Positions 1 to 64,000 of a stretch of 64,000 bases of DNA are shown in pieces. Numbering within the stretch: the stretch's first letter is position 1; each line of letters starts with the position of its first letter. The stretch covers positions 13,028,862 through 13,092,861 of the forward strand of contig NC_057918.1 in assembly GCF_018873765.1 (NCBI RefSeq), written 5' to 3'. The notes under the pieces were generated by a model. It was not told the DNA's origin. It saw nothing but the letters and a program-made list of their open reading frames with translations, and did not search any database. Source of the stretch: Telopea speciosissima. Lineage: Eukaryota > Streptophyta > Magnoliopsida > Proteales > Proteaceae. Both the position numbers and the translations under genes were made by a program.

Positions 1-1316
1 CGTTGAATATCTAGGGAATGATTTGGATTGACCAAACATGATTGTTAGCCCCAATCTTGTAGCGTTTCGAATATAGGCTTGCTCTGATAAATTTTGGTGG
101 TGACCTAAATGGGATTTTTCCTGAGGCCTATAGTGGTAGTGGAGGCTAGGGCTTGGGCTTATCGGAGTCCATCCCGATGGATCAACCCATTTAGTAGTAC
201 CCTGTTTTCGTGTCTTGTTGTGTAAGCAAGTCAAATCTTTTTGGGTTTTCGTGTTAGGGTTTTGAGAAAAAAGAGTTTTTACCACCGTTTTGGGTGTTCT
301 TGAGAGATCATGTCTTCTTCCATTACATAGTGAATCATCTTTAGCTTCACCCGTGAACGTAGCACATCGTATTAGTGTGTGAACCACGTAAAATCTCTAT
401 GTCATCTTTGCTTTGTTTTGCTCTATTCATGTTTCTTTGGTATTTGTTTTGAGAAAATGTTTGTGCACCATTTTGGTAGTCAACTCTACATGTCGTCTGT
501 GTAGTTTTGAATTTTTCAATACTAAATTTTCCTATAACAAACTCAATTCAAGCTGAAACTTGACATGTGAAAAAGGTTCTTGAGATCTACGAGTCAACAA
601 GATTTCATTTCCATTCTACCTGTCATGTGGCGGAACAAAATACAGGACAGGAACAAGATAGTCGTCCATAGATTCCACATCCATAGAATCTGCTCTCAGT
701 TTAAAATTTTACATAGTAAACTCTCATAAATGTTTTGGAGGAAAATAATTAATTTCCGAAGATGTATTTACCTTTACGTGTAAAATGGCTACAAATGCCT
801 CTATTCCTTACCATCTTCTATTCCTTATTCTTCTACAGTCCATCACTTGAAAGTACGAGTGAAACAAATTCAGAGATGGAACCTAAAGAGTCCAACAGGT
901 CTCACACCCCACACCACCCCTTGTTTAAGGGGTAGTATCAAGTGATTGGAGAGGATCCATGGGTTCTTTGTGAAGGTTTTGGTTTTTTTTTTTTAAAGAT
1001 TGTCATCGAGTTGTGTAGCGTTTGCACTAGCATGGGGGGCCAATAAGAGCATGTGCAGAGCATTTGATTGAATGGAAATTTTCAATTCATTGGGAGTTGG
1101 GTGGTAATTTCATGCGGTCCTATATCTGCACAGGAACCACGCGCCCAATTAATGTTCTTTTTTCCTTTTCTTTTCTTTTTTTTGGGGGGGGGGGGGGCAC
1201 GGTGCTAGTTCAAATCAAATTTTGACAAATCCTATGTAGGAATGTCCAACGCACCAACAAAAACAAGCTTTGTGATAATGGTTCAAATAAGTTGAAACGG
1301 CGACGAGGATTAACCT
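1..1316. other. Left-flank intergenic DNA, no gene recognised
   Basis: No open frame here resembles a known protein. A T-tract running into a 14-base G-tract lies near 1170-1198. Positions 240-400 contain a stretch reading like the transcribed end of a plant LTR (stop-rich, with a word similar to 'gaaccacgtaaaatctc' that is common in such LTRs), but no partner LTR, primer site or duplication is visible, so I only call it possible repeat DNA. Confidence 0.5.
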
Positions 1317-1464
1317 TCATAGATTAGCCGTAATCGGTCTGAATTCTAAAAATTCAATATGAATTGATCGATTTGAATTAGCCAGAATTAGAATAAGGAT
1401 TGACCGATTGTAATGAGCAGAATCAGAAATCCAAATTTGATTCCTCGAACCATTACTACAACAA

Positions 1465-1589
1465 CCACTCAGCTCTATCTCAATTAAAAGTGGACGACTA
1501 GATGTCATATTTGATACAAGACCTATGCTATGCGTGTCTTTCCTCACCATCTCTCTTAGGTCTGCCATTGGTTCATTTAGTTCATTCAA
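1465..1589 (-). mobile_element. LINE (RTE-like) ORF2 C-terminal remnant
   Basis: The minus-strand translation contains MVRKDTHSIGLVSNMTSSR, which resembles the C-terminal tail found after the reverse transcriptase of plant RTE-type LINEs (valine-arginine-lysine-aspartate, then a short helix, then a W/R-rich end). A second tail of the same kind occurs on the plus strand at about 59862-60000. Only about 40 residues are recognisable, and no reverse transcriptase domain or poly-A tail can be assigned. It is a 5'-truncated, dead copy. The family call rests on motif memory and is moderate. Confidence 0.5.
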
Positions 1590-1938
1590 TTTGAATTAAA
1601 TATGTCATCCATACTGGAGCAACCAAAGGCCTCCATTGAATATGATACGGCTATGCTACTTCAAACTACTTACTTGTAACTTGTCATGTATCGGAGGTAC
1701 TCTAAAATCAGCTCTAATATGACTATTCATTACCTTATCTTTCATAGTTTTGCCACATCTCTATCTCAACATATTCATTTTTGCTACACTGAGTTTATTT
1801 ATATTTCTATAAAAAAAAATTATTTATATGATGCTTCTTAACTATCTAACATTCCGCATCATACTTGCACACACAAAAAAAAACATTCTACACCATACAC
1901 CATAACCGGTGATTGTTTAATTGTCCTATAAAACTTTT

Positions 1939-2093
1939 GGGAAAAAGATTTCTATTTGGTGGTGTTTCCTATACCTGCTCTCAGGGCACCGTGAGATGAC
2001 GCCTCTGACCCATAGGCGGATACCCAAATGTGCTCACCCATTGGCCCAGATGATTGTGTAGAGACCATGCCACCAAGTAGAGATCTCTTGCCC
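1939..2093. mobile_element. 155-bp MITE, Mutator-type (9-bp TSD)
   Basis: The ends are imperfect inverted repeats of about 35 bp: the left end reads GGGAAAAAGATTTCTATTTG and the right end is its near complement. They are flanked by identical 9-bp duplications AAAACTTTT at 1930-1938 and 2094-2102. A 9-bp duplication is the Mutator signature. There is no coding capacity, so it is non-autonomous. Confidence 0.75.
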
Positions 2094-2131
2094 AAAACTT
2101 TTATTTAAATTTTGGAAATCAGGTTTTTGTG

Positions 2132-2293
2132 GAATCGTTATTCTCTCCCATTACTACTGCACGGTGCAGTAATGCATCGTGCGGCAGCTGCAGAGGCCAT
2201 GTGCACCATGTAGGGCCCATTGTGCCACATGGTCTCTGCAACGCCGCATGATGCAGTACTGCACCGTGTAGTAACAAGAGAGGATAAAAATTC
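2132..2293. mobile_element. 162-bp foldback MITE, Mutator-type (9-bp TSD)
   Basis: Two arms of about 65 bp (2132-2203 and 2225-2293) form a long hairpin around a short centre; the arms include the motif TACTGCACGGTGCAGTA. The element starts GAATCGTTATTCTC and ends with the near complement. Perfect 9-bp duplications GTTTTTGTG lie at 2123-2131 and 2294-2302. It sits 38 bp from the neighbouring MITE and about 440 bp upstream of the IPK start, so it may lie in the IPK promoter. Confidence 0.8.
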
Positions 2294-2745
2294 GTTTTTG
2301 TGGGGTTAGCACTCCCTTGTGGCTATATCTCTCCTCCTCAAATCAAAGGGGTAGAGGTGTCTTTTCATATATAGAGGAGAGCCATGGACTCATGGGAGTG
2401 CTGGTAGCCTGGTACTAGGCCGCAATGAGAGAGTTCTTCTTTGTTTATACCATTAATGTGCTTGGAGCTGAACAACGAAGAGCATTCGAACCTTCAACGA
2501 CCAGGGGAGTAATGATAGATTCATCACCCTTGATGTGTGAAAAAGGAAATACAATTTGAATGCTCGATTCTGCTTCTTGTTAGTGTTCTGCGGTGATGCT
2601 GCCTACACTTTGTAGCAGAGAATCCCATATCAGCCGCACGAAAAAATAATTTAGCACGTCTCTCGTGGGTACTAATTTTTAGCTGTTGTGAGGTTAATTC
2701 AATTTGAAGCCAGATAGTTTTTGTTCAGATTTTATGATTCCAACG

Positions 2746-5700
2746 ATGGAGCAGGAGAAGCAAATGAAGCAGCAGAGCAGCTCCTCCAACGATATTAGCC
2801 TTAACAAACCCCTCCGTTGCATCGTCAAACTGGGTCTGCACTCTCTCTCTTCATCCCCTTGTAATTTATGCTTGGGCGGTACCTTGTTAAGCTGTCTCTG
2901 ATCTAAGATCGGAAATGAGAAAAAGAGAGCTTAAAGTTTGTTTTTGTTAATTTTATAGTAGTTATTAATACATTTAGTTATTGTGACCTAGGTGGTGCTG
3001 CAATTACTTGTAAGAATGAGTTAGAGAAGATAAACGACGAAAATCTGAAAATAGCTTCTTCACACCTGAGACAAGCAATGAACTCGTCTTCTTCTTCAAA
3101 CAAAGTTATTGCGATGGATTGGAGCAAGCGATCAGGGGTTTCAGAGATTTCTGCATCTTTGGATGATTTTGGGGATTTTCCATTGTTGGATTCGAGCAAC
3201 TCTATCGTCGTTCATGGAGCAGGTTAAACTCAGTTATTGCTCCTTGTGTGCTGCTATAGTCTAGAAGTTTTATTACATACATGGCCACATGGGATTGGAT
3301 TTTATTTGAGTTGGATTAGTCATAACTGGGATAAGTGATGGTGAATCGATGATTATAGTGTAGCTCCAGTTTGTTTCTTAGCAAGAATCTTGGCAGCATG
3401 AAATTGACCATTGAAGTTCAGAGATTTTACAGTTGAGTTGTCGTTTTTATTTTGTGTTGGTTAACGTTCATTGTTGTGGGATGTAGGTTCTTTTGGTCAT
3501 TTTCAGGCAAGCAGGTCTGGAGTCCACAAGGGAGGATTGCACTTGCCTCTTGTCAGGGCTGGTTTTGTGGCTACCCGAATTTCTGTAAGACATTGATATA
3601 GCCAATTGTTAAATATTGCCTGTTTCGGAAACTTCCCATTTCTGAGGTTTTGAAGCTTCATGGTTGTCGAGTCTGGTATCCAGGCTTCTTAGTCTGATCA
3701 ACCATTTCATGCTTAATATCTGTAAAGTTGGAAAGAAAGTCTAGATGAAAGGGCATAATTACCAACATTAGGACATTGAACTGTTGCAGCCCTTTTAGGC
3801 TCCATAATATGCTATTGTTGTACTTGTTATGAAAAATATCTCATTCTATTAATTGAGTGTAATCACATATATGTACACAATGGGTAATGAAATAACTAAA
3901 TATAGTTATTACACGTGGCTATTCCTTATCACCCTCCCTCAAGCGTAACGGTGGTGAACCAACAGTGAGCTTGCCCTTAAGCCATGTAAAGCGTAGCCAA
4001 GATAGACTCTTAGTGAGTACATCAGCAAGCTGATCTGTGGTTGGTGGCAACCATATCGCGAACAAAATGAAAATCAATCTCAATGTGTTTCATCCGAGCA
4101 TGAAACACAGGGTTGGCGGTGAGATAGGTTGCCCCAATATTATGACAGTGGATGATTGGTTGTTGAGGAAGGAAGACGCCTAATTCCCGAAGTAAAGAAC
4201 AAATCCAAACAAGCTCTGTAGCGGCGGCAGCAATGGCACGATACTCAGCCTCAGTGGAGGATCTCGACACTGTCTTTTGCTTTTTAGAAGACCAGGAGAT
4301 AAGATTGGTTCCAAGATATATAGCATAACCGGTGGTAGATTTGCGATCATCAGGGCACCCAGCCCAATCTGCATCTGCATAGGCTTGAAGTAACATAGAA
4401 GGAGATCCTTGAAGGAATAACTCCTCAGTCAACGTGTGCTTAAGGTAATGCAGCACTCTTTTAACGGCAGACCAATGCAAGTCAGTTGGGCAGTGCATAA
4501 ATTGCGCCAATTTGTTAATGACAAAGCTGAGATCTGCACGGGTCATGAGGAGATACTGAAATGCGCCAACCACCCGATGGTACTCAGAACCATCAGCCAA
4601 CGCAGTGCCAGAGTGCAATGTGAGAGGAGATCCTGTGGCCATAGGAGTAGAAATGGGTTTGGCCTCAAGCATAGCTGTACTGCAAAGTAAATCTGTGATG
4701 TACTTGCGTTGGGAAAGATAACAGCCCATAGATGACCGAGAGACCTCTATACCCAAAAAGTAGTGTAGATCGCCTAGATCCTTAAGTGCAAACGTGGCTG
4801 ACAAGGTGCCAATAAGAGCCTGGATTTTGGATGAATCAGTGCCCGTAATAAGAAGATCATCCACGTAGACTAAGCCATATAAGATGGTAGAGCCAAGGCG
4901 ATAGATAAACAAGGACGTATTTGTCTTGGAAGCAACAAAGCCATAGGCAACAAGCCATTCTCGAAGACGGGTGTACCAGGCCCTAGGTGCTTGTTTGAGC
5001 CCATAAAGTGACCTATGTAGGTGACAAACATAATCCGGATGGGCTGGATCAACAAAGCCCGGAGGCTGTACCATATACACATCCTCCGTAAGAAAGCCAT
5101 TAAGAAAGGCATTATTAATATCCAATTGTCGTACAGGCCAATGTTGAGATACAGCTAGAGAGAGAACCAGCCGAACAGTGACCGGTTTCACAACCGGGCT
5201 AAATGTCTCATTATAGTCGAGGCCAGGCCGCTGATGGAAACCCTTGGCAACTAAGCGAACCTTATGGCGTTCAATTGACCCATCCGAGTGACGCTTGAGA
5301 CAAAAAACCCACTTGCAGCCCACAACATTTTGATGCTGGGCAGGAGGAACTAAAGTCCAAGTACCATTACGTAATAACGCGTCAAACTCATCATTCATTG
5401 CCTTACGCCACTCAGGGGAACGAGCAGCCTGTGAGTAGCATGTTGGCTCCTCAATGGCCAAAGCAGTTGCAGTTAGCGTGAACCTGTTTGGCGGTTTGAG
5501 AGAACCAGTTCTGGACCGTGTGGTCATGGGATGAATACGTGCAACTCGAGGCCCAGAAATAGTGCTAGGCGGTGGGCCTGCGACAGGCACAACGGGCCCG
5601 GTGTTGGATATAACCTCAACATGCTGTGGTCCTGGACATGATGGATCACTGGGTAATGGGCCTGAGCCAGGCAGAGGAGTCTGGCCGTGGGCCAAGACGT

Positions 5701-8700
5701 CAAGAGACGATGGGTCTGAGAGACCCAAGCGTGGTTCGCATGAACCGGCATGCACAGTATTGCCGTGAGATGTTGACGGCTGAGGACCATGAGCAGCAAC
5801 CGAACAAGGCAACAAAATTGGAGGAACAACATCACACCAGGAGTCCACTGTAGAGCCAAATGAATGCAACCACTGATTGGTGGGTTGGGATGGAAAAACA
5901 TCCTCTACAAACTCCACATGTCGACTGATGTATAACCGATTTGTAGCAGTGTCAAGGCACTTATAGCCTTTATGTTGAAGGCTGTAACCCAAAAAAATGC
6001 AAGGAACTGAGCGAGGTGCTAGTTTGTGAGGACTGTAGGGCCTTAACCATGGATAGCAAAGACAGCCAAATGCCTTTAAAAAATGATAATCTGGCTGAAT
6101 ACCAAATAGGCGATGATATGGACTGTCAAGCTGAAGAAGAGGAGTGGGAAGCCTATTTATAAGATAAATGGCTGTAAGAAATGCATATGACCAGTATGCC
6201 GTAGGGAGATTAGCATGAAACAAAAGAGCAAGACCCGCCTCAACCACATGGCGGTGCTTGCGCTCAGCGGCCCCATTTTGAGCTTGAGTATGAGGGCATG
6301 AGATGCGACGGGAGATGCCATGAGCACCTAAAAAAGAATCCAGTTTTTGGAATTCCCCTCCTCCATCAGTTTGTATGCATTTAATCTTGGTAGAGAAGTG
6401 ATTTTCAACAAGAAGTTTAAAGCGTTGAAAAATAGGCAGCACATCAGATTTTCTCACAATAGGAAACAACCAGCTATACTTGCTGTAATCATCAACGGAC
6501 AACACATAATACCGAAACATATCATGGGAAGTCACAGGGGCAGGGCCCCAAACATCACAGTGCAACAGTTCTAAGGCACGAGTACTAATAGTAGGAGAAG
6601 AACCAAGAGAAAGTCTATGGCTCTTAGAGCACTTACAGGCCTTACAAGAAGATAGTAATGAAGTAGTAACAGGCAAAGAAAATGAAGAAACAACATGTTT
6701 AACAGTCTTAGAAGAGGGATGTCCAAGTCTGGAGTGCCAGCCATCAAGTGAAGCACGAACAGCTGAGTTGGAAACAGAAGGCATGTTGATCGGAAGAGTG
6801 AGTTCATAAAGACCATTGTTACTCCGGCCTTGGTATAGAATCTGACCTGTCCTCTGATCCTTGATCAAAAAACAATCAGAAGAAAATTCAAAGAATGAAT
6901 GATTATCTTTGCAAAAACGTTGAATGGAAATCAAGTTCCGGTGAATATTAGGCACATATAGAACATTAGAGAGTAAAAAATCACAAGAAGCAGCAGCAAG
7001 ATGAACAGAACCAGAACTTTCAATTGACAAACCTTGGCCATTTCCTACTATAATTTGTTCTGGGCCACAGAAAGGTGCACTAAGAGCAAGATTGCTCACA
7101 TCTGCAGTGGGATGATTATTAGAGCCGGAATCTAATAACCATGTAGATGAACCACAAGAAGAAAAGCAAAGATGTGTACCAAGAAATGCATGATTATATC
7201 GTTGAGGGCAGAGTGAGGCAGAGTGACCTTCAGTTCCACAGATTTGGCAACAAGAATGAGTAGAAGAGTTTGGAAAGGCTGACTGACCAGAAGAGAAGTC
7301 CGATTTACCATTGGTGCGCAGACGAGTCTGATCAGAACTTCGAGAACCAAAGTCTTGATAACGATTCTGATCCTGATAACGATTCTGATCTTGATAACGA
7401 TTCTGATCTGAGCGAGCAGCAGATTGACCGTTGCCTCGCGAATTGAAGCGTTGACTGCCCCGAGAACGAGGAAAACGGGAGGCAACATAACGCTTGTTTC
7501 TCTGAAATAGGGCATTCTTGGCATCACTCTGGCCTGCCGTCGCCATATTTGCCGTGGAAACAGAGGAGAGCACCTCATCAGAAACTGACTGGAGAAAGCT
7601 TTCATGGCTGAGCAGCAGATCAGTGAGATCGACAAAGGAAACAGGCTCAGCACGTAAACGAATAGAGGTAGCGAAATCTCGGTAGTCCGATCCTAAACCA
7701 CGGAGAGTATTCAACACCAGATCTTCATCACTTACAGGATGATCAATAGCAGCGAGCGCATCAGCAACAGTGCGCAGCTTAAGAAGATAAGCTCCAACCG
7801 AATCAGAGCCTTTCTGCAACCGGAACAGGCGTTCTTTCAGATCAAGAACCCTGGTACGGGATGATGGAGCATAAACCCTAGCCAACGTCTCCCAGGCATC
7901 ACGAGACGTTGTAGATCCAACAACATGCGGCACAGCCGCTTCAGAGAGAGACAAAATGATCCAGCTCAAGATGAGCTGATCTTGGCGATCCCACAGGTTT
8001 GAGAGCAAGAATCCATCAGTAGATTCGCCCGCCGGACGAGGATAGCTGCCGTCGACGAAACCAAGAAGATCATATCCTTTCAGTAATGGCACCAACTGCG
8101 CTCGCCAAAGAATATAATTCGAAGAGGATAACTTCAAAGGCAGATGAGGCGAAGCATTAAGCGTAACCAGAGACGAAGCATCACAAGCAGAGTTCGCTGT
8201 GAACGGAAGAGAGGTCGCCATGAAACCCCAAATGAGAAGCAGAGAAGAACTATTCAAGAACAAGAAAGAAAAGAGAAAGAGGGACCCAGGAAAAGTGACT
8301 CGTCAGAGTCTAAAAGTAACCTGATACCATGTTATGAAAAGTATCTCATTCTATTAATTGAGTGTAATCACATATATATACACAATGGGTAACGAAATAA
8401 CTAAATACAGTTATTACACGTGGCTATTCCTTATCAGTACTCATCTAACTAATCTGGCCATTTGGCAGCTCATTGTGTTGTGGCCCTGAAAATAGCAAGC
8501 ACAATGGTTACGCTGATGGACTGGGTAGGTTCTTCTTGTAAAAGAGTATGTGGCACAACATGGCTACATTTTTGTGTTTATGGAAGATGGACTACAGGCT
8601 GTCCTATATAGCTCTACAGACGCCCAAACTTCTGAACTTTTGTTATTATTTTGTTCCATGTAGCCTAACATACTTTAGTTGCGAATGGGTTACTCTGGAT

Positions 8701-11700
8701 AATTTTATGGATCTACCAGTTGTGAATGTCCAAACAAAAGCAATATGAGAAATCTTAGTATATCCACAAAAAATTACAAATATATGTTTAAATATTCTGA
8801 TAGTTAAGTTTTAAAGTCATTATTCCCAGATGGAAATCTTAGTATTTACATAAGGATTACAACTATATGTTCCATTTTTTCTGCTTACTGAAGCTTAAGA
8901 GACCGTACCTCACAAACAAACCAAAAGCCTTTTGGTGGATAGCCATTTTGCATTGCATTAGATATCTACAGTCTTTAATTAGAAGCTAGCCATAGAAAGA
9001 CAGCGAAAGAAGTCTTTCTTTTTTCAGTGGGGGGGGGGGGGTTATGGCAGGTGTTTCTTTCATCCTGAAAACTATCTATATATCATGCCTTTCATTTGGT
9101 TTAAAAATGCATGCTGGAAGCTGAAACTTGGATGTCATTTTTTTTCAAGGGAAAAGACTGGGCACGCCGCCAGGGTGCCCAGCATATGTCATCCTCTGTC
9201 CTCCCCCTTTGGAAAAGACTTCCTTGCCTCTTGTGTCCAGCCCTGTGATTGGTGTATGCCGCTAGCTTACCAAAAGCTGGTGGCATACCCAACCTCTCCC
9301 TTGTTTTAATATACTTTCATTTTATTAGAGACTTGTAACATATGTCAGCAGTGCTTCCATCTTCAATCTGCACCCCTTGCACATCAGGTTTATTTTATTT
9401 TATTAAATTTTTTAAAAAAAAATTATGAGATGTTTATGGATATGCACCAGTAGAGATTAGCAACTTCTCTCAAATTTAAGTTGATTTTAAATACATAAAT
9501 TTTACACAGTTTGTGACTTCATCTTATTCGACGTAACTTAGCTTCTTTTTAAAAAAAAGAGCAATCCAGTGCACGAGCCTCCCAGTACTGCAGGGTCTGG
9601 GAGGGGCAAATGGATGCAGCCTCATCCCCTGCTGCTATGCAGGAGAGGCTGTTTCCAAGTTTTGAACCTGCAACCAACAGGTTGCAATAGCACAACTTAA
9701 CCGTTGCACCCGAACCTCAACGAAGTTTTCTTCCTTATTAATCAGTCTCAAGGATTCTCATATGTCCTCCAAAGTTGTTAATTATTACCCTGGATTAAAC
9801 CATAAAATTTCAAGATTTATCATTTTGTTTTATTCTGCTGTTTCAGGTGACATCTCTCAATCTTGAAATTGTGAGAGCACTAGCTAGAGGTATTGATTCT
9901 GCTGTTCGGCATTTTCTCTTTTTTGAAGAAAAAAATCTATCCTTAGACTTCAATTTGTGTATCCTTGGGTTTACTAAGCCAGTATTATAAACCATACTTG
10001 AGGAACAAAGCAAATCGACTTTTAAATGACAAACAATTGGTGGTCTGACCTTAGTTGACACCTTTTAACAAGTTCACGTTCTCACATTTGAGTCACCTGG
10101 TCTGTATCAGGTTCCATGACTTCATGTTTGGTCTTTATCAGTTTAGAGAGTCCGAAATAGATGATCTCTGCCGACTATGGATTTTATTTTCAAACTTCTT
10201 TCGTCTTTGTATAGTCTTTCCCTTCTTCCTTTTTGGTTATTATGGGTTTATGTTATAATTTTATGTTATGATGTTAAGTGAGGGGAATGGGTTGTATTTC
10301 TCCCTTGAGTGATTTTATATATAATGACATGTTGCTGTTGTCAATAGGTACAGATGACAGTCCTATCAACAGACCCTTTTCTCCTCTTCTATCTCTCTCA
10401 GTTTCTCTTCTCTTCTCAATTTGCTTCTTGTTTCTTCTTCTCCTTTATTCTAGTTGGTTGTTATTGATCTGATATTTTCACATGGTAGCAGAGCAACGGT
10501 GATTGATAACATTTAGATCCCTATTTATTCCTCCTTGGTGGATTTTTTGCAACCTGCGATTTGCCTTAACCCTAGAATGCTAGGGTTTGGTTATTCTGAC
10601 CAATATAACAAGGGATTTCTATTCATATGAAGTTTTGCATGCTGGTTTGTGAACTGGTGCCTCTTTTCTAAGCATTGCAATATCATGGTTTTCAGGCTTA
10701 GATCTGAAATCTTGCTCTCCAAGTATATGTCATCCTACATTTGGATTACAGCAACCTTTTGGGATTTTGTTCCTCTACTCGCAAGATGTTTTTGATCAAA
10801 TTTTGGGATTTGATCAGCTACATTGATTGGGATTTCTGGAGTACCCTAGGTTTATGAAACAAAAGTTTCTATTTATTGTTCTCATCAATATATTAGAATC
10901 TGGCCATTGGATTTTGATCCAACTTTGAGAGAATGTTCTTCTGCATACTAAGGCTCCTCGACCAGTCTTTTCATGGTCATCTGAGTTACTGTTTTGGAGA
11001 TAAGATTTTCTCCACTTGGCCTTTGTTTCTTCCCTGCGCTGTGTGGTACTTGCTGTTTTTGATTTGTTGCTGCCTCCTTCATTGTTTATTTTATTGCCTT
11101 TGGCTGATTATATGCATGTTTTTTATATCAACCAGCATCCATATTTAATCCTTGTTTGGATTTTAACCCCCTTTTCTGTCTGGGTTGGATTCTGAGCCAC
11201 AATATTTAAAAAACCAGCTTCTTTCTGGTGAGAAGGTCCCTTCCATGAATGAGGCATTCTTGCGCATTCATGGATTGTCTCTCCATCTCTCACCAAATCT
11301 GAATCGTCTTCCCCGTATAGAGATAGCTCTGCATTTATTACTAATACAAGTGGTTGTAGACGAGGGCGGGTCTTGGTGCAACGGTAAGGTTGCTCCATTG
11401 TAACCAAGTGGTCACGGGTTCGAATCTGGAAACAGCCTCTCTGTGAAAGCAGGGATAAGGCTGCATACATTATGACCCTCCCCAGACCCCGCAGTGGCGG
11501 GAGCCTCGTGCACTAGGTACAAGTGGTTGTAGACGTGGTCATGGTTTAGGGGGAGGTAGAGGAAGTGGTGATGGTTGTGGAGGACAGCAGTTTGACCACC
11601 CTTTAAGTTATTTTATCCACTATGGCAAACCCAATCATACTATTGACAAATGTTGGGTAAAATATGGTAAACCTGAGTGGGCACAACAAATGACTAATTC

Positions 11701-14700
11701 AGTAGTAACTATTGGAAATTCTGTTATGGCATCATCTACTGACACCAACCTTGCTTCTTCATCTAGAGCTACTTTATTGGGCTTTGTGTCTCGAGATGAT
11801 TACAATCAGCTTTTGAAATGCCTTGTCTTCCACCCGCCCACTTATCCATTGCCACTCTTGCTCATACAAGTAATGCTGCACTTTTTCCTCTTTTATCTTC
11901 CTCTAGTTGGATCCTTGATTTTGGTGCTTCTAATCATATGACTGGTAATTCTGATGTATGTGTTTTCTTCCTTCAATAAAACTAGTCACCCATCTCAAGT
12001 TGTTGTTGCTGAAGGGTGCTCCACCCACATATCTGGTCATGGTACAATTTCTGACATGACCAATATTTTATTTGAACCAGAAGATCCCAGGCCCCACATA
12101 TTTGGGTACCAACCATCCTACATTTGTGCAACATGTATGTGAAGGGTTGGTAGCTGACATAAGAAGGGTTCTTCAACTCTTTCATATGATAGGATGAGTG
12201 TGTTCATCTTTTAGATCCCTTGATGGTTATATAGTGTCTGCTACTAGCTTCTCAAATGATCATTGCTGTTATTTGCTACCAAACCATATTACTTTGGAGT
12301 AAGGCAATCTCTTGAATCAGTCATGGCTAATGGAATTCACTGTTTTCTTACAGAGGGAATACCATCCATTGGAATGTCACCGTTTGCTTGTGGATGGTCT
12401 ACTTGTGAAAGAAATGTTAGCAGCATCCAAGAAACCCCGTGGCTTTTGAGATTATTTGCAACAACCAACTGCACCTGGATTATTTTCTTTTCTGCGAATT
12501 GATCTTTGGCTTAAAACCCCCAAAATTGAAGCTTGTGTTGTTATATTTTTGACAGCTTGCTTCTGCTGATATATCTCAGGTAGCAAAGGCTATTAACTCT
12601 GGATTTGTTCCTGTAAGTTTGAATCGCTTTGCTTATAAAAGGATTCTGTAGGGCTCATGGTTATGTGATACTGGTCTTTCTTTCCATAAGCCTTCTCTTT
12701 AGTGTGAAATGACCATATTAATCTGCTGTTAACTAAATGATAGTGTGATAAATAACTTGTCTATTTTTTAGATTGTTAAAAAAAATCTATGCGAACTGAC
12801 AGAATTTTAACACATATTGGATGTTATTGAGGTTTCCCCAGTAAGGAAACCTCTCACATGGTTTCCCCTACAGTCTTTCATTTTATGTAAACTTCTATTC
12901 CTTTTAGGCATGTATATCACATGTGATATCACTTTCCTATTCATATTGTAATCTTTGGCTAGGGCTTGTATTGTATATATACTCTCCTATTGGAGACGAA
13001 CATAATGAGAATTAAATTCACCTTAACATGGTATCCAGAGCTGTTGGAATATATAATCCAGAATACCGTGGGGGTATTCTGGTCCCTTTGGGGTTAGTTT
13101 ATTTATTATGTTATTAGGTACAGTCGGCTATGTGGGTTTTAGTCCCACATCGCCTAGTTTAGTCTCTTTGTAATTTCCCCTTATAATAGAGGGGCTTACC
13201 TATCAATGAGACAAGCTATTCTATTCTCTCTTTCTAACCTGCATTTCTGCCTACATGGTATCAGAGCAGGTCTGATCTAGGTTAGAAAGAAAGAAAATCC
13301 CCTTTTTTCTTCAATCGATTTCTTCCTATTTTCTCTCTCTCACTCACTCTCGGTTTCTCCTTCTTCTGGTTTTTAGCCTCTTTTTTCTTGTAAGAGGGCA
13401 GCACTAATGAGGTATACCTAAACCAATGATTTAATTGCTGCCCTCCCACAACCAACCAATCGTTGAAGGTGCAATCAATTTTTTTCTCGATTTGCCGTTG
13501 ATCGAGGGGCTGGAGTTCAGGACTTGCCCTATTTTTGCTCGGTTTCTCTTTTCTTGTCGTGAGGAAGATCTCTGATTTCTCTTTTAGAGCTATCATTCTA
13601 TTGTTGCTGTCGTTTGCTGGAGTCGATTGAAGGTGTTGCTCTCGATTTGATTCTGAAGAACCCATAAATTTGGTTTTGCTGCTTTCTATTTGCTGACGAC
13701 AGTATCGATTTGCTGCTGGTTTTGATTGGGAACCTTATTGTTGTTTCTCGGCTCTGTTGAAGGTTACCGCTGGTTGTATGGTTATTGATTTCTGGTTGCT
13801 TGGGATCCTTTGCTTCTTCTCAATCTGCTGCTATTCTGCTTCTTCTACAACCCTCGATTCATCTTCCTTGCTAAGTTCTGAGATCAGCATCAACGAAAGC
13901 CTTGCTGATTTATTAATCTTGGTCGATTGGCTCTGAAATCTGGGTTGAAGGAAGCCCATCTACTGGCGATTTTAGTCCCTGAACCTTGGCTCCAGATACT
14001 TCTCCTTTGAAAATTTTTGAAGTCTGGTTCAGACTTGGTTCTGTTTTACCACCAGATCTGGTTTCAGGTCCCTTCGGTTCCTCCTCTGCTCCACGTCATT
14101 CCAACTGGTTACTTGTGCTTTTGAGAGGCCTTGGGGTATGGATGTTGCCTTCCAAATTTCAAAACAACATACTCATAGATGAGAGAGTTCTATTAAGAAG
14201 TTTGAAGACCTGTTCCGCCTTGGCTCTGTTGACTAGAGGTAAGGGACGATAGTTCCTTATCACTATTCTGTTTTCTTGATTATTTAACCCTTATTTCCCT
14301 TTATACCCCTCTCTTTCTCCCTTATTCCCTCCTGTCCTTTTTTCCTTTTTTTTTTTTTATTTCCTAGTTTACCCTTTCCACTAGTACGATGCAAACCCAT
14401 TACTTTTGTTTGGGAGTTCTAGATAATTACAATTCTGCCATCCAATTATAAACTTCAACTTAATTGCAATTCTGCCATTCCCCTATTTGACTACCTAATT
14501 GACCCTTGAAAATTCTGGTTTATTACCAATTTGCCCTTGGGCTTGGATTTTATTTACAAGTGGATTTCCACCAAATTACAGCCATGCCATCCTTTTTTTT
14601 CCAACACCGTTCCCTTTCAATAATTCTAATTCCCTTCATATCCCATACCTTTAGCATATACCCATAACCACTTTGGACGATAATGGTATTCTCTAATTTG

Positions 14701-17700
14701 CCATTTCTTCCTTGTTCATTACCCTTAGCACCTCTTGGAAAATTCTGGAATATTATATTTTTGCCCTATCTCTTACATCATCTCTGTTATGTCCACACGT
14801 GAGGGGGGGATTATGTACAATACACCTGCAGACATTGCAGAACGTAGAACATGCAGGAACATTGGTGCAAAACATAGAAGATCAGTTTTCTCCACCATTG
14901 TTATTGGGTATCCTTTGTTATTGGGTTGAGTTTGCCGTAAGGGGGAGATTGAAGTATTAAAGAGTATTGAAGATATTTGGTTGTTGCCTATTTGAGGATT
15001 TTCAGTTGGGTTGATACGGTATTTTTTCCGCTACCTGATTCAGTTTGTTTTTCGCTGCTTGCTGCTCTAGTTATTTCCCTTCAAGATTCTATGTCATTAT
15101 GACAACCTGAGATTCATCACTGGATAGCTATTGAAGGTCGTTGAAAGCTGCCTTTTTTGGAAGACATTCCAGTCCCGGTTTGCTGATCATGTCTGTCCAA
15201 GTTTTGAAGATCTATTTTTTCAAGTTCTTGAAGGTTTATTTGGGAGCTGCATTCATATGTCAAGTTGGGTTCTACTGCAACTTCATTTTTTCCCAATTTG
15301 TTCAAGTTGGGCATTAATACCTTGTATGCGCCAACTTGAGGGGGAGTGTTAGCATTATTATGGAGTTATTTTTTCGTTTTAGTTCAAGCTGGATTTTCTT
15401 TCTTTACTTCTTTGTACAATCCAGCTTGAGGGGGAGTGTTGGAATATATAATCCAGACTACCGTGGGGGTATTCTGGTCCCTTTGGGGTTAGTTTATTTA
15501 TTATGTTATTAGGTACAGTCGGCTATGTGGGTTTTAGTCCCACATCGCCTAGTTTAGTCTCTTTGTAATTTCCCCTCTATTTATAATAGAGGGGCTTACC
15601 TATCAATTAATTAATTCAAGTATTTACAACTTCCATCTTCTCTTCTCTCTTTTCTTCTCTCTAGTGTTACTGGTTACAGGTCCTAGGTTTTCTGCAAGAG
15701 CCCTACACTCCCACCAGCTTTTCTTCTTCTCATTTTTTCCCCCCCTAGCCTAACCGTCCTCCACTGCAGCAATGTCAACCGAATCTGGTTGAGGGGGTGT
15801 ATTGGACGTTATTGAGGTTTCCCCAATAAGGAAACCTCTCACACAGTTTCCCTATACAGTCTTTCATTTTATGTAAACTTCGATTCCTATTAGGCATGTA
15901 TATCACATGCGATATCACTTCCCTGTTCATATTGTAATCTTTGTCTAGGGCTTGCATTGCATATATACTCTCCTATTGGAGACGAACATAATGAGAATTC
16001 AATTCACCTTAACAACACATAGAGTACTAAAAAGTCATCTGTCACTATGGTTATAAGTTGGGTCAAAAGCTGTGGTATATTTGGTGCTGTTTTGGGCTGG
16101 TGATACTAAAAGCATTCAGCATCTTGGTGACCTTTGTGACATGAACACTAATTTTTATTTCCATAATTAGTATTTTAATTTCTGTTATCTGTAGTTATAT
16201 GAGCAAGTTACAAGTGTGTCAGGCCCCTACAGGAGTCCAAAGGATACATATGCAAACTGCAATCAATCTGTATTGCTAATAGCTTCAATATCATTGCACC
16301 CACCCCAATTAGATGAGATCCTATTGAGCTGACGTCTTCCTCCATTCCCCCACCCCCCAAATGTAGAAATCTAACTATTTTCCAAAATTCCAATGAGTAG
16401 CCACAACCAAAAGTAAGGGAGTCAATTTAGAACCTTAACCGAAACTGAAATGGCTGTTTAAAACTGAACAAAAATTTTGGTTCGCTATTGGCTTTTAAAA
16501 TTGAAAATTTCATTTGGTTTGGTTTGGTTTTGAGTGCGGGCCTTGGCGCAACAGTAAGGTTGCTTCATTACGACCTAGTGGTCGCGGGTTTGAGTCGAGA
16601 AACTGCCTCTCCACAAAACGGGGGTAAGGCTGCGTAGATTATGACCCTCCCCAGACCTGGCAGTGGTGGGAGCCTCATGCACTGGGTATGCCCTTTCTGT
16701 ATAAACCGACCAAACCAAACCTAAACCATACTAAACTCTACAATCATGTGTCTTTGTTGAGTTGTATGAAATTATCTACTATGGGTTTGATTGTTGAGTT
16801 GTGTAAAAAGGGTTTGAAAAGTACTGGATTTGACATTGTGGGATTGTATCTTCATGAGGTTGTGATTTCCTTGTCAACTTTATTTGTTTCAGCAAGTTCT
16901 TTCCACTTAAACTGAGTTTGAACCGAATTACCGAGACCGTGTATGAACCAAATGAAACCGAATGAAGAAACTAAATAGGAACCGAATAAAACTGAAGCGA
17001 GTCGGTTAGGTTTTGATTTTGAGGTTATGGAAATTATTCGGTTTTGGTTTGCACATATTGTATCTCGAACCAAACCGATTGACACCCTTAACCAAAAGGC
17101 AAGCAGTTGAGTGGTTAATATTATTGAATCTTGTTGTGTAGTGGAGGGACAATGTTTGAAAGTGTGGCAGGCTTTCTCAGCTTAGAAAGCGCCTTCCAAA
17201 TCAACTCTTGGATGTTAGAACTGTTAAGCAAAGTATGTACATAGCTTGACTGCTATTGGAAGGAGAATAAGATTGTTTGCATAAATGGGATGGTGTGGAT
17301 TTCTTTGCTCTGACCAATAGGCTGGTACAGAATAAAAATGGCTTCAAATTTACTTTTAGGATTTACTTATCTGCAAAACTAATGATAAAGTGTTTTTTCT
17401 CACCCTCAAATTTCTGACTTTCCAATAAAATAAGAAAACAAAAAGTACATAGGTGGAAGCTGAAGAGAAATGGGGTATTGGTAGAACTTAATAGTACTGA
17501 ATAATGTGATTTTTGGTAGTTGGATTGTGCTTTTTATTGTTTTCATCCATTCACCACTCTCCAGACTTTAAATAACTTCATTGGACATGTTTAAATATCA
17601 TGGACAATTCCTTGTGTAGGTTTTGCATGGAGATGCTGTGCTTGACAATCTGCAGGTCCGGTTTGTCTGAGAAAAGCTGGTGAATTCTTTAGTCCTTTTC

Positions 17701-20090
17701 TTAGGATTTAATGTATTTAGTACTGATGGTTGTTTCACTTCATTGATCAGGGCTGCACCATATTGAGTGGTGATGTGATCATACGTCATCTTGCTGAGCT
17801 ACTAAAACCTGAATATGTTGTTTTCCTCGTATCCATTTATGCAGCAGGATTAATGTTTTATGCATCATTCACCTCCAAAAAAAAAAATGATTTATGCATG
17901 TATAAATTACAAGTTTATGTAATGGTCTCCTTCATAAGATTCTGACAAACCTAATACGACCACATATCCTAACATTTAACTTTAGAAGATCAATTAATAA
18001 TTTATTATATTGGATTTAGTTGGTATAAAACAGAGGAATTTTCTGGATTTTTTGTCACCACAGCCAAATCAAACCCTCAAAAAGATGACAATTTTGAATT
18101 TTCACACAGAATCCAAGTTTCTTGAGCATATGGTTAAACAGATTCCATTTTTGAAATATTAACCTATTGGAGAGTGGAGACGCTATATTTTTTACACTCC
18201 CTCCTATTCATTGAAGGTCCCCTCTATCCTTCCTGGCAAAGTTCTCTTCATCTTGGTTGCTTGTCTATCTTTCCTAGTGAACAATTTATGAGATCAGAAA
18301 CTTTTAGTACTAATTATCCGATAGCTGGACTTCATTTCTTTAAGATAGTAACCCAATATTAGTTTGTCAATAATTTCATTGTGATGCACATTAGAAGTTT
18401 GGACTAGATGGTTTCATCAATGAGTGGCTGAGATCAACACGTGAATGTCATATGTGCCAGACCAGGGTGGGTTAAGGCAATTGGTGTATCAATGGGAACA
18501 AAATACCATTTCCAAATTCCAATTTTTGCTTTTGAATGGCCCCTCTTGTGGAACTGAAATTTTCCATATGTCATTCTTGTATGGCTACTGAGTTACATAA
18601 TGGAGGTCTAAAATTGAACTTACTGAGTTACCATGCCATATTCCTGTGGGTTACATGAACAAATTACTTTCTCCATATTTTCTCCTTCATATTTCGGAAT
18701 GAAGACAGACGTTTTGGGAGTATATGACCGTCCTCCTACAGACTCAAATGCAGTACTCCTAAGGGAGATTGGTGAGCACTTGATTTTAGCCCCCAAGTTT
18801 TGTAAATATTTGCTTCTCTGTTCTGTTTCACTGATTTTTTTCTTACTCTTCTAGAGCAAATACTTAAGAAATTGATTTGAGTTTTTTTTATTTATGCTTA
18901 TAAACATCGGAATGTCCTGTAAACCTGGGCCAGCATAACTGACTTTGTAAAGATAACAGCTGTGGATGAAGATGGGAGCTGGTCCATCGTGAAGCCACAA
19001 ATTGCAAACATGAATAAGAAAGGTCAGTGAGAGAAAGTGTAAACTTAATTTGATTAAGCTAGTGATATCTGCCACAACTTTCCTTGGGTGAAAGAATTTC
19101 CATAATCTATGATGCCTGGATATTTTTTGTATTCTTACTTTCTTAGCCTACCAATATTAACCTGATAGGGTTGTAAAGGTACCCAATTTTGTTAAAAAAA
19201 AAATAAATTTGTATTGACATGGTCTAACCATTCATGTGGATAGATTTTTTATATGGTTTAGCCATACTGCTGACTGTTTATAAGCTTAGAATTGGCCTCT
19301 GCTGATTTTGAAGTTTTAGTGAATGAAGCAAGTTAAGGATAATGGTTTTAGGTGATCAGTTAATCTTCATAGTTGCACTTTTTATTTTGATTAGATGAAT
19401 TGACCTCTATAAGGTTGTAGCCTTCTTGTTGAGATTTGATTTTTAGATGGACAAGGTGGTGAGATTAATAAATGCTGCCTTAGTGCAGTGCAATATATTT
19501 GTCATGTTAGCTCATACTTAGAAGAAGGCTTTTGAGCCACTTTAACATGGAGTTCACTGTGTTATACAAATGGTTTGGCGGTTTGTTTTACTTGGAAGCT
19601 AATTGAATTATGAAGAGTTTTCTCTTTTTGGGGGCAGAAGGGTAGAAATTTCTCCCTTCCCCCTTTTATTTGTTTATTTATCTTTTGGTTGGGTGTAGGG
19701 GTAGGTATTCTCTGTATTCTGCTTGCAAATCTTGAGTTTATTGAACTAATTCACAAAGTTTATCGGCCAAATAAACAGAGTTTTGATTAACGTCCAACTT
19801 ACTTTGATCAACAGTTGAAATTACTGTAGCAGCTCATGATACGACTGGAGGTATGTTAACCAAGATATCAGAAGCTGCAATGATTGCGAAACTTGGAATC
19901 GATGTCTATATTGTTAAGGTAATATTCTTAACATTCAGGAATATCCTAGAGTTACTTTCTAAGAGTTGGGTATTAAGGTTTCTGGTGGACACAGGCTGCA
20001 ACGGACCACTCTTTAAGGGCTCTAAAAGGAGAACTGAAAGGCAACATTCCTGATGATTGGCTTGGTACAGTCATCCGATCTTCAAGATAG
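2746..20090 (+). CDS. IPK: Isopentenyl phosphate kinase (12 exons)
   Basis: Phosphorylates isopentenyl (and dimethylallyl) phosphate to the diphosphate with ATP, feeding cytosolic isoprenoid synthesis. Coding exons: 2746-2833, 2992-3222, 3487-3584, 9847-9889, 12354-12415, 12556-12612, 17620-17655, 17751-17828, 18705-18771, 18960-19022, 19815-19918, 19995-20090. They total 1023 nt (340 aa), and every junction is GT-AG with consistent phase. The protein is an amino-acid-kinase fold: nucleotide-binding CIVKLGGAAIT near residue 30, HGAGSFGHF with the probable catalytic His near 111, [38 protein letters not shown] and C-terminal [10 protein letters not shown]. Length matches plant homologues (about 330-340). 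An in-frame ATG at 2734 would add four residues. The exon 5 donor (GTTAGC at 12416) is weak and was chosen because it alone restores the conserved text. Introns 3, 4 and 6 are swollen by transposons to 6.3, 2.5 and 5.0 kb. Confidence 0.95.
3825..3931 (-). repeat. Copia 3' LTR (107 bp)
   Basis: TG...CA-bounded terminal repeat, matching 8330-8436 at 103 of 107 positions. It lies at the 3' end of the minus-strand element. Confidence 0.95.
4022..8221 (-). CDS. Copia gag-pol polyprotein, one long frame
   Basis: Encodes the retrotransposon's gag, protease, integrase, reverse transcriptase and RNase H. The open frame reaches 8263, but the Met at 8221 (MATSLPF...) is the likelier start, giving about 1399 aa. 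Numbered from 8263, the domains run: gag from about 30; zinc knuckle C-x2-C-x4-H-x4-C near 338-352; protease DSG near 378; GAG-pre-integrase WHSRLGHP; integrase D, D, E near 568, 627 and 666; RT from about 940 with YVDD near 1133; RNase H from about 1297. Three copies of the hexapeptide QNRYQD lie in gag. Oddities: the RNase H motif expected as CDN reads CHN, replacing a catalytic Asp by His. The frame also ends early, near 4040; a typical Copia tail ([11 protein letters not shown]) continues in another frame, so a small indel has cut off the C terminus. Confidence 0.9.
7354..7411 (-). repeat. 18-bp tandem repeat inside Copia gag
   Basis: Three consecutive 18-bp units encode QNRYQD three times, in the low-complexity linker between the gag core and the zinc knuckle. 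The units differ by only one or two bases. Confidence 0.85.
8330..8436 (-). repeat. Copia 5' LTR (107 bp)
   Basis: Partner of the repeat at 3825-3931. On the minus strand it is followed immediately by TGGTATCAG, the tRNA-Met primer site. Confidence 0.95.
9559..9719 (-). mobile_element. Au-type SINE copy in IPK intron 3
   Basis: Read on the minus strand it shows a tRNA-like head (GGTGCAACGGTTAAGTTG as A box, GGTTCAAAAC as B box), the core word ACAGCCTCTCC, and the family's 3' end GGCTCGTGCACTGG. The T-rich 3' tail (poly-A on the other strand) is at 9546-9558. I could not fix a target-site duplication. Confidence 0.85.
10190..10494 (+). repeat. Degraded Copia LTR with primer-binding-site remnant
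   Basis: T-rich stretch that ends in a primer-site-like word TGGTAGCAGAGC (10483-10494), one change from the usual TGGTATCAGAGC. It is recognisably similar, through gapped blocks such as GGTTTATGTTAT and TCTCTCTC, to the LTR-like stretch at 34530-34839 in the BUB3.3 gene. It is probably the 5' LTR of the decayed element described next. Confidence 0.6.
11363..11517 (+). mobile_element. Au-type SINE with 18-bp target-site duplication
   Basis: Full-length copy: A box GGTGCAACGGTAAGGTTG, B box GGGTTCGAATC, core ACAGCCTCTCTGTG and 3' end GAGCCTCGTGCACTAGG. A perfect 18-bp duplication TACAAGTGGTTGTAGACG flanks it (11345-11362 and 11518-11535). It interrupts the decayed Copia gag region, so it is younger than that element. 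Confidence 0.95.
11536..12180 (+). mobile_element. Decayed Copia gag-protease fragment in IPK intron 4
   Basis: Plus-strand translation in shifting frames gives a glycine/arginine-rich stretch, a ruined zinc knuckle ending [16 protein letters not shown], and a protease remnant [15 protein letters not shown], where the catalytic DSG reads DFG. Stops and frameshifts break it and no pol domain follows. With the LTR-like DNA at 10190 it is a dead, partial Copia. The coding part is interrupted upstream by a SINE at 11363-11517. Confidence 0.7.
12815..13028 (+). repeat. TRIM left LTR
   Basis: About 93-95% identical by eye to 15798-16014. Ends CCTTAACA, followed at once by the primer-binding site. 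Confidence 0.85.
13042..15696 (+). mobile_element. Non-autonomous LTR element nested in the TRIM
   Basis: It is inserted in the TRIM's primer site with duplication AGAGC at 13037-13041 and 15697-15701. The left LTR is 13042-13255, primer site TGGTATCAGAGC 13256-13267, right LTR 15437-15696, preceded by the purine tract GAGGGGGAG. The 2.2 kb interior has no gag, protease, integrase or RT frame; the longest frames are below 130 codons and match nothing I know. Another PPT-like word lies at 15336-15346. The LTRs agree over about 165 bp (to 13206 and 15606) and then diverge completely up to their ends. Confidence 0.8.
15437..15696 (+). repeat. Right LTR of nested element, with unrelated 3' third
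   Basis: The first ~170 bp match 13042-13206, apart from a short indel in the TCCCCT(CTATT)TATAATAGAG region. The last ~90 bp are pyrimidine-rich and unrelated to the left LTR's last ~48 bp. The end is fixed by the AGAGC duplication. Confidence 0.75.
15798..16014 (+). repeat. TRIM right LTR
   Basis: Starts TGTATTGG directly after a GAGGGGG purine tract, ends CCTTAACA, and is followed by the ACACA duplication. Confidence 0.85.
16414..17090. mobile_element. Non-autonomous hAT-type element in IPK intron 6 (8-bp TSD)
   Basis: Terminal inverted repeats TAAGGGAGTCAAT and ATTGACACCCTTA, with a perfect 8-bp duplication ACCAAAAG at 16406-16413 and 17091-17098. An 8-bp duplication is the hAT mark. 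Many subterminal copies of AACCGAAC / GTTTGGTT occur, as expected for transposase-binding repeats. No transposase frame is present. The same family occurs at 45238-46126. A SINE is inserted inside. Confidence 0.85.
16534..16699 (+). mobile_element. Au-type SINE inside the hAT element
   Basis: A box GGCGCAACAGTAAGGTTG, B box GCGGGTTTGAGTC, the core ACTGCCTCTCC and 3' end GAGCCTCATGCACTGGGTA. It is nested in the 677-bp hAT element and so is younger than it. The flanking duplication is not clear in the T/G-rich target. Confidence 0.85.
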
Positions 20091-22400
20091 AAGCAATGTT
20101 CCAACTTGATTTTTTGAATGCATGCTCCATGGATATCATATGAGCATTGATTCTTGAAATAGATTTATCAAAACAAATATGAGAAACTTTTGATTTGTAG
20201 AAGGCTTGGTTGTATGAGAGATTTTTTGTTTTAGAAAGACCATTTCAAAACATGCGGTTGGTCAGAAAATGCACACGATTTGTCAACATTTTCAATTGGT
20301 GATTCGTCTGCTGTTTGGCATTGTATTATTATTGCTTATAGGATGTGATAAACCAAATAATCTGCGTGAAGTTCAATCTGTAACACCAATTGGTATTTCA
20401 GTGCTGTTACTTGCCTTTTAGGTCAGTTGTATCAGCCAAGTTTGGACTGTACTTTCTATGCATGCAGGTTGGTACAGATTACATATTTCTGTACATGTTA
20501 ATATTCTTAGGGGGAGTCATTGTTGAGCAAGCCCAAGTCACTGGAATTGCTAAAGTCACCAGCTCAAAGTGCACTGCAACACATTTGCGCGAAAGAAAGT
20601 TTATAATTAGCATGATTTTGATCATTTGAGCTTTTCCAGTGCATGGTTTTATTATATATGCCAAAGATAATGTGTTATTTGGGTGATCTTTAAGATCTCA
20701 AGTGAAAAGTTGGGAGATGTCGTGGTTAACACTTGACACTAAACATCAACAAATGCTTTATGGAATGGAGTTCTTGGGGCTCTGGTTAATTCTTCCTTTT
20801 CCTGGGTTCATGAAATTGACTCAGGCAATAGTATCTACTCCATGGTTTGAGGAATTGGAATTGGATTGGGGTAATCGTCTGATTTGAATCGAAATTAGCT
20901 ACACCTGATCTTAGATTCTAGTAGATTTCTGTAATCCTATTTTTGAAATCGTCTGATTTTTTAATGTTTGATCCTAGTTCTTTACCATTGTTTTTCTTTC
21001 TTTTGGTCAGCGAATAACATAAAATCAATGAAATTTACCTCTAGTAGTAAAATCCCCAAGTTTATTGAATAAAAAAGTTCCAGGAAAAAAAAAACGAAAA
21101 TTTAGGAAAATTTTGATTCTTTCCGATTATAATTTCTAGGGTTTCAATTGAACTTTGTTGGTTTTGCCTAATTCTTGGCTGATTCCAAAACCGATCCCAT
21201 CCCAGGTCATTGCCTAGTCAAATTTAGGATATCCTACAAAATGATAAGAAACATTTGAAATGATCCTGTGCTTCTCCTATGTGATACCCGGGTTTCAATC
21301 AAAATTATTTCTCTTTTGCCCTTTTACTAAAAGAATTTGGATCGCAAAACTATTGGGACTACTTATTCTTTTTTTTTTGTTGGTAAAAAGAAGTTTATTG
21401 AACAAGAGAAAAACTCATGGAATCCATATTATAAAGATGGACTAGCCATGGAATGGAGTTAGGTTAAACTATTGCTATCTCTAACGATAAGGCCTTCTGC
21501 CTTATCAAGAAAAAAAAAAGATAGGGCCTTCCGGACTAGGGTATCAGCAACAACGTTAATACTCCTAGGAACATAATTAAATGAGCACTCTAAAAAGAAG
21601 GATCTGATCTCCCGGATTTCCTCTACAATGGATCACACTTCTGTTGAGGGTTCTTCTTACTTTCTTCACAAATTTTTCTATTTGTTAGCAAGCAAAAAAA
21701 AACAACAAAAAAAAAAATCAAAAACTTTACATGCAGCTCCATTACTTTTTATTTCATTTGGAGTGCCCGTAACAAGGATGTTTTTAACCATTTATCCCTA
21801 TCCCATATGTCATTAAGACTACATTCATAAAATGAATCTATAGTTCTATACAATTGTAATGCTCAACCTTCAATATTGTCTCTTTCTCCTCCCAATCTAT
21901 CTGTTAAGGATTATCTCTTTTTTTTTTTTAGGATGAATGTTAAGGATTATCTTGAGTTGTCCATATCTGTTAATCCAATTTTTACTTGTGATAGAAGCCT
22001 GACCAAGATTAATGTGAGGCTAGGTGGGCGTATGTAATCGTTTTGCTAAAGAATTTGTGTTAACAACTATGGATTTTAGATTTATAGGATGTCCACCTCA
22101 GGCAAAAAAACAAGAAGATTACAACAAGGATTTCAAGGAGCAAAGTTGTTGGCAGGCGTAATCGTATACATTTAGGATTAATTGTCAATATCTTTTAATG
22201 GCTACGAGAACTATCTTCTATTCTTCTTACCTTTTAATTCTTTAATATTCTTAACCATGATAGATCTTGGATTTCAATAGCTCATAGGCTGGCTAATAAA
22301 GGCATAGTTGAGAAACACAAGGATACTATGTCTGTCAAAATGAATGTTGTACTTTTTTTATCTTTAAAAAAAGGGGGTGGGGGGAGAAAGAACGCTACCA
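20091..22400. other. IPK 3' flank and spacer, no gene recognised
   Basis: It begins with the presumed IPK 3' UTR. The rest is AT-rich DNA with short frames only (under 90 codons) and no protein resemblance. There are several A-tracts, and a T-rich stretch near 21370-21400. Confidence 0.5.
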
Positions 22401-22414
22401 GACTACATAAGACA

Positions 22415-22515
22415 CGATAGCACCCCCTGTGTCTATCTCTCTCAACCCTTTTATGAAACTACATGTATTCCCCCCATTGTGGGAGGAGAGAGATAGACAC
22501 GGAGGCCCTAGCATA
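22415..22515. repeat. Foldback repeat with GTGTCTATCTCTCTC arms
   Basis: The left arm around GTGTCTATCTCTCTC (22429-22443) pairs with GAGAGAGATAGACAC (22487-22501); flanking GC-rich words extend the pairing. A related right arm, with TAGAGAGATAGACAC and then GGAGGCACTAGC, recurs at about 57703-57735. Probably a MITE, but its ends are not defined. Confidence 0.55.
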
Positions 22516-22840
22516 TGCTACCTGATCGGACAAGGAACTTGATCCGAAAAAATAATTACTTTAATCTTTTTGGGCAAATTTTGATTAGAAACCTAAATAT
22601 TTGCCACATTACAATTATTTTGATGGTAAAATTTATCGAGCTCATCAACTATCGATTATGGTACTGATTTATCAACTTGATTTCCTTACCCAAAAAAAGA
22701 AAAAGAAGATATCAACCCGATTTGAGTATTGTAATAAAGGAAAGAGAACGTAGATTGATCATATGGCCCTTGCGTCAGCATGGGGGCCAATGAGAGCGTG
22801 CACTCAAGCATCTAACATAGGGAGTGGGGGAGTCGGTTCC

Positions 22841-23004
22841 TGTCCAGCACCCTATCTGGGCTGCACGTGTAGCGCTGGACACAGTGAGGCATGAAAAGAC
22901 CGCCTTACCCCTGCCTGAGCGCCTTGCCCGAGCAGGGGTGAGGCGGTCTTTTTATGTCTCACTGTGTCCAACGTTGCATATGCAGTCCGAGCAGGGTGCT
23001 AGAC
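22841..23004. mobile_element. 164-bp hairpin MITE
   Basis: Two arms of 70-75 bp form a near-continuous hairpin: the left arm includes GGACACAGTGAGGCATG and AAAGACCGCCTTACCCCTGC, the right arm GCAGGGGTGAGGCGGTCTTT and CTCACTGTGTCC. The loop is about 18 bp. A related hairpin with the same GACCGCCTTACCCCTGC core is in the intron of the early-nodulin-like gene at about 51655-51790. No coding capacity. Confidence 0.7.
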
Positions 23005-23170
23005 AAGATCTTTTTAGGTTCATTTCCAACCCTGTGGCATGTGCATTGTAGGGGCATGGGACTTTGCCTCACTGTGTCTAGCGCTATACATGCAGCCCGA
23101 GCAAGGTGGTGGACATGATTTTTTTAGATTCATTTCCAACCTAGTGGCCTGTCCCTTGTAGGGGCATAGG
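22957..23170 (+). repeat. Tandem duplication of ~104 bp
   Basis: Units 22957-23060 and 23067-23170 align almost end to end (ctcactgtgtc, atgcag-ccgagca-ggtg, tttccaacc, tgtaggggcat). The first overlaps the right arm of the hairpin MITE, so the duplication copied part of the MITE and its flank. Confidence 0.75.
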
Positions 23171-23669
23171 AAAAACAACATTTTGGGAAAAAGTAGGCAG
23201 CCTTTGCTAAAATGCAAAGTCCAACTTCCTTGGATGCTCAGGGCCCTCATGCTGGTATAGTATCCACGCAACCTGTCAGAGATCATTCTCTCAAATAGGA
23301 TAACATATCAGACCTACCCTTTTGCCGCCTTTGGTCAATTCAGTTGGAATTTACTTTGACCGGACCAAGCGGGTCGGCAAGATCTTATCCAGGGACCCGA
23401 CCCCTGGAAAATTCTGACCAAATCTCCAATTAGCAGCAGAGCCCAAATGCGGTTTCTAGTCGTGGACTCGTGGGCATCCATCGAAGCAAGAAGAATTACA
23501 TAAAATCCATCCGTACATACGATATGATCTAACGGTAGTAAGTGATACGGACGCAACAGTTTTGTATGAAGGGTTTAATGAAACCCTAGGCTTCCGTAAT
23601 CCAAAATTTTGTTCAGAGGAGAGAGAGAGAGAGGGGAGAGACAAACAAGTAAGTCTCGTACATATCTAT

Positions 23670-23677
23670 TATATAAA
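23670..23677 (+). promoter_or_regulatory. Probable TATA box of eIF5A
   Basis: TATATAAA lies 86 bp upstream of the eIF5A start codon, followed by a pyrimidine-rich TCTCTTCTTC stretch that would suit a transcription start and short 5' UTR. Upstream at 23616-23640 is a GA-rich tract. Confidence 0.5.
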
Positions 23678-23762
23678 GCTTATTTGGCAACTTTACCTCT
23701 CTTCTTCGCCTGCAACCTGCTTCTTTCTCTTTTTGCTAAATTCTAACCTTAAGAGCTCAGTC

Positions 23763-26700
23763 ATGTCGGACGAAGAGCATCACTTCGAGTCAAAGGCTGA
23801 TGCAGGAGCATCCAAGACCTACCCTCAGCAGGCTGGAACGATCCGTAAGAACGGATACATTGTGATCAAAGCAAGGCCTTGCAAGGTTGTTTATCGATCT
23901 CTCTCCTTTTTTTTTTTTTAACTTCTAATTATTATAGATCTGACGGTTCTTGGTTTTCGATTCGGATTCATGAGCATATTCTGGTGTTATTTCTATCTCT
24001 GTTCATAAAATTATGATTTGTTTTGCTCCTTTAGGGTTTCATGTTTGTGAACTTCACTATCAAGGTCTTCGCGTTGACTGTAGATTGTATTTATTTTCTA
24101 TTTTTATTTGCAGGCTTTTATATTTTGGTTCTTCATTATCGATGTCTATTAGCTAATATTTCGTACGTGATGATTCTGGTTCATTTGCCTAGGGTTTCTT
24201 TGCTTCGTTTGAGTTTCGTAGCTCTGCTACATCGATCTGTTGATCTATGTTAATATTTGCGACTGGAACTAATGAAGTTCGTTTAAGATTTTTATTTAGA
24301 GCTGTTTGTTGCGTTCTTAATTCAAAATCATTGTTCGTTTAGATCGTATCGTTTTCTACTCTTGACCATTATTTGCTCGTTTCTCATGGAGTTTAGTTTT
24401 CGTTTCATGAGATCCCAGGACTTTTCGGTTTAGCCTTTTCCAGTGGTTCATCCGGCATATCTGTTGTGTAATGTTTGTTATAGGAAGATTTTTTACCCGT
24501 CATTTTTTACGTTGCTCTCTCGATGAGAATATGTTGTCCTTTTCTATTCCTTTGACGGTATGGTACAACGTCCTGTTCAAGTGGAGGATTTTTTTCAAGG
24601 TCTGTTAAAATGTGTAAGGCTTTACTACTTCGAGGGTAGTAATCTCCTAAGAAGAAGAAGAAGAAGAATTGAGAGAATGCTTATTTCATGATCTTATTAA
24701 TGGTCCCCTTTTCCCTTTTATAATCCCTCCGTTACAATTCGGTTATAACTAATTCCTGATACGATCAGATCTCGTGATCACACTCTGACATTCTAATTTC
24801 TTATGCTGTGTAGTCCTTTAGAGTTACAGCCCTTGTTTTCTGCCTGGTGCTCCGTCGTAAGGTAGTTGTGGTTTGCGTGATATCCCCCACGTCATCAGCC
24901 ACTGTGGCATCCCTTTGGGTCATAACAAAATGTGATGCATTATGTTGTACTATATCTACTCTGGCATGCAATTATTTAAAATTTTTTCAATTTGTGATGA
25001 TCCATTATTCCTAACTATCTTTTTAGTTACTCCTAAACTTTCTGTTTATTGTCTTTTTGCCCTTAAGACATTTTTATGTTTCGTTGCCTTCAAAGTTTGA
25101 CCCTTTTTTTCTCTCAATCTGTACCCATTAGTGTGTGATAGGAATTTATTGAGAATCTTTTCATGGAATTAAGGTTGGGAGATTTTTTTTTTTGTGATTA
25201 ATGTAATATTCCATGGGAGCTAATGTTATGGTGCCTACTCCAAAGATTCTGGCTCAGCTCCTCGTACCAGGAACAAGAAGCCCCTACTTGTACGTTTTCC
25301 AGTGGACACGTTTCCAACATAAAACCGAAGACTGATCTTTAAAGTTTGTGATTTTTATTTTTTTTAATAAAACAAATGGGTCCCACACTCTTCTTCTTCT
25401 ACCTTCTTCGTCATCTTCTTCGCATAAGAGTATGAAGAAACACCACTGCCCCAACCTTCTGCTTCCACCTAACACCTGCAACCCCCCTACCTCCGAATCC
25501 CAATCTCACCGGCCCAGCCTCTGTTCCACCTCCTAACCGAATCCAAGCTAAGAAACCAACCACCTCTCTCTAAAGTAGGAGATTTATCATGTTGGAAATT
25601 GACATGCTCAAAGAAACACTTGGCTGCTCAAATTAAAAAAAAAAACTTGGTACCTTGTAAGATCGGTCCAGTAGGTAACTGAGCCTGCTTCAAGAGGTTC
25701 TGGGAAAAATATTAGAAAAGCAATATGATGAACAAGTCTTTATAAAATAAAAAATTAAATTTAAAAAAGAAGGAACCAATGGTAACTCATTTCTGAAACA
25801 CAAGTTTTTTTTAGATGTATATGAAACTAGGGTTCCATTTAGTCAATTTCGGATTTTTGTTCCCATCTCGATCTGATCTTTGCACACTTGTTTTTACATT
25901 TTTTGAATTTCTTTATTGATTAGTTTGTTCAAGAGCTGGGTTTTTTTTTTTTCCGGCTTTCTTTTCTGAACAGGCGAAATCTCAGATTTCTAACAATGCC
26001 AGACAGAGTTCACCCGAGAAACTCAAACTTGACCACTGATGAAGGAACCCTGACCCAAACCTGAGACCACCATCTTTATTAGAAACCCCTGTGAGCAGCT
26101 ACTTGTCCAATGCTCGAGAAACCCAAACCACCAGCAGGAACTTACGTCGTTCAGCTACCTGAGTGGGGATTCGGGGGCGGGTGTGGGGTTAGGGGCCATA
26201 ACAGAGGGTGATCTGGTGAGGGTGGGATTTGGGGGTAGAGTTGCATGTGTTGGGTGGTAGAGGGGGGTTTGCAGATGTATTGGGAGGAAGTAGAGGGGTT
26301 GGGACGGTGTTGATTCTTCGTCCTTATGCGAAGAATAAGATGAAGAAGGTTGAAGAAAGAAGAATAAAGGCGTGGGTCCCATTTGTTTCATTAAAAAACA
26401 ATAAAAATCACAAACCTTAAAGGTCAATTTTCGGTTTTATGTAGGACACGTGTGCACTGGAAAACGTACTAGGAGGGACTCCTCGTACGAGGAGCTGAGC
26501 TGGACTCCATTCCAAACACTTAGCACATGTCTTGTCTATCTGGAGGTTCTAATGACTTTACTGTTCCTCCTTTCCCCTCCCCCCCAAAGGAAAGAGTTGA
26601 TCAAAAGGAGGTGGATATAATTGGAAGGATTGCTTAATAGCTTTGTTGCTAGGTGCTGAAGCTGTATTTTCTTTTTTGCAGGTCGTTGAGGTTTCAACTT

Positions 26701-27988
26701 CCAAGACTGGCAAGCATGGTCATGCTAAGTGTCACTTCGTTGGAATTGATATCTTCAATGGTAAAAAGCTTGAAGATATTGTTCCCTCTTCTCATAACTG
26801 TGATGTAAGGAATAAAGTTTTTTATAGCAATTTATTTTAATAAGTAAATATTCTTCCATCTTGCTGGCTTTACATTTATTTCTGAACATTATCTCATGAA
26901 TTTTACCGTATGTAGGTTCCCCATGTTAACCGTACCGACTACCAGCTAATTGACATTTCTGAGGATGGATTTGTATGTTTTCGTGTAACGTTAAGATTTA
27001 CCATTCTATGAATCCTATTCCTATTCTGATGCCATCTTATATGTCACAGGTGAGTCTGTTGACTGAAAATGGTAACACAAAGGATGACCTGAGGCTCCCA
27101 ACTGATGACAGTTTGCTCACTCAGGTGATTTGATGTTATTATCTGTGCTCTTGTGTTTATCTTTTACTGCCTCAATTAATGAAATTGTGTTATTTTTTTT
27201 TATGTTCTCTCGTTTCCTGTGGTTTTTTTTTTTTGGGGGGGGGGGGGGGTGGGGGGCTGTTGGTGTTGATGCATTTTACAACTTCAAAAGTGACTATCAT
27301 GGGTTACTGGTTTTATGTTTTAAGTTTGTGCTTGGACTTGGATAATCTGTGCGAATGTGCATGAGTCTGTCCATGATCGTGTTTAGACAAATTGTAGTTA
27401 TTTACGATAAACTATCCTGTGATTGGTTTGTCTTAGAGAAATTGTATTTGCTTGTGATAAGCTAGCTGCCTTCTATAACAATTTCATACTAGCTGTGTAC
27501 CAGTAGGGTTGATACACACGTGAGTTAACTTACAATTGTTACAAGAATACAATCCTTTATATAAATTGTGATTGTCTGAAAGGAAAAGGAAAAAAAAACA
27601 GTAGGGCCTTAATATACTAGACATTTGTTTTTGTGTTTTACCTCAGCAACAGTCTTGATGCTCCTAAAAATTTCAATTAGTGGCTTTTCTTGGAGGGTTT
27701 TTAGGTTTCAATTACTGCCTGGTATTTGTATCACAGTTGTTTGGTTTTCTTTCTCAACTGTTTGTTGAAGTGACTGGAAGTTATATTTTTACTCTTTTCC
27801 ATAGAATTACTATTTTTCATTTGATTTTTTATCTTGAAATGATTGGTCCTTGATTCTCATGGTTCTGTCCTTTATTTACCACACAGATCAAAGATGGGTT
27901 TGCAGAAGGGAAAGACCTGGTTGTGACTGTCATGACTGCCATGGGGGAAGAGCAGATCTGTGCTCTCAAGGACATTGGCCCAAAGTAG
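23763..27988 (+). CDS. eIF5A: Translation initiation factor 5A (eIF5A), 5 exons
   Basis: Hypusine-containing factor that binds the ribosomal E site and helps peptide-bond formation at difficult sequences and termination. Exons 23763-23885, 26682-26804, 26916-26972, 27050-27124 and 27887-27988 give 159 aa, the usual plant length, with phase 0 at all junctions. The N-terminal SH3-like domain carries the hypusination loop [11 protein letters not shown]; the modified Lys is residue 52 counting Met. The C-terminal OB fold runs from about residue 85 to the end, ...[11 protein letters not shown]. The sequence is intact and close to other plant eIF5As, so the gene looks functional. Intron 1 (2.8 kb) contains a solo LTR and a large foldback element. 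Intron 4 carries a T-tract joined to a long G-tract near 27229-27256. Confidence 0.97.
24613..24927. mobile_element. Solo LTR (315 bp) in eIF5A intron 1
   Basis: Bounded by TGTAAGG and CATAACA, with a perfect 5-bp duplication AAATG at 24608-24612 and 24928-24932. There is no internal domain or second LTR, as expected after LTR-LTR recombination. It contains a run of GAA repeats (24652-24668). No related LTR was seen elsewhere in the window. The strand cannot be decided. Confidence 0.75.
25250..26503. mobile_element. Long foldback element in eIF5A intron 1
   Basis: Arms of roughly 300-350 bp (25250-25560 and 26150-26503) are inverted copies: left GGCTCAGCTCCTCGTAC... and ACAAATGGGTCCCACAC pair with right ...GTACGAGGAGCTGAGC and GTGGGTCCCATTTGTTTC. 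The centre of about 590 bp has no recognisable protein. The long inverted ends suggest a non-autonomous Mutator-like or other foldback transposon. I could not establish a target duplication. If transcribed with the intron it would form a long hairpin. Confidence 0.75.
27222..27256 (+). repeat. T-tract joined to G-tract
   Basis: A run of T followed by a run of 15 G, one T and six more G, in eIF5A intron 4. Homopolymer length may be inexact in the assembly. Confidence 0.8.
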
Positions 27989-30060
27989 CTTTCTTCATTT
28001 GTTCAGACTGTTACATATTTTAGCTGAAGATTTTTTTAAGGGTTCTTTCGGCGTGCCATTTCAGATTGAGTAGATTATAGTAGTTTTTGGGACAGTTTTA
28101 TTTGGGTTTAAAGCCCAGGATTTCTTTTCAAGCAATCATTGGTTTTCTGTGGGGGATCCATTTAATTGTCGTTACTTCCATTCTACTTGCTTTCTATTCA
28201 ATATTTTTACTGCTTTATGCTAGAAAACTTGCGCTACGACCCAGCTTTTGGTTTTTTTTTGTTTTTGGTGGTGTTAGGGTTGCTAATGTTTTTGACCGTG
28301 CTATGCATGTGAAGTTTTCTCTGTGAGGGGTTTTGCTATTATGGTTACTTTTGTATGCTTGTAAAGTGGTGGTTCCTTACACCCTCTTCTGTCATTAAAT
28401 TATTATTTCTTACCTTTCTCCAAAAGAAAACTCGTTTTGGTAATTGTACCGGTAGTCCGGAATAACCAAGGACGCTCAATGTGAGGTGGCTGGTTTGGCA
28501 GTAGAGTTTTTGGAGTGTGTATCACCACCCAGCTTCACTTCACCCAATAAATCTATTTTAGTATTATGTTATCCCTAAATAATGAAAATGCTTTATACCA
28601 TTTTAACTGGTGGAGGAGTCTCGTTCAACCATGAGCCAGGCCTAAGAGAATCTCTTCACCATAGGTGAATGAATACTCGGTCCTTTATGCTTCTCCCGCC
28701 ATTTTTTGTTTTTGGTTAGGGGGGTGGAGAGGAAAGGAGGGATTATACAGATTGTTCCTCCTTGTGGGCTCATTTTGAAGGCCGTGTTTATCATTTTGGT
28801 AATAAGTACTGACATTGTCTTGTAGACTCGGAGACAATGTGGTCGTATTTTTTGGGGTTGTCAGTTTTTTATTTTGCACGTATTTGAGGAATCAGATTTG
28901 ATTGATACAAATCGGAATTGACAAGGTCGTTGGATAATGGGTTCTCTTCCTGGGAGATTAGCTTTTGTTGTTTGCAACAGAATGGAGGCGAGTAGCAGAG
29001 GATAGGTAGAGAGCCAGACAAGGCTAGGGTGGAAAAAAATGAGATCAGAATCACAGGTTCCAATCCCTTAATCAGTGACTACGATTGAGGGATGAACCAT
29101 CTCAAGTGTTGATTCTCCCTATAGAGAAATTTACGTTCGACTCAGCAGTAAAAGTAGTCCGGCAACATTACACTAACAGTCTGTCTTAGAACAATGCTGT
29201 GAATAGACCGTTTCCCTAATAAGTACTAGCGCTGGTCATTTGAAATATCTTCAAGATACTAGCATATTTACCAGCAACGGGTTCTGCGGTTGGAATTGGA
29301 AGTTGTCAAGAAATTGCTATGCATGGTTAGTGCTTCAACTACAGTTGAACATTTAGAATGAATCAAACCAATGTTCAAATTGAAATTGAGATACTGAATC
29401 AAATGGATTTATAATAAATTCCTTCAAAATTAACTATTTGCCCCTATTAGAGGTGTTAAGAAATGTCTGCAAAACTCTAGGTAGTTATAGTTGTTCGAAG
29501 TGTTGAACACCCCCACCCGGCATCCACCCCCAGTGTGTGAACCAGTTACAGTTGAGACCATGATCTGGAGGAAGCTAGCGAGCAGCAAGACGGATGGCTG
29601 TAATGCTGTGGATTCTGCATCCATGAGGGTCCCACAAACTGTGGCTCCATCACTTTCCCAACTCGTGTGCAAACCCATTTTAAACCTACTGTTTCTTCCA
29701 CAGTCTAGACGTAAACTTGTTTCCTTGGCAAGTCGCACCATTTGGCCAGTCCAAACCTTCTGATATGATCTGGTGGTCTACAACATATATGATTTTGTTT
29801 AAAGGGAACATAAACAAGGCAAGGAAATTTATTTGAGTGGTTTTGTTGTATTGAACAATGAGTTCTGCAATCATATTGGTGTTCGAGTCACCCTCTTCTT
29901 AGCATTGAGATAATGTAGTGCACATATCAGGTTGGTCGGCTTGGTCCCAGTGGGATATAACACTGTAATCTTCATGGGTCTTCCAAAGTGACTTCCAACA
30001 TGAAGAGGTAGATAGGAACAAAAAAATGGATGAATGCAGCAGCACCCTTCGTTTACAACT
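27989..30060. other. Spacer between convergent eIF5A and BUB3.3-like genes
   Basis: It holds the eIF5A 3' UTR (to perhaps 28400) and the BUB3.3 3' UTR (from 30060 down to perhaps 29800). A 103-codon minus frame at 29430-29741 and others match nothing I recognise. The palindromic word TTCACCATAGGTGAA (28656-28670) also occurs at 40154-40168. Confidence 0.5.
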
Positions 30061-33000
30061 TTATCGTGACAAAGCAATTCCTTGTTTAGATCTTTCAGCA
30101 GAAACTGTCATCACATCATTTTCATCCATTCTGTTTATGAAAATTTGAGGAGGCGTTTCTCTGCAACGAGGAAGATGTACGTGTAAGAATAAAGCCATAC
30201 AAGGTCCCTGCCAGCTTTTATCTCCTTTTCATTTCATTCTATTCTTTCTTTTCTTTTATTTTTCTTTTTGGGGGGGGCTGGGGGTGGGGGTTGGGTTGGG
30301 GGTTTAAAGGTCCTTATAAACAGAAAGTAACTGATGATTGCACATATCTTTAGGCCAAAAGGTCAAGAAATAAGCACAAGAAAAACAAACATTCGACTGC
30401 TGTGTACTTGTGAAGAAATGAAAATGAGCAAAGTAGTAAAGTGCTAATATGACTAAAAGCAGGAATCATGGAGATGATAAAGATGGTTTGTATCCAGAAT
30501 ACTTTAAAAGAAGTGAAAAATATAATTTCTAAATGTAAATTTTTTATAACATCTTGAAATAAACAAATAGATGCTGAAAATTACATAATCAAATGTGAGT
30601 GAATATAAAGATATCCCTACCATGACTAACCTAATATATATCATATATGAATGAACATAGAGATATCTAGACTAACCGAATATGATATAGATCGGATCTG
30701 GATGAAGTCCAGTCTGTTGACACCCCTATGTGCTTAAAAGTAATGCCATAAGATTCTTCCTGTTTGAATTTAATGTTCAAGTGAATAATGCAATGACTGG
30801 TCAATACAGGCTTGCAAATTTATGTGGAATAACCAATATGGTACAAACTTCCTCTTGATGACATAAATAGCAATTGATTAAATATACACCGATGTTTAAT
30901 TGAGAATAGTTATTCATTTGTGAAGCCAATTGTTTTGAATTTACCATTATTTATTTTGTGTAGCAAGAGAGAAACCAATAACCAGTCCTTAGTCCTAACC
31001 AAGACCACGATAGGATTGTTTATTGCTATTGTGGTTCACCCCTTTACTAGTAATAACAGCTAACGCACTCTTAATGGGAAACATACTAAGAGTAGATGTC
31101 TACCACACGAAAGGAAACTAATAAAAGACAATAAATAGCATATACCACTATTGGGTTACAAAAAAAGTACCACGATAGGGGCACTCCACTATGGTGGTCA
31201 ATGACAAACAAACATAGTACCGCAGCTGTTTGACAATAATACCCCTGCAGTACATATCTTAACATTTTGTATTGACAAGAATCTCTTGTTGGGATCTATA
31301 AATCAATTAAAACCTTAGATATATACTAGACCGCGGTGATTTGATAAAGCCCCCAAGCTATGCCTCAATCAAGCACTTGCCATATATTTTCATTGTTGTT
31401 CTTGATAACACCAAAAAAAAAACCTCTTTGACAACATAACATGAAAAAAAAGGGGGAAAAAAATACAAAAACCATACCTTCCCTTTCCATCTATCCAAGG
31501 GATGGAAGAACAGAGGCCTTTGGTGTTCCCTTCTGTCAAGAATTGGGGCCTCACAATCATTAGCCAATCTTCAAAGCAGGATAGAATAGCTTGGTAGCTT
31601 GCAAGGCTCATAATCTTGAGATCACTGGTTAAATTTCTGTCCACCCGCAATTTTTTTTTTGAAAAAGAAAATGCCAAATTCCACTTGGAAAGGGAGGAAA
31701 CAAAGGGGAAGACAGAAACACTAAGTATCAAGTCCTATTAATCTACAGCATCAGATATTCTTGAATTCTGCTCTTTTATCTTCCTTTCTCTGATCTTCAT
31801 TTATATTTAATCCTCAAAAGAGTGACTTCTACTAGTCTTCACCCTTTCACAGTTCAGAAAGGGTGTAAGGAAACAATTTGCAATGCCCTAAGTGAGCACA
31901 AATGGTTCAAGCCTAAATGTTGAAATAAATCATACCAGACCTATGGGGGGTTATTCCTCATTTTTGTACATGCTGTTTTATTTTCCAATTATTTCTTCAA
32001 TAAGAGAAAGAAAGAGAATATTAATAGTAAGAATTCTATTATCCCATTCGGAAGGATCTCGTCTCATTTATCCATGAATGTTTGCATGACCACTTAATAA
32101 ACAGAAATATAGAAATTTATATCATAGCAATCACCCCACCAAATTAGCTTCAAACTTAAAAGGAAATAGGAATAATGAAAGAAATAACTAACATTTCATT
32201 CGCCTCTTGATATGTATAGCTCGAAGCAACAGCCAGAATTTCTCCCCCACAGTTATACGTTAAGGATGCCACACTGCTGGAGTACTTTGGAAACTAAAGA
32301 TAAACGGAAAGGTTTAGAATGCTCGTTGAAATATGACAAAATCTTTAAGTAATAAGATATGGGCAAGAAGCTGGTGCATCTTGTGGACATGTTATAACCT
32401 AGCATAAAGATGAAAGAAATTTAGGGGATATTCTAAAGAACAAATACCACCCAATTGGATGGTTTAGGGCTTTGTTTTAACTAGAAATTTGGGGTTCAAA
32501 CTCGACCTAATTTTTTCTTCATGCATAGGCATATGCAAGTATGGCTCAGTTTGATTTAATCTGATGGGAGTTGTTTTCGGATCTGAAAATTTTAAATTTG
32601 TTGTATCTCAGAACAAACTTGGATGTATGTATGAAATGTTGATCCATTTCCACTCCAATGCAGCGTTAAGGAACAAAAATTTGCTGCATCATTAGTGAGA
32701 ACCAAAACTTACTGTAGCCTCTGCCAGTTGCTACTAGTCCTAGCACATCAAGTTGATTATGAGATTACAAAGACAGGAGAAGGAAATACCTCAAATAGTC
32801 TCTTCCTACTTTTGCCATCCCACATGATAGCATAGCCATCATTATCACCAGTAACAAAGGCTCCATAGCGGCTGAATCAGGGATACAATATCAATGTAAC
32901 TTTAGCCAATCAATCTATCACAATATGCTAAAAGTAAAGGACATGAAAACCCAGGAGAAAAAAAACCATACTTTGGATGAAATGCGATGTCATTCACCGT

Positions 33001-36000
33001 AACAAGATGATGCCTTCCATCCTTTGACTTTGGATGACAACGGAAAACACATCTGTATTGAAAAATACCCACATATGAGATATGATAACAATGGCATAAA
33101 GCATGTTGCAACCAGCAAGTCTTCAAACCCTACATGTTGAGAGTTCATCATGGCCATTCGTATATGCAAAGTTCAATATAGTTTACGTGACTTCACACAT
33201 TGCCAAATAAAAACCAAAGGGTGCTATCTGTTACATTATCAAAACCCTAGAACCAACTAGATAAGAGAAGAAGAGATAGCTCACAGTTAGAGTGATTAGA
33301 TCTCTAACCGTGGCCTATAACTTTATTTATAAGAAATAAAATATAACAAATTGCAAAGACACCCATCCATCTATATATTTGATACTTACATATAAACCCA
33401 AAATATGAGAAACTAATGTCACAAATACCCCAGTGTACAGTATAAATAGCAGACTTACATTTAACTCTTAACTCCCCTCAAGCTGGAGCATATATGTCAT
33501 CCATGCCCAGCTTGGAATGGTCACTAGAAAATGCACCATGAAACAAGGGCTTGGTAAACAAGTCACCAAAGACCAGCAAAGCTGATAAAGGGAATCAAGA
33601 TTAAGTTCCTCATCACAAAATCTCACTTAAAGTGGCAGTCAACCTCAATATGCTTAGTTTGTTCATAAAAGACCAGATTACTAGCACTGTAGATAGCAAC
33701 TTGGTTATCATAATACATATCCATAGGTCTAACAACTAAACCCAACCTTTCAAACAAAATCAACCATCAATTCTATAGCAATATGAGCCAAGGTCATATA
33801 CCCAACCTCAGCACTAGATTGAGCTATAATAGTCCCTTTCTTACTCCTCCATGTAACAAGATTTCCACCAACAAAGGTACAATAGCCAGCAGATCATTGA
33901 TCACCAACGACACCAGCCCAGTCTGCCTCAGAGTAACCAATGATATTAGTACGACCATGATGACGATAAATAAGTCCTTTCCTAAAGCACCCTTAAAATA
34001 TTTTCAGATACGACATGTTGCCTCGCAATGAGCGTGCTTATTCTTTTCTATAAACTGACTATTCACACCAACGACAAAAGATATGTTAGGCCTGGTAACA
34101 ATAAGATAAATGAGTTTTCCATCTAACTGTTTGTACTGGTGTTTGTCTACAAACTCCTTGTCATCAGAAGCTCCAAGTTTTACATACGGATCTATAAGAA
34201 TATCTACAGGTTTACAGTCTAACATCCCAGTCTCAATCAGAAGATCAAGAACATACTTCCTCTAAACAAACAAAGACCTTTCCTACTACAAATCACCCCA
34301 ATACCCAGAAATTACCTGAGAACTGCCAATTCTTTTATCTAGAAGTGCTACTGTGAATAAGAATATAAGATTTGGCCCATTCAATCCAAAAGACAATCAT
34401 TACCCGAAACAATAATGTCATCAACATACACAACCAGCACAACCACCTTAGAGGTTTGATGACAAACAAACACCAAATGATCAGAATAACATTGGGAGTC
34501 TGGGAGAAGCCATAGCCAATGACAACTTTAAATTATTATTGTTTGTATACCATAGGTGTAATAATAGTAGTGTCTTTCCTCCTTTCTTTATTTTCTGATT
34601 ATTTATGGTTTTATGTTATGTTGTTAATGAAGGGTAGGTATGTAATTTCTATTCTCTAATGTTTATTATTTAATACAACTTGTGTTTTCAATAGGGTACA
34701 CAAACCTATCATCAGTTTCCTTTTCTTCCATCTCTCTCTCCCTCTCACAACTTGCTTTTCTTGCTTTCTCTTCTTTCTTCTTCTTCTTTTCTTGTATACT
34801 GCTAGTTGTTTGCTTGATATTGTTACATGGTATCAGAGCTTGGGTCTTCCAAGGAAATTTTCTGTGGGTGCAGCAACTTGCTGTTTGTAATATTGCTATG
34901 AAGATTGTGGCTAAGATCTGATTACTAGACATCTGAAGATAGAAGATTAATCCGTTCTATGGTCATAGAACCCTGTTTTTTGCAAGAATTCTTAACTTTT
35001 AATTTTTGTGACTAGTTGATATTGGGTGATCAGTACACCAGATCATGCTGTAATTTTTGCAAGAATTCTTAACTTTTAATTTTTGTGACTAGTTGATATT
35101 GGGTTACTGCCTACCTTTGACTGGGGTTTCAGGATGATCAGATGGTTACTTCATCTGATCTTGGTTTTCTCTTGGTTTAAGGGTTCTTTTTCCCTGCGAA
35201 AGCAAGATTTTCTGGTTCTCTGTTGCGACCAAGGTGCCCAAGTGTTATTTTTTATTTTTTTTCCTTTTCTAAAACTTTTTAGTATGCCACAATATATACC
35301 ATATATCATCAAAAATCAACATTAAACCACATCAAGTCATCAAAAATCAACATTACGTCACATCAAGTCATCATAAATCAATATTAAGCCATATCAAGTC
35401 AAAAAAAATTAACATAGAACTAAAAGAAAGTAGAACTAAAGAAGCAAGCTATTGGAAGTTTGAAATAATCAAAACATACATTTGGTTTATACTGTTCTTG
35501 GAATTGGTCATTGTCCTAGTATACCTAGTCTCGCATTTGATTTATATACTGTTCTTAGAAAATATGATCTAATCTATAAGAAATTAAACTACTCTTGATT
35601 TATTCTTGTTCTCAAAGAAGTTTGACTGGTCAAATGATTTTATTTTTACATGAGAATTTTTGTATTAGGTAGAGCCGTAGAGGCGTAGAGCAAAAAACCG
35701 GCTTTCCAACAAATCCAAGATTGCTTAAATCTTATTTATATTAAAGGAGTTATGTTCCGCTCAAACCTTATTTGGTGTGTGCAAATGCTGTCAAAATCTC
35801 TCTGAATAAAATATTTTTTTAGAAATAAGAACAACTGAATATTTTACCGCTCTTTTGGTTTTAGTAATATTTTACCATATTAAGATTTATGGAGTTTTGA
35901 GATTTTAGAAAAACCCTAGCTTTAGAAAGTTGAAAATTTCACATACTGCAAAAAATCCAGTTTTTGTTCTTGAACTGAGGGTTGATTCTTTATTCTTCTA

Positions 36001-39000
36001 CAATAATATTTAGCACAAATAAGACCCAAACTTAGCTCGATACCACTAAGGCAACAGTCGCCTAGACCCCACAGAATCCACTTGGATGCCTAGGCAGCGC
36101 CTTGACAACTATGCTGCAGGGTTCAAATGTATGCAGCCTTACCCCTGCTTTGGAGGAGAGGCTGTTTCCAAGTTTTGAACCCACAACCAACAGGTTGCAA
36201 TAGTACAACTTAACCGTTGGCCCCACAACAACCTAGCCTTAACCCAACATCATATATATGAAGGAACCATATTTAGACTTTAAACCTCACTCCATGGACA
36301 CCTTTTAGACAAGCAGTCCACAGTTCTATCTATATGTTTAGATAAGCCTAATACAATGGAACAAAAGGGCAAGGAGTACCAAACACTCCTAAAAACAAAC
36401 AAAGTAAGCTGGAAATATAATTATGATAGAGGGAGAAAACCAAAACTAACCCCATTTGATTTGCCTCGGATGGACTAAGAAACCTTAGTGATGCACGTCC
36501 ATCAATTGATCCAACTGCATATCCTGCACTCACACACAAATAGATGATGAATCTATTTAAACAGAATCAGACACGATATTTTCAGGAAATCGGAGGACGA
36601 TATTCTTGTACAAATAGTTAGAAAATGTAGTAGATACTTAACATAAAAAGATGCCACTGTGATGCTGAAGCCCTAATATGCCAGTGTGTTCAGAAGTAGC
36701 ATTTTTTACTATATAGCAGGAAAAAGAAAAAGTAACGAAGATTTTTTTTAAAAAAAATAAAAATAAAAATCAATCGAAAGGTCTATCTCCCTTTAAAATA
36801 GAAAATTTATATTTGAAGTGTTCATGTCAGAAGTTTTTTATCTTAATATAGAATACAAAACTACTAGCACTCCATAGATATGTTTCCCACAATCAGCATA
36901 CAGCATAGCAATGGACAATTCCAAATGGCAAGTGATTGCTGGTATCATGAAAGCTAGACCCATTCAGCAACAACTAAATTGATGCTAGCTACTCATAAGT
37001 GACAGTGGCACACTATATGAAGGGGAGCAGAGAGCTCAAAGGAAACCTAAGGGAATTGCTTGAGGAAGAATTGACCAAAAACCAATAAAATGAACAACAA
37101 TGGTTCAAAAACATTACTTAATAATACCTTCGCCACTAGCAAATGAGCTAACACATCGTATTTGATAGTCCATACTTGAGTCATTTTCTTTAACTGGTAC
37201 TTCTAGACTACGCAAGTCATACACATTAATTGATCTTCCAATGGCTACTAACAAATAAATCCCACAGAGAGACATCGTGTCCACCTCTGAACTCACAGAT
37301 ATTGAGTATCCACCACCACTTTTTATGCGCAAATCCCAGGACATAATTTTCTTGTCAATTCCTGCAGTGATTACTTGACCTGCAAAAAAGAGAAGCATGA
37401 GTATACTCTTGCAAGAAACCATGTCCTCAGTTCTTCAAGAGGCTTAATTTATATGCATCAGCTCGATATGGTAGTGATACCAAGATCCACATTTGCATGG
37501 GTACTGTTGGACAATGTACAATTTATATTAGGAGAATGTTTGCTGTGGGGGAGTAGCCCACGCCTAGGCGCAGAAAAGGCGGAAATGACAGCGCACTTGA
37601 TGCTCCCCCCCCCCCGCGTGCGCGGGCCATGCTCTTCCACAGGAAACACTTCACCTTATATTCATTAACTTTTACAGTTGGTTCTATTTGCTTTCTAATC
37701 AGGGAGATCTACTAACATTTCTAACTGCAAAAGTATACATTTTATGCTTAGTATAAAGTCACAGAATATTTAAGTAAAGAAGGTATGGAAGCCACATATA
37801 TTTGAGTCTTGCATTTTGGAATATAAACAGTTTGTATACTAATTATTCAAACAATATCCATATCTATATTTCTGCATCCTACACTTACTCACCACAACCT
37901 TCAAAAGTTAGTTACACATACCAATACAATACATTTATAGTGGTACATACAACAGATTGTAAGGAAATAAGTATGCATGTAGCAACTGGCATACATACTC
38001 CCCCCATCCCTTTATGTGACTGACCTAGTGCTCAGTGTTGAATGCAATAAAATTTATCCAATTTCATCATTCCATTCATTTATTGTCTCTCTTTTGATCA
38101 AGAATTGAGGCCCTACAGACCCAGGGTTTTGGGCAAACGGGTTGCTGCATAGGTGTTATGTTAACAATGCTAAAGAATGACAGCAGTTGGGATGGCACTA
38201 ATTTCAGTTTGAAGAGGATTCTTTGATCATGATTACTACTGTACCAGAACAAATATACAATTCCTTAGAAACCGTTAAATGGTATTTATCCACACATGAC
38301 AAATGATATGATTCATACAGAACTTCATATTTTTATCAGGAAGTGATCCAAAAAGATAACATTCTCCTGGTCATGGAAATGCGAAAAAAGTTCATATGGA
38401 CTAAAATTTATCACATGCAAATAAAACCAGAATGTTGCTAACCTGAGAAAGGTGGTGATTAGGTTACTTACGAGTTGCCTCGGAAAAGTCAACACATGTC
38501 GATAAATCATCATGATTCCCTATTATTTCAGTGACTCCAGAGTCAAGTTCATACCTAACAACATGTTGCACCACAAGAAGTCAAAAAGTATTACCTGAAC
38601 ACCATGAATTCACATCATCATCATTAAATTCAAATAAATGTAAGTAATAAACAAAACTAGACGACTGAGATTTAGCCTTGCAGATACACAAAGGGCTCAG
38701 TAAAAGTATCAGCTGAAAGCGTGAAATAATATATAGATTATGATCTCTGTTCACCTTTGACAAGTTATGTTCCTTCTTTAAGATAAAATTAATTAGCATA
38801 TGAATATCTTTTTTGAAAGAAAAAAGAAAAATTGCATCTCGCCATGTCAACCAGTTCAGCTCCCTGGATGTTCCTAAAATGCATGTCTGACACCAAACTC
38901 AAAAGGAGAAATGAAATGAAACAGTTACAAAATTCATCAGAGAGGGAGAGAGAGAGTGGCTGACTTAATAAATTTTCCAGCAAGAAGAAGAACATGAATA

Positions 39001-39415
39001 AATTTGCAGGCTGATAATAAGACTAATTCCAGCAAGAAGAAGAACATGAATGAAACTGAAGAAAAGAACCGCGTGTATGGCCAATCAATAACAAACCTCC
39101 TAATGCAACCATCAGTACCCACGCTGAAGGCTACAGATTCATTCTGGAAGCAACAATCAAGAAGTGCGGCTTCGGTGGTAGCTTCGAACCTCAATACAGA
39201 ATTATCAACGTCGTATAATCGGAGAACCTGCAGACGAAACACTGCAAATAATTAGGAAATCTCAAACAACAACAACAACTGAAGGAGGAATTAAGAGATT
39301 AACTACTCACGGAGTCCCATGACGAGATGAGGAGATTGTTGGAACGAGGAGCGAATCTGATTGTGGAGACAGCATCTTGAATGGGGTTTTCGATCTTCAA
39401 ACAAGTGCCTCTCAT
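30061..39415 (-). CDS. BUB3.3: BUB3.3-like WD40 mitotic protein, 9 exons
   Basis: WD40 beta-propeller of the Bub3/Rae1 family, tied to the spindle checkpoint and chromosome alignment. Exons in coding order: 39311-39415, 39097-39227, 38472-38554, 37128-37379, 36451-36523, 32972-33052, 32790-32871, 32193-32293, 30061-30160. They total 1008 nt (335 aa), all GT-AG, with every phase consistent. Landmarks: start MRGTCLKIENPIQDAVSTIRF, NNLLISSWDS, LRLYDVDNS, VGTDGCIRRYEL, AGIDKKIMSWDLR, YAVGSIDGRASLRF, FRCHPKSKDGRHH, GAFVTGDNDGYAIMWD, and C-terminal ETPPQIFINR. The order and text match Arabidopsis BUB3.3 as I recall it, better than canonical BUB3.1. Intron 5 (3.4 kb) contains retrotransposon debris; the last exon is separated by a 2 kb intron and was found only by the PPQIFI motif and phase. 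A 19-codon tail follows that motif. Confidence 0.93.
33236..34520 (-). mobile_element. Decayed Copia 3' end (RT/RNase H, LTR) in BUB3.3 intron
   Basis: Minus-strand translation shows the Copia RT-RNase H linker (DCKPVDILIDPYVKLG, then YKQLDGKLIYLIVTRPNISF) at 34004-34225, and an RNase H relic with EQTKHIEVDCHF near 33630, with stops and shifts between. A purine tract (minus strand CCAGCTTGAGGGGAG) near 33473-33489 precedes an LTR-like AT-rich stretch at 33236-33470. No intact frame remains. Confidence 0.75.
34530..34839 (+). repeat. LTR remnant ending in a tRNA-Met primer site
   Basis: T/C-rich LTR-like DNA finishing TTACA, followed by TGGTATCAGAGC at 34828-34839. It is similar in blocks to 10190-10494, so the same Copia family left LTRs in both IPK and BUB3.3. 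It lies head-on to the minus-strand Copia debris at 33236-34520, so they are two separate insertions. Confidence 0.65.
34977..35104 (+). repeat. Identical 51-bp direct repeat, offset 77 bp
   Basis: 34977-35027 and 35054-35104 are identical over 51 bp, with 26 bp between. They lie just after the LTR remnant's primer site, in what would be the internal region. Perfect identity suggests a recent duplication or an assembly artefact. Confidence 0.9.
35307..35399 (+). repeat. Three 31-bp tandem units
   Basis: 35307-35337, 35338-35368 and 35369-35399 each follow the pattern CATCAAAAATCAACATTA...CATCAAGT, with 2-6 changes, and then decay into an A-rich fourth unit. Confidence 0.85.
36108..36232 (-). 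mobile_element. Au-type SINE, 3'-truncated, in BUB3.3 intron
   Basis: On the minus strand: A box GCCAACGGTTAAGTTG, B box GGTTCAAAAC, core ACAGCCTCTCCTCC, AAGGCTGCATACATTTG. The usual CTCGTGCACTGG end is missing. Just to its left (36050-36110) is a GCCTAGGCAGCGCCTTGACAACTATG word, shared inverted with the small MITE at 59597-59705. Confidence 0.8.
37520..37669. repeat. GC-rich foldback MITE in BUB3.3 intron 3
   Basis: The ends pair: left TTTATATTAGGAGAATGTTTGCTGTGG, right its near complement CCACAGGAAACACTTCACCTTATATTC (20 or more matching positions in each arm). The centre is GC-rich with a 13-C run. A relative with AATGTTATCAGCATGGGGGG lies at about 49480-49620. Confidence 0.6.
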
Positions 39416-41099
39416 TTCCCGCATTCAAAAATACATTACATTGCCACTATTCGGGTTCTCTTCGAATTATAGCTGGAATCCGAGAGAGGAGTGGGCTAAC
39501 GAGTAAGCGCGTTAATTGATCCTGATCTGAAGAGGAACCCTGGTTTTCCCTTCTTCTTTCCCCACCACAGAGGTCGGCTTCCGAGTGCGAACAATTTCTA
39601 TCGATTTACATCCAAGTCACTTTCCATTTGTTAGGGTTAAGTGCTATGGAGAAGTGCAGATCCAAAAGCGGGAGAGGAATAGTAGATTGTTGATTGTTCT
39701 ACTTCTACTCGGTAAGAATTCCCGCTCAAAAATTGGATCTTTAATTTGAAAATATAATGTAAATTAAAAAATGGGAAAATATTTGGATTTGATTGCGCTG
39801 TACTTTACTTTTCCTACACCCACAGGCCGTGAGAGAGTACACTTACACCTGGGGTCCACATTCAAAGTTTATATCTATCAGGGTTTTAAAACCCGGATTC
39901 TGGATCTGGACTCATATCGGTCATAATTGGCCCAAAATTGCCCTAAATCTTGAATTTTGTAATGGGATCGGTCGACCCGTCTGAATCGAATAGGCTGATC
40001 TGACCAATCAAATCCCCATTTTTAAATCCCTTATCAATAGACCACCCTTCTACCCAAAAACAAAAAAGTCTGTAGGCCACCCTTGTCAACGAACTACCTT
40101 TCATTGTTTGCCTCAACCAATCGCAATGATGGTCATCAGTTAAGGAATTCCTCCTTCACCATAGGTGAAAGAAAAGTCGGTCTGTCACTAAAGAAAATTT
40201 TATGTTCTTCCAACATTTAATTGATTTCAGACTGACTATTGGTGATAGTGGTGGTACAATGGATCCCAATGCATGAGGCTCCTCGACATTGTAGAGTCTG
40301 AGATCCCAATGCATGACGTTCTCGATATTGCGGAGTCTGAGGAAGGTCATACATAATGTACACACACAGCTTTACCCTTGCTTTACGAAGAGGCGGTTTC
40401 CCAACTCAAACCCACAACCATTAGGTCACAATGGAGCAACCTTACCGTTGCATTGAGGTCCGTCCTCCCTCTTATGAAAGAAACTCGATCCATTACAATA
40501 ATATTTGTTGAACATAGCTAACTGATGGGCACAATTGCTTGTATCTCTATAATGAAATAAACATCCACATTATCAAGAGACTGAAGAAGCTATAAACGCA
40601 CTGTCCAAGGAGGTTTCACATTCTATTCCCTACCAAAGAATTCCGAAGACGATCCCTGTGGCTGAAATGTTATCACCAACAGTCCCAATCAACATTTATT
40701 TATTTATGACTCCATCAGGAGGAGCATTCCATGACCTGCACCACATAACCACTGCTGCATGCAGAAACATGGAATATGGTTTGGGAAAAACAACATGGTT
40801 GACTGCACTGCCATAAGTGGAACAAAAAGTGATTCACTCTACAGGCAATAATTTATCCCAAAACCAACAAAGTAGAGATGTTTTTACCCAAAAAAAAAAG
40901 AGATTACCGAAGTATCTCCAACCTTTTAGCAAACTTCGAATATATACAGGACCTCAAGGGTTTTATATAGGTTTCAAAATCCAAAGGACCAAAACAGCTG
41001 CAGTGGGAACTTCTACAGTTCTACTACAAAGAGAACATGTTTACATCATAGCTGAGATTATGATCTCCCACACCTCAATGGTGCATTACTCTACTGAAA
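39416..41099. other. BUB3.3 upstream region and spacer before MinE 3' end
   Basis: No further gene seen. It contains the BUB3.3 promoter (no clear TATA box), an AT-rich block and the rearranged SINE at 40255-40465. MinE's 3' UTR should occupy the right end. Confidence 0.5.
40255..40465 (-). mobile_element. Au-type SINE with duplicated 3' end
   Basis: On the minus strand the head (GCAACGGTAAGGTTGCTCC, GGGTTTGAGTTG) and core are followed by CAGACTCCGCAATATCGAG...CATGCATTGGGATC. A second, diverged copy of that ~40-bp end follows (CAGACTCTACAATGTCGAGGAGCCTCATGCATTGGGATC). Direct duplication of a SINE's 3' end is unusual in this window. Confidence 0.75.
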
Positions 41100-44000
41100 T
41101 TACTCACTTGGAAGGAAAAAATCAAACCTAACATCAACAGAGCCAGAACTTTCCCCTGTATCTTTGTACTCAATATTTGTTATTTTCCCATATTCATCCT
41201 CCTCTTGATATTCAGGTTTCACTCGGCGGACAGGCACCGTGACAGAATACACAGTCCCAAGATCAGGATCAGTTGAGACACTAAGCTGGACTTTATCCTG
41301 TGAATCTATCTCCACAAAATCAGATAAGGCACTCACGATGTTCTTCACAATCTTGTGCTTTGCTTCATCGCTAACTGCACATCTGTCAGAGAAGAGGATC
41401 ATCTTTAGCCGCTGTTTGGCAATATTTGCATTAGAGTTCCTTTTCGACACTGGTGATGGAAACAATATCTTCCATGCCAAGTTTAAACGCTCAAAGAAGC
41501 TCATGTGAATGGCATTCAGAAGGAAGCCCTCAGCTTCTTGGTTTAAGGTTTTGGCTGGGAGCTTAGTTTCTCCTCCAATCCCAGAAGGCCGGTTATAGTG
41601 GCACCGGATATTACGTCCTTCAAGTTCAATGTGTGGCCACTTAGGAGTAACTTCAGAAATACCAGATCCTCCAGTGAGGAAACCACTAAATCCTACCTGC
41701 AAGATGGCATAAAAAAATAAACAAACATATGATGAGCCCTATAGTAGTCAACCAAACCACCAACAACAAGAAGAAGAAAGACATCATAATGTTAATTCAT
41801 GATTTGAACCTCCACTCTTCCAAGGGGTTTCCAATTTCAGCTTCCTAACTTCCTAAGTTGCAAGGAAATGACATACATACACACCCACTCACAGAAGAGG
41901 GAAGGAAAAGGTTATCAAAGGACAAATATATACTTCTCAGAAGAACGAAAAAAAAAAAGAAGGAACCAAGATAACATTCCCCCACCTCTCCCCTTCCTTT
42001 ATTCTTCAACAAAACTGAATACTTTGAATTAAAGGATCATCTAACTCAACCCTTATGTCCTACAGAACCCAACTACTACCAATTAGTCTCCGACCACCAC
42101 AAAGGTCAAGGAACTAGACAGTTGAGAGTAAGTACCCACTTTGCATGCTTGAAGAATCTAGACTTCACTACTTTCGCCATAACTATTATGACTAGCAATA
42201 CCTCACCGATGACACTGAATGATACATGGTTTGTGTAGTTCTCAAATATTGAATGGTAAGATGTAAACACAGGCAACAATATTTTCATGGCCAAGTATGA
42301 TGCAATCTGAAAATCAAATTGTGGATCTCAGATGCAAACAGGTCCAATAATCAAATGTGTGATCAGATTTAAATAAAGGACACAAGCAACTGCGTTGTTA
42401 AGGGAAGAAATCAGATTGATGTAAGGGTAAGAAAAAGAGATGAGATCGATTTTCTTGGGAGGAAGAAGAGAGGGGAAGAAAAGAAATCAGGTTTGAGATA
42501 CCAATCACTGCTCAATAGCTCCAAACTCTTAAAAAAAAAAACTCATTCTTTACTCAAATCATCTCTAATTGATTGGGGGGGGGGGGTATTACATATATAA
42601 AGACCTTCTAAAACTCCTATCTAGCTATTAAGTATTCTAATCTGACTCAAACACTCAACTTAACTACTAGTTCTGTAATTCTGTGTACTAAATTTATTCC
42701 CACTTTATGGGCTTATAAATTAGGCCCATTACAATGAAACCCAAGAAAATAAAAGGCCCAACTTATACAACTACCCAAAGGTCAATTTCAACCCATTGGA
42801 CAGCCACCAGCACCTTATGAGCTTCCCAATCTTGCGCATAGGCCTCCATATGGGATTAAGACCTCGTTCCACACACATGAGACAGGCAGAAGGTATGGGA
42901 TGACCAGTTCATGGAAAGCGAATTCGATCCTATAGTTGTCTTCTTTGTTCAATAAATGCGCCGAGGAAAGTTATGCTAGTTCCCTGCTCCTTCTTTTCTT
43001 TAGAACATGGTCTGTAAGACGCCTCACAAGTAACTGGTTCATAACAGAGTCCAGAAAGGGATTTCCAGCCTTTATCTCTATTGAACAACACACCAGAGGC
43101 AACAGTTACTAGTTTAATGCAACTGCATCAATTCCTCCGTTGTTGAGAAAAACTCGCCCTCATTTGAGAGAATCAGCACTACTTGATCAGTATCGTTAAC
43201 CATTGGTTTTGATGGGGCGATAATACAGCGCATCTCATAATCTCCTGATGATCATTGGTAAACGATATTTCCCCGATTGGAATTCGATCTTGGGGTTTCA
43301 CATTTGCAATGGGATCATCAATCAATTCCTCAATTTCAATCTTGATCGGACCGTTTATCTCATTGTGATCGTCACTTTCGTAGTCCATCTTTTCTATCAC
43401 CTCTGATATGTCCTCTGAAACTTCTATCATGCTTGACATTTCATTACAGAAGCGGTCAGTATTATCAACAATCTTTCGACAGCCTGTCTTGAGATCAACT
43501 CCTGTTTGGAGATCATGAAGTCCCGCTTGAAGACTATCTTAGGGTACGGATTTCATCAAATATCAAATGGAATGAATCGTCAACCTCCATGATGTAGCCT
43601 CAGGTTCGGCTCAGATACCAATTGATGCAATTAGAAAATCCAGAATATGGATCTCAGCTGTAAGCAAGCCCAAAAATCAAATATGTGATCAGATCTAGAT
43701 AAAGGAAGCAACTGCGTTGTTAGGGGAAGAAATCAGATAGATTGAAGGTGAAGAAAAAGAGATGAGATCGATTCTCTTGGGAGGAAGAAGAGAGGAGAAC
43801 AGAATAAATCCGGTTAGATTTGGGGTACGAATTCCATATGCACTGCTCAATAGCACCAAAACTCTTATTTTTTACTCAAATCATCTCTAATTGATGAGGG
43901 TGGTATAACATATATAAAGACCACCTAAAATTCCTAATACTTCTAATCACTCTAACATACTCAATAAAATAAAGGGTAAATTACAGATCACCCCCTGGTT

Positions 44001-47000
44001 TTCAATCGACTGGTTTAGACCCCAAAATGCCAAATTAGTCCCTGACGTTAGTTTTATGCTGTTAAGTGATGATGTCACCCAGTTAAATAAATTTAAATCC
44101 CTAAACTACCCTTGACCAGTGTTGATTTACGATTTTACCCATGTAACTAAAAACCCCTAAAGTATATGTGAGGTCTTACTTTTTTTTAAAAAATTAAAAC
44201 AAGGAATCAGAGGGAATATTCCCTCTCCTTCTTCCCCAAATCGCTAAACCAAGAATGGAGTAAACCCATTTAGGGTTTTAACAACCACCACCACGGCCTC
44301 TTGCGGCGACCGAACCAGAGGCCGGCGGCCAAGCTCAAACACGGCGAATGACTGTCAAAGTCCGATGGCCATAACCCTGGCCTTAGATGCCGGTGAAACC
44401 AAAAAAAAAAAACAAAAAAAAACCCCCGATGATGTTGAAGTTCTCTCTGTTCCAAGAATGAACACCTCCGAGGCTTACTTGAACAGAACATTAGCCTTCT
44501 CCAAGAGATTTCGCAATCTCCTTCTCTATTGAAAGATTGCCCTCCCGATCTGTACAAGCGTCTTGTAGCTGCTTTGGATTCGAAAAAGTTCTTGAGCAAA
44601 CTTGAGTCACTCCACCAAGAATCATTGGATGTGGCTAGCAATAATTTTCCTTTCAAAGAAGTCACAGGTACTGATATGCAAACAGTGGAAATTCTGGTTG
44701 GTCTTGATTGTGAAGAACCCAGTTGGTGGGTGTGGGTCTCAGATGAAAAGATTAGTGAAGAGTGGAGTGGATTAGATAATAAAAATGACGTGATTGTTGG
44801 TGAGGAACATGTGGTGAAGGTAGTTTTTTTTTATTACCTGCGGGGGCTCTGGTTTTAGGTCTAATTTCAGATCTTCTTCTTCTTTAATTACTTCTGATCC
44901 TCTCAATAGATCAGAAATCTGTTTTGGTGCTTTGCTTACCCTCTCTCAAGGGGTTCTTTGACTGCAATTACAGACCTATCCAACCTCAGATTTTTGGTAA
45001 TTTGAATCTGAAGGTAATTGAATGTTCTTCCACTGCTGATTTTGTGTTGTCACTCCTGCAGTGTTTCTACTTATTTTTTATTTCTGTTCTCTGAATCTTA
45101 CATCAAGACTGCTTCTATTACTCTGGCTATTTTGATTGTTTCGACATGATGGCTGATCCTAAGCTTCTAGTTGATTCAGTCCCTTTTCTCTCTCTTTTTT
45201 CTGTTTTGGTTACTTTCCCATTTGGCTGTGGCGGTGGTAAGGGTGTCAAAATGTAACCGGAACCGAATACCGAATCCAAAACCAAGCCGAATTAACCGAA
45301 CCAAATCGAACCAAATTAATTCGGTTCAGTTTCGGATCAAGCAAGTAAGGTTTTAATTTGGATCGGATCGGATCGGATATGGTTTCGATGTAAGAACCGT
45401 CGGTTCTAACCGAAACCGAACCAAATGACCGAATAACTTAAGGGTAGACTTCAAATTAACAAAATAAGGACATAAGTACAAATAAAAGCAAGAAGGGAAG
45501 GGTATACTTGAAAGAATGAAGCTATGGTGACAGAAAACACTGTCACCACTTTTCTTCAACCTCATGATAGAAGAAGAACATCGAGCCAGCGGTAACCCAT
45601 CTCCATCCCTATTGAGATGAATCATTCAAAAGAAGTCCAATCAACCTGAGATTTTAGAAGGAGTTTTCAAACTTACAGATCTCTGAAGAGTGCCCAACCA
45701 CTAGTTGAAAATTGAAATAGTTTCCATATGTTGACCTTTTCCAGAGAGAAAGAGAGAGAGGACTTTACTTGAAATGAAAGAATGAAGTTTTACAGAAAAA
45801 TTAGTTCAATTCGGATGAACCCATAGAAAGCTTAACGCATATGAAAACTGAAGAAGTCTTATAAATGAATCAAAAGCAGGAAGACTTACCAGTAACCCAT
45901 TTCAAAAGGAAGCACTTCCCACCAGTAGAAACGACATCATAGGCACCCTGAACATAATAACCGAATTGGAACCGTAACCGAACCGAACCGAACCGAGCAG
46001 GTTCGGATTTGGATCGAATTCCATAACTGACTTGGTTCTCGGTTCGGTTTTGGATCATACTCTCACTTCATGGAACCAAACCGAAACCGAACCAAATGAC
46101 TGAAATCGAGCCGATTGACACCCTTAGGCGGTGGCAACAGGAAGAAGAAGAAGAGCAGCAGAAGCAGAGGGTACCTAAAGTGCATTTTCTAAAAACATTG
46201 GGTATCTCAATTGTCATTGTTTATCTTATTATGGTTGAGGTTAAAATTGTCATTTCACTTTTGGGTTTGATTTAAGTTAACACCATTACTTTAGAGGGGG
46301 ACGGTTGAGTATTTTCAAAAACCAGGGGGTGATTTGAGTTTCGTTTGAAAACCAGGGGGTGACATGTAATTTACCCTAAAATAAATAAACTCAAAACATA
46401 ACTTTATCTATCTATTAAGTATCCTAATCTAACTCAAACACTCAACTTAACTACTAATACCGTGTACTAACTTTATTCCCACTTTATGGGCTTATCAATT
46501 AGGCCCATTACAATGAAACCCAAGAAATTTAAAGGCCCAACTGATAATTGATGTAGATCAAAGCATGAAGAAGAAAAGGACCAAAAGAGAATTCAGGAAG
46601 AATACTGTTCACGCATTTACAGTTCACATAGACCTGGTGTGGGCCCCATTGAAGACAGAAAGAGAAGGAGGATTTATTTGCCAGTTTAGTTTACTTGTTA
46701 TTTACTAAGTTTCTATTTTTGTGACCATTGCTAAGTTGGAGTTTCTATTCTGTACTTGTAAGTTAGATTTTAGTTAGTTTCTATTTCTGTTTTGAAGAAA
46801 TTTTAGGCTAGATTTTAATAGATAGCTGAGAATATGTTTCCTCTTTATTACTACTTTCTAATTTGTAAAGTTTCTAGAAGAGAGATCTTAGGATAGGAGT
46901 AGTTTATATTTTTAGTTGCTTTACTATTTAATAAAGAGAAGAGGCTGGACAAAGGCCAATATTTGAGTAATGAAAAAAAGAAAAAGAAAAAACGAAGCCT

Positions 47001-49005
47001 TGCTTTGAGCAATTCAGCTTTGGTGAGAAGCCAATGGTGAGATACCAAGGTCTGTGAGACAAACAAAGGCCATAGGTGAGAGGCTTTGGACATATCCCTT
47101 CCCTTTCTTTTTACCTTCTTCTTCTTTCTAGCGATTCTACCAGTTACTAATTTTGTTGCTGCTGCTGAAATCTTCAAGCACAAGGAACTTCACATCCATC
47201 CATCAACTTGAGCCAATATTTTGACAGCCTGTTATCCTATATAGACTATAGAATCTCCCTTCGATGGTGATCTGAGGGAATCAATTGGCTGGATTGGGCT
47301 ATAACTGTGAGTTGCTATTCTGGACTTTACCTTCCAATTCTGAGATCTATAGATATCACAGCATCCAGCCATCAGTTTTGGCTAAGATTCTGAAGTGTTG
47401 ACCCTTACCAAGCTTGCTACCTTCGATGGTGTTGGTTTCCCCATCCAAGTAGTTTACTTACTAATTCTGGATATCTTTTTTTTTTCTGAGTTTCAAAATA
47501 TATTCTGTTCTGCCGACAGCAGTGCTTTCTCATGCTGTTGGTCCTCTGTGGTCAAGTCTGTCAGTGACTGAATCCTTGTCTCAGACATGTGTTTACATCA
47601 GTACTAAAAGTCCTACTCCAGTACCTTAACATAATACCGTTACCTATTTACTTTTGAAGGAATTGGGTGTCAAAACCTACTGTTGTCAGTGCCTATGATC
47701 CTACTATAGGTTAGGAGTTAGGACTTCGTTGACCTAGCCCTACATTAATAATATAATTACCCAAAGATCAATTTCAGCCCATTGAACTGTCACCAGCACC
47801 TTATGAGCCTTCCAAGCTCGCGCATATGCGCCCATACGAAATTAATGTCGAATGTAACTGCATCAAAGTACCTTTGACGTTGCTGTATAAGAGATATGCA
47901 ACCAGAACGGACAGAAGTGCCAAAGAATGAGATTAAGAAATCATATTTAGTTAAGGATGCTGAATCATGATATCTGAAAGTAGAGGGTTGATTACTCAGA
48001 GGTAAATAGGACATAATGCCACACAGCAAATAAAATTTCTGGCAACATCTAGTATCAATTCTATTCTCCTATTAAGAAGGATTATGACAAATTCAAAATA
48101 GTAGCAAATGAACCCTTATGGGGCCTCAGATGTTTTCCTTTCCTGAATTCCAAGTCTTCTTCTTTTCCTATTCTTGAGATGGAACTGATGGTATTCTTTC
48201 TTGAACACCATGTCTACAGAGGAAGAGGCCTCAGTGCATTAGTTTCAAGCACATAAGAAGTATGAACTGAGATATGGATAATCAAATAAGGAGAACGTCA
48301 ACCCGTCAACATTTAAAGAAAAATAACAAGTAAAATATGTATGCTAATCAAATTTTGATATACATTTATCCAGAACAAATGTTTTGGGCTAACAACAATT
48401 CATAAACTACATGTGTTCAAGCAGAAAACCTCGATATCAAAAGTCAAAAATTCCCCAAGGAGTAGAGATCCAAAATAAGCTACCATTACATTAAAATACG
48501 CTACTGGCCAAATTATAGGTTAATACCACATCAAAAAACGGCCTGGGAAATTGATATTCAACAGGTCAGCTTCCCTTCAGTCTCTACTCCTAAGTGTATA
48601 GCACTGATTCGGATCAATTGAAGAATATAGACAGAAGTATAATCTCAAAAAGAAAATTAAGGGAAGCATTTGGTCTGGTCAAGGAATTTCTCATCTTCGA
48701 ATTGAAGAACTACCCATAAACTAGAAGCACTGATATGGGCAAACCAAAGATCAGTTCCAACAAAATCCAGAAGGAAATTGGTAATTTCTCTTCCTCAGAC
48801 AGTCAGACCATGAGTACGTTTTCCCCTGTCGAACCTCTGAGTCATTGGTGGAGAATAATATGAAATGCATTTCAATTTTGGGTTTGGAATCAGATACTTA
48901 ATGGGAGGAAAAACTTACCTTGGAAGGGGCAACAGAACGTCGAAGTGGGTTAGCAGGGTAAGAAGCTAAGGTCATGTTGAACCTTAAATCTCCAGAAATC
49001 GCCAT
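41100..49005 (-). CDS. MINE1: Plastid division factor MinE (ARC12), 2 exons
   Basis: Topological specificity factor that works with MinD in the chloroplast stroma to place the FtsZ ring at mid-plastid. Exon 1 is 48919-49005 (29 codons, MAISGDLRFNMTLASYP...APSK), exon 2 41100-41696, phase 0 at GT-AG, 227 aa. The first ~80 residues have the character of a transit peptide. The MinE domain runs from about 86 to 190: MinD-binding segment FFERLNLAWKILFP, then AKQRLKMILFSDRC, the dimer core NIVSALSDFVEID...VQLSVSTDPDLGTVYSVTVPVRR. A plant-specific tail, KPEYQEEDEYGKITNIEYKD...VDVRFDFFLPSE, follows. The only intron is 7.2 kb and is mostly filled by nested transposons in 42298-47865. The coding sequence itself is intact. 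Exon 1 was chosen by the canonical donor, the in-frame ATG and resemblance to plant MinE N-termini. Confidence 0.95.
42298..43131 (-). repeat. 3' LTR of the host element (834 bp)
   Basis: Shares ordered blocks with 43623-43973, 46377-46548 and 47745-47865: CAACTGCGTTGTTA, GAGATGAGATCGATT, TACTCAAATCATCTCTAATTG, CCCACTTTATGGGCTTAT, CACCAGCACCTTATGAGC. About 250 bp near its right end (42867-43115) are absent from the other LTR, so that copy has a deletion or this one an insertion. A 12-13-base G-tract lies near 42576. Confidence 0.8.
44430..44870 (+). pseudogene. Apparent captured gene fragment in the Mutator element
   Basis: An uninterrupted plus-strand frame contains LLEQNISLLQEISQSPSLL, KDCPPDLYKRLVAALDSKKF, LESLHQESLDVASNNFPFKE and VEILVGLDCEEPSWWVWVSD. 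It then stops being protein-like after GEEHVVKV, at a GTAG-like junction (44820). Composition and helix-like spacing look like an ordinary plant nuclear protein, not a transposase. I do not recognise the family. Position inside Mutator ends suggests a Pack-MULE capture of one or two exons. It has no credible start or stop of its own beyond an internal ATG at 44529. Confidence 0.55.
45238..46126. mobile_element. Non-autonomous hAT-type element nested in the Mutator element
   Basis: Ends TAAGGGTGTCAA and TTGACACCCTTA are perfect inverted repeats, with an 8-bp duplication GGCGGTGG at 45230-45237 and 46127-46134. It has dense subterminal AACCGAACC-type repeats on both sides, and GGATCGGATC near 45360. 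It is 889 bp with no transposase. Same family as 16414-17090. Confidence 0.88.
46549..47744. mobile_element. Solo-LTR-like insertion (1196 bp)
   Basis: Interrupts the 5' LTR of the host element between its ...AAAGGCCCAACT and ACCCAAAG blocks. It begins TGATGTAG and ends CCTACA; the flanks ATAAT and TTAAT look like a 5-bp duplication with one change. It has no coding frame above 110 codons and no second LTR. A solo LTR of a larger retroelement is the best fit, but a different origin is possible. Confidence 0.6.
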
Positions 49006-49097
49006 TCTTCTTCTTTTACTAGTGCTACTATTTCGCTCACTCTCGCTTGATTTTAATCGATGGGTTGCGTTCCTGGGTCAAAATCAGAATTTTTTTC

Positions 49098-49270
49098 TCA
49101 CTTCTCAGCGCATTAGTACTTACAATGGAAAAGGAAGCGAGCACATTTAGGGGTGACGGGTAGGGCAGAAATGCGTTCCTTGCTCAGACGCAGACTTTTT
49201 TTTTTTTTTTTCCTCAATTCTCAGAGCATCAGTGCGTACGCATTTAGGGGTGAAGGGTAGGGCAGAAATT
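49098..49270 (-). repeat. Duplicated block in the MinE promoter
   Basis: Two copies of the pattern T-tract, TTCTCAG-GCAT-AGT, CATTTAGGGGTGA-GGGTAGGGCAGAAAT lie at about 49090-49172 and 49197-49270, just upstream of the MinE start. The copies have diverged slightly, and the T-tract between them is 15-18 long. Part may be transcribed as 5' UTR. Confidence 0.75.
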
Positions 49271-49318
49271 TAACACTGAAGCAGGGGATGATTTTAGTCC
49301 ATTCGAGTGTTTACGGTA

Positions 49319-49429
49319 CCAGCCTCTTTAGAACCTCAATGGCTCAGTGGTTTGTTGTGCAAGTATCTAACCATGAGTGTTGAGACCACCACAGGTTCAA
49401 GGTTAGTAGAAGCAAAGACTGTTTACGGT
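49319..49429 (+). mobile_element. Short tRNA-derived retroposon (SINE-like) with 11-bp TSD
   Basis: A 111-bp insert has an A-box match TGGCTCAGTGG (49339-49349) and a B-box-like GGTTCAAGGTT. It is flanked by perfect duplications TGTTTACGGTA at 49308-49318 and 49430-49440. It lacks the Au core and end, so it belongs to a different tRNA-derived family. It lies about 310 bp upstream of MinE. Confidence 0.75.
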
Positions 49430-49440
49430 AAAAATGATAA

Positions 49441-51233
49441 AGGAAATTTTCTTTCATTCCCCATACTAACCCTATATTTATTGGGGAAATGTTATCAGCA
49501 TGGGGGGGGCGAAATGATCGCCTCACTCTCTGAATGGTCGTAATAACAATTGCGTCCCGACCCATGTGTCTAGGCGCAGTCTGTGTCCTCGTGCACTCCT
49601 ATGCAGAGAATATCGCCCCATATTTATTTTAAGGGAGATGGATAGGCACACTGCTTGTGCGAGACAAGACATCATTCAAGAAAGGCAAAGAAATCATTTC
49701 AAAGGGGGAAAATGATAGATAGATGCAATAGCCTCTAAAAAAGACTAATATGATACTACGATGGTATTGATATCAGTGAAACACTAGAGTTTAGGTTTTT
49801 AAAAAAGTAAACTTTTGATATCATATCGGACTAATATCGGTGATATGCATTGGTATCGGTATCAGGGGTGATTGATACTAATGCCTATGTTATATACTAA
49901 AATCATGGATCTAACATTGTTTTTCTTTTATTCTTTGATTTTACTTATAGTTTTAGTGTTTTAGGGAAGAAGAACGTTGGCCGGTCGAGGGTGCGCAAGG
50001 GCATCAATCAGAGGATTTTTTTATTTTGTAACTTTACTTTTTTGCCCTTGTAAGTAAAATACATCTTTTTTTCCCTCTCTAATGAGGGTAAATCATGTCA
50101 TTTCATATGCCTAGTCGTCTGTACGAAAAACTGTACAAATTTTAATAATATAATGATGAGTTACTTAAATATATTTTTTGGGTCTATCTATCTAACTACC
50201 CCATGGGACTGTAATTACAGCTAAGGGTGTTAAATGGTGTGATTTCAATTTAAATGATTTGATTCAAACTATAGTAGTATGTGAACCAAAAACCATTTAT
50301 TAAACGGTTTCGATGTACCCATATTTGTAACTTGATTTTGATTGCACAATTTTAAATGATTTCAACCTCGGTTTTATTATCGATTTGAGATAATAGGTCT
50401 AGAAACGAATTGTTAATAATTCTTAAACCGTTTTGGTCGTGGTTTTGTAACTCTGGAACTCGAAGAGACCAGATGAAGAATGAAGGAAGACATAATAGGT
50501 AAGAGGCTCATAAGCGGTTTATTAAGTAGTTTGGTTTGATTTTAAATAGATATATTCGATTTAACGATTTTTATACAATTTGAAACCATCGGTTTGACGA
50601 TTCAAAACCTTTTGAATCTTTTAATAAACAGTTTATTGATTCTAGTTTAAAATTTGATTGAGCTCCTAGAGCCCTACACTTTACTAGTACGACACCAACC
50701 AACTATGCTAACAGTTGTCTTACTTCCAATTATTTTGATGATATTTTTTTATTCTTACATTAAATAACTTAGGAGATGGATAGATATATTAGCGATATAC
50801 CGTAAGCTAGCACCTATATATATATAACTCTCTTTTTCCTCTCCACTTTGAAATGTGAGGGCTGATTCTATTCTTGTACGAGAATGGGATTGATCCGCAC
50901 AGATGGCATCCAGTTCCAATGGAACCCACATGGTGGATGTCATTTGTGCGGCTCTGGGTTCCCTCTTGAAATGACTCCTTTATCATTTCAAAAGGGGGAA
51001 AGAGAGATAGATCAATGATATCATAAAAAAAGCCCGTGGTTTTGATAACCTGAAGTCGAAGGGGAACGAGACCAGAAAACAATACTGTAAAATTAAGAAG
51101 GGCAAATGCTATCATGAACTCTCATTATGGCTATTTTATGTATAGAATTTCTAAAATAGGTTCCAATCTGATGCAAACAATACACATGAATAGGTTTGCT
51201 CAAAACGATCCCTACACCAATATTCCTAAATTC
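49441..51233. other. Spacer between MinE and the first early-nodulin-like gene
   Basis: No gene seen. It holds a GC-rich foldback-like stretch (49480-49620), AT-rich DNA, a TAAGGGTGTTAAAT word at 50223 that looks like one end of the hAT-type family without a matching other end, and probably the 3' UTR of the gene at 51234. Confidence 0.5.
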
Positions 51234-53097
51234 CTATATATCAGAGAATATGAAGAACGAACTGGTCCAGGCCACCACAATAGTGACAAGAACCCAGCAA
51301 AGGGATCTTGAGGGCGGCGAGGCATTATTAGTCGGAGCAAGAGCTGGTACCGGCGGATTTTCTTCAACAAGAACGGAAAGTTTCATGCCGTTCCAACAAT
51401 ACCCACCACCGGTGATGAAATAATAAGGCCTAGACTCGTTGAGTAGAACCACGTCCCTCCCTGCTCCACCCGTAAAATTTCCGATTAGGTGATCCGTTGA
51501 GCAACGCTCGTAACCAGTCTTGTTCACCTCCAGAACGCTGTAATACCTCTTATCATATACGAAGTCTGATGAAACAACAACAACAAAGGCAAAGAGAAAT
51601 CAATATTATCAAATATCAAATAGCTACACTTATAAGGAAATTTATCCTCTCTAGTGCAGTGTTGGAGTGCACCGAGACACAGCAAGGTGAGGAATGACCG
51701 CCTTACCCCTGCCCGAGCTCCTTGTCAAAGTGGGAGTAAGGTGGTCATTTTCCACCTTGCTCTGTCTCAGCAGTAGGGTTCTGCTGGATAGTTCGATAGT
51801 AGAGGATTTAAATTGAATGCACCACACTTAAGAATCCAAACGTCCACCCAACACTTGAAAGGATAAAAAAACATCACTTCCAATGTTTTTAGATTCTTTA
51901 ATTCACTTGTAGTCTCTTGTCTTCTATGTATGTGGTCTGGGCTCCTGAGTTGGGCCTGGAGTTGATGATATTTTGGAAAGATCATCGAGATTCATAGGGA
52001 GGGGAAAAAGAAAGAAAAAAATAAAAAATGAAAAATATTCCTTGACCAAGTACAGATTATTTTCTGGAAGAGATTAAGAAACAACAACTATTATTAAAGC
52101 ATGATATCATAATTTGAAAAATGAACGATCTAGTCAGAGTCAATCAATTCAAATTGGAAAAAGCCAATCCCAATCTCAATTAATGTCTATTCCTAAAATC
52201 GAATTTTGGAATCAACAATGTTGATCTTCATTTTTTACCATTTTTTTTCTTCTTCTTTTAATTAGTAAAATTGTGGTAAATTAATGAAACTCACCTCTCT
52301 CTTGTAACTTTCTCATCACCTGACCCGTGTCAGTATAAACTTTAAATACATTGCCCGAAATGACCGTCACACCCCTAAAAGGCAGAAATCCTACCCCTAT
52401 GCTTGCGCGTCTCATACGACCAAGTAAGGGACACTCAGGGCGCTGCCAACCGTTGGGCTGTGCCACACACATTTCTAGGCGTGCAACGAGATGTGTGCGG
52501 CACAGCTCAACCGCTGGATGCCCCATGGCAGCACCCTAGGCGCACGCCTCCCTCTCTCTTGTCCCCACCCCCCTCAAAAAAAAAAATTTAATAAAAATCA
52601 ATGTGAAAATGTTTTGCTTCTTCCTCCAATTCCAATTCAATCCCCCAACAAATTTGAGTCGAAATCGATGGAAACCAATCCCGTGATTAATTCCGGAGTT
52701 TAAAATCGTGTTTGATAAGGAAAGCGATACGCAGTGAAATGGTGAAACACCTTGAATTCAAGTTTAATAAATGGCCGGACTTCAAGACCCCACCCCTATC
52801 TCTCTCTCTTTCTCTCTTGAAATTCGTTACTGTAAAAACAAGTAATTCGATCGTCTAAACCTATTCTTTGAGCCTGGACGTGTTTCTTCCGATTATTTTG
52901 ATTTGAAAGGGGGAGAATCGGCCGAATCAAGCCTATTTCGCGAACCATATACGATTCGATATTTCAATTCTCATAACGAGGTTGCAAAAATGGAAGTATA
53001 CATTGAGAAAATCAAGGATCAAATCCGACAAAAAAAAGATATATGTAAGAGATTTTAACAGCAAAAGATTGAGATCGAAGATGTAATTCCTTTCTTC

Positions 53098-53131
<34 letters not shown>

Positions 53132-53348
53132 TGTGTGTGTGTGTTACAGACTTACAGAGCCAGTAGCCGACGTAGAAATGTTGGTTTGCGGACCATTTCG
53201 TGTAATTAACATTCGGATTCCACATTTGCGCTCCTCCAACCATGATTCTCTGATCCCCATAAACCGAAACAGCGAAGGTCAGTGCCAAGAAGGTTATTAT
53301 GCACCACAACTCTACAATTCCTCCTGATCTTCTACTCCAACCCTCCAT
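51234..53348 (-). CDS. Early nodulin-like (non-copper phytocyanin) protein, copy 1
   Basis: Secreted, probably GPI-anchored phytocyanin-fold protein of the plasma membrane or wall; plant-specific, often linked to reproduction and wall organisation. Exons 53156-53348 and 51234-51565, phase 1, 174 aa. Order: signal peptide (about 1-31, ending FAVSVYG), plastocyanin-like domain (about 33-132, with KWSANQHFYVGYWL, FVYDKRYYSVLEVNKTGYERC, YYFITGGGYCWNGMKLSV), a short proline/alanine linker, and a hydrophobic C-terminal tail. Copper ligands expected as His, Cys, His are Tyr, Thr, Tyr here, so it should not bind type 1 copper. The start is the Met of MEGWSRR; the open frame extends further upstream but without signal-peptide character. 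The 1.6 kb intron contains two MITE-like repeats and a GT/GA microsatellite beside the donor. Confidence 0.9.
51655..51790. repeat. Hairpin MITE in early-nodulin-like intron
   Basis: The arms GAGACACAGCAAGGTG...GACCGCCTTACCCCTGC (51674-51713) and TGGGAGTAAGGTGGTC...CACCTTGCTCTGTCTC (51731-51769) pair closely. The core word is shared with the 22841-23004 hairpin. Confidence 0.65.
52430..52545. repeat. GC-rich foldback in early-nodulin-like intron
   Basis: TGGGCTGTGCCACACACAT (from 52456) pairs with ATGTGTGCGGCACAGCTCA (about 52491-52509), and outer words GCGCTGCCA and TGGCAGCAC also pair. It stands out as GC-rich in an AT-rich intron. Probably a MITE; no clear duplication. Confidence 0.55.
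53104..53144 (+). repeat. Compound GT/GA microsatellite beside a splice donor
   Basis: (TG)n(AG)n(TG)n across about 40 bp. In the gene's sense it is an AC/CT run that begins about 10 nt downstream of the exon 1 donor of the early-nodulin-like gene. Confidence 0.9.
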
Positions 53349-53995
53349 TTCGATCTGCAACTCTCTTATTACTCTCTCACCTCCACTACTCACCAACAGC
53401 ACAGTCGCTACTCTGAGATTCAAACCGCTCACGTTGCGGAATCATCCAACGATTCACAGAGTCGAACGGAGCGGACGATAAAGACGTCCATTTGCAAAGC
53501 CCCCATTATATATGACTGATGTATGGTATGGGCTCACCAACATCTGACACCTGTGGAAGGGCAAGAGCAACTTAGGAAAGCGTGTTTTAGTAAATTTATA
53601 GGATGAAAGCACCTACGCTTTTACCAAAATACCCTTACTGTACTCTCTTGGCTTGGGTCTTTTGGCCACTTTTTTTGTGGGTTGCGGAAGGGACATTTAG
53701 GCAAAACAATAAAATACTAAAATCATCCAAAGGGGTAAGAATGAGAAACTCTTTCTCCCGCTGTAGCGCGTAAATTGAATATTTTTGGTAAAAAAACCCT
53801 AAACTGAGGTTGGTATTGTGCGCATTACTGTACATATTAGCAGCAATAGCCAGACTGGCGCCAGTCGGGTTTGCTTTTTACTGTTGTGCCTGGACTCGTG
53901 GCTATGCACCGGATTAAGGAATACACCCCAAATATCCCGTGTCCCAACTCCCACGTGAGTTGGCATTTCTAATTTTCTATAGTAGTACGGATCTT

Positions 53996-54159
53996 TATCA
54001 CCTCCAGTTTGCTGACCGGCCCAGTTCCCTAGTTCCTTTAACAAAGGGGGGCTGAAATGACCTCTCTACCCATGCCCAAACACCCTGCCCGGGTGGGGTC
54101 CACCATCCCCCTATTAGAGGAACTAGGGAACTGGGCCGGTCAGCAAACTGGAGGTGATA
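53996..54159. mobile_element. Perfect 42-bp inverted repeat, 164-bp foldback
   Basis: Arms 53996-54037 and 54118-54159 are exact reverse complements over 42 bp (starting TATCACCTCCAGTTTGCTGA), around an 80-bp GC-richer loop. Perfect arms imply a recent insertion. It lies about 650 bp upstream of the early-nodulin-like copy 1 start. No flanking duplication was settled. Confidence 0.85.
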
Positions 54160-55254
54160 ATTTTCCTAATAGTACCCCTACTTGCCTCTTGCCCTCTTTA
54201 AGAATGGGAACTGTAGATATGGGCTAGACTATGGGGGCCCATTCCATTCTGTACTTTCCAGTAATCCGCTTTTGCCTTTTGCCACAGTTTCACTTGCTTG
54301 TAAACCCCTATGATAACACTTTTGTCTTTGGATCATCTTTCTATTCGAGAAATAATTTTTTAAGAATTTATGGGCTAGAAAAAAAATAAAAAGTAATTTA
54401 TTATCCGCAATACTTTTTGAAATTTCTATAAATTTTCAAAAATGCAATTGAATACCCAAAATTTTAGTGGAGGTGATGGTGGTGGTTGAAGATTTTGAAC
54501 ATGATATTACTGTTTTGCCTATCAAATTAAGCATGTGCTCATTAGAGAGTAACTCCCCCCCCCCCCAATTGATGAATAAAACCTACGATTCCCCCTGATA
54601 TTATATACAGGACTGAGTTTCCCTTCATCCAACCAAGGAGAAGCTCTTAGCCTACCACATCTTATTATCATTGGATTAGATTAGAGAAGGAGAGTTTCGA
54701 TTTTCGATTACATATAGGGTATGGGAATTTAATGATAAAACTTACTTTACAATAGTCCAATCATAAAGTCACATCATGATAACCTAAGCCACGAAAAACT
54801 TTCTCCTTATGAGGGAATTAAGTGGCTCTTGACATGGTTATGGTTGCCACTGTAATAGAATGCTGACCTAAGTCAAGGGAAAGGTCGCATGTTCAACTCT
54901 CCCCCATATATAGGATGTGTACATCATATATATCGCAATTAACATGTTAATTTCAAACAAGATCAGGACGATGATTGATTGATTATATATAAGAGAATTC
55001 TTCCATTCATGATGGAACATGTGATTAAATGTAGCTTTGAAATTTCCTATGCAACCGATTAATGAGTTTTTCCATATATCTAATGCTCAAATTTGCCACA
55101 TCAGCCCTCTATTATTAAATGATCAATTAATAACAGAGTTAGATTAATGGATCATGTAATCTAGATGGGCTATATAATATTTGACATGAGGACAACCCAA
55201 GGGGTATTTTATCAAAAAATAGTGGTGCTATGGTACACCAATAAATAGAAATAC

Positions 55255-55420
55255 ATATGTAATATGTACAGGTACACGAAGAGACGCACACGTACAGACA
55301 TATTTGTATGTGTAAATAAAGGTACATATAGTCACGTACCTGTATGTACAGAGTCTAGATGTATTTCTATAGACACGTCTGTATACATCAAAATACACAC
55401 CCATATGGTACTATATCTAT
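55255..55420. repeat. Degenerate TACA/GTAC-rich cryptic repeat
   Basis: Dozens of short words built from ACA, GTAC and TATG (GTACAGGTACAC, CGTACAGACATATTTGTATG, GTACCTGTATGTACAGA) without a fixed period. It looks like an old decayed microsatellite. Both strands stay open for about 60 codons, which I regard as chance. Confidence 0.6.
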
Positions 55421-55579
55421 ATACACTGACTGGATTTGAGAACTGAAGTGGTTGTTGTTAAATATAATACTGAGAAGGCTTTGTCTTGGCAACACTACAT
55501 TATAGAGAGTGCTTTATACCTAGTTTTCGGTTTATCTACTCTATTGTGTTTCTCTTTACCTTGGGTGAGCCAAACCAAA

Positions 55580-55589
55580 AAGAAAAAAG
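55580..55589 (-). terminator. Pol III T-run after tRNA-Ala
   Basis: On the minus strand a run of six T (CTTTTTTC) follows the tRNA 3' end by about 10 nt, a normal RNA polymerase III stop. Confidence 0.75.
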
Positions 55590-55595
55590 ATTAAA

Positions 55596-55668
55596 TGGAG
55601 ATGCAGGGGATCGAACCCTGTACCTCTCGCATGCAAAGCGAGCGCTCTACCATTTGAGCTACATCCCC
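55596..55668 (-). tRNA. trnA-UGC: tRNA-Ala (UGC)
   Basis: The 73-nt sequence folds into a full cloverleaf. The acceptor GGGGATG pairs with CATCTCC; A box TAGCTCAAATGG; D arm; anticodon stem TCGCT/TGCGA region with loop TTTGCAT, anticodon TGC at 55633-55635; B box GGTTCGATCCC; discriminator A. No intron. CCA is not encoded, as expected for a nuclear gene. The gene sits between two early-nodulin-like paralogues. Confidence 0.95.
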
Positions 55669-55699
55669 ACATGTTAATTTAGGAGGATAGTTAGGAATT

Positions 55700-56543
55700 C
55701 ATTAAAAAAATGATTTCTATTGATTTTATAAGCGTTTGTGATATTTTCAGTATCCACAAATCAGATCTAAGCCGCCCATTTTCCTGATTTTTCTTTGCCA
55801 TCTAATCCACGTGCTTCTGTTCAACGTTGCGAGAGCACTAATGGATAGAGTGTTGGTACATATATGTACCCACAAGATGCATGTCAATACATGAGAAAGT
55901 ATTTGATTGAATTAGATCGCAAAATTAAATACATAACAAATCTAGATCATATCCTTTCTAATCAATCATCTATGTACATGTGTACCAAGTATTCATAATT
56001 GCATGTGATGAATGTGACCATGATCTCTTCTCATAAATTTATGGGCGAGGGAGCCTTGCCAATCGCCATTAGCGTTTAATGGAAACCCCTCACCCATCCA
56101 ATGGGCGCGAGAAGGGGAGCATCAAAGTTAATCAACAAACAAGGTTACAAATTGTAAGAGAGGAGACAGAAAGTAAGTAGTGTTTACATGTACACCGCCA
56201 CCATGTAGAGCATTTTCCCTGAATTTATTATCATGAATTCGTGAACCTATCCGCTCTCCTATTCCTTACTTCAGAGAGGGTAGAGGTCTCAACTAAGGAC
56301 AGTAGCAACTAAACAAGCACACGCCTACAATGGGATCCGGAATCAACGGTATTTGAAAATTTAAATTTATCAATTTAAAAAATGTTACTGCAACAAGTTT
56401 CGAAACACATCCAAATAGAAAAACATAATAGGTACTCTAGAGTGAACGAATTAAATCAAATCTTTTAATCTATCTCGTATTGACTGATCTAATCTAAGAT
56501 CCATAAACTAGATCCCCATTCCAGGTCTCGTTAGTCCTTAAAC
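55700..56543. other. Spacer, no gene recognised
   Basis: AT-rich DNA between the tRNA gene and the second early-nodulin-like gene. Apart from that gene's 3' UTR at the right end I see nothing I can name. Confidence 0.5.
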
Positions 56544-57228
56544 CTACCAGAAACGAAGGAATGAGTCCCAAAGGGCAGCAATGGCGAACGCAGCTGGTAA
56601 AACAATGTGGTGGTGGGCTCTGTATCTACTAAAGGATGAAGGAGCAGATCCGCTCTTTTCGTTCATCGTCGTCGGAGATGCTGTCGGAGGCGGCGGGGGG
56701 TTTTCGACAAGCACGGAGAGCTTCATTCCACCGAAGCAGAAACCTTTACCACTGATGAAGTAGTATTGCTTGGTCTCATTAAGGGGAGCCACATCCCTTC
56801 CATGTCCAGTGGTCCAGTTGTGGATTGGATCAGTTTCTATGCATTGATCATAGGCCGTCTTGTTTACTTCCAACACGCTCATCATGTTCCTATCATACAC
56901 GAAAACTGTAACAACAACAACACACAAACACACAAAAATTATTTCTACTTCAATTGAACACACGACACAGAACCTTGGGAAATCATCCGAGTCAACTAGG
57001 TAACTCAGTAAAGAATACAGAGTGAGAGATGATCTTACAGAGCCAATCGCCAACGTAGAAGTGTTTGTTTTCGGCCCAAACGGTGTAGTTGACATTGGTG
57101 GTCCATCCAAGGTCCTTTCCAACTATGTATCTGACGGAGGACACACCTGATATCATCAAAAACAGCAATGCCACTGTTACCGTCACCACCACCCTCGGCG
57201 ACGCAATGCCTTGTTTCCCCACCTCCAT
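56544..57228 (-). CDS. Early nodulin-like (non-copper phytocyanin) protein, copy 2
   Basis: Tandem paralogue of the gene at 51234-53348, same strand and same intron position and phase. Exons 57039-57228 and 56544-56905, 183 aa, 133-bp intron. Signal peptide (MEVGKQG...LLFLMISGVSS), phytocyanin domain with YIVGKDLGWTTNVNYTVWAE, NKHFYVGDWL, FVYDRNMMSVLEVNKTAYDQC and QYYFISGKGFCFGGMKLSV, a proline-rich linker (ENPPPPPTASP), a serine-rich stretch and a hydrophobic tail, as for GPI anchoring. Copper positions are Met, Ser and Phe, so copper binding is lost here too. A (GA)12 tract lies directly before the ATG in the 5' UTR. Confidence 0.92.
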
Positions 57229-57230
57229 TG

Positions 57231-57254
57231 CTCTCTCTCTCTCTCTCTCTCTCT
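57231..57254 (-). promoter_or_regulatory. (GA)12 tract in the 5' leader
   Basis: A CT run on the plus strand reads as GA repeats ending 2 bp before the ATG of early-nodulin-like copy 2. Such GA-rich leaders are common in plants and can bind GAGA-type (BPC) factors; the role here is an inference. Confidence 0.55.
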
Positions 57255-58002
57255 TTGAAGTCTCAAAGTTACTCACTCTCCCAATACAAAACTCGAATTC
57301 AATCCTTGATGCTCGTTTTATGCTTAAATGAAATGATTATTTTAAGGTTTAGCGTCTCTTTGCTGAAAAAGGCTAAAAAAATATTGAGAGAAAAAAACAA
57401 AAAACGATTATTTTCCGGACCACAAGAGACTCCCCCACTTGGTGCCGATCCAGTCTTTTACTCGATGGAGAAGGAGAGGACTCGTAAGAATTTGGTACAA
57501 TGATTCCTTACAGTGAATTTACAAGATTATCCATCCAGTCCAACCAAGCAAAAACATCTGTAGGGGGTTAAAAAGTCATAATGAAGTGAAGTGCTTCCCT
57601 CTTCATAGTGATGGGAAAGAGAACCCTAAAATTAATATAATAAATTCAATGCTTCTCTCTCTTCCCATAACAAGGGTCAGATATGTCATTTCATAGGATG
57701 GAGTAGAGAGATAGACACATGGAGGCACTAGCGTATGTCTCCCTAAAATTAAATAAATAATTTCAAATTACAAAGATAACTCTACATGTGTGCAATTAAA
57801 TCACCAACAGGGTCACAATCCAATTGAGGATACTGCTGCTACATGCTGCCCTGAAGTATTCCAAGATGTCACAAGCTCAACCTTAACATGAATGGCTAGC
57901 AAGAGATCTATCAGGGTCTGACTATTAAGTATAAAAGAAATTTCAATGCCTGTAGACAGTATAGTGCAGTTTGTAACTTGATAGCATTACAGTGCTGGAT
58001 GC

Positions 58003-58026
58003 ACATTCACATTCACATTCACATTC
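58003..58026 (+). repeat. (ACATTC)4 hexanucleotide repeat
   Basis: Four perfect 6-bp units about 300 bp beyond the DUF538 stop codon. In one minus-strand frame they read as alternating Asn-Val. Confidence 0.9.
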
Positions 58027-58313
58027 AGTAGCCCCATCGATGTTGGTTTGTTGACACCAAATATCAACCAGACCTGAACAGAACAGCAGATCAGGGAGTG
58101 TAGAATATGAATATTGTAACACAGTGATGAGGCGGCATTCAAGATATTATTGGCCGAAAGAGTTGGGAAAAGAAAACAATTTTTCCCATTGATCTTCCTC
58201 ATAAAAGAACAGATATCTGAAACTTATGTGCACATATGAATGTACTAATGAATAAGGTCATGCACACACATAATACTGAAAAATGGGCAAGCATGATATC
58301 TGATATTCTGTCC

Positions 58314-61300
58314 TTAAAACTCTTCCACTTTAATGGCATCACGAGGAATCTCATATGCTTCCTTTGGTCTTGATTTCTTCACACCAGCCGTGAACCAAAC
58401 CTTGTCTGACTTGGAGCTCTCAACGGTCACATTAGTGACTTTAACCCATACCAGGACTTTAGTCTTCATTCCTTCAACACTACTGAGCTTTCCCCTTGTC
58501 AGCACCCCTTTGACACGAGTAGCGTATCTTATAACAGAGGAGTCCTTGTAGCTAATCTCACAGGTAGAAGGCAGGTACACGATCAGCTTAGCCTTTGATT
58601 CATCGAACTCATAACAAGTAATATTCCGGGGAAAGAGGCCTGATGGTAGGTTGTACTCTCGAAGGAGATCTGGTAGGGCCTTTGAAGGCTTGCCTACAGA
58701 AAAGAAATGGATGGGTAAGCTTCCAGTATTTAGGTTCTTTACAAGTTTGCAATGCTTGCAGATATGTGCATAAACAAATGCCTCAAAACATCCATATATG
58801 AATGGGTAAACATGAAGAGCATTGTATGGTATAAGAAATTGTTTGCCAAATCACCTTGATTTGGCTGCCGACAAGTAATTGCATTGAGACAAATAGATGT
58901 ATACATATAAGGGAACACTGAAACATCTCCCACCGGGAAGTAAAACAATTTAAATTTCATTTTCCACCATCCACTGATATTCTGCAGCACTGCTATTACA
59001 TCAACCGAAACATTCTGATAACTTGGAAAGATTGGTAATGTTTGATTAAAAAAAGAAGGCAAAATGCGGGTTCACAACAGTATGTGTTTTTCCAAGATCT
59101 CACAACACAAGATCTATCCCTCGTCTTTAGTTTAGTGTACTGTAATTAAGAGGGGGTAATTCTGTATCTTGATTCATTCCTCCTTCAACCTCAAGTCGAG
59201 TCCCTCCTCTTCAATATTCCTCCCTTCCTCTCACTCTGAATGAGTCCTCCTTGCTTCTTCACCGAACAACCAGCCAAGCAGCGTAGCAATTGCCAATATC
59301 ACCAGAGAAATTCGGCAAAGGTGGGTGCATCGGCAACGGCAATGGATCTCCCTCACTGTTTCAGGTCTTGACAACTCTCGTGATCTTTTCACAGTGGCAG
59401 TTCATGGTTCATGGCACCAATTCATGTTAGGGGTCACCCATCCTAGGTGTCAGATTTAGGTTTATTTATTTAATTATTTTAGGTAGGCCTATCTGTAAAG
59501 CAGGGGTAAGGCTGCGTACATTATGACCCTCCCTTGACCCCGTGGTGGCGGGAGCCTCGTGCACTGGGTACACCCTTTTTAGGCAAGGCCCCAAGGCATA
59601 GTTGTCAAGGCGTCGCCTAGGCATCCAGGCACATTGGTTGCCTTGGACGCCTTGCATTTAGGCCCCCTCCAACGCCTTTAGGTCACCTAGACACTTTGAC
59701 AACTACACCCCAAGGGGAGTTGAACTCATGCCTCTTAATTGTGAGGTGTTGGCCCTTGCCAACCGAGCTAGTCCCTTGGGGTTTTCAGGTTTACGTTTAA
59801 TTGTATAAGATTAGGGTATCATAGTTTTAAGGTTTGAGAATTCAGAGTTTCAAGACCTAAAATGGCCTTAGGAGAAGTGGTGAGGAAAGACATGCATAGC
59901 TTAGGCCTTGTATCAAGTATGACCTCGAATAGAGCTCATTGGAGGGCAAGGATCCATGTAGCTGGGAGTTGTTGTTGTATATTGCACTTGTGCACCATCA
60001 GAATCACTTGCTTAATCACCAATCCAACTCCCCAAACCGCTAGGAATTTAAACCTCTACAAATCTTGTGCAGTTTGAACTTGAAAGAAGTGCAGAAAACA
60101 CCTTATGTCATTTTATCCCTACTATTATTATGTGAATGGTAGCAATAATTAATAAATAAATGAAGGGCAGTAAAAAAGGTTCTTATTTCACATTTGGGCT
60201 CCATCTGGCTGGAAATGAAGTGAGGGAAGGGAAAATGAAATTAAAACAAAAATAACATGGAAACTTTTCCAATCATTATCAACAATGATTTTGCCACTAA
60301 CTCAAATACTTTCTAAGTCTAGTAATTAAAATTTACTTCACTTTTCAACCAAATTCTTTGGATTTTAATTGGAAAATTTACCCCATTTGGTAATATTTTA
60401 ATCTAGTCACACAATCATGATTAAAATTTCAAATTAATTTCAGTCTCCTTCATTTCCCTTTACTTGCAACCAGATGGAACCTTCAAGGACATTCATTGCT
60501 GAAACCTGCTAGGAGTGGAGAACAAACAAATTTGGTCCCACCATCTCAGCAACGAGCCACCACATGTAAAAAAACCTCAATTAACATGTAAGGGTAATGC
60601 AAGCTAGCTATTTTCAGACAGAAACCACTAAAAAAAAAAAAAACAAAATCCAGATGCATATACACAAAAAAAAATGAGTGACAGAGATCGACCAGCACTA
60701 TTCTTCCAATATCTTACCAAGACTTCGGTTCAACCTCCATCAAGTTTTTTTTAATTTCATTTCATTTATTTTAACCTTATTGGGTACACCACCTATGGAT
60801 TGTATGCATTCTAATACTATTCCCATCAATTATCATCACTCAAAATCAACACAAACGAAAGGATCCTCGAAGAATACAACCACTACTGATAAAGGAGTTC
60901 TAGTTTAAACAACAAGCAATTTCAACACTTTTTCAAGAAAAATCTATAAATGAAAGCAGGTTGAGAAAATTATCCAAGCCCAGCTTGCTTCCAAGGCCTA
61001 AATCTAAACTTCTCTGCTGCAACTCATTAGGTTTGTCTACCCATGCAAAAGCCCATACAAAACCCAAGATCGCCACCTAAAGAAAAAAATCTTCACAAAT
61101 GTCCAGAGTAGATGCTAATCCTGTTCCCCAAAGATTGTCTATTGTAAAAAAAAACACATATGTTAATGAAATTTTGAATGGTTCTACTACTTACTTTCTC
61201 TAAATTATTGTCCAAGTTTGTCCTCATTTTCAAAGTAGTTTCAATTTTGCATTAGTGTAATGAAGGGTAAAATGGGAAAACAACCGAAGTTTATGCATTA

Positions 61301-61554
61301 AGTTTTTGAAGACTAAGATTGTGGAACAGCGAAAATGCACAAAGTGGATAGTCTATAAGGAACAGAGGGAGCAATAAAATAAGATAGAATAGAAGCATGA
61401 CAAGAGCATTTTAAGCAATTAATCTAAATGATGAACTGCACTTCATTGCCTTGAATTCACTTTAACAAAGGAAGCGGGTTGAAGGAAATTGGTCCAAACC
61501 TTTTAGTTTGTTGAAGATCCATTTAGCCTTCTCTTCAACAGTATTGGAGATAGA
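58314..61554 (-). CDS. DUF538 family protein, 5' exon not found
   Basis: Plant-only DUF538 proteins form a beta-barrel related to lipid-binding folds; their biochemical role is not settled. Two exons are clear: 61500-61554 (SISNTVEEKAKWIFNKLK) and 58314-58693, joined phase 1, giving 144 residues to the stop. Landmarks: GKPSKALPDLLREYNLPSGL, FPRNITCYEFDESKAKLIVY, PSTCEISYKDSSVIRYATRV, GVLTRGKLSSVEGMKTKVLV, KVWFTAGVKKSRPKEAYEIP and the end KVEEF. The closest kind I know is the Arabidopsis At5g01610-like group, which has about 30 more N-terminal residues. No matching exon is visible in 61558-64000, so it is probably beyond the window edge. The 2.8 kb intron holds a SINE, LINE and MITE fragments. 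Confidence 0.9.
59487..59572 (+). mobile_element. 5'-truncated Au-type SINE
   Basis: Contains GGGGTAAGGCTGCGTACATTATGACC and the 3' end GGGAGCCTCGTGCACTGGGTAC. The tRNA-like head is missing. Confidence 0.85.
59597..59705. repeat. Small MITE with TAGTTGTCAAGGC ends
   Basis: The left end TAGTTGTCAAGGCGTCGCCTAGG and right end CACCTAGACACTTTGACAACTA are inverted repeats. Part of the element recurs at 36050-36110, where it also touches a SINE. Confidence 0.6.
59708..59781 (-). other. tRNA-like sequence, degenerate
   Basis: On the minus strand: 7-bp terminal pairing CCCCAAG/CTTGGGG, A-box-like TAGCTCGGTTGG and B-box-like GAGTTCAACTC over 74 nt. D-arm and T-arm spacing do not fit a functional tRNA. 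It could be a tRNA pseudogene or the head of a SINE. Confidence 0.4.
59862..60000 (+). mobile_element. LINE (RTE-like) ORF2 tail remnant
   Basis: Plus-strand VRKDMHSLGLVSSM...WRARIHVAG resembles the end of plant RTE-type LINE ORF2. The minus-strand copy at 1465-1589 shares the VRKD-HS-GLVS-MTS pattern. No upstream reverse transcriptase is recognisable. Confidence 0.5.
60193..60483. mobile_element. ~290-bp MITE in DUF538 intron
   Basis: Inverted ends: left GGCTCCATCTGGCTGGAAATGAAGT, right TACTTGCAACCAGATGGAACC. AT-rich interior without coding frames. I could not settle a duplication, so the superfamily stays open. Confidence 0.65.
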
Positions 61555-62347
61555 CTGCAATAATAAAGCATCATTTCAATATAGGAAGAAAGGACTAAAA
61601 ATAATAATAATAATAAAAGAGTAAGAAATAAAACCAGCTCAACCAAATGTATCTAAGATTATGTCCTAACTCCCAAGTGAGTAATAAACTTCCATCACAT
61701 ATAATCAGATGTTTAGTTGCATCAAGAAAAAAAATTAGGATGAATGTGCATCAGAGAACCAAAATGTGGAAGTAACAACAACGCATAACACTGTTCCAAT
61801 AGAAGATGTATCTGGTCCATGTACTCCATGCTTTATCACCACACCAAACAAAAGGGTGGGGGATCCATCCTCTTAGCTCATTGGTTGACAAAACCAACAA
61901 ATCAGGACCCCCCCCAAATCAAATAAGATAATGGACCATAAGATTTTAAACTAACAACTAGGCCAAACAAAATCCATGCAGCTATAAGGTACATGGCCAT
62001 CCCATACGTAAACACAGAATAATACCAATGAAGTCACTCGGCCACAAATTGAACATGCTATTGTCCAAGTTTATCAAGTTACTTCGACGTGGCTGCCATA
62101 ATTGTGTAAGATACTTCTACGTTCAATATAAATTTTGTGTCAGATACTTTAAAAATGCCATTTCCATGGTGTATCAGGGTACAGGATCAGGATTCAATTA
62201 CCATACTGCTCTGGTTATCCAAAAAGATATAAAAGAGCAACCCAGTGCACAAGACATTATCCAAAAAGATATCATTATGAAAATACTTTACTTTGATTAT
62301 GTTAAACTTTCCCCCCTTTTGCAGGTTCATTAAATGAATTTTGTTTA
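61555..62347. other. Upstream intron or flank of the DUF538 gene
   Basis: AT-rich, with an (AAT)n run near 61597-61616. The 101-codon plus frame at 62028-62333 resembles no protein I know. Confidence 0.45.
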
Positions 62348-62516
62348 AAAAAGGGCATACCCAGTGCACAAGGATCCTGTTACTGCAGGGTCTGGGGAGG
62401 GGCATGTGTACGCAGCTTAACCCCAATTCTTTATAGAGAGGCTGTTTCCTTGTTCAAACCCATGACCACCAGGTTGCAATAGAGCAACCTTATTATTGCG
62501 ACAAGGCCGGGCCTCT
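62348..62516 (-). mobile_element. Full-length Au-type SINE with 11-bp TSD
   Basis: On the minus strand it starts GAGGCCCGGCCTTGTCGCAATAA, then GGTTGCTCTATTGC, B box GGTTTGAAC, ACAGCCTCTC and the 3' end CTTGTGCACTGGGTATGCCC. Duplications AATTTTGTTTA lie at 62337-62347 and 62517-62527. Confidence 0.9.
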
Positions 62517-62527
62517 AATTTTGTTTA

Positions 62528-64000
62528 TAATATGAAAAGACTTTATTTTGCTTATGTTAAACTTCATGCTTTTTCCCCTCTTTTGCAAGTTCAGTAAAAT
62601 AGAAGTTCTAAAATTTGTCATTGGTGGGTGGACCCATACCTTTAAAATCTCAAATTACTGAGGTAACAGTACACAAAGTTACGAATAAATTGCCACCAAG
62701 AGCATACAATGCATCTTTTTGATTACATGTGGAATATGACTAAGATCTTCATCCATATCTTTATTACAACAGTTATATATTTCCTATTCCTCTTAGCAGG
62801 CGTTCTATTTTTTTATTTTATTAAGGGATAATTTCATATTTTCTAAAATTAACCATACACAAATGACTTACTTCTGCAAAAAGCATCAAAATCATATCTA
62901 AGAACCTTTAAATATATCATATCCATACGCCACACACAAAGATAGTTTAAATGTCGAACATGTCAATCACTTTAGTAGATAGAATACATTTTAAAAACAC
63001 ATAAAAGGAGGGAAATGTAACCAAGGAGCATTATGAAACAAGAACACAAGCATGAAAAAACATTGTTAATTCATTACACAGATTAAGCCCTGATGGGATT
63101 GGCAACAATTGAAACTCTCAAATTTTGTTGTGTTGGATGCTAACTAACATGTGGGCCAACAAGTAGTTTTCCTGTTCTGAGGTTAAAATTTTAGTCCATA
63201 TGTTAGGGTGGATCAACAAAATCAAGTGTTTGGTCTTTGGAGTTGATGAGATCAGAGGTGCGAAGAGAAAGATCTCTTTTTTATGACTTCTACTTCTTGA
63301 TCCCGGCCAGGAAAAGTGACCGACCAAAGCCATATTGAAGAATGAAAGAAAGGGTTTACGAGCCTTAGCCCTGTAAGCCCACACCTGTGGCACAAACCCA
63401 TTTTTGATCCATTGGTCCTAGCATCATAGGCACCGAACGGTCGCCCCCTTATTACTAGACCTACCTGCTACAATAATTCCATAAACACCTAGTGATACTA
63501 TTAAGAGGTGTCCCTTAATTTAGCAGAGGACAATTCCTCAAGGATGGAGATTGACACTGCCCCTACTCAGGTTATGAAGAGCATTAGGGTGGTTGTTATA
63601 AATGTTCATGGGATTCACTCTCCTGGCTGGATGAAAGTCACATGAAAGGAAGAGCTGCCTTGTTATTATTGTTTACTCTACTTGTTGAAAGTCAATGGGG
63701 AAATTTGGGATTTGAATATCATTGGGGCAGTAGTATAACATGATAATTTCGGCCTTGAGAGTTAAAATGGGTTTTAATATCCTTCCTACATTGGAAATGA
63801 AAGGGATAAAATTGTAGTTTGACTCGTGATTTAAGAAAATGCCATCACCATAAACTATAAAGCTTTGTTACACCCATAACTAAATTCTCTATAATTATGA
63901 AGCGTAAACCATGTCCCTCCTTAAGATCTTTTCTTTTATAGACAAAAATTAATAAACCTTCCAGGAATGGCCCTAATTGCTTAAGGATCAAGCCTTCCAT
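62528..64000. other. Right-end DNA, nothing recognised
   Basis: Low-complexity AT-rich DNA with no protein resemblance on either strand, including a 91-codon minus frame at 63118-63393. It may still be DUF538 intron 1. Confidence 0.45.

What the first reader, a model, noticed from the sequence alone, without database searches (positions are those of the whole stretch)
41697..48918. Four-layer transposon nest fills the only MinE intron
Order of events can be read from duplications: LTR element (AAGTA), then a Mutator-type element (TAAAATAAA) and a solo-LTR-like insert in its 5' LTR, then a hAT-type element (GGCGGTGG) inside the Mutator element. Yet both MinE exons remain intact with canonical splice sites 7.2 kb apart.
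Basis: seen in the sequence. Interest (0 to 1): 0.7.

Follow-up and report, generated by a model that had tools for sequence, protein, structure and literature searches.

The report
Nested transposons inside a MinE intron
A plant gene for chloroplast division carries a stack of at least five inserted DNA pieces, four of them identified transposable elements, inside an intron while its coding parts look intact; it is a well-preserved example of an ordinary process in plant genomes.

Summary
The nest is real. MinE (minus strand, 227 aa) has two coding exons split by a 7,222-bp GT-AG intron. Inside lie a short non-autonomous LTR retrotransposon (42298-47865), a MULE-like element (43974-46376), a solo LTR (46549-47747) and a hAT (45238-46126), each with an exact target-site duplication. 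Host-genome relatives lacking the insert match the rebuilt empty sites of MULE, solo LTR and hAT, and a two-LTR relative shows the solo LTR is a true LTR.

Corrections: nesting is three TEs deep (LTR > MULE > hAT), with the solo LTR beside the MULE. An unclassified insert of about 250 bp in the other LTR was missed. About 1.65 kb of original intron remains; the nest is 77%. The hAT middle matches a locus elsewhere on the chromosome in two pieces, as in a Pack-hAT.

Not shown: expression and splicing, the outermost empty site, MinE copy number. Long TE-rich introns are reported in magnoliids, Chloranthales and grapevine, so this is a new example of a known kind. One hook: a T-DNA in intron 1 of Arabidopsis AtMinE1 nearly abolishes its transcript, so how this intron is tolerated is testable.

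The parts
48919..49005 (-). MinE coding exon 1 (29 codons)
   Evidence: ATG to donor AAG|GTAAGT
41100..41696 (-). MinE coding exon 2 with stop
   Evidence: joined exons give 227 aa without a stop; Pfam MinE E 4.1e-14
41697..48918 (-). MinE intron, 7,222 bp, GT-AG
42293..42297 (.). TSD AAGTA of the LTR element, left copy
42298..47865 (-). short non-autonomous LTR retrotransposon (with later inserts), same orientation as MinE
   Evidence: LTR ends TGATGCA/TGCATCA and TSD AAGTA; primer-site-like TGGTATCTGAGCC 2 bp from the right LTR on the minus strand
42298..43130 (-). LTR A (3' LTR in element sense)
42860..43111 (.). extra insert of about 250 bp in LTR A, origin unknown, no duplication seen; ends approximate
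43131..43622 (-). internal region of the LTR element, 492 bp; longest stop-to-stop frame 119 aa, no reverse transcriptase match
43623..47865 (-). LTR B (5' LTR in element sense), interrupted by the MULE and the solo LTR
43965..43973 (.). TSD TAAAATAAA of the MULE, left copy
43974..46376 (.). MULE-like element, 36-bp terminal inverted repeats (33 of 36 identical), interrupted by the hAT
44439..44855 (+). 139-aa stop-to-stop frame in the MULE; no Pfam match, no third-position excess; part of a segment shared with MULE copies that have other ends
45230..45237 (.). TSD GGCGGTGG of the hAT, left copy
45238..46126 (.). non-autonomous hAT element, TIR TAAGGGTGTCAA
45435..45957 (.). middle of the hAT: two pieces matching G000 C3:23.317-23.322 Mb
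46127..46134 (.). TSD GGCGGTGG of the hAT, right copy
46377..46385 (.). TSD TAAAATAAA of the MULE, right copy
46544..46548 (.). TSD ATAAT of the solo LTR, left copy
46549..47747 (.). solo LTR (TGATGTAG...CTACATTA)
47748..47752 (.). TSD ATAAT of the solo LTR, right copy
47866..47870 (.). TSD AAGTA of the LTR element, right copy

Best explanation
Successive, independent transposition into one tolerated intron. A short non-autonomous LTR retrotransposon inserted into a MinE intron of about 1.65 kb in sense orientation. A MULE and a second LTR element then inserted into its upstream LTR, and recombination between the LTRs of the second reduced it to a solo LTR. A hAT element that carries a copy of other genomic DNA then inserted into the MULE. 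An undetermined event added about 250 bp to the other LTR. Shown: the elements, their duplications, and the empty sites of the MULE, solo LTR and hAT. Inferred: recombination to a solo LTR, the DNA copying by the hAT, and that MinE is still transcribed through and spliced, perhaps with silent chromatin on the nest keeping its poly(A)-like signals unused (as IBM2/EDM2/AIPP1 do in Arabidopsis). The confidence given is for the insertion history; the splicing part is weaker and is what the first two rivals attack.
For: Exact TSDs. Identical 8-bp TSDs at four of six other hAT loci examined (L015-L018), 7 of 8 letters at L019, only one end found at L020, and CCCAAACC on both sides of L022. hAT-empty MULE relatives L049 and L050 with one GGCGGTGG. 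MULE-empty and solo-empty LTR relatives. A two-LTR relative of the solo LTR with primer-site-like and polypurine-like stretches. LTR-LTR divergence K2P 0.128 over 556 aligned sites. Intact MinE frame and near-consensus splice sites.
Against: No RNA evidence. The empty site of the outermost element was not seen. MULE versus solo-LTR order is unresolved. The insert of about 250 bp has no visible duplication, so not every step is a simple transposition. At two other members of the solo-LTR family the flanking 5 bp agree in only 4 of 5 letters.
Confidence: 0.93

Rival explanations
1. The gene is a silenced or broken MinE copy: the nest stops transcription and another MinE copy does the work.
For: A T-DNA in intron 1 of Arabidopsis AtMinE1 lowers its transcript about 2,000-fold (PMC4593956, passages). 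The LTR element is in sense orientation. Six of the seven AATAAA words of the intron on the MinE strand lie in the nest, though about four would be expected there from base composition alone (own arithmetic from the composition).
Against: The outer LTRs are about 12.8% diverged, so the insertion looks old, yet the 227-aa frame and both splice sites are intact. A T-DNA is not a natural TE.
Confidence: 0.08
2. MinE is transcribed from a start downstream of the nest (in exon 2 or from an LTR), so the intron is no longer used.
For: Exon 2 alone holds a 200-aa frame with a TTG start. A sense LTR could supply a promoter (inference).
Against: Exon 1 keeps an in-frame ATG and the donor AAG|GTAAGT, not expected if unused for millions of years.
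Confidence: 0.05
3. The extra stretch of about 250 bp in LTR A is original LTR sequence that LTR B lost, not an insertion.
For: No target-site duplication at its ends.
Against: In one search no match other than the window's own copy extends past the point where the stretch begins (40 of 1,095 candidates scored). Of seven loci read at that point, L053 and L054 go straight to the LTR end; L061 reaches the point and then runs into other sequence; the other four do not reach it.
Confidence: 0.07

Closest known systems
TE-rich long introns of plants (Chloranthales, magnoliids, grapevine)
   Same: [quoted passage not shown] average introns about 1.66, 2.87 and 3.35 kb in Lauraceae, Magnoliaceae and Chloranthus (PMC8626473, section 8). 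TEs make up about 80% of expanded intron space in grapevine (PMC3058033, passages).
   Different: Only the particular stack and the host gene.
Short non-autonomous LTR retrotransposons (TRIM-like)
   Same: Paired LTRs, primer-site-like stretch, 492-bp internal region, no reverse transcriptase match in its longest frame.
   Different: LTRs of about 580-630 bp without later inserts (from the coordinates), longer than classical TRIM LTRs (recalled).
Pack-MULE
   Same: MULE ends around a segment shared with copies that have different ends.
   Different: No donor gene found; no sign of coding constraint.
Pack-hAT / Pack-TYPE elements
   Same: Family-wide hAT ends around DNA that matches another locus. 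Pack-hATs are described in maize (PMC8903248, passages).
   Different: The donor-like locus holds the two pieces 4.9 kb apart and was not shown to be a gene.
Heterochromatic TE-containing introns under IBM2/EDM2/AIPP1
   Same: TE inside a gene; that pathway suppresses cryptic poly(A) sites in heterochromatic TEs (PMC10241880, passages).
   Different: No chromatin or RNA data here; membership not claimed.

Membership tests
LTR retrotransposon (outer element) | two similar direct LTRs with TG...CA ends | tested here: met
   TGATGCA...TGCATCA; K2P 0.128 over 556 sites
LTR retrotransposon (outer element) | short target-site duplication | tested here: met
   AAGTA, exact
LTR retrotransposon (outer element) | tRNA primer site next to the 5' LTR | tested here: inconclusive
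   minus-strand TGGTATCTGAGCC 2 bp from the LTR, read by eye; assignment to initiator Met tRNA is recalled, not computed
LTR retrotransposon, autonomous | reverse transcriptase and integrase | tested here: not met
   492-bp internal region; its longest frame (119 aa) gave no such match; shorter frames were not searched
TRIM | LTRs of about 100-250 bp, under 1 kb in all (recalled) | tested here: not met
   LTRs about 580-630 bp without later inserts (coordinates)
MULE (Mutator-like) | 9-bp target-site duplication | tested here: met
   TAAAATAAA, exact
MULE (Mutator-like) | terminal inverted repeats | tested here: met
   36 bp, 33 identical
MULE (Mutator-like) | Mutator-type transposase in an autonomous partner | not tested
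   no partner was sought
hAT | 8-bp target-site duplication and short TIR | tested here: met
   GGCGGTGG; identical pairs at L015-L018, 7 of 8 letters at L019, one end only at L020, identical pair at L022
hAT | hAT transposase in an autonomous partner | not tested
   no partner was sought
Solo LTR | family member with two such LTRs, primer site and polypurine tract | tested here: met
   L048 has two LTRs TGATGTAG...CTACATTA, TTTAGTATCAGAGCC after the first, GTGGGGGAGA before the second; its flanking 5 bp agree in 4 of 5
Pack-hAT | captured host gene sequence between hAT ends, donor identified | tested here: inconclusive
   donor-like locus 93-94% identical; Pfam found nothing in the 10 frames searched of the 28 listed there
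MinE | MinE domain | tested here: met
   PF03776, 52.7 bits, cut-off 25. NCBIfam's bacterial minE models match below their cut-offs

The most novel reading that the evidence does not exclude
The nest makes MinE expression depend on silent chromatin in the intron: loss of silencing would shift transcripts to premature poly(A) sites in the sense-oriented LTRs, so chloroplast division could be tuned epigenetically in this lineage.
Probability: 0.1. Interest if true: 0.55.

Novelty: new member of a known kind. Interest (0 to 1): 0.24.

Why it matters
It is a clean, roughly datable record of stepwise insertion in a gene for plastid division. A T-DNA in intron 1 of the Arabidopsis gene nearly silences it (PMC4593956, passages), so comparing the two could show what makes an intronic insert tolerable. 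As TE biology it is ordinary.

Tried and rejected
Considered and rejected: LTR B deletion instead of LTR A insertion. The 139-aa MULE frame as a live gene: 22-26 mismatches against each of five relatives, none with a third-position excess; no Pfam hit for it or for the longer 186-aa frame on the other strand; PDB best E 0.34, XRCC4, treated as chance. A weak Pfam T2SSF hit (E 0.1, below cut-off) for the 119-aa LTR-element frame, treated as chance. RNA genes in the nest: at Rfam's gathering scores the window has one match, a tRNA at 55596-55668.

Not answered: the genome search reported 'busy' for the MinE protein (19 tries), for the stretch 42860-43113 (10 tries: 80, 82, 84, 86, 90, 92, 97, 99, 103, 106) and for the right intron flank (5 tries: 76, 93, 96, 100, 105). 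MinE copy number, the origin of the insert and the outer empty site therefore stay open. Others were answered after repeats: LTR internal 4, 7, 13 then 19; MULE 21 then 31; solo LTR 22, 33 then 34; LTR A 24, 58, 60, 63, 67, 73 then 78. The hAT query was answered first time (23). Each of the five answered searches scored 40 candidates, so family sizes are lower bounds. A paper search for MinE, chloroplast division, intron and transposon insertion together held 0 papers.
Full report
What is there. The window lies in a plant genome held as G000 (822,943,500 bases, 1,287 contigs), at C3:13028862-13092861. On the minus strand a MinE gene has a 29-codon first coding exon (48919-49005) and a second exon whose stop ends at 41100; joined they give 227 aa without a stop, with Pfam MinE at E 4.1e-14. 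The intron (41697-48918, 7,222 bp) starts AAG|GTAAGT and ends TTGCAG.

The four elements. Outer: an LTR retrotransposon, 42298-47865, TSD AAGTA, LTR ends TGATGCA/TGCATCA. A primer-site-like TGGTATCTGAGCC lies 2 bp from the right LTR on the minus strand (read), so it has the orientation of MinE. The internal region is 492 bp; its longest frame gave no reverse transcriptase match. That region gave 46 matches in the genome, the window's own and split pieces included (40 of 230 candidates scored). Second: MULE-like, 43974-46376, TSD TAAAATAAA, 36-bp TIRs with 33 identical positions. Third: a solo LTR, 46549-47747, TSD ATAAT. Fourth: a hAT, 45238-46126, TSD GGCGGTGG, TIR TAAGGGTGTCAA.

Evidence from the genome. 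(a) hAT site: MULE relatives L049 and L050 run through it with one GGCGGTGG; L049 aligns to the joined flanks at 91.5% over 1,483 columns, from position 43 of 1,507, and L050 at 86% over 299 columns. L051 also aligns through the joined flanks at 87%, but its local alignment began downstream of the duplication, so the single copy is not shown there. (b) MULE site: a 220-bp joined query was tried on the 18 LTR-family loci in hand other than the window's own. Nine of 18 span it to within 3 bp of both ends: L060, L062, L056, L059, L004, L003, L054 and L053 with 0-1 extra bases near the junction, and L061 with 7 (identities 65-82%, L053 the lowest). L057, L058 and L063 span the junction in part; L005 and L055 start 26 and 32 bp before it and run to the end; L002, L006, L007 and L008 gave only short matches of 25-40 bases. 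Extra bases were counted; bases missing from the relatives were not. (c) Solo-LTR site, 180-bp joined query, same 18 loci: L053, L054 and L061 span it to within 5 bp of both ends (84%, 82%, 68%; 0, 0 and 1 extra bases); L063, L057 and, weakly, L058 cross the junction in part. Eight (L003, L004, L005, L055, L056, L059, L060, L062) stop before it, and L002, L006, L007 and L008 gave only short matches. (d) The solo-LTR family has a two-LTR member (L048) with TTTAGTATCAGAGCC after the first LTR and GTGGGGGAGA before the second, and another copy, L046, with the same two ends 1,480 bp apart. The flanking 5 bp of these two agree in 4 of 5 letters. (e) hAT family: of six other loci examined, L015-L018 have identical 8-bp duplications, L019 agrees in 7 of 8 and L020 showed one end only; the close relative L022 has CCCAAACC on both sides.

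LTR A carries about 250 extra bp (about 42860-43111). In the LTR A search no match other than the window's own copy extends past the point where it begins (40 of 1,095 candidates scored). Of seven loci read at that point, L053 and L054 go straight on to the LTR end, L061 reaches the point and runs into other sequence, and L055, L056, L057 and L059 align only to earlier positions. I read this as an insertion without visible duplication. LTR A also lacks some tens of bases around the MULE site that LTR B and L060 share. The hAT middle (query 198-473 and 489-720) matches C3:23322161-23322436 and C3:23317011-23317245 at 94% and 93%, while the common hAT ends match about 1-196 and 720-889. That fits copied DNA, but Pfam found nothing in the 10 frames searched of 28 at that locus. 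The MULE interior (301-1092 of the 1,265-bp query) is shared with copies that have other ends (L027-L029); mismatches by codon position against five relatives show no third-position excess.

Nesting and time. TE depth is three (LTR > MULE > hAT); the solo LTR is parallel to the MULE. LTR divergence is K2P 0.128 over 556 aligned sites: 4.9 My at 1.3e-8 and 9.1 My at 7e-9 substitutions per site per year (both rates recalled). The three aligned pieces differ widely (0.132, 0.068, 0.212), so the date is rough. Without the nest the intron is 596 + 5 + 1,048 = 1,649 bp (segment lengths).

How it probably works. Nothing here shows a function for the nest. MinE is most likely transcribed through and spliced, because the frame is intact and the splice sites are near consensus; this step is inferred. 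Six of the intron's seven AATAAA words on the MinE strand lie in the nest, about what base composition predicts (around four, own arithmetic), so a poly(A) hazard is possible but not indicated. In Arabidopsis the IBM2/EDM2/AIPP1 pathway suppresses cryptic poly(A) sites in heterochromatic TEs (PMC10241880, passages). Against easy tolerance, the atminE1 T-DNA in intron 1 lowers transcripts about 2,000-fold (PMC4593956, passages).

Known or new. Long introns with LTRs as major contributor are reported for Chloranthus, long introns also for magnoliids (PMC8626473, section 8), and TE-filled introns for grapevine (PMC3058033, passages). Pack-hATs are described in maize (PMC8903248, passages). This is a new instance of a known kind.

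Limits. MinE copy number, the outer empty site and the origin of the insert of about 250 bp could not be examined because the genome search stayed busy (see Tried and rejected).

Noticed in passing
window 3825-8436: Copia-type retrotransposon with very short LTRs (107-bp match, 96% identical), GTACT on both sides and an uninterrupted 1,413-aa frame on the minus strand; reverse transcriptase and gag Pfam matches above cut-off, integrase core below it. Described only.
   Followed up: partly
window 45435-45957; L021: The hAT middle matches two pieces of C3:23.317-23.322 Mb that lie 4.9 kb apart there but about 15 bp apart in the element: a possible Pack-hAT chimera.
   Followed up: partly
window 42860-43111: About 250 bp of unidentified sequence in LTR A, not seen in the other scored family copies, without a duplication.
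   Followed up: partly
window 55595-55669 (minus): tRNA-Ala (TGC) gene.
   Followed up: no
window 53055-53432 and 56544-57122 (minus): Two plastocyanin-like frames, the second E 1.5e-10, the first weak (E 0.013, below cut-off); a 63-bp stretch of the two is 79% alike.
   Followed up: no
window 9553-62531, scattered: A dispersed short repeat in both orientations (about 9568, 11362, 16532, 36124, 40305, 59487, 62350), roughly 73-90% alike.
   Followed up: no
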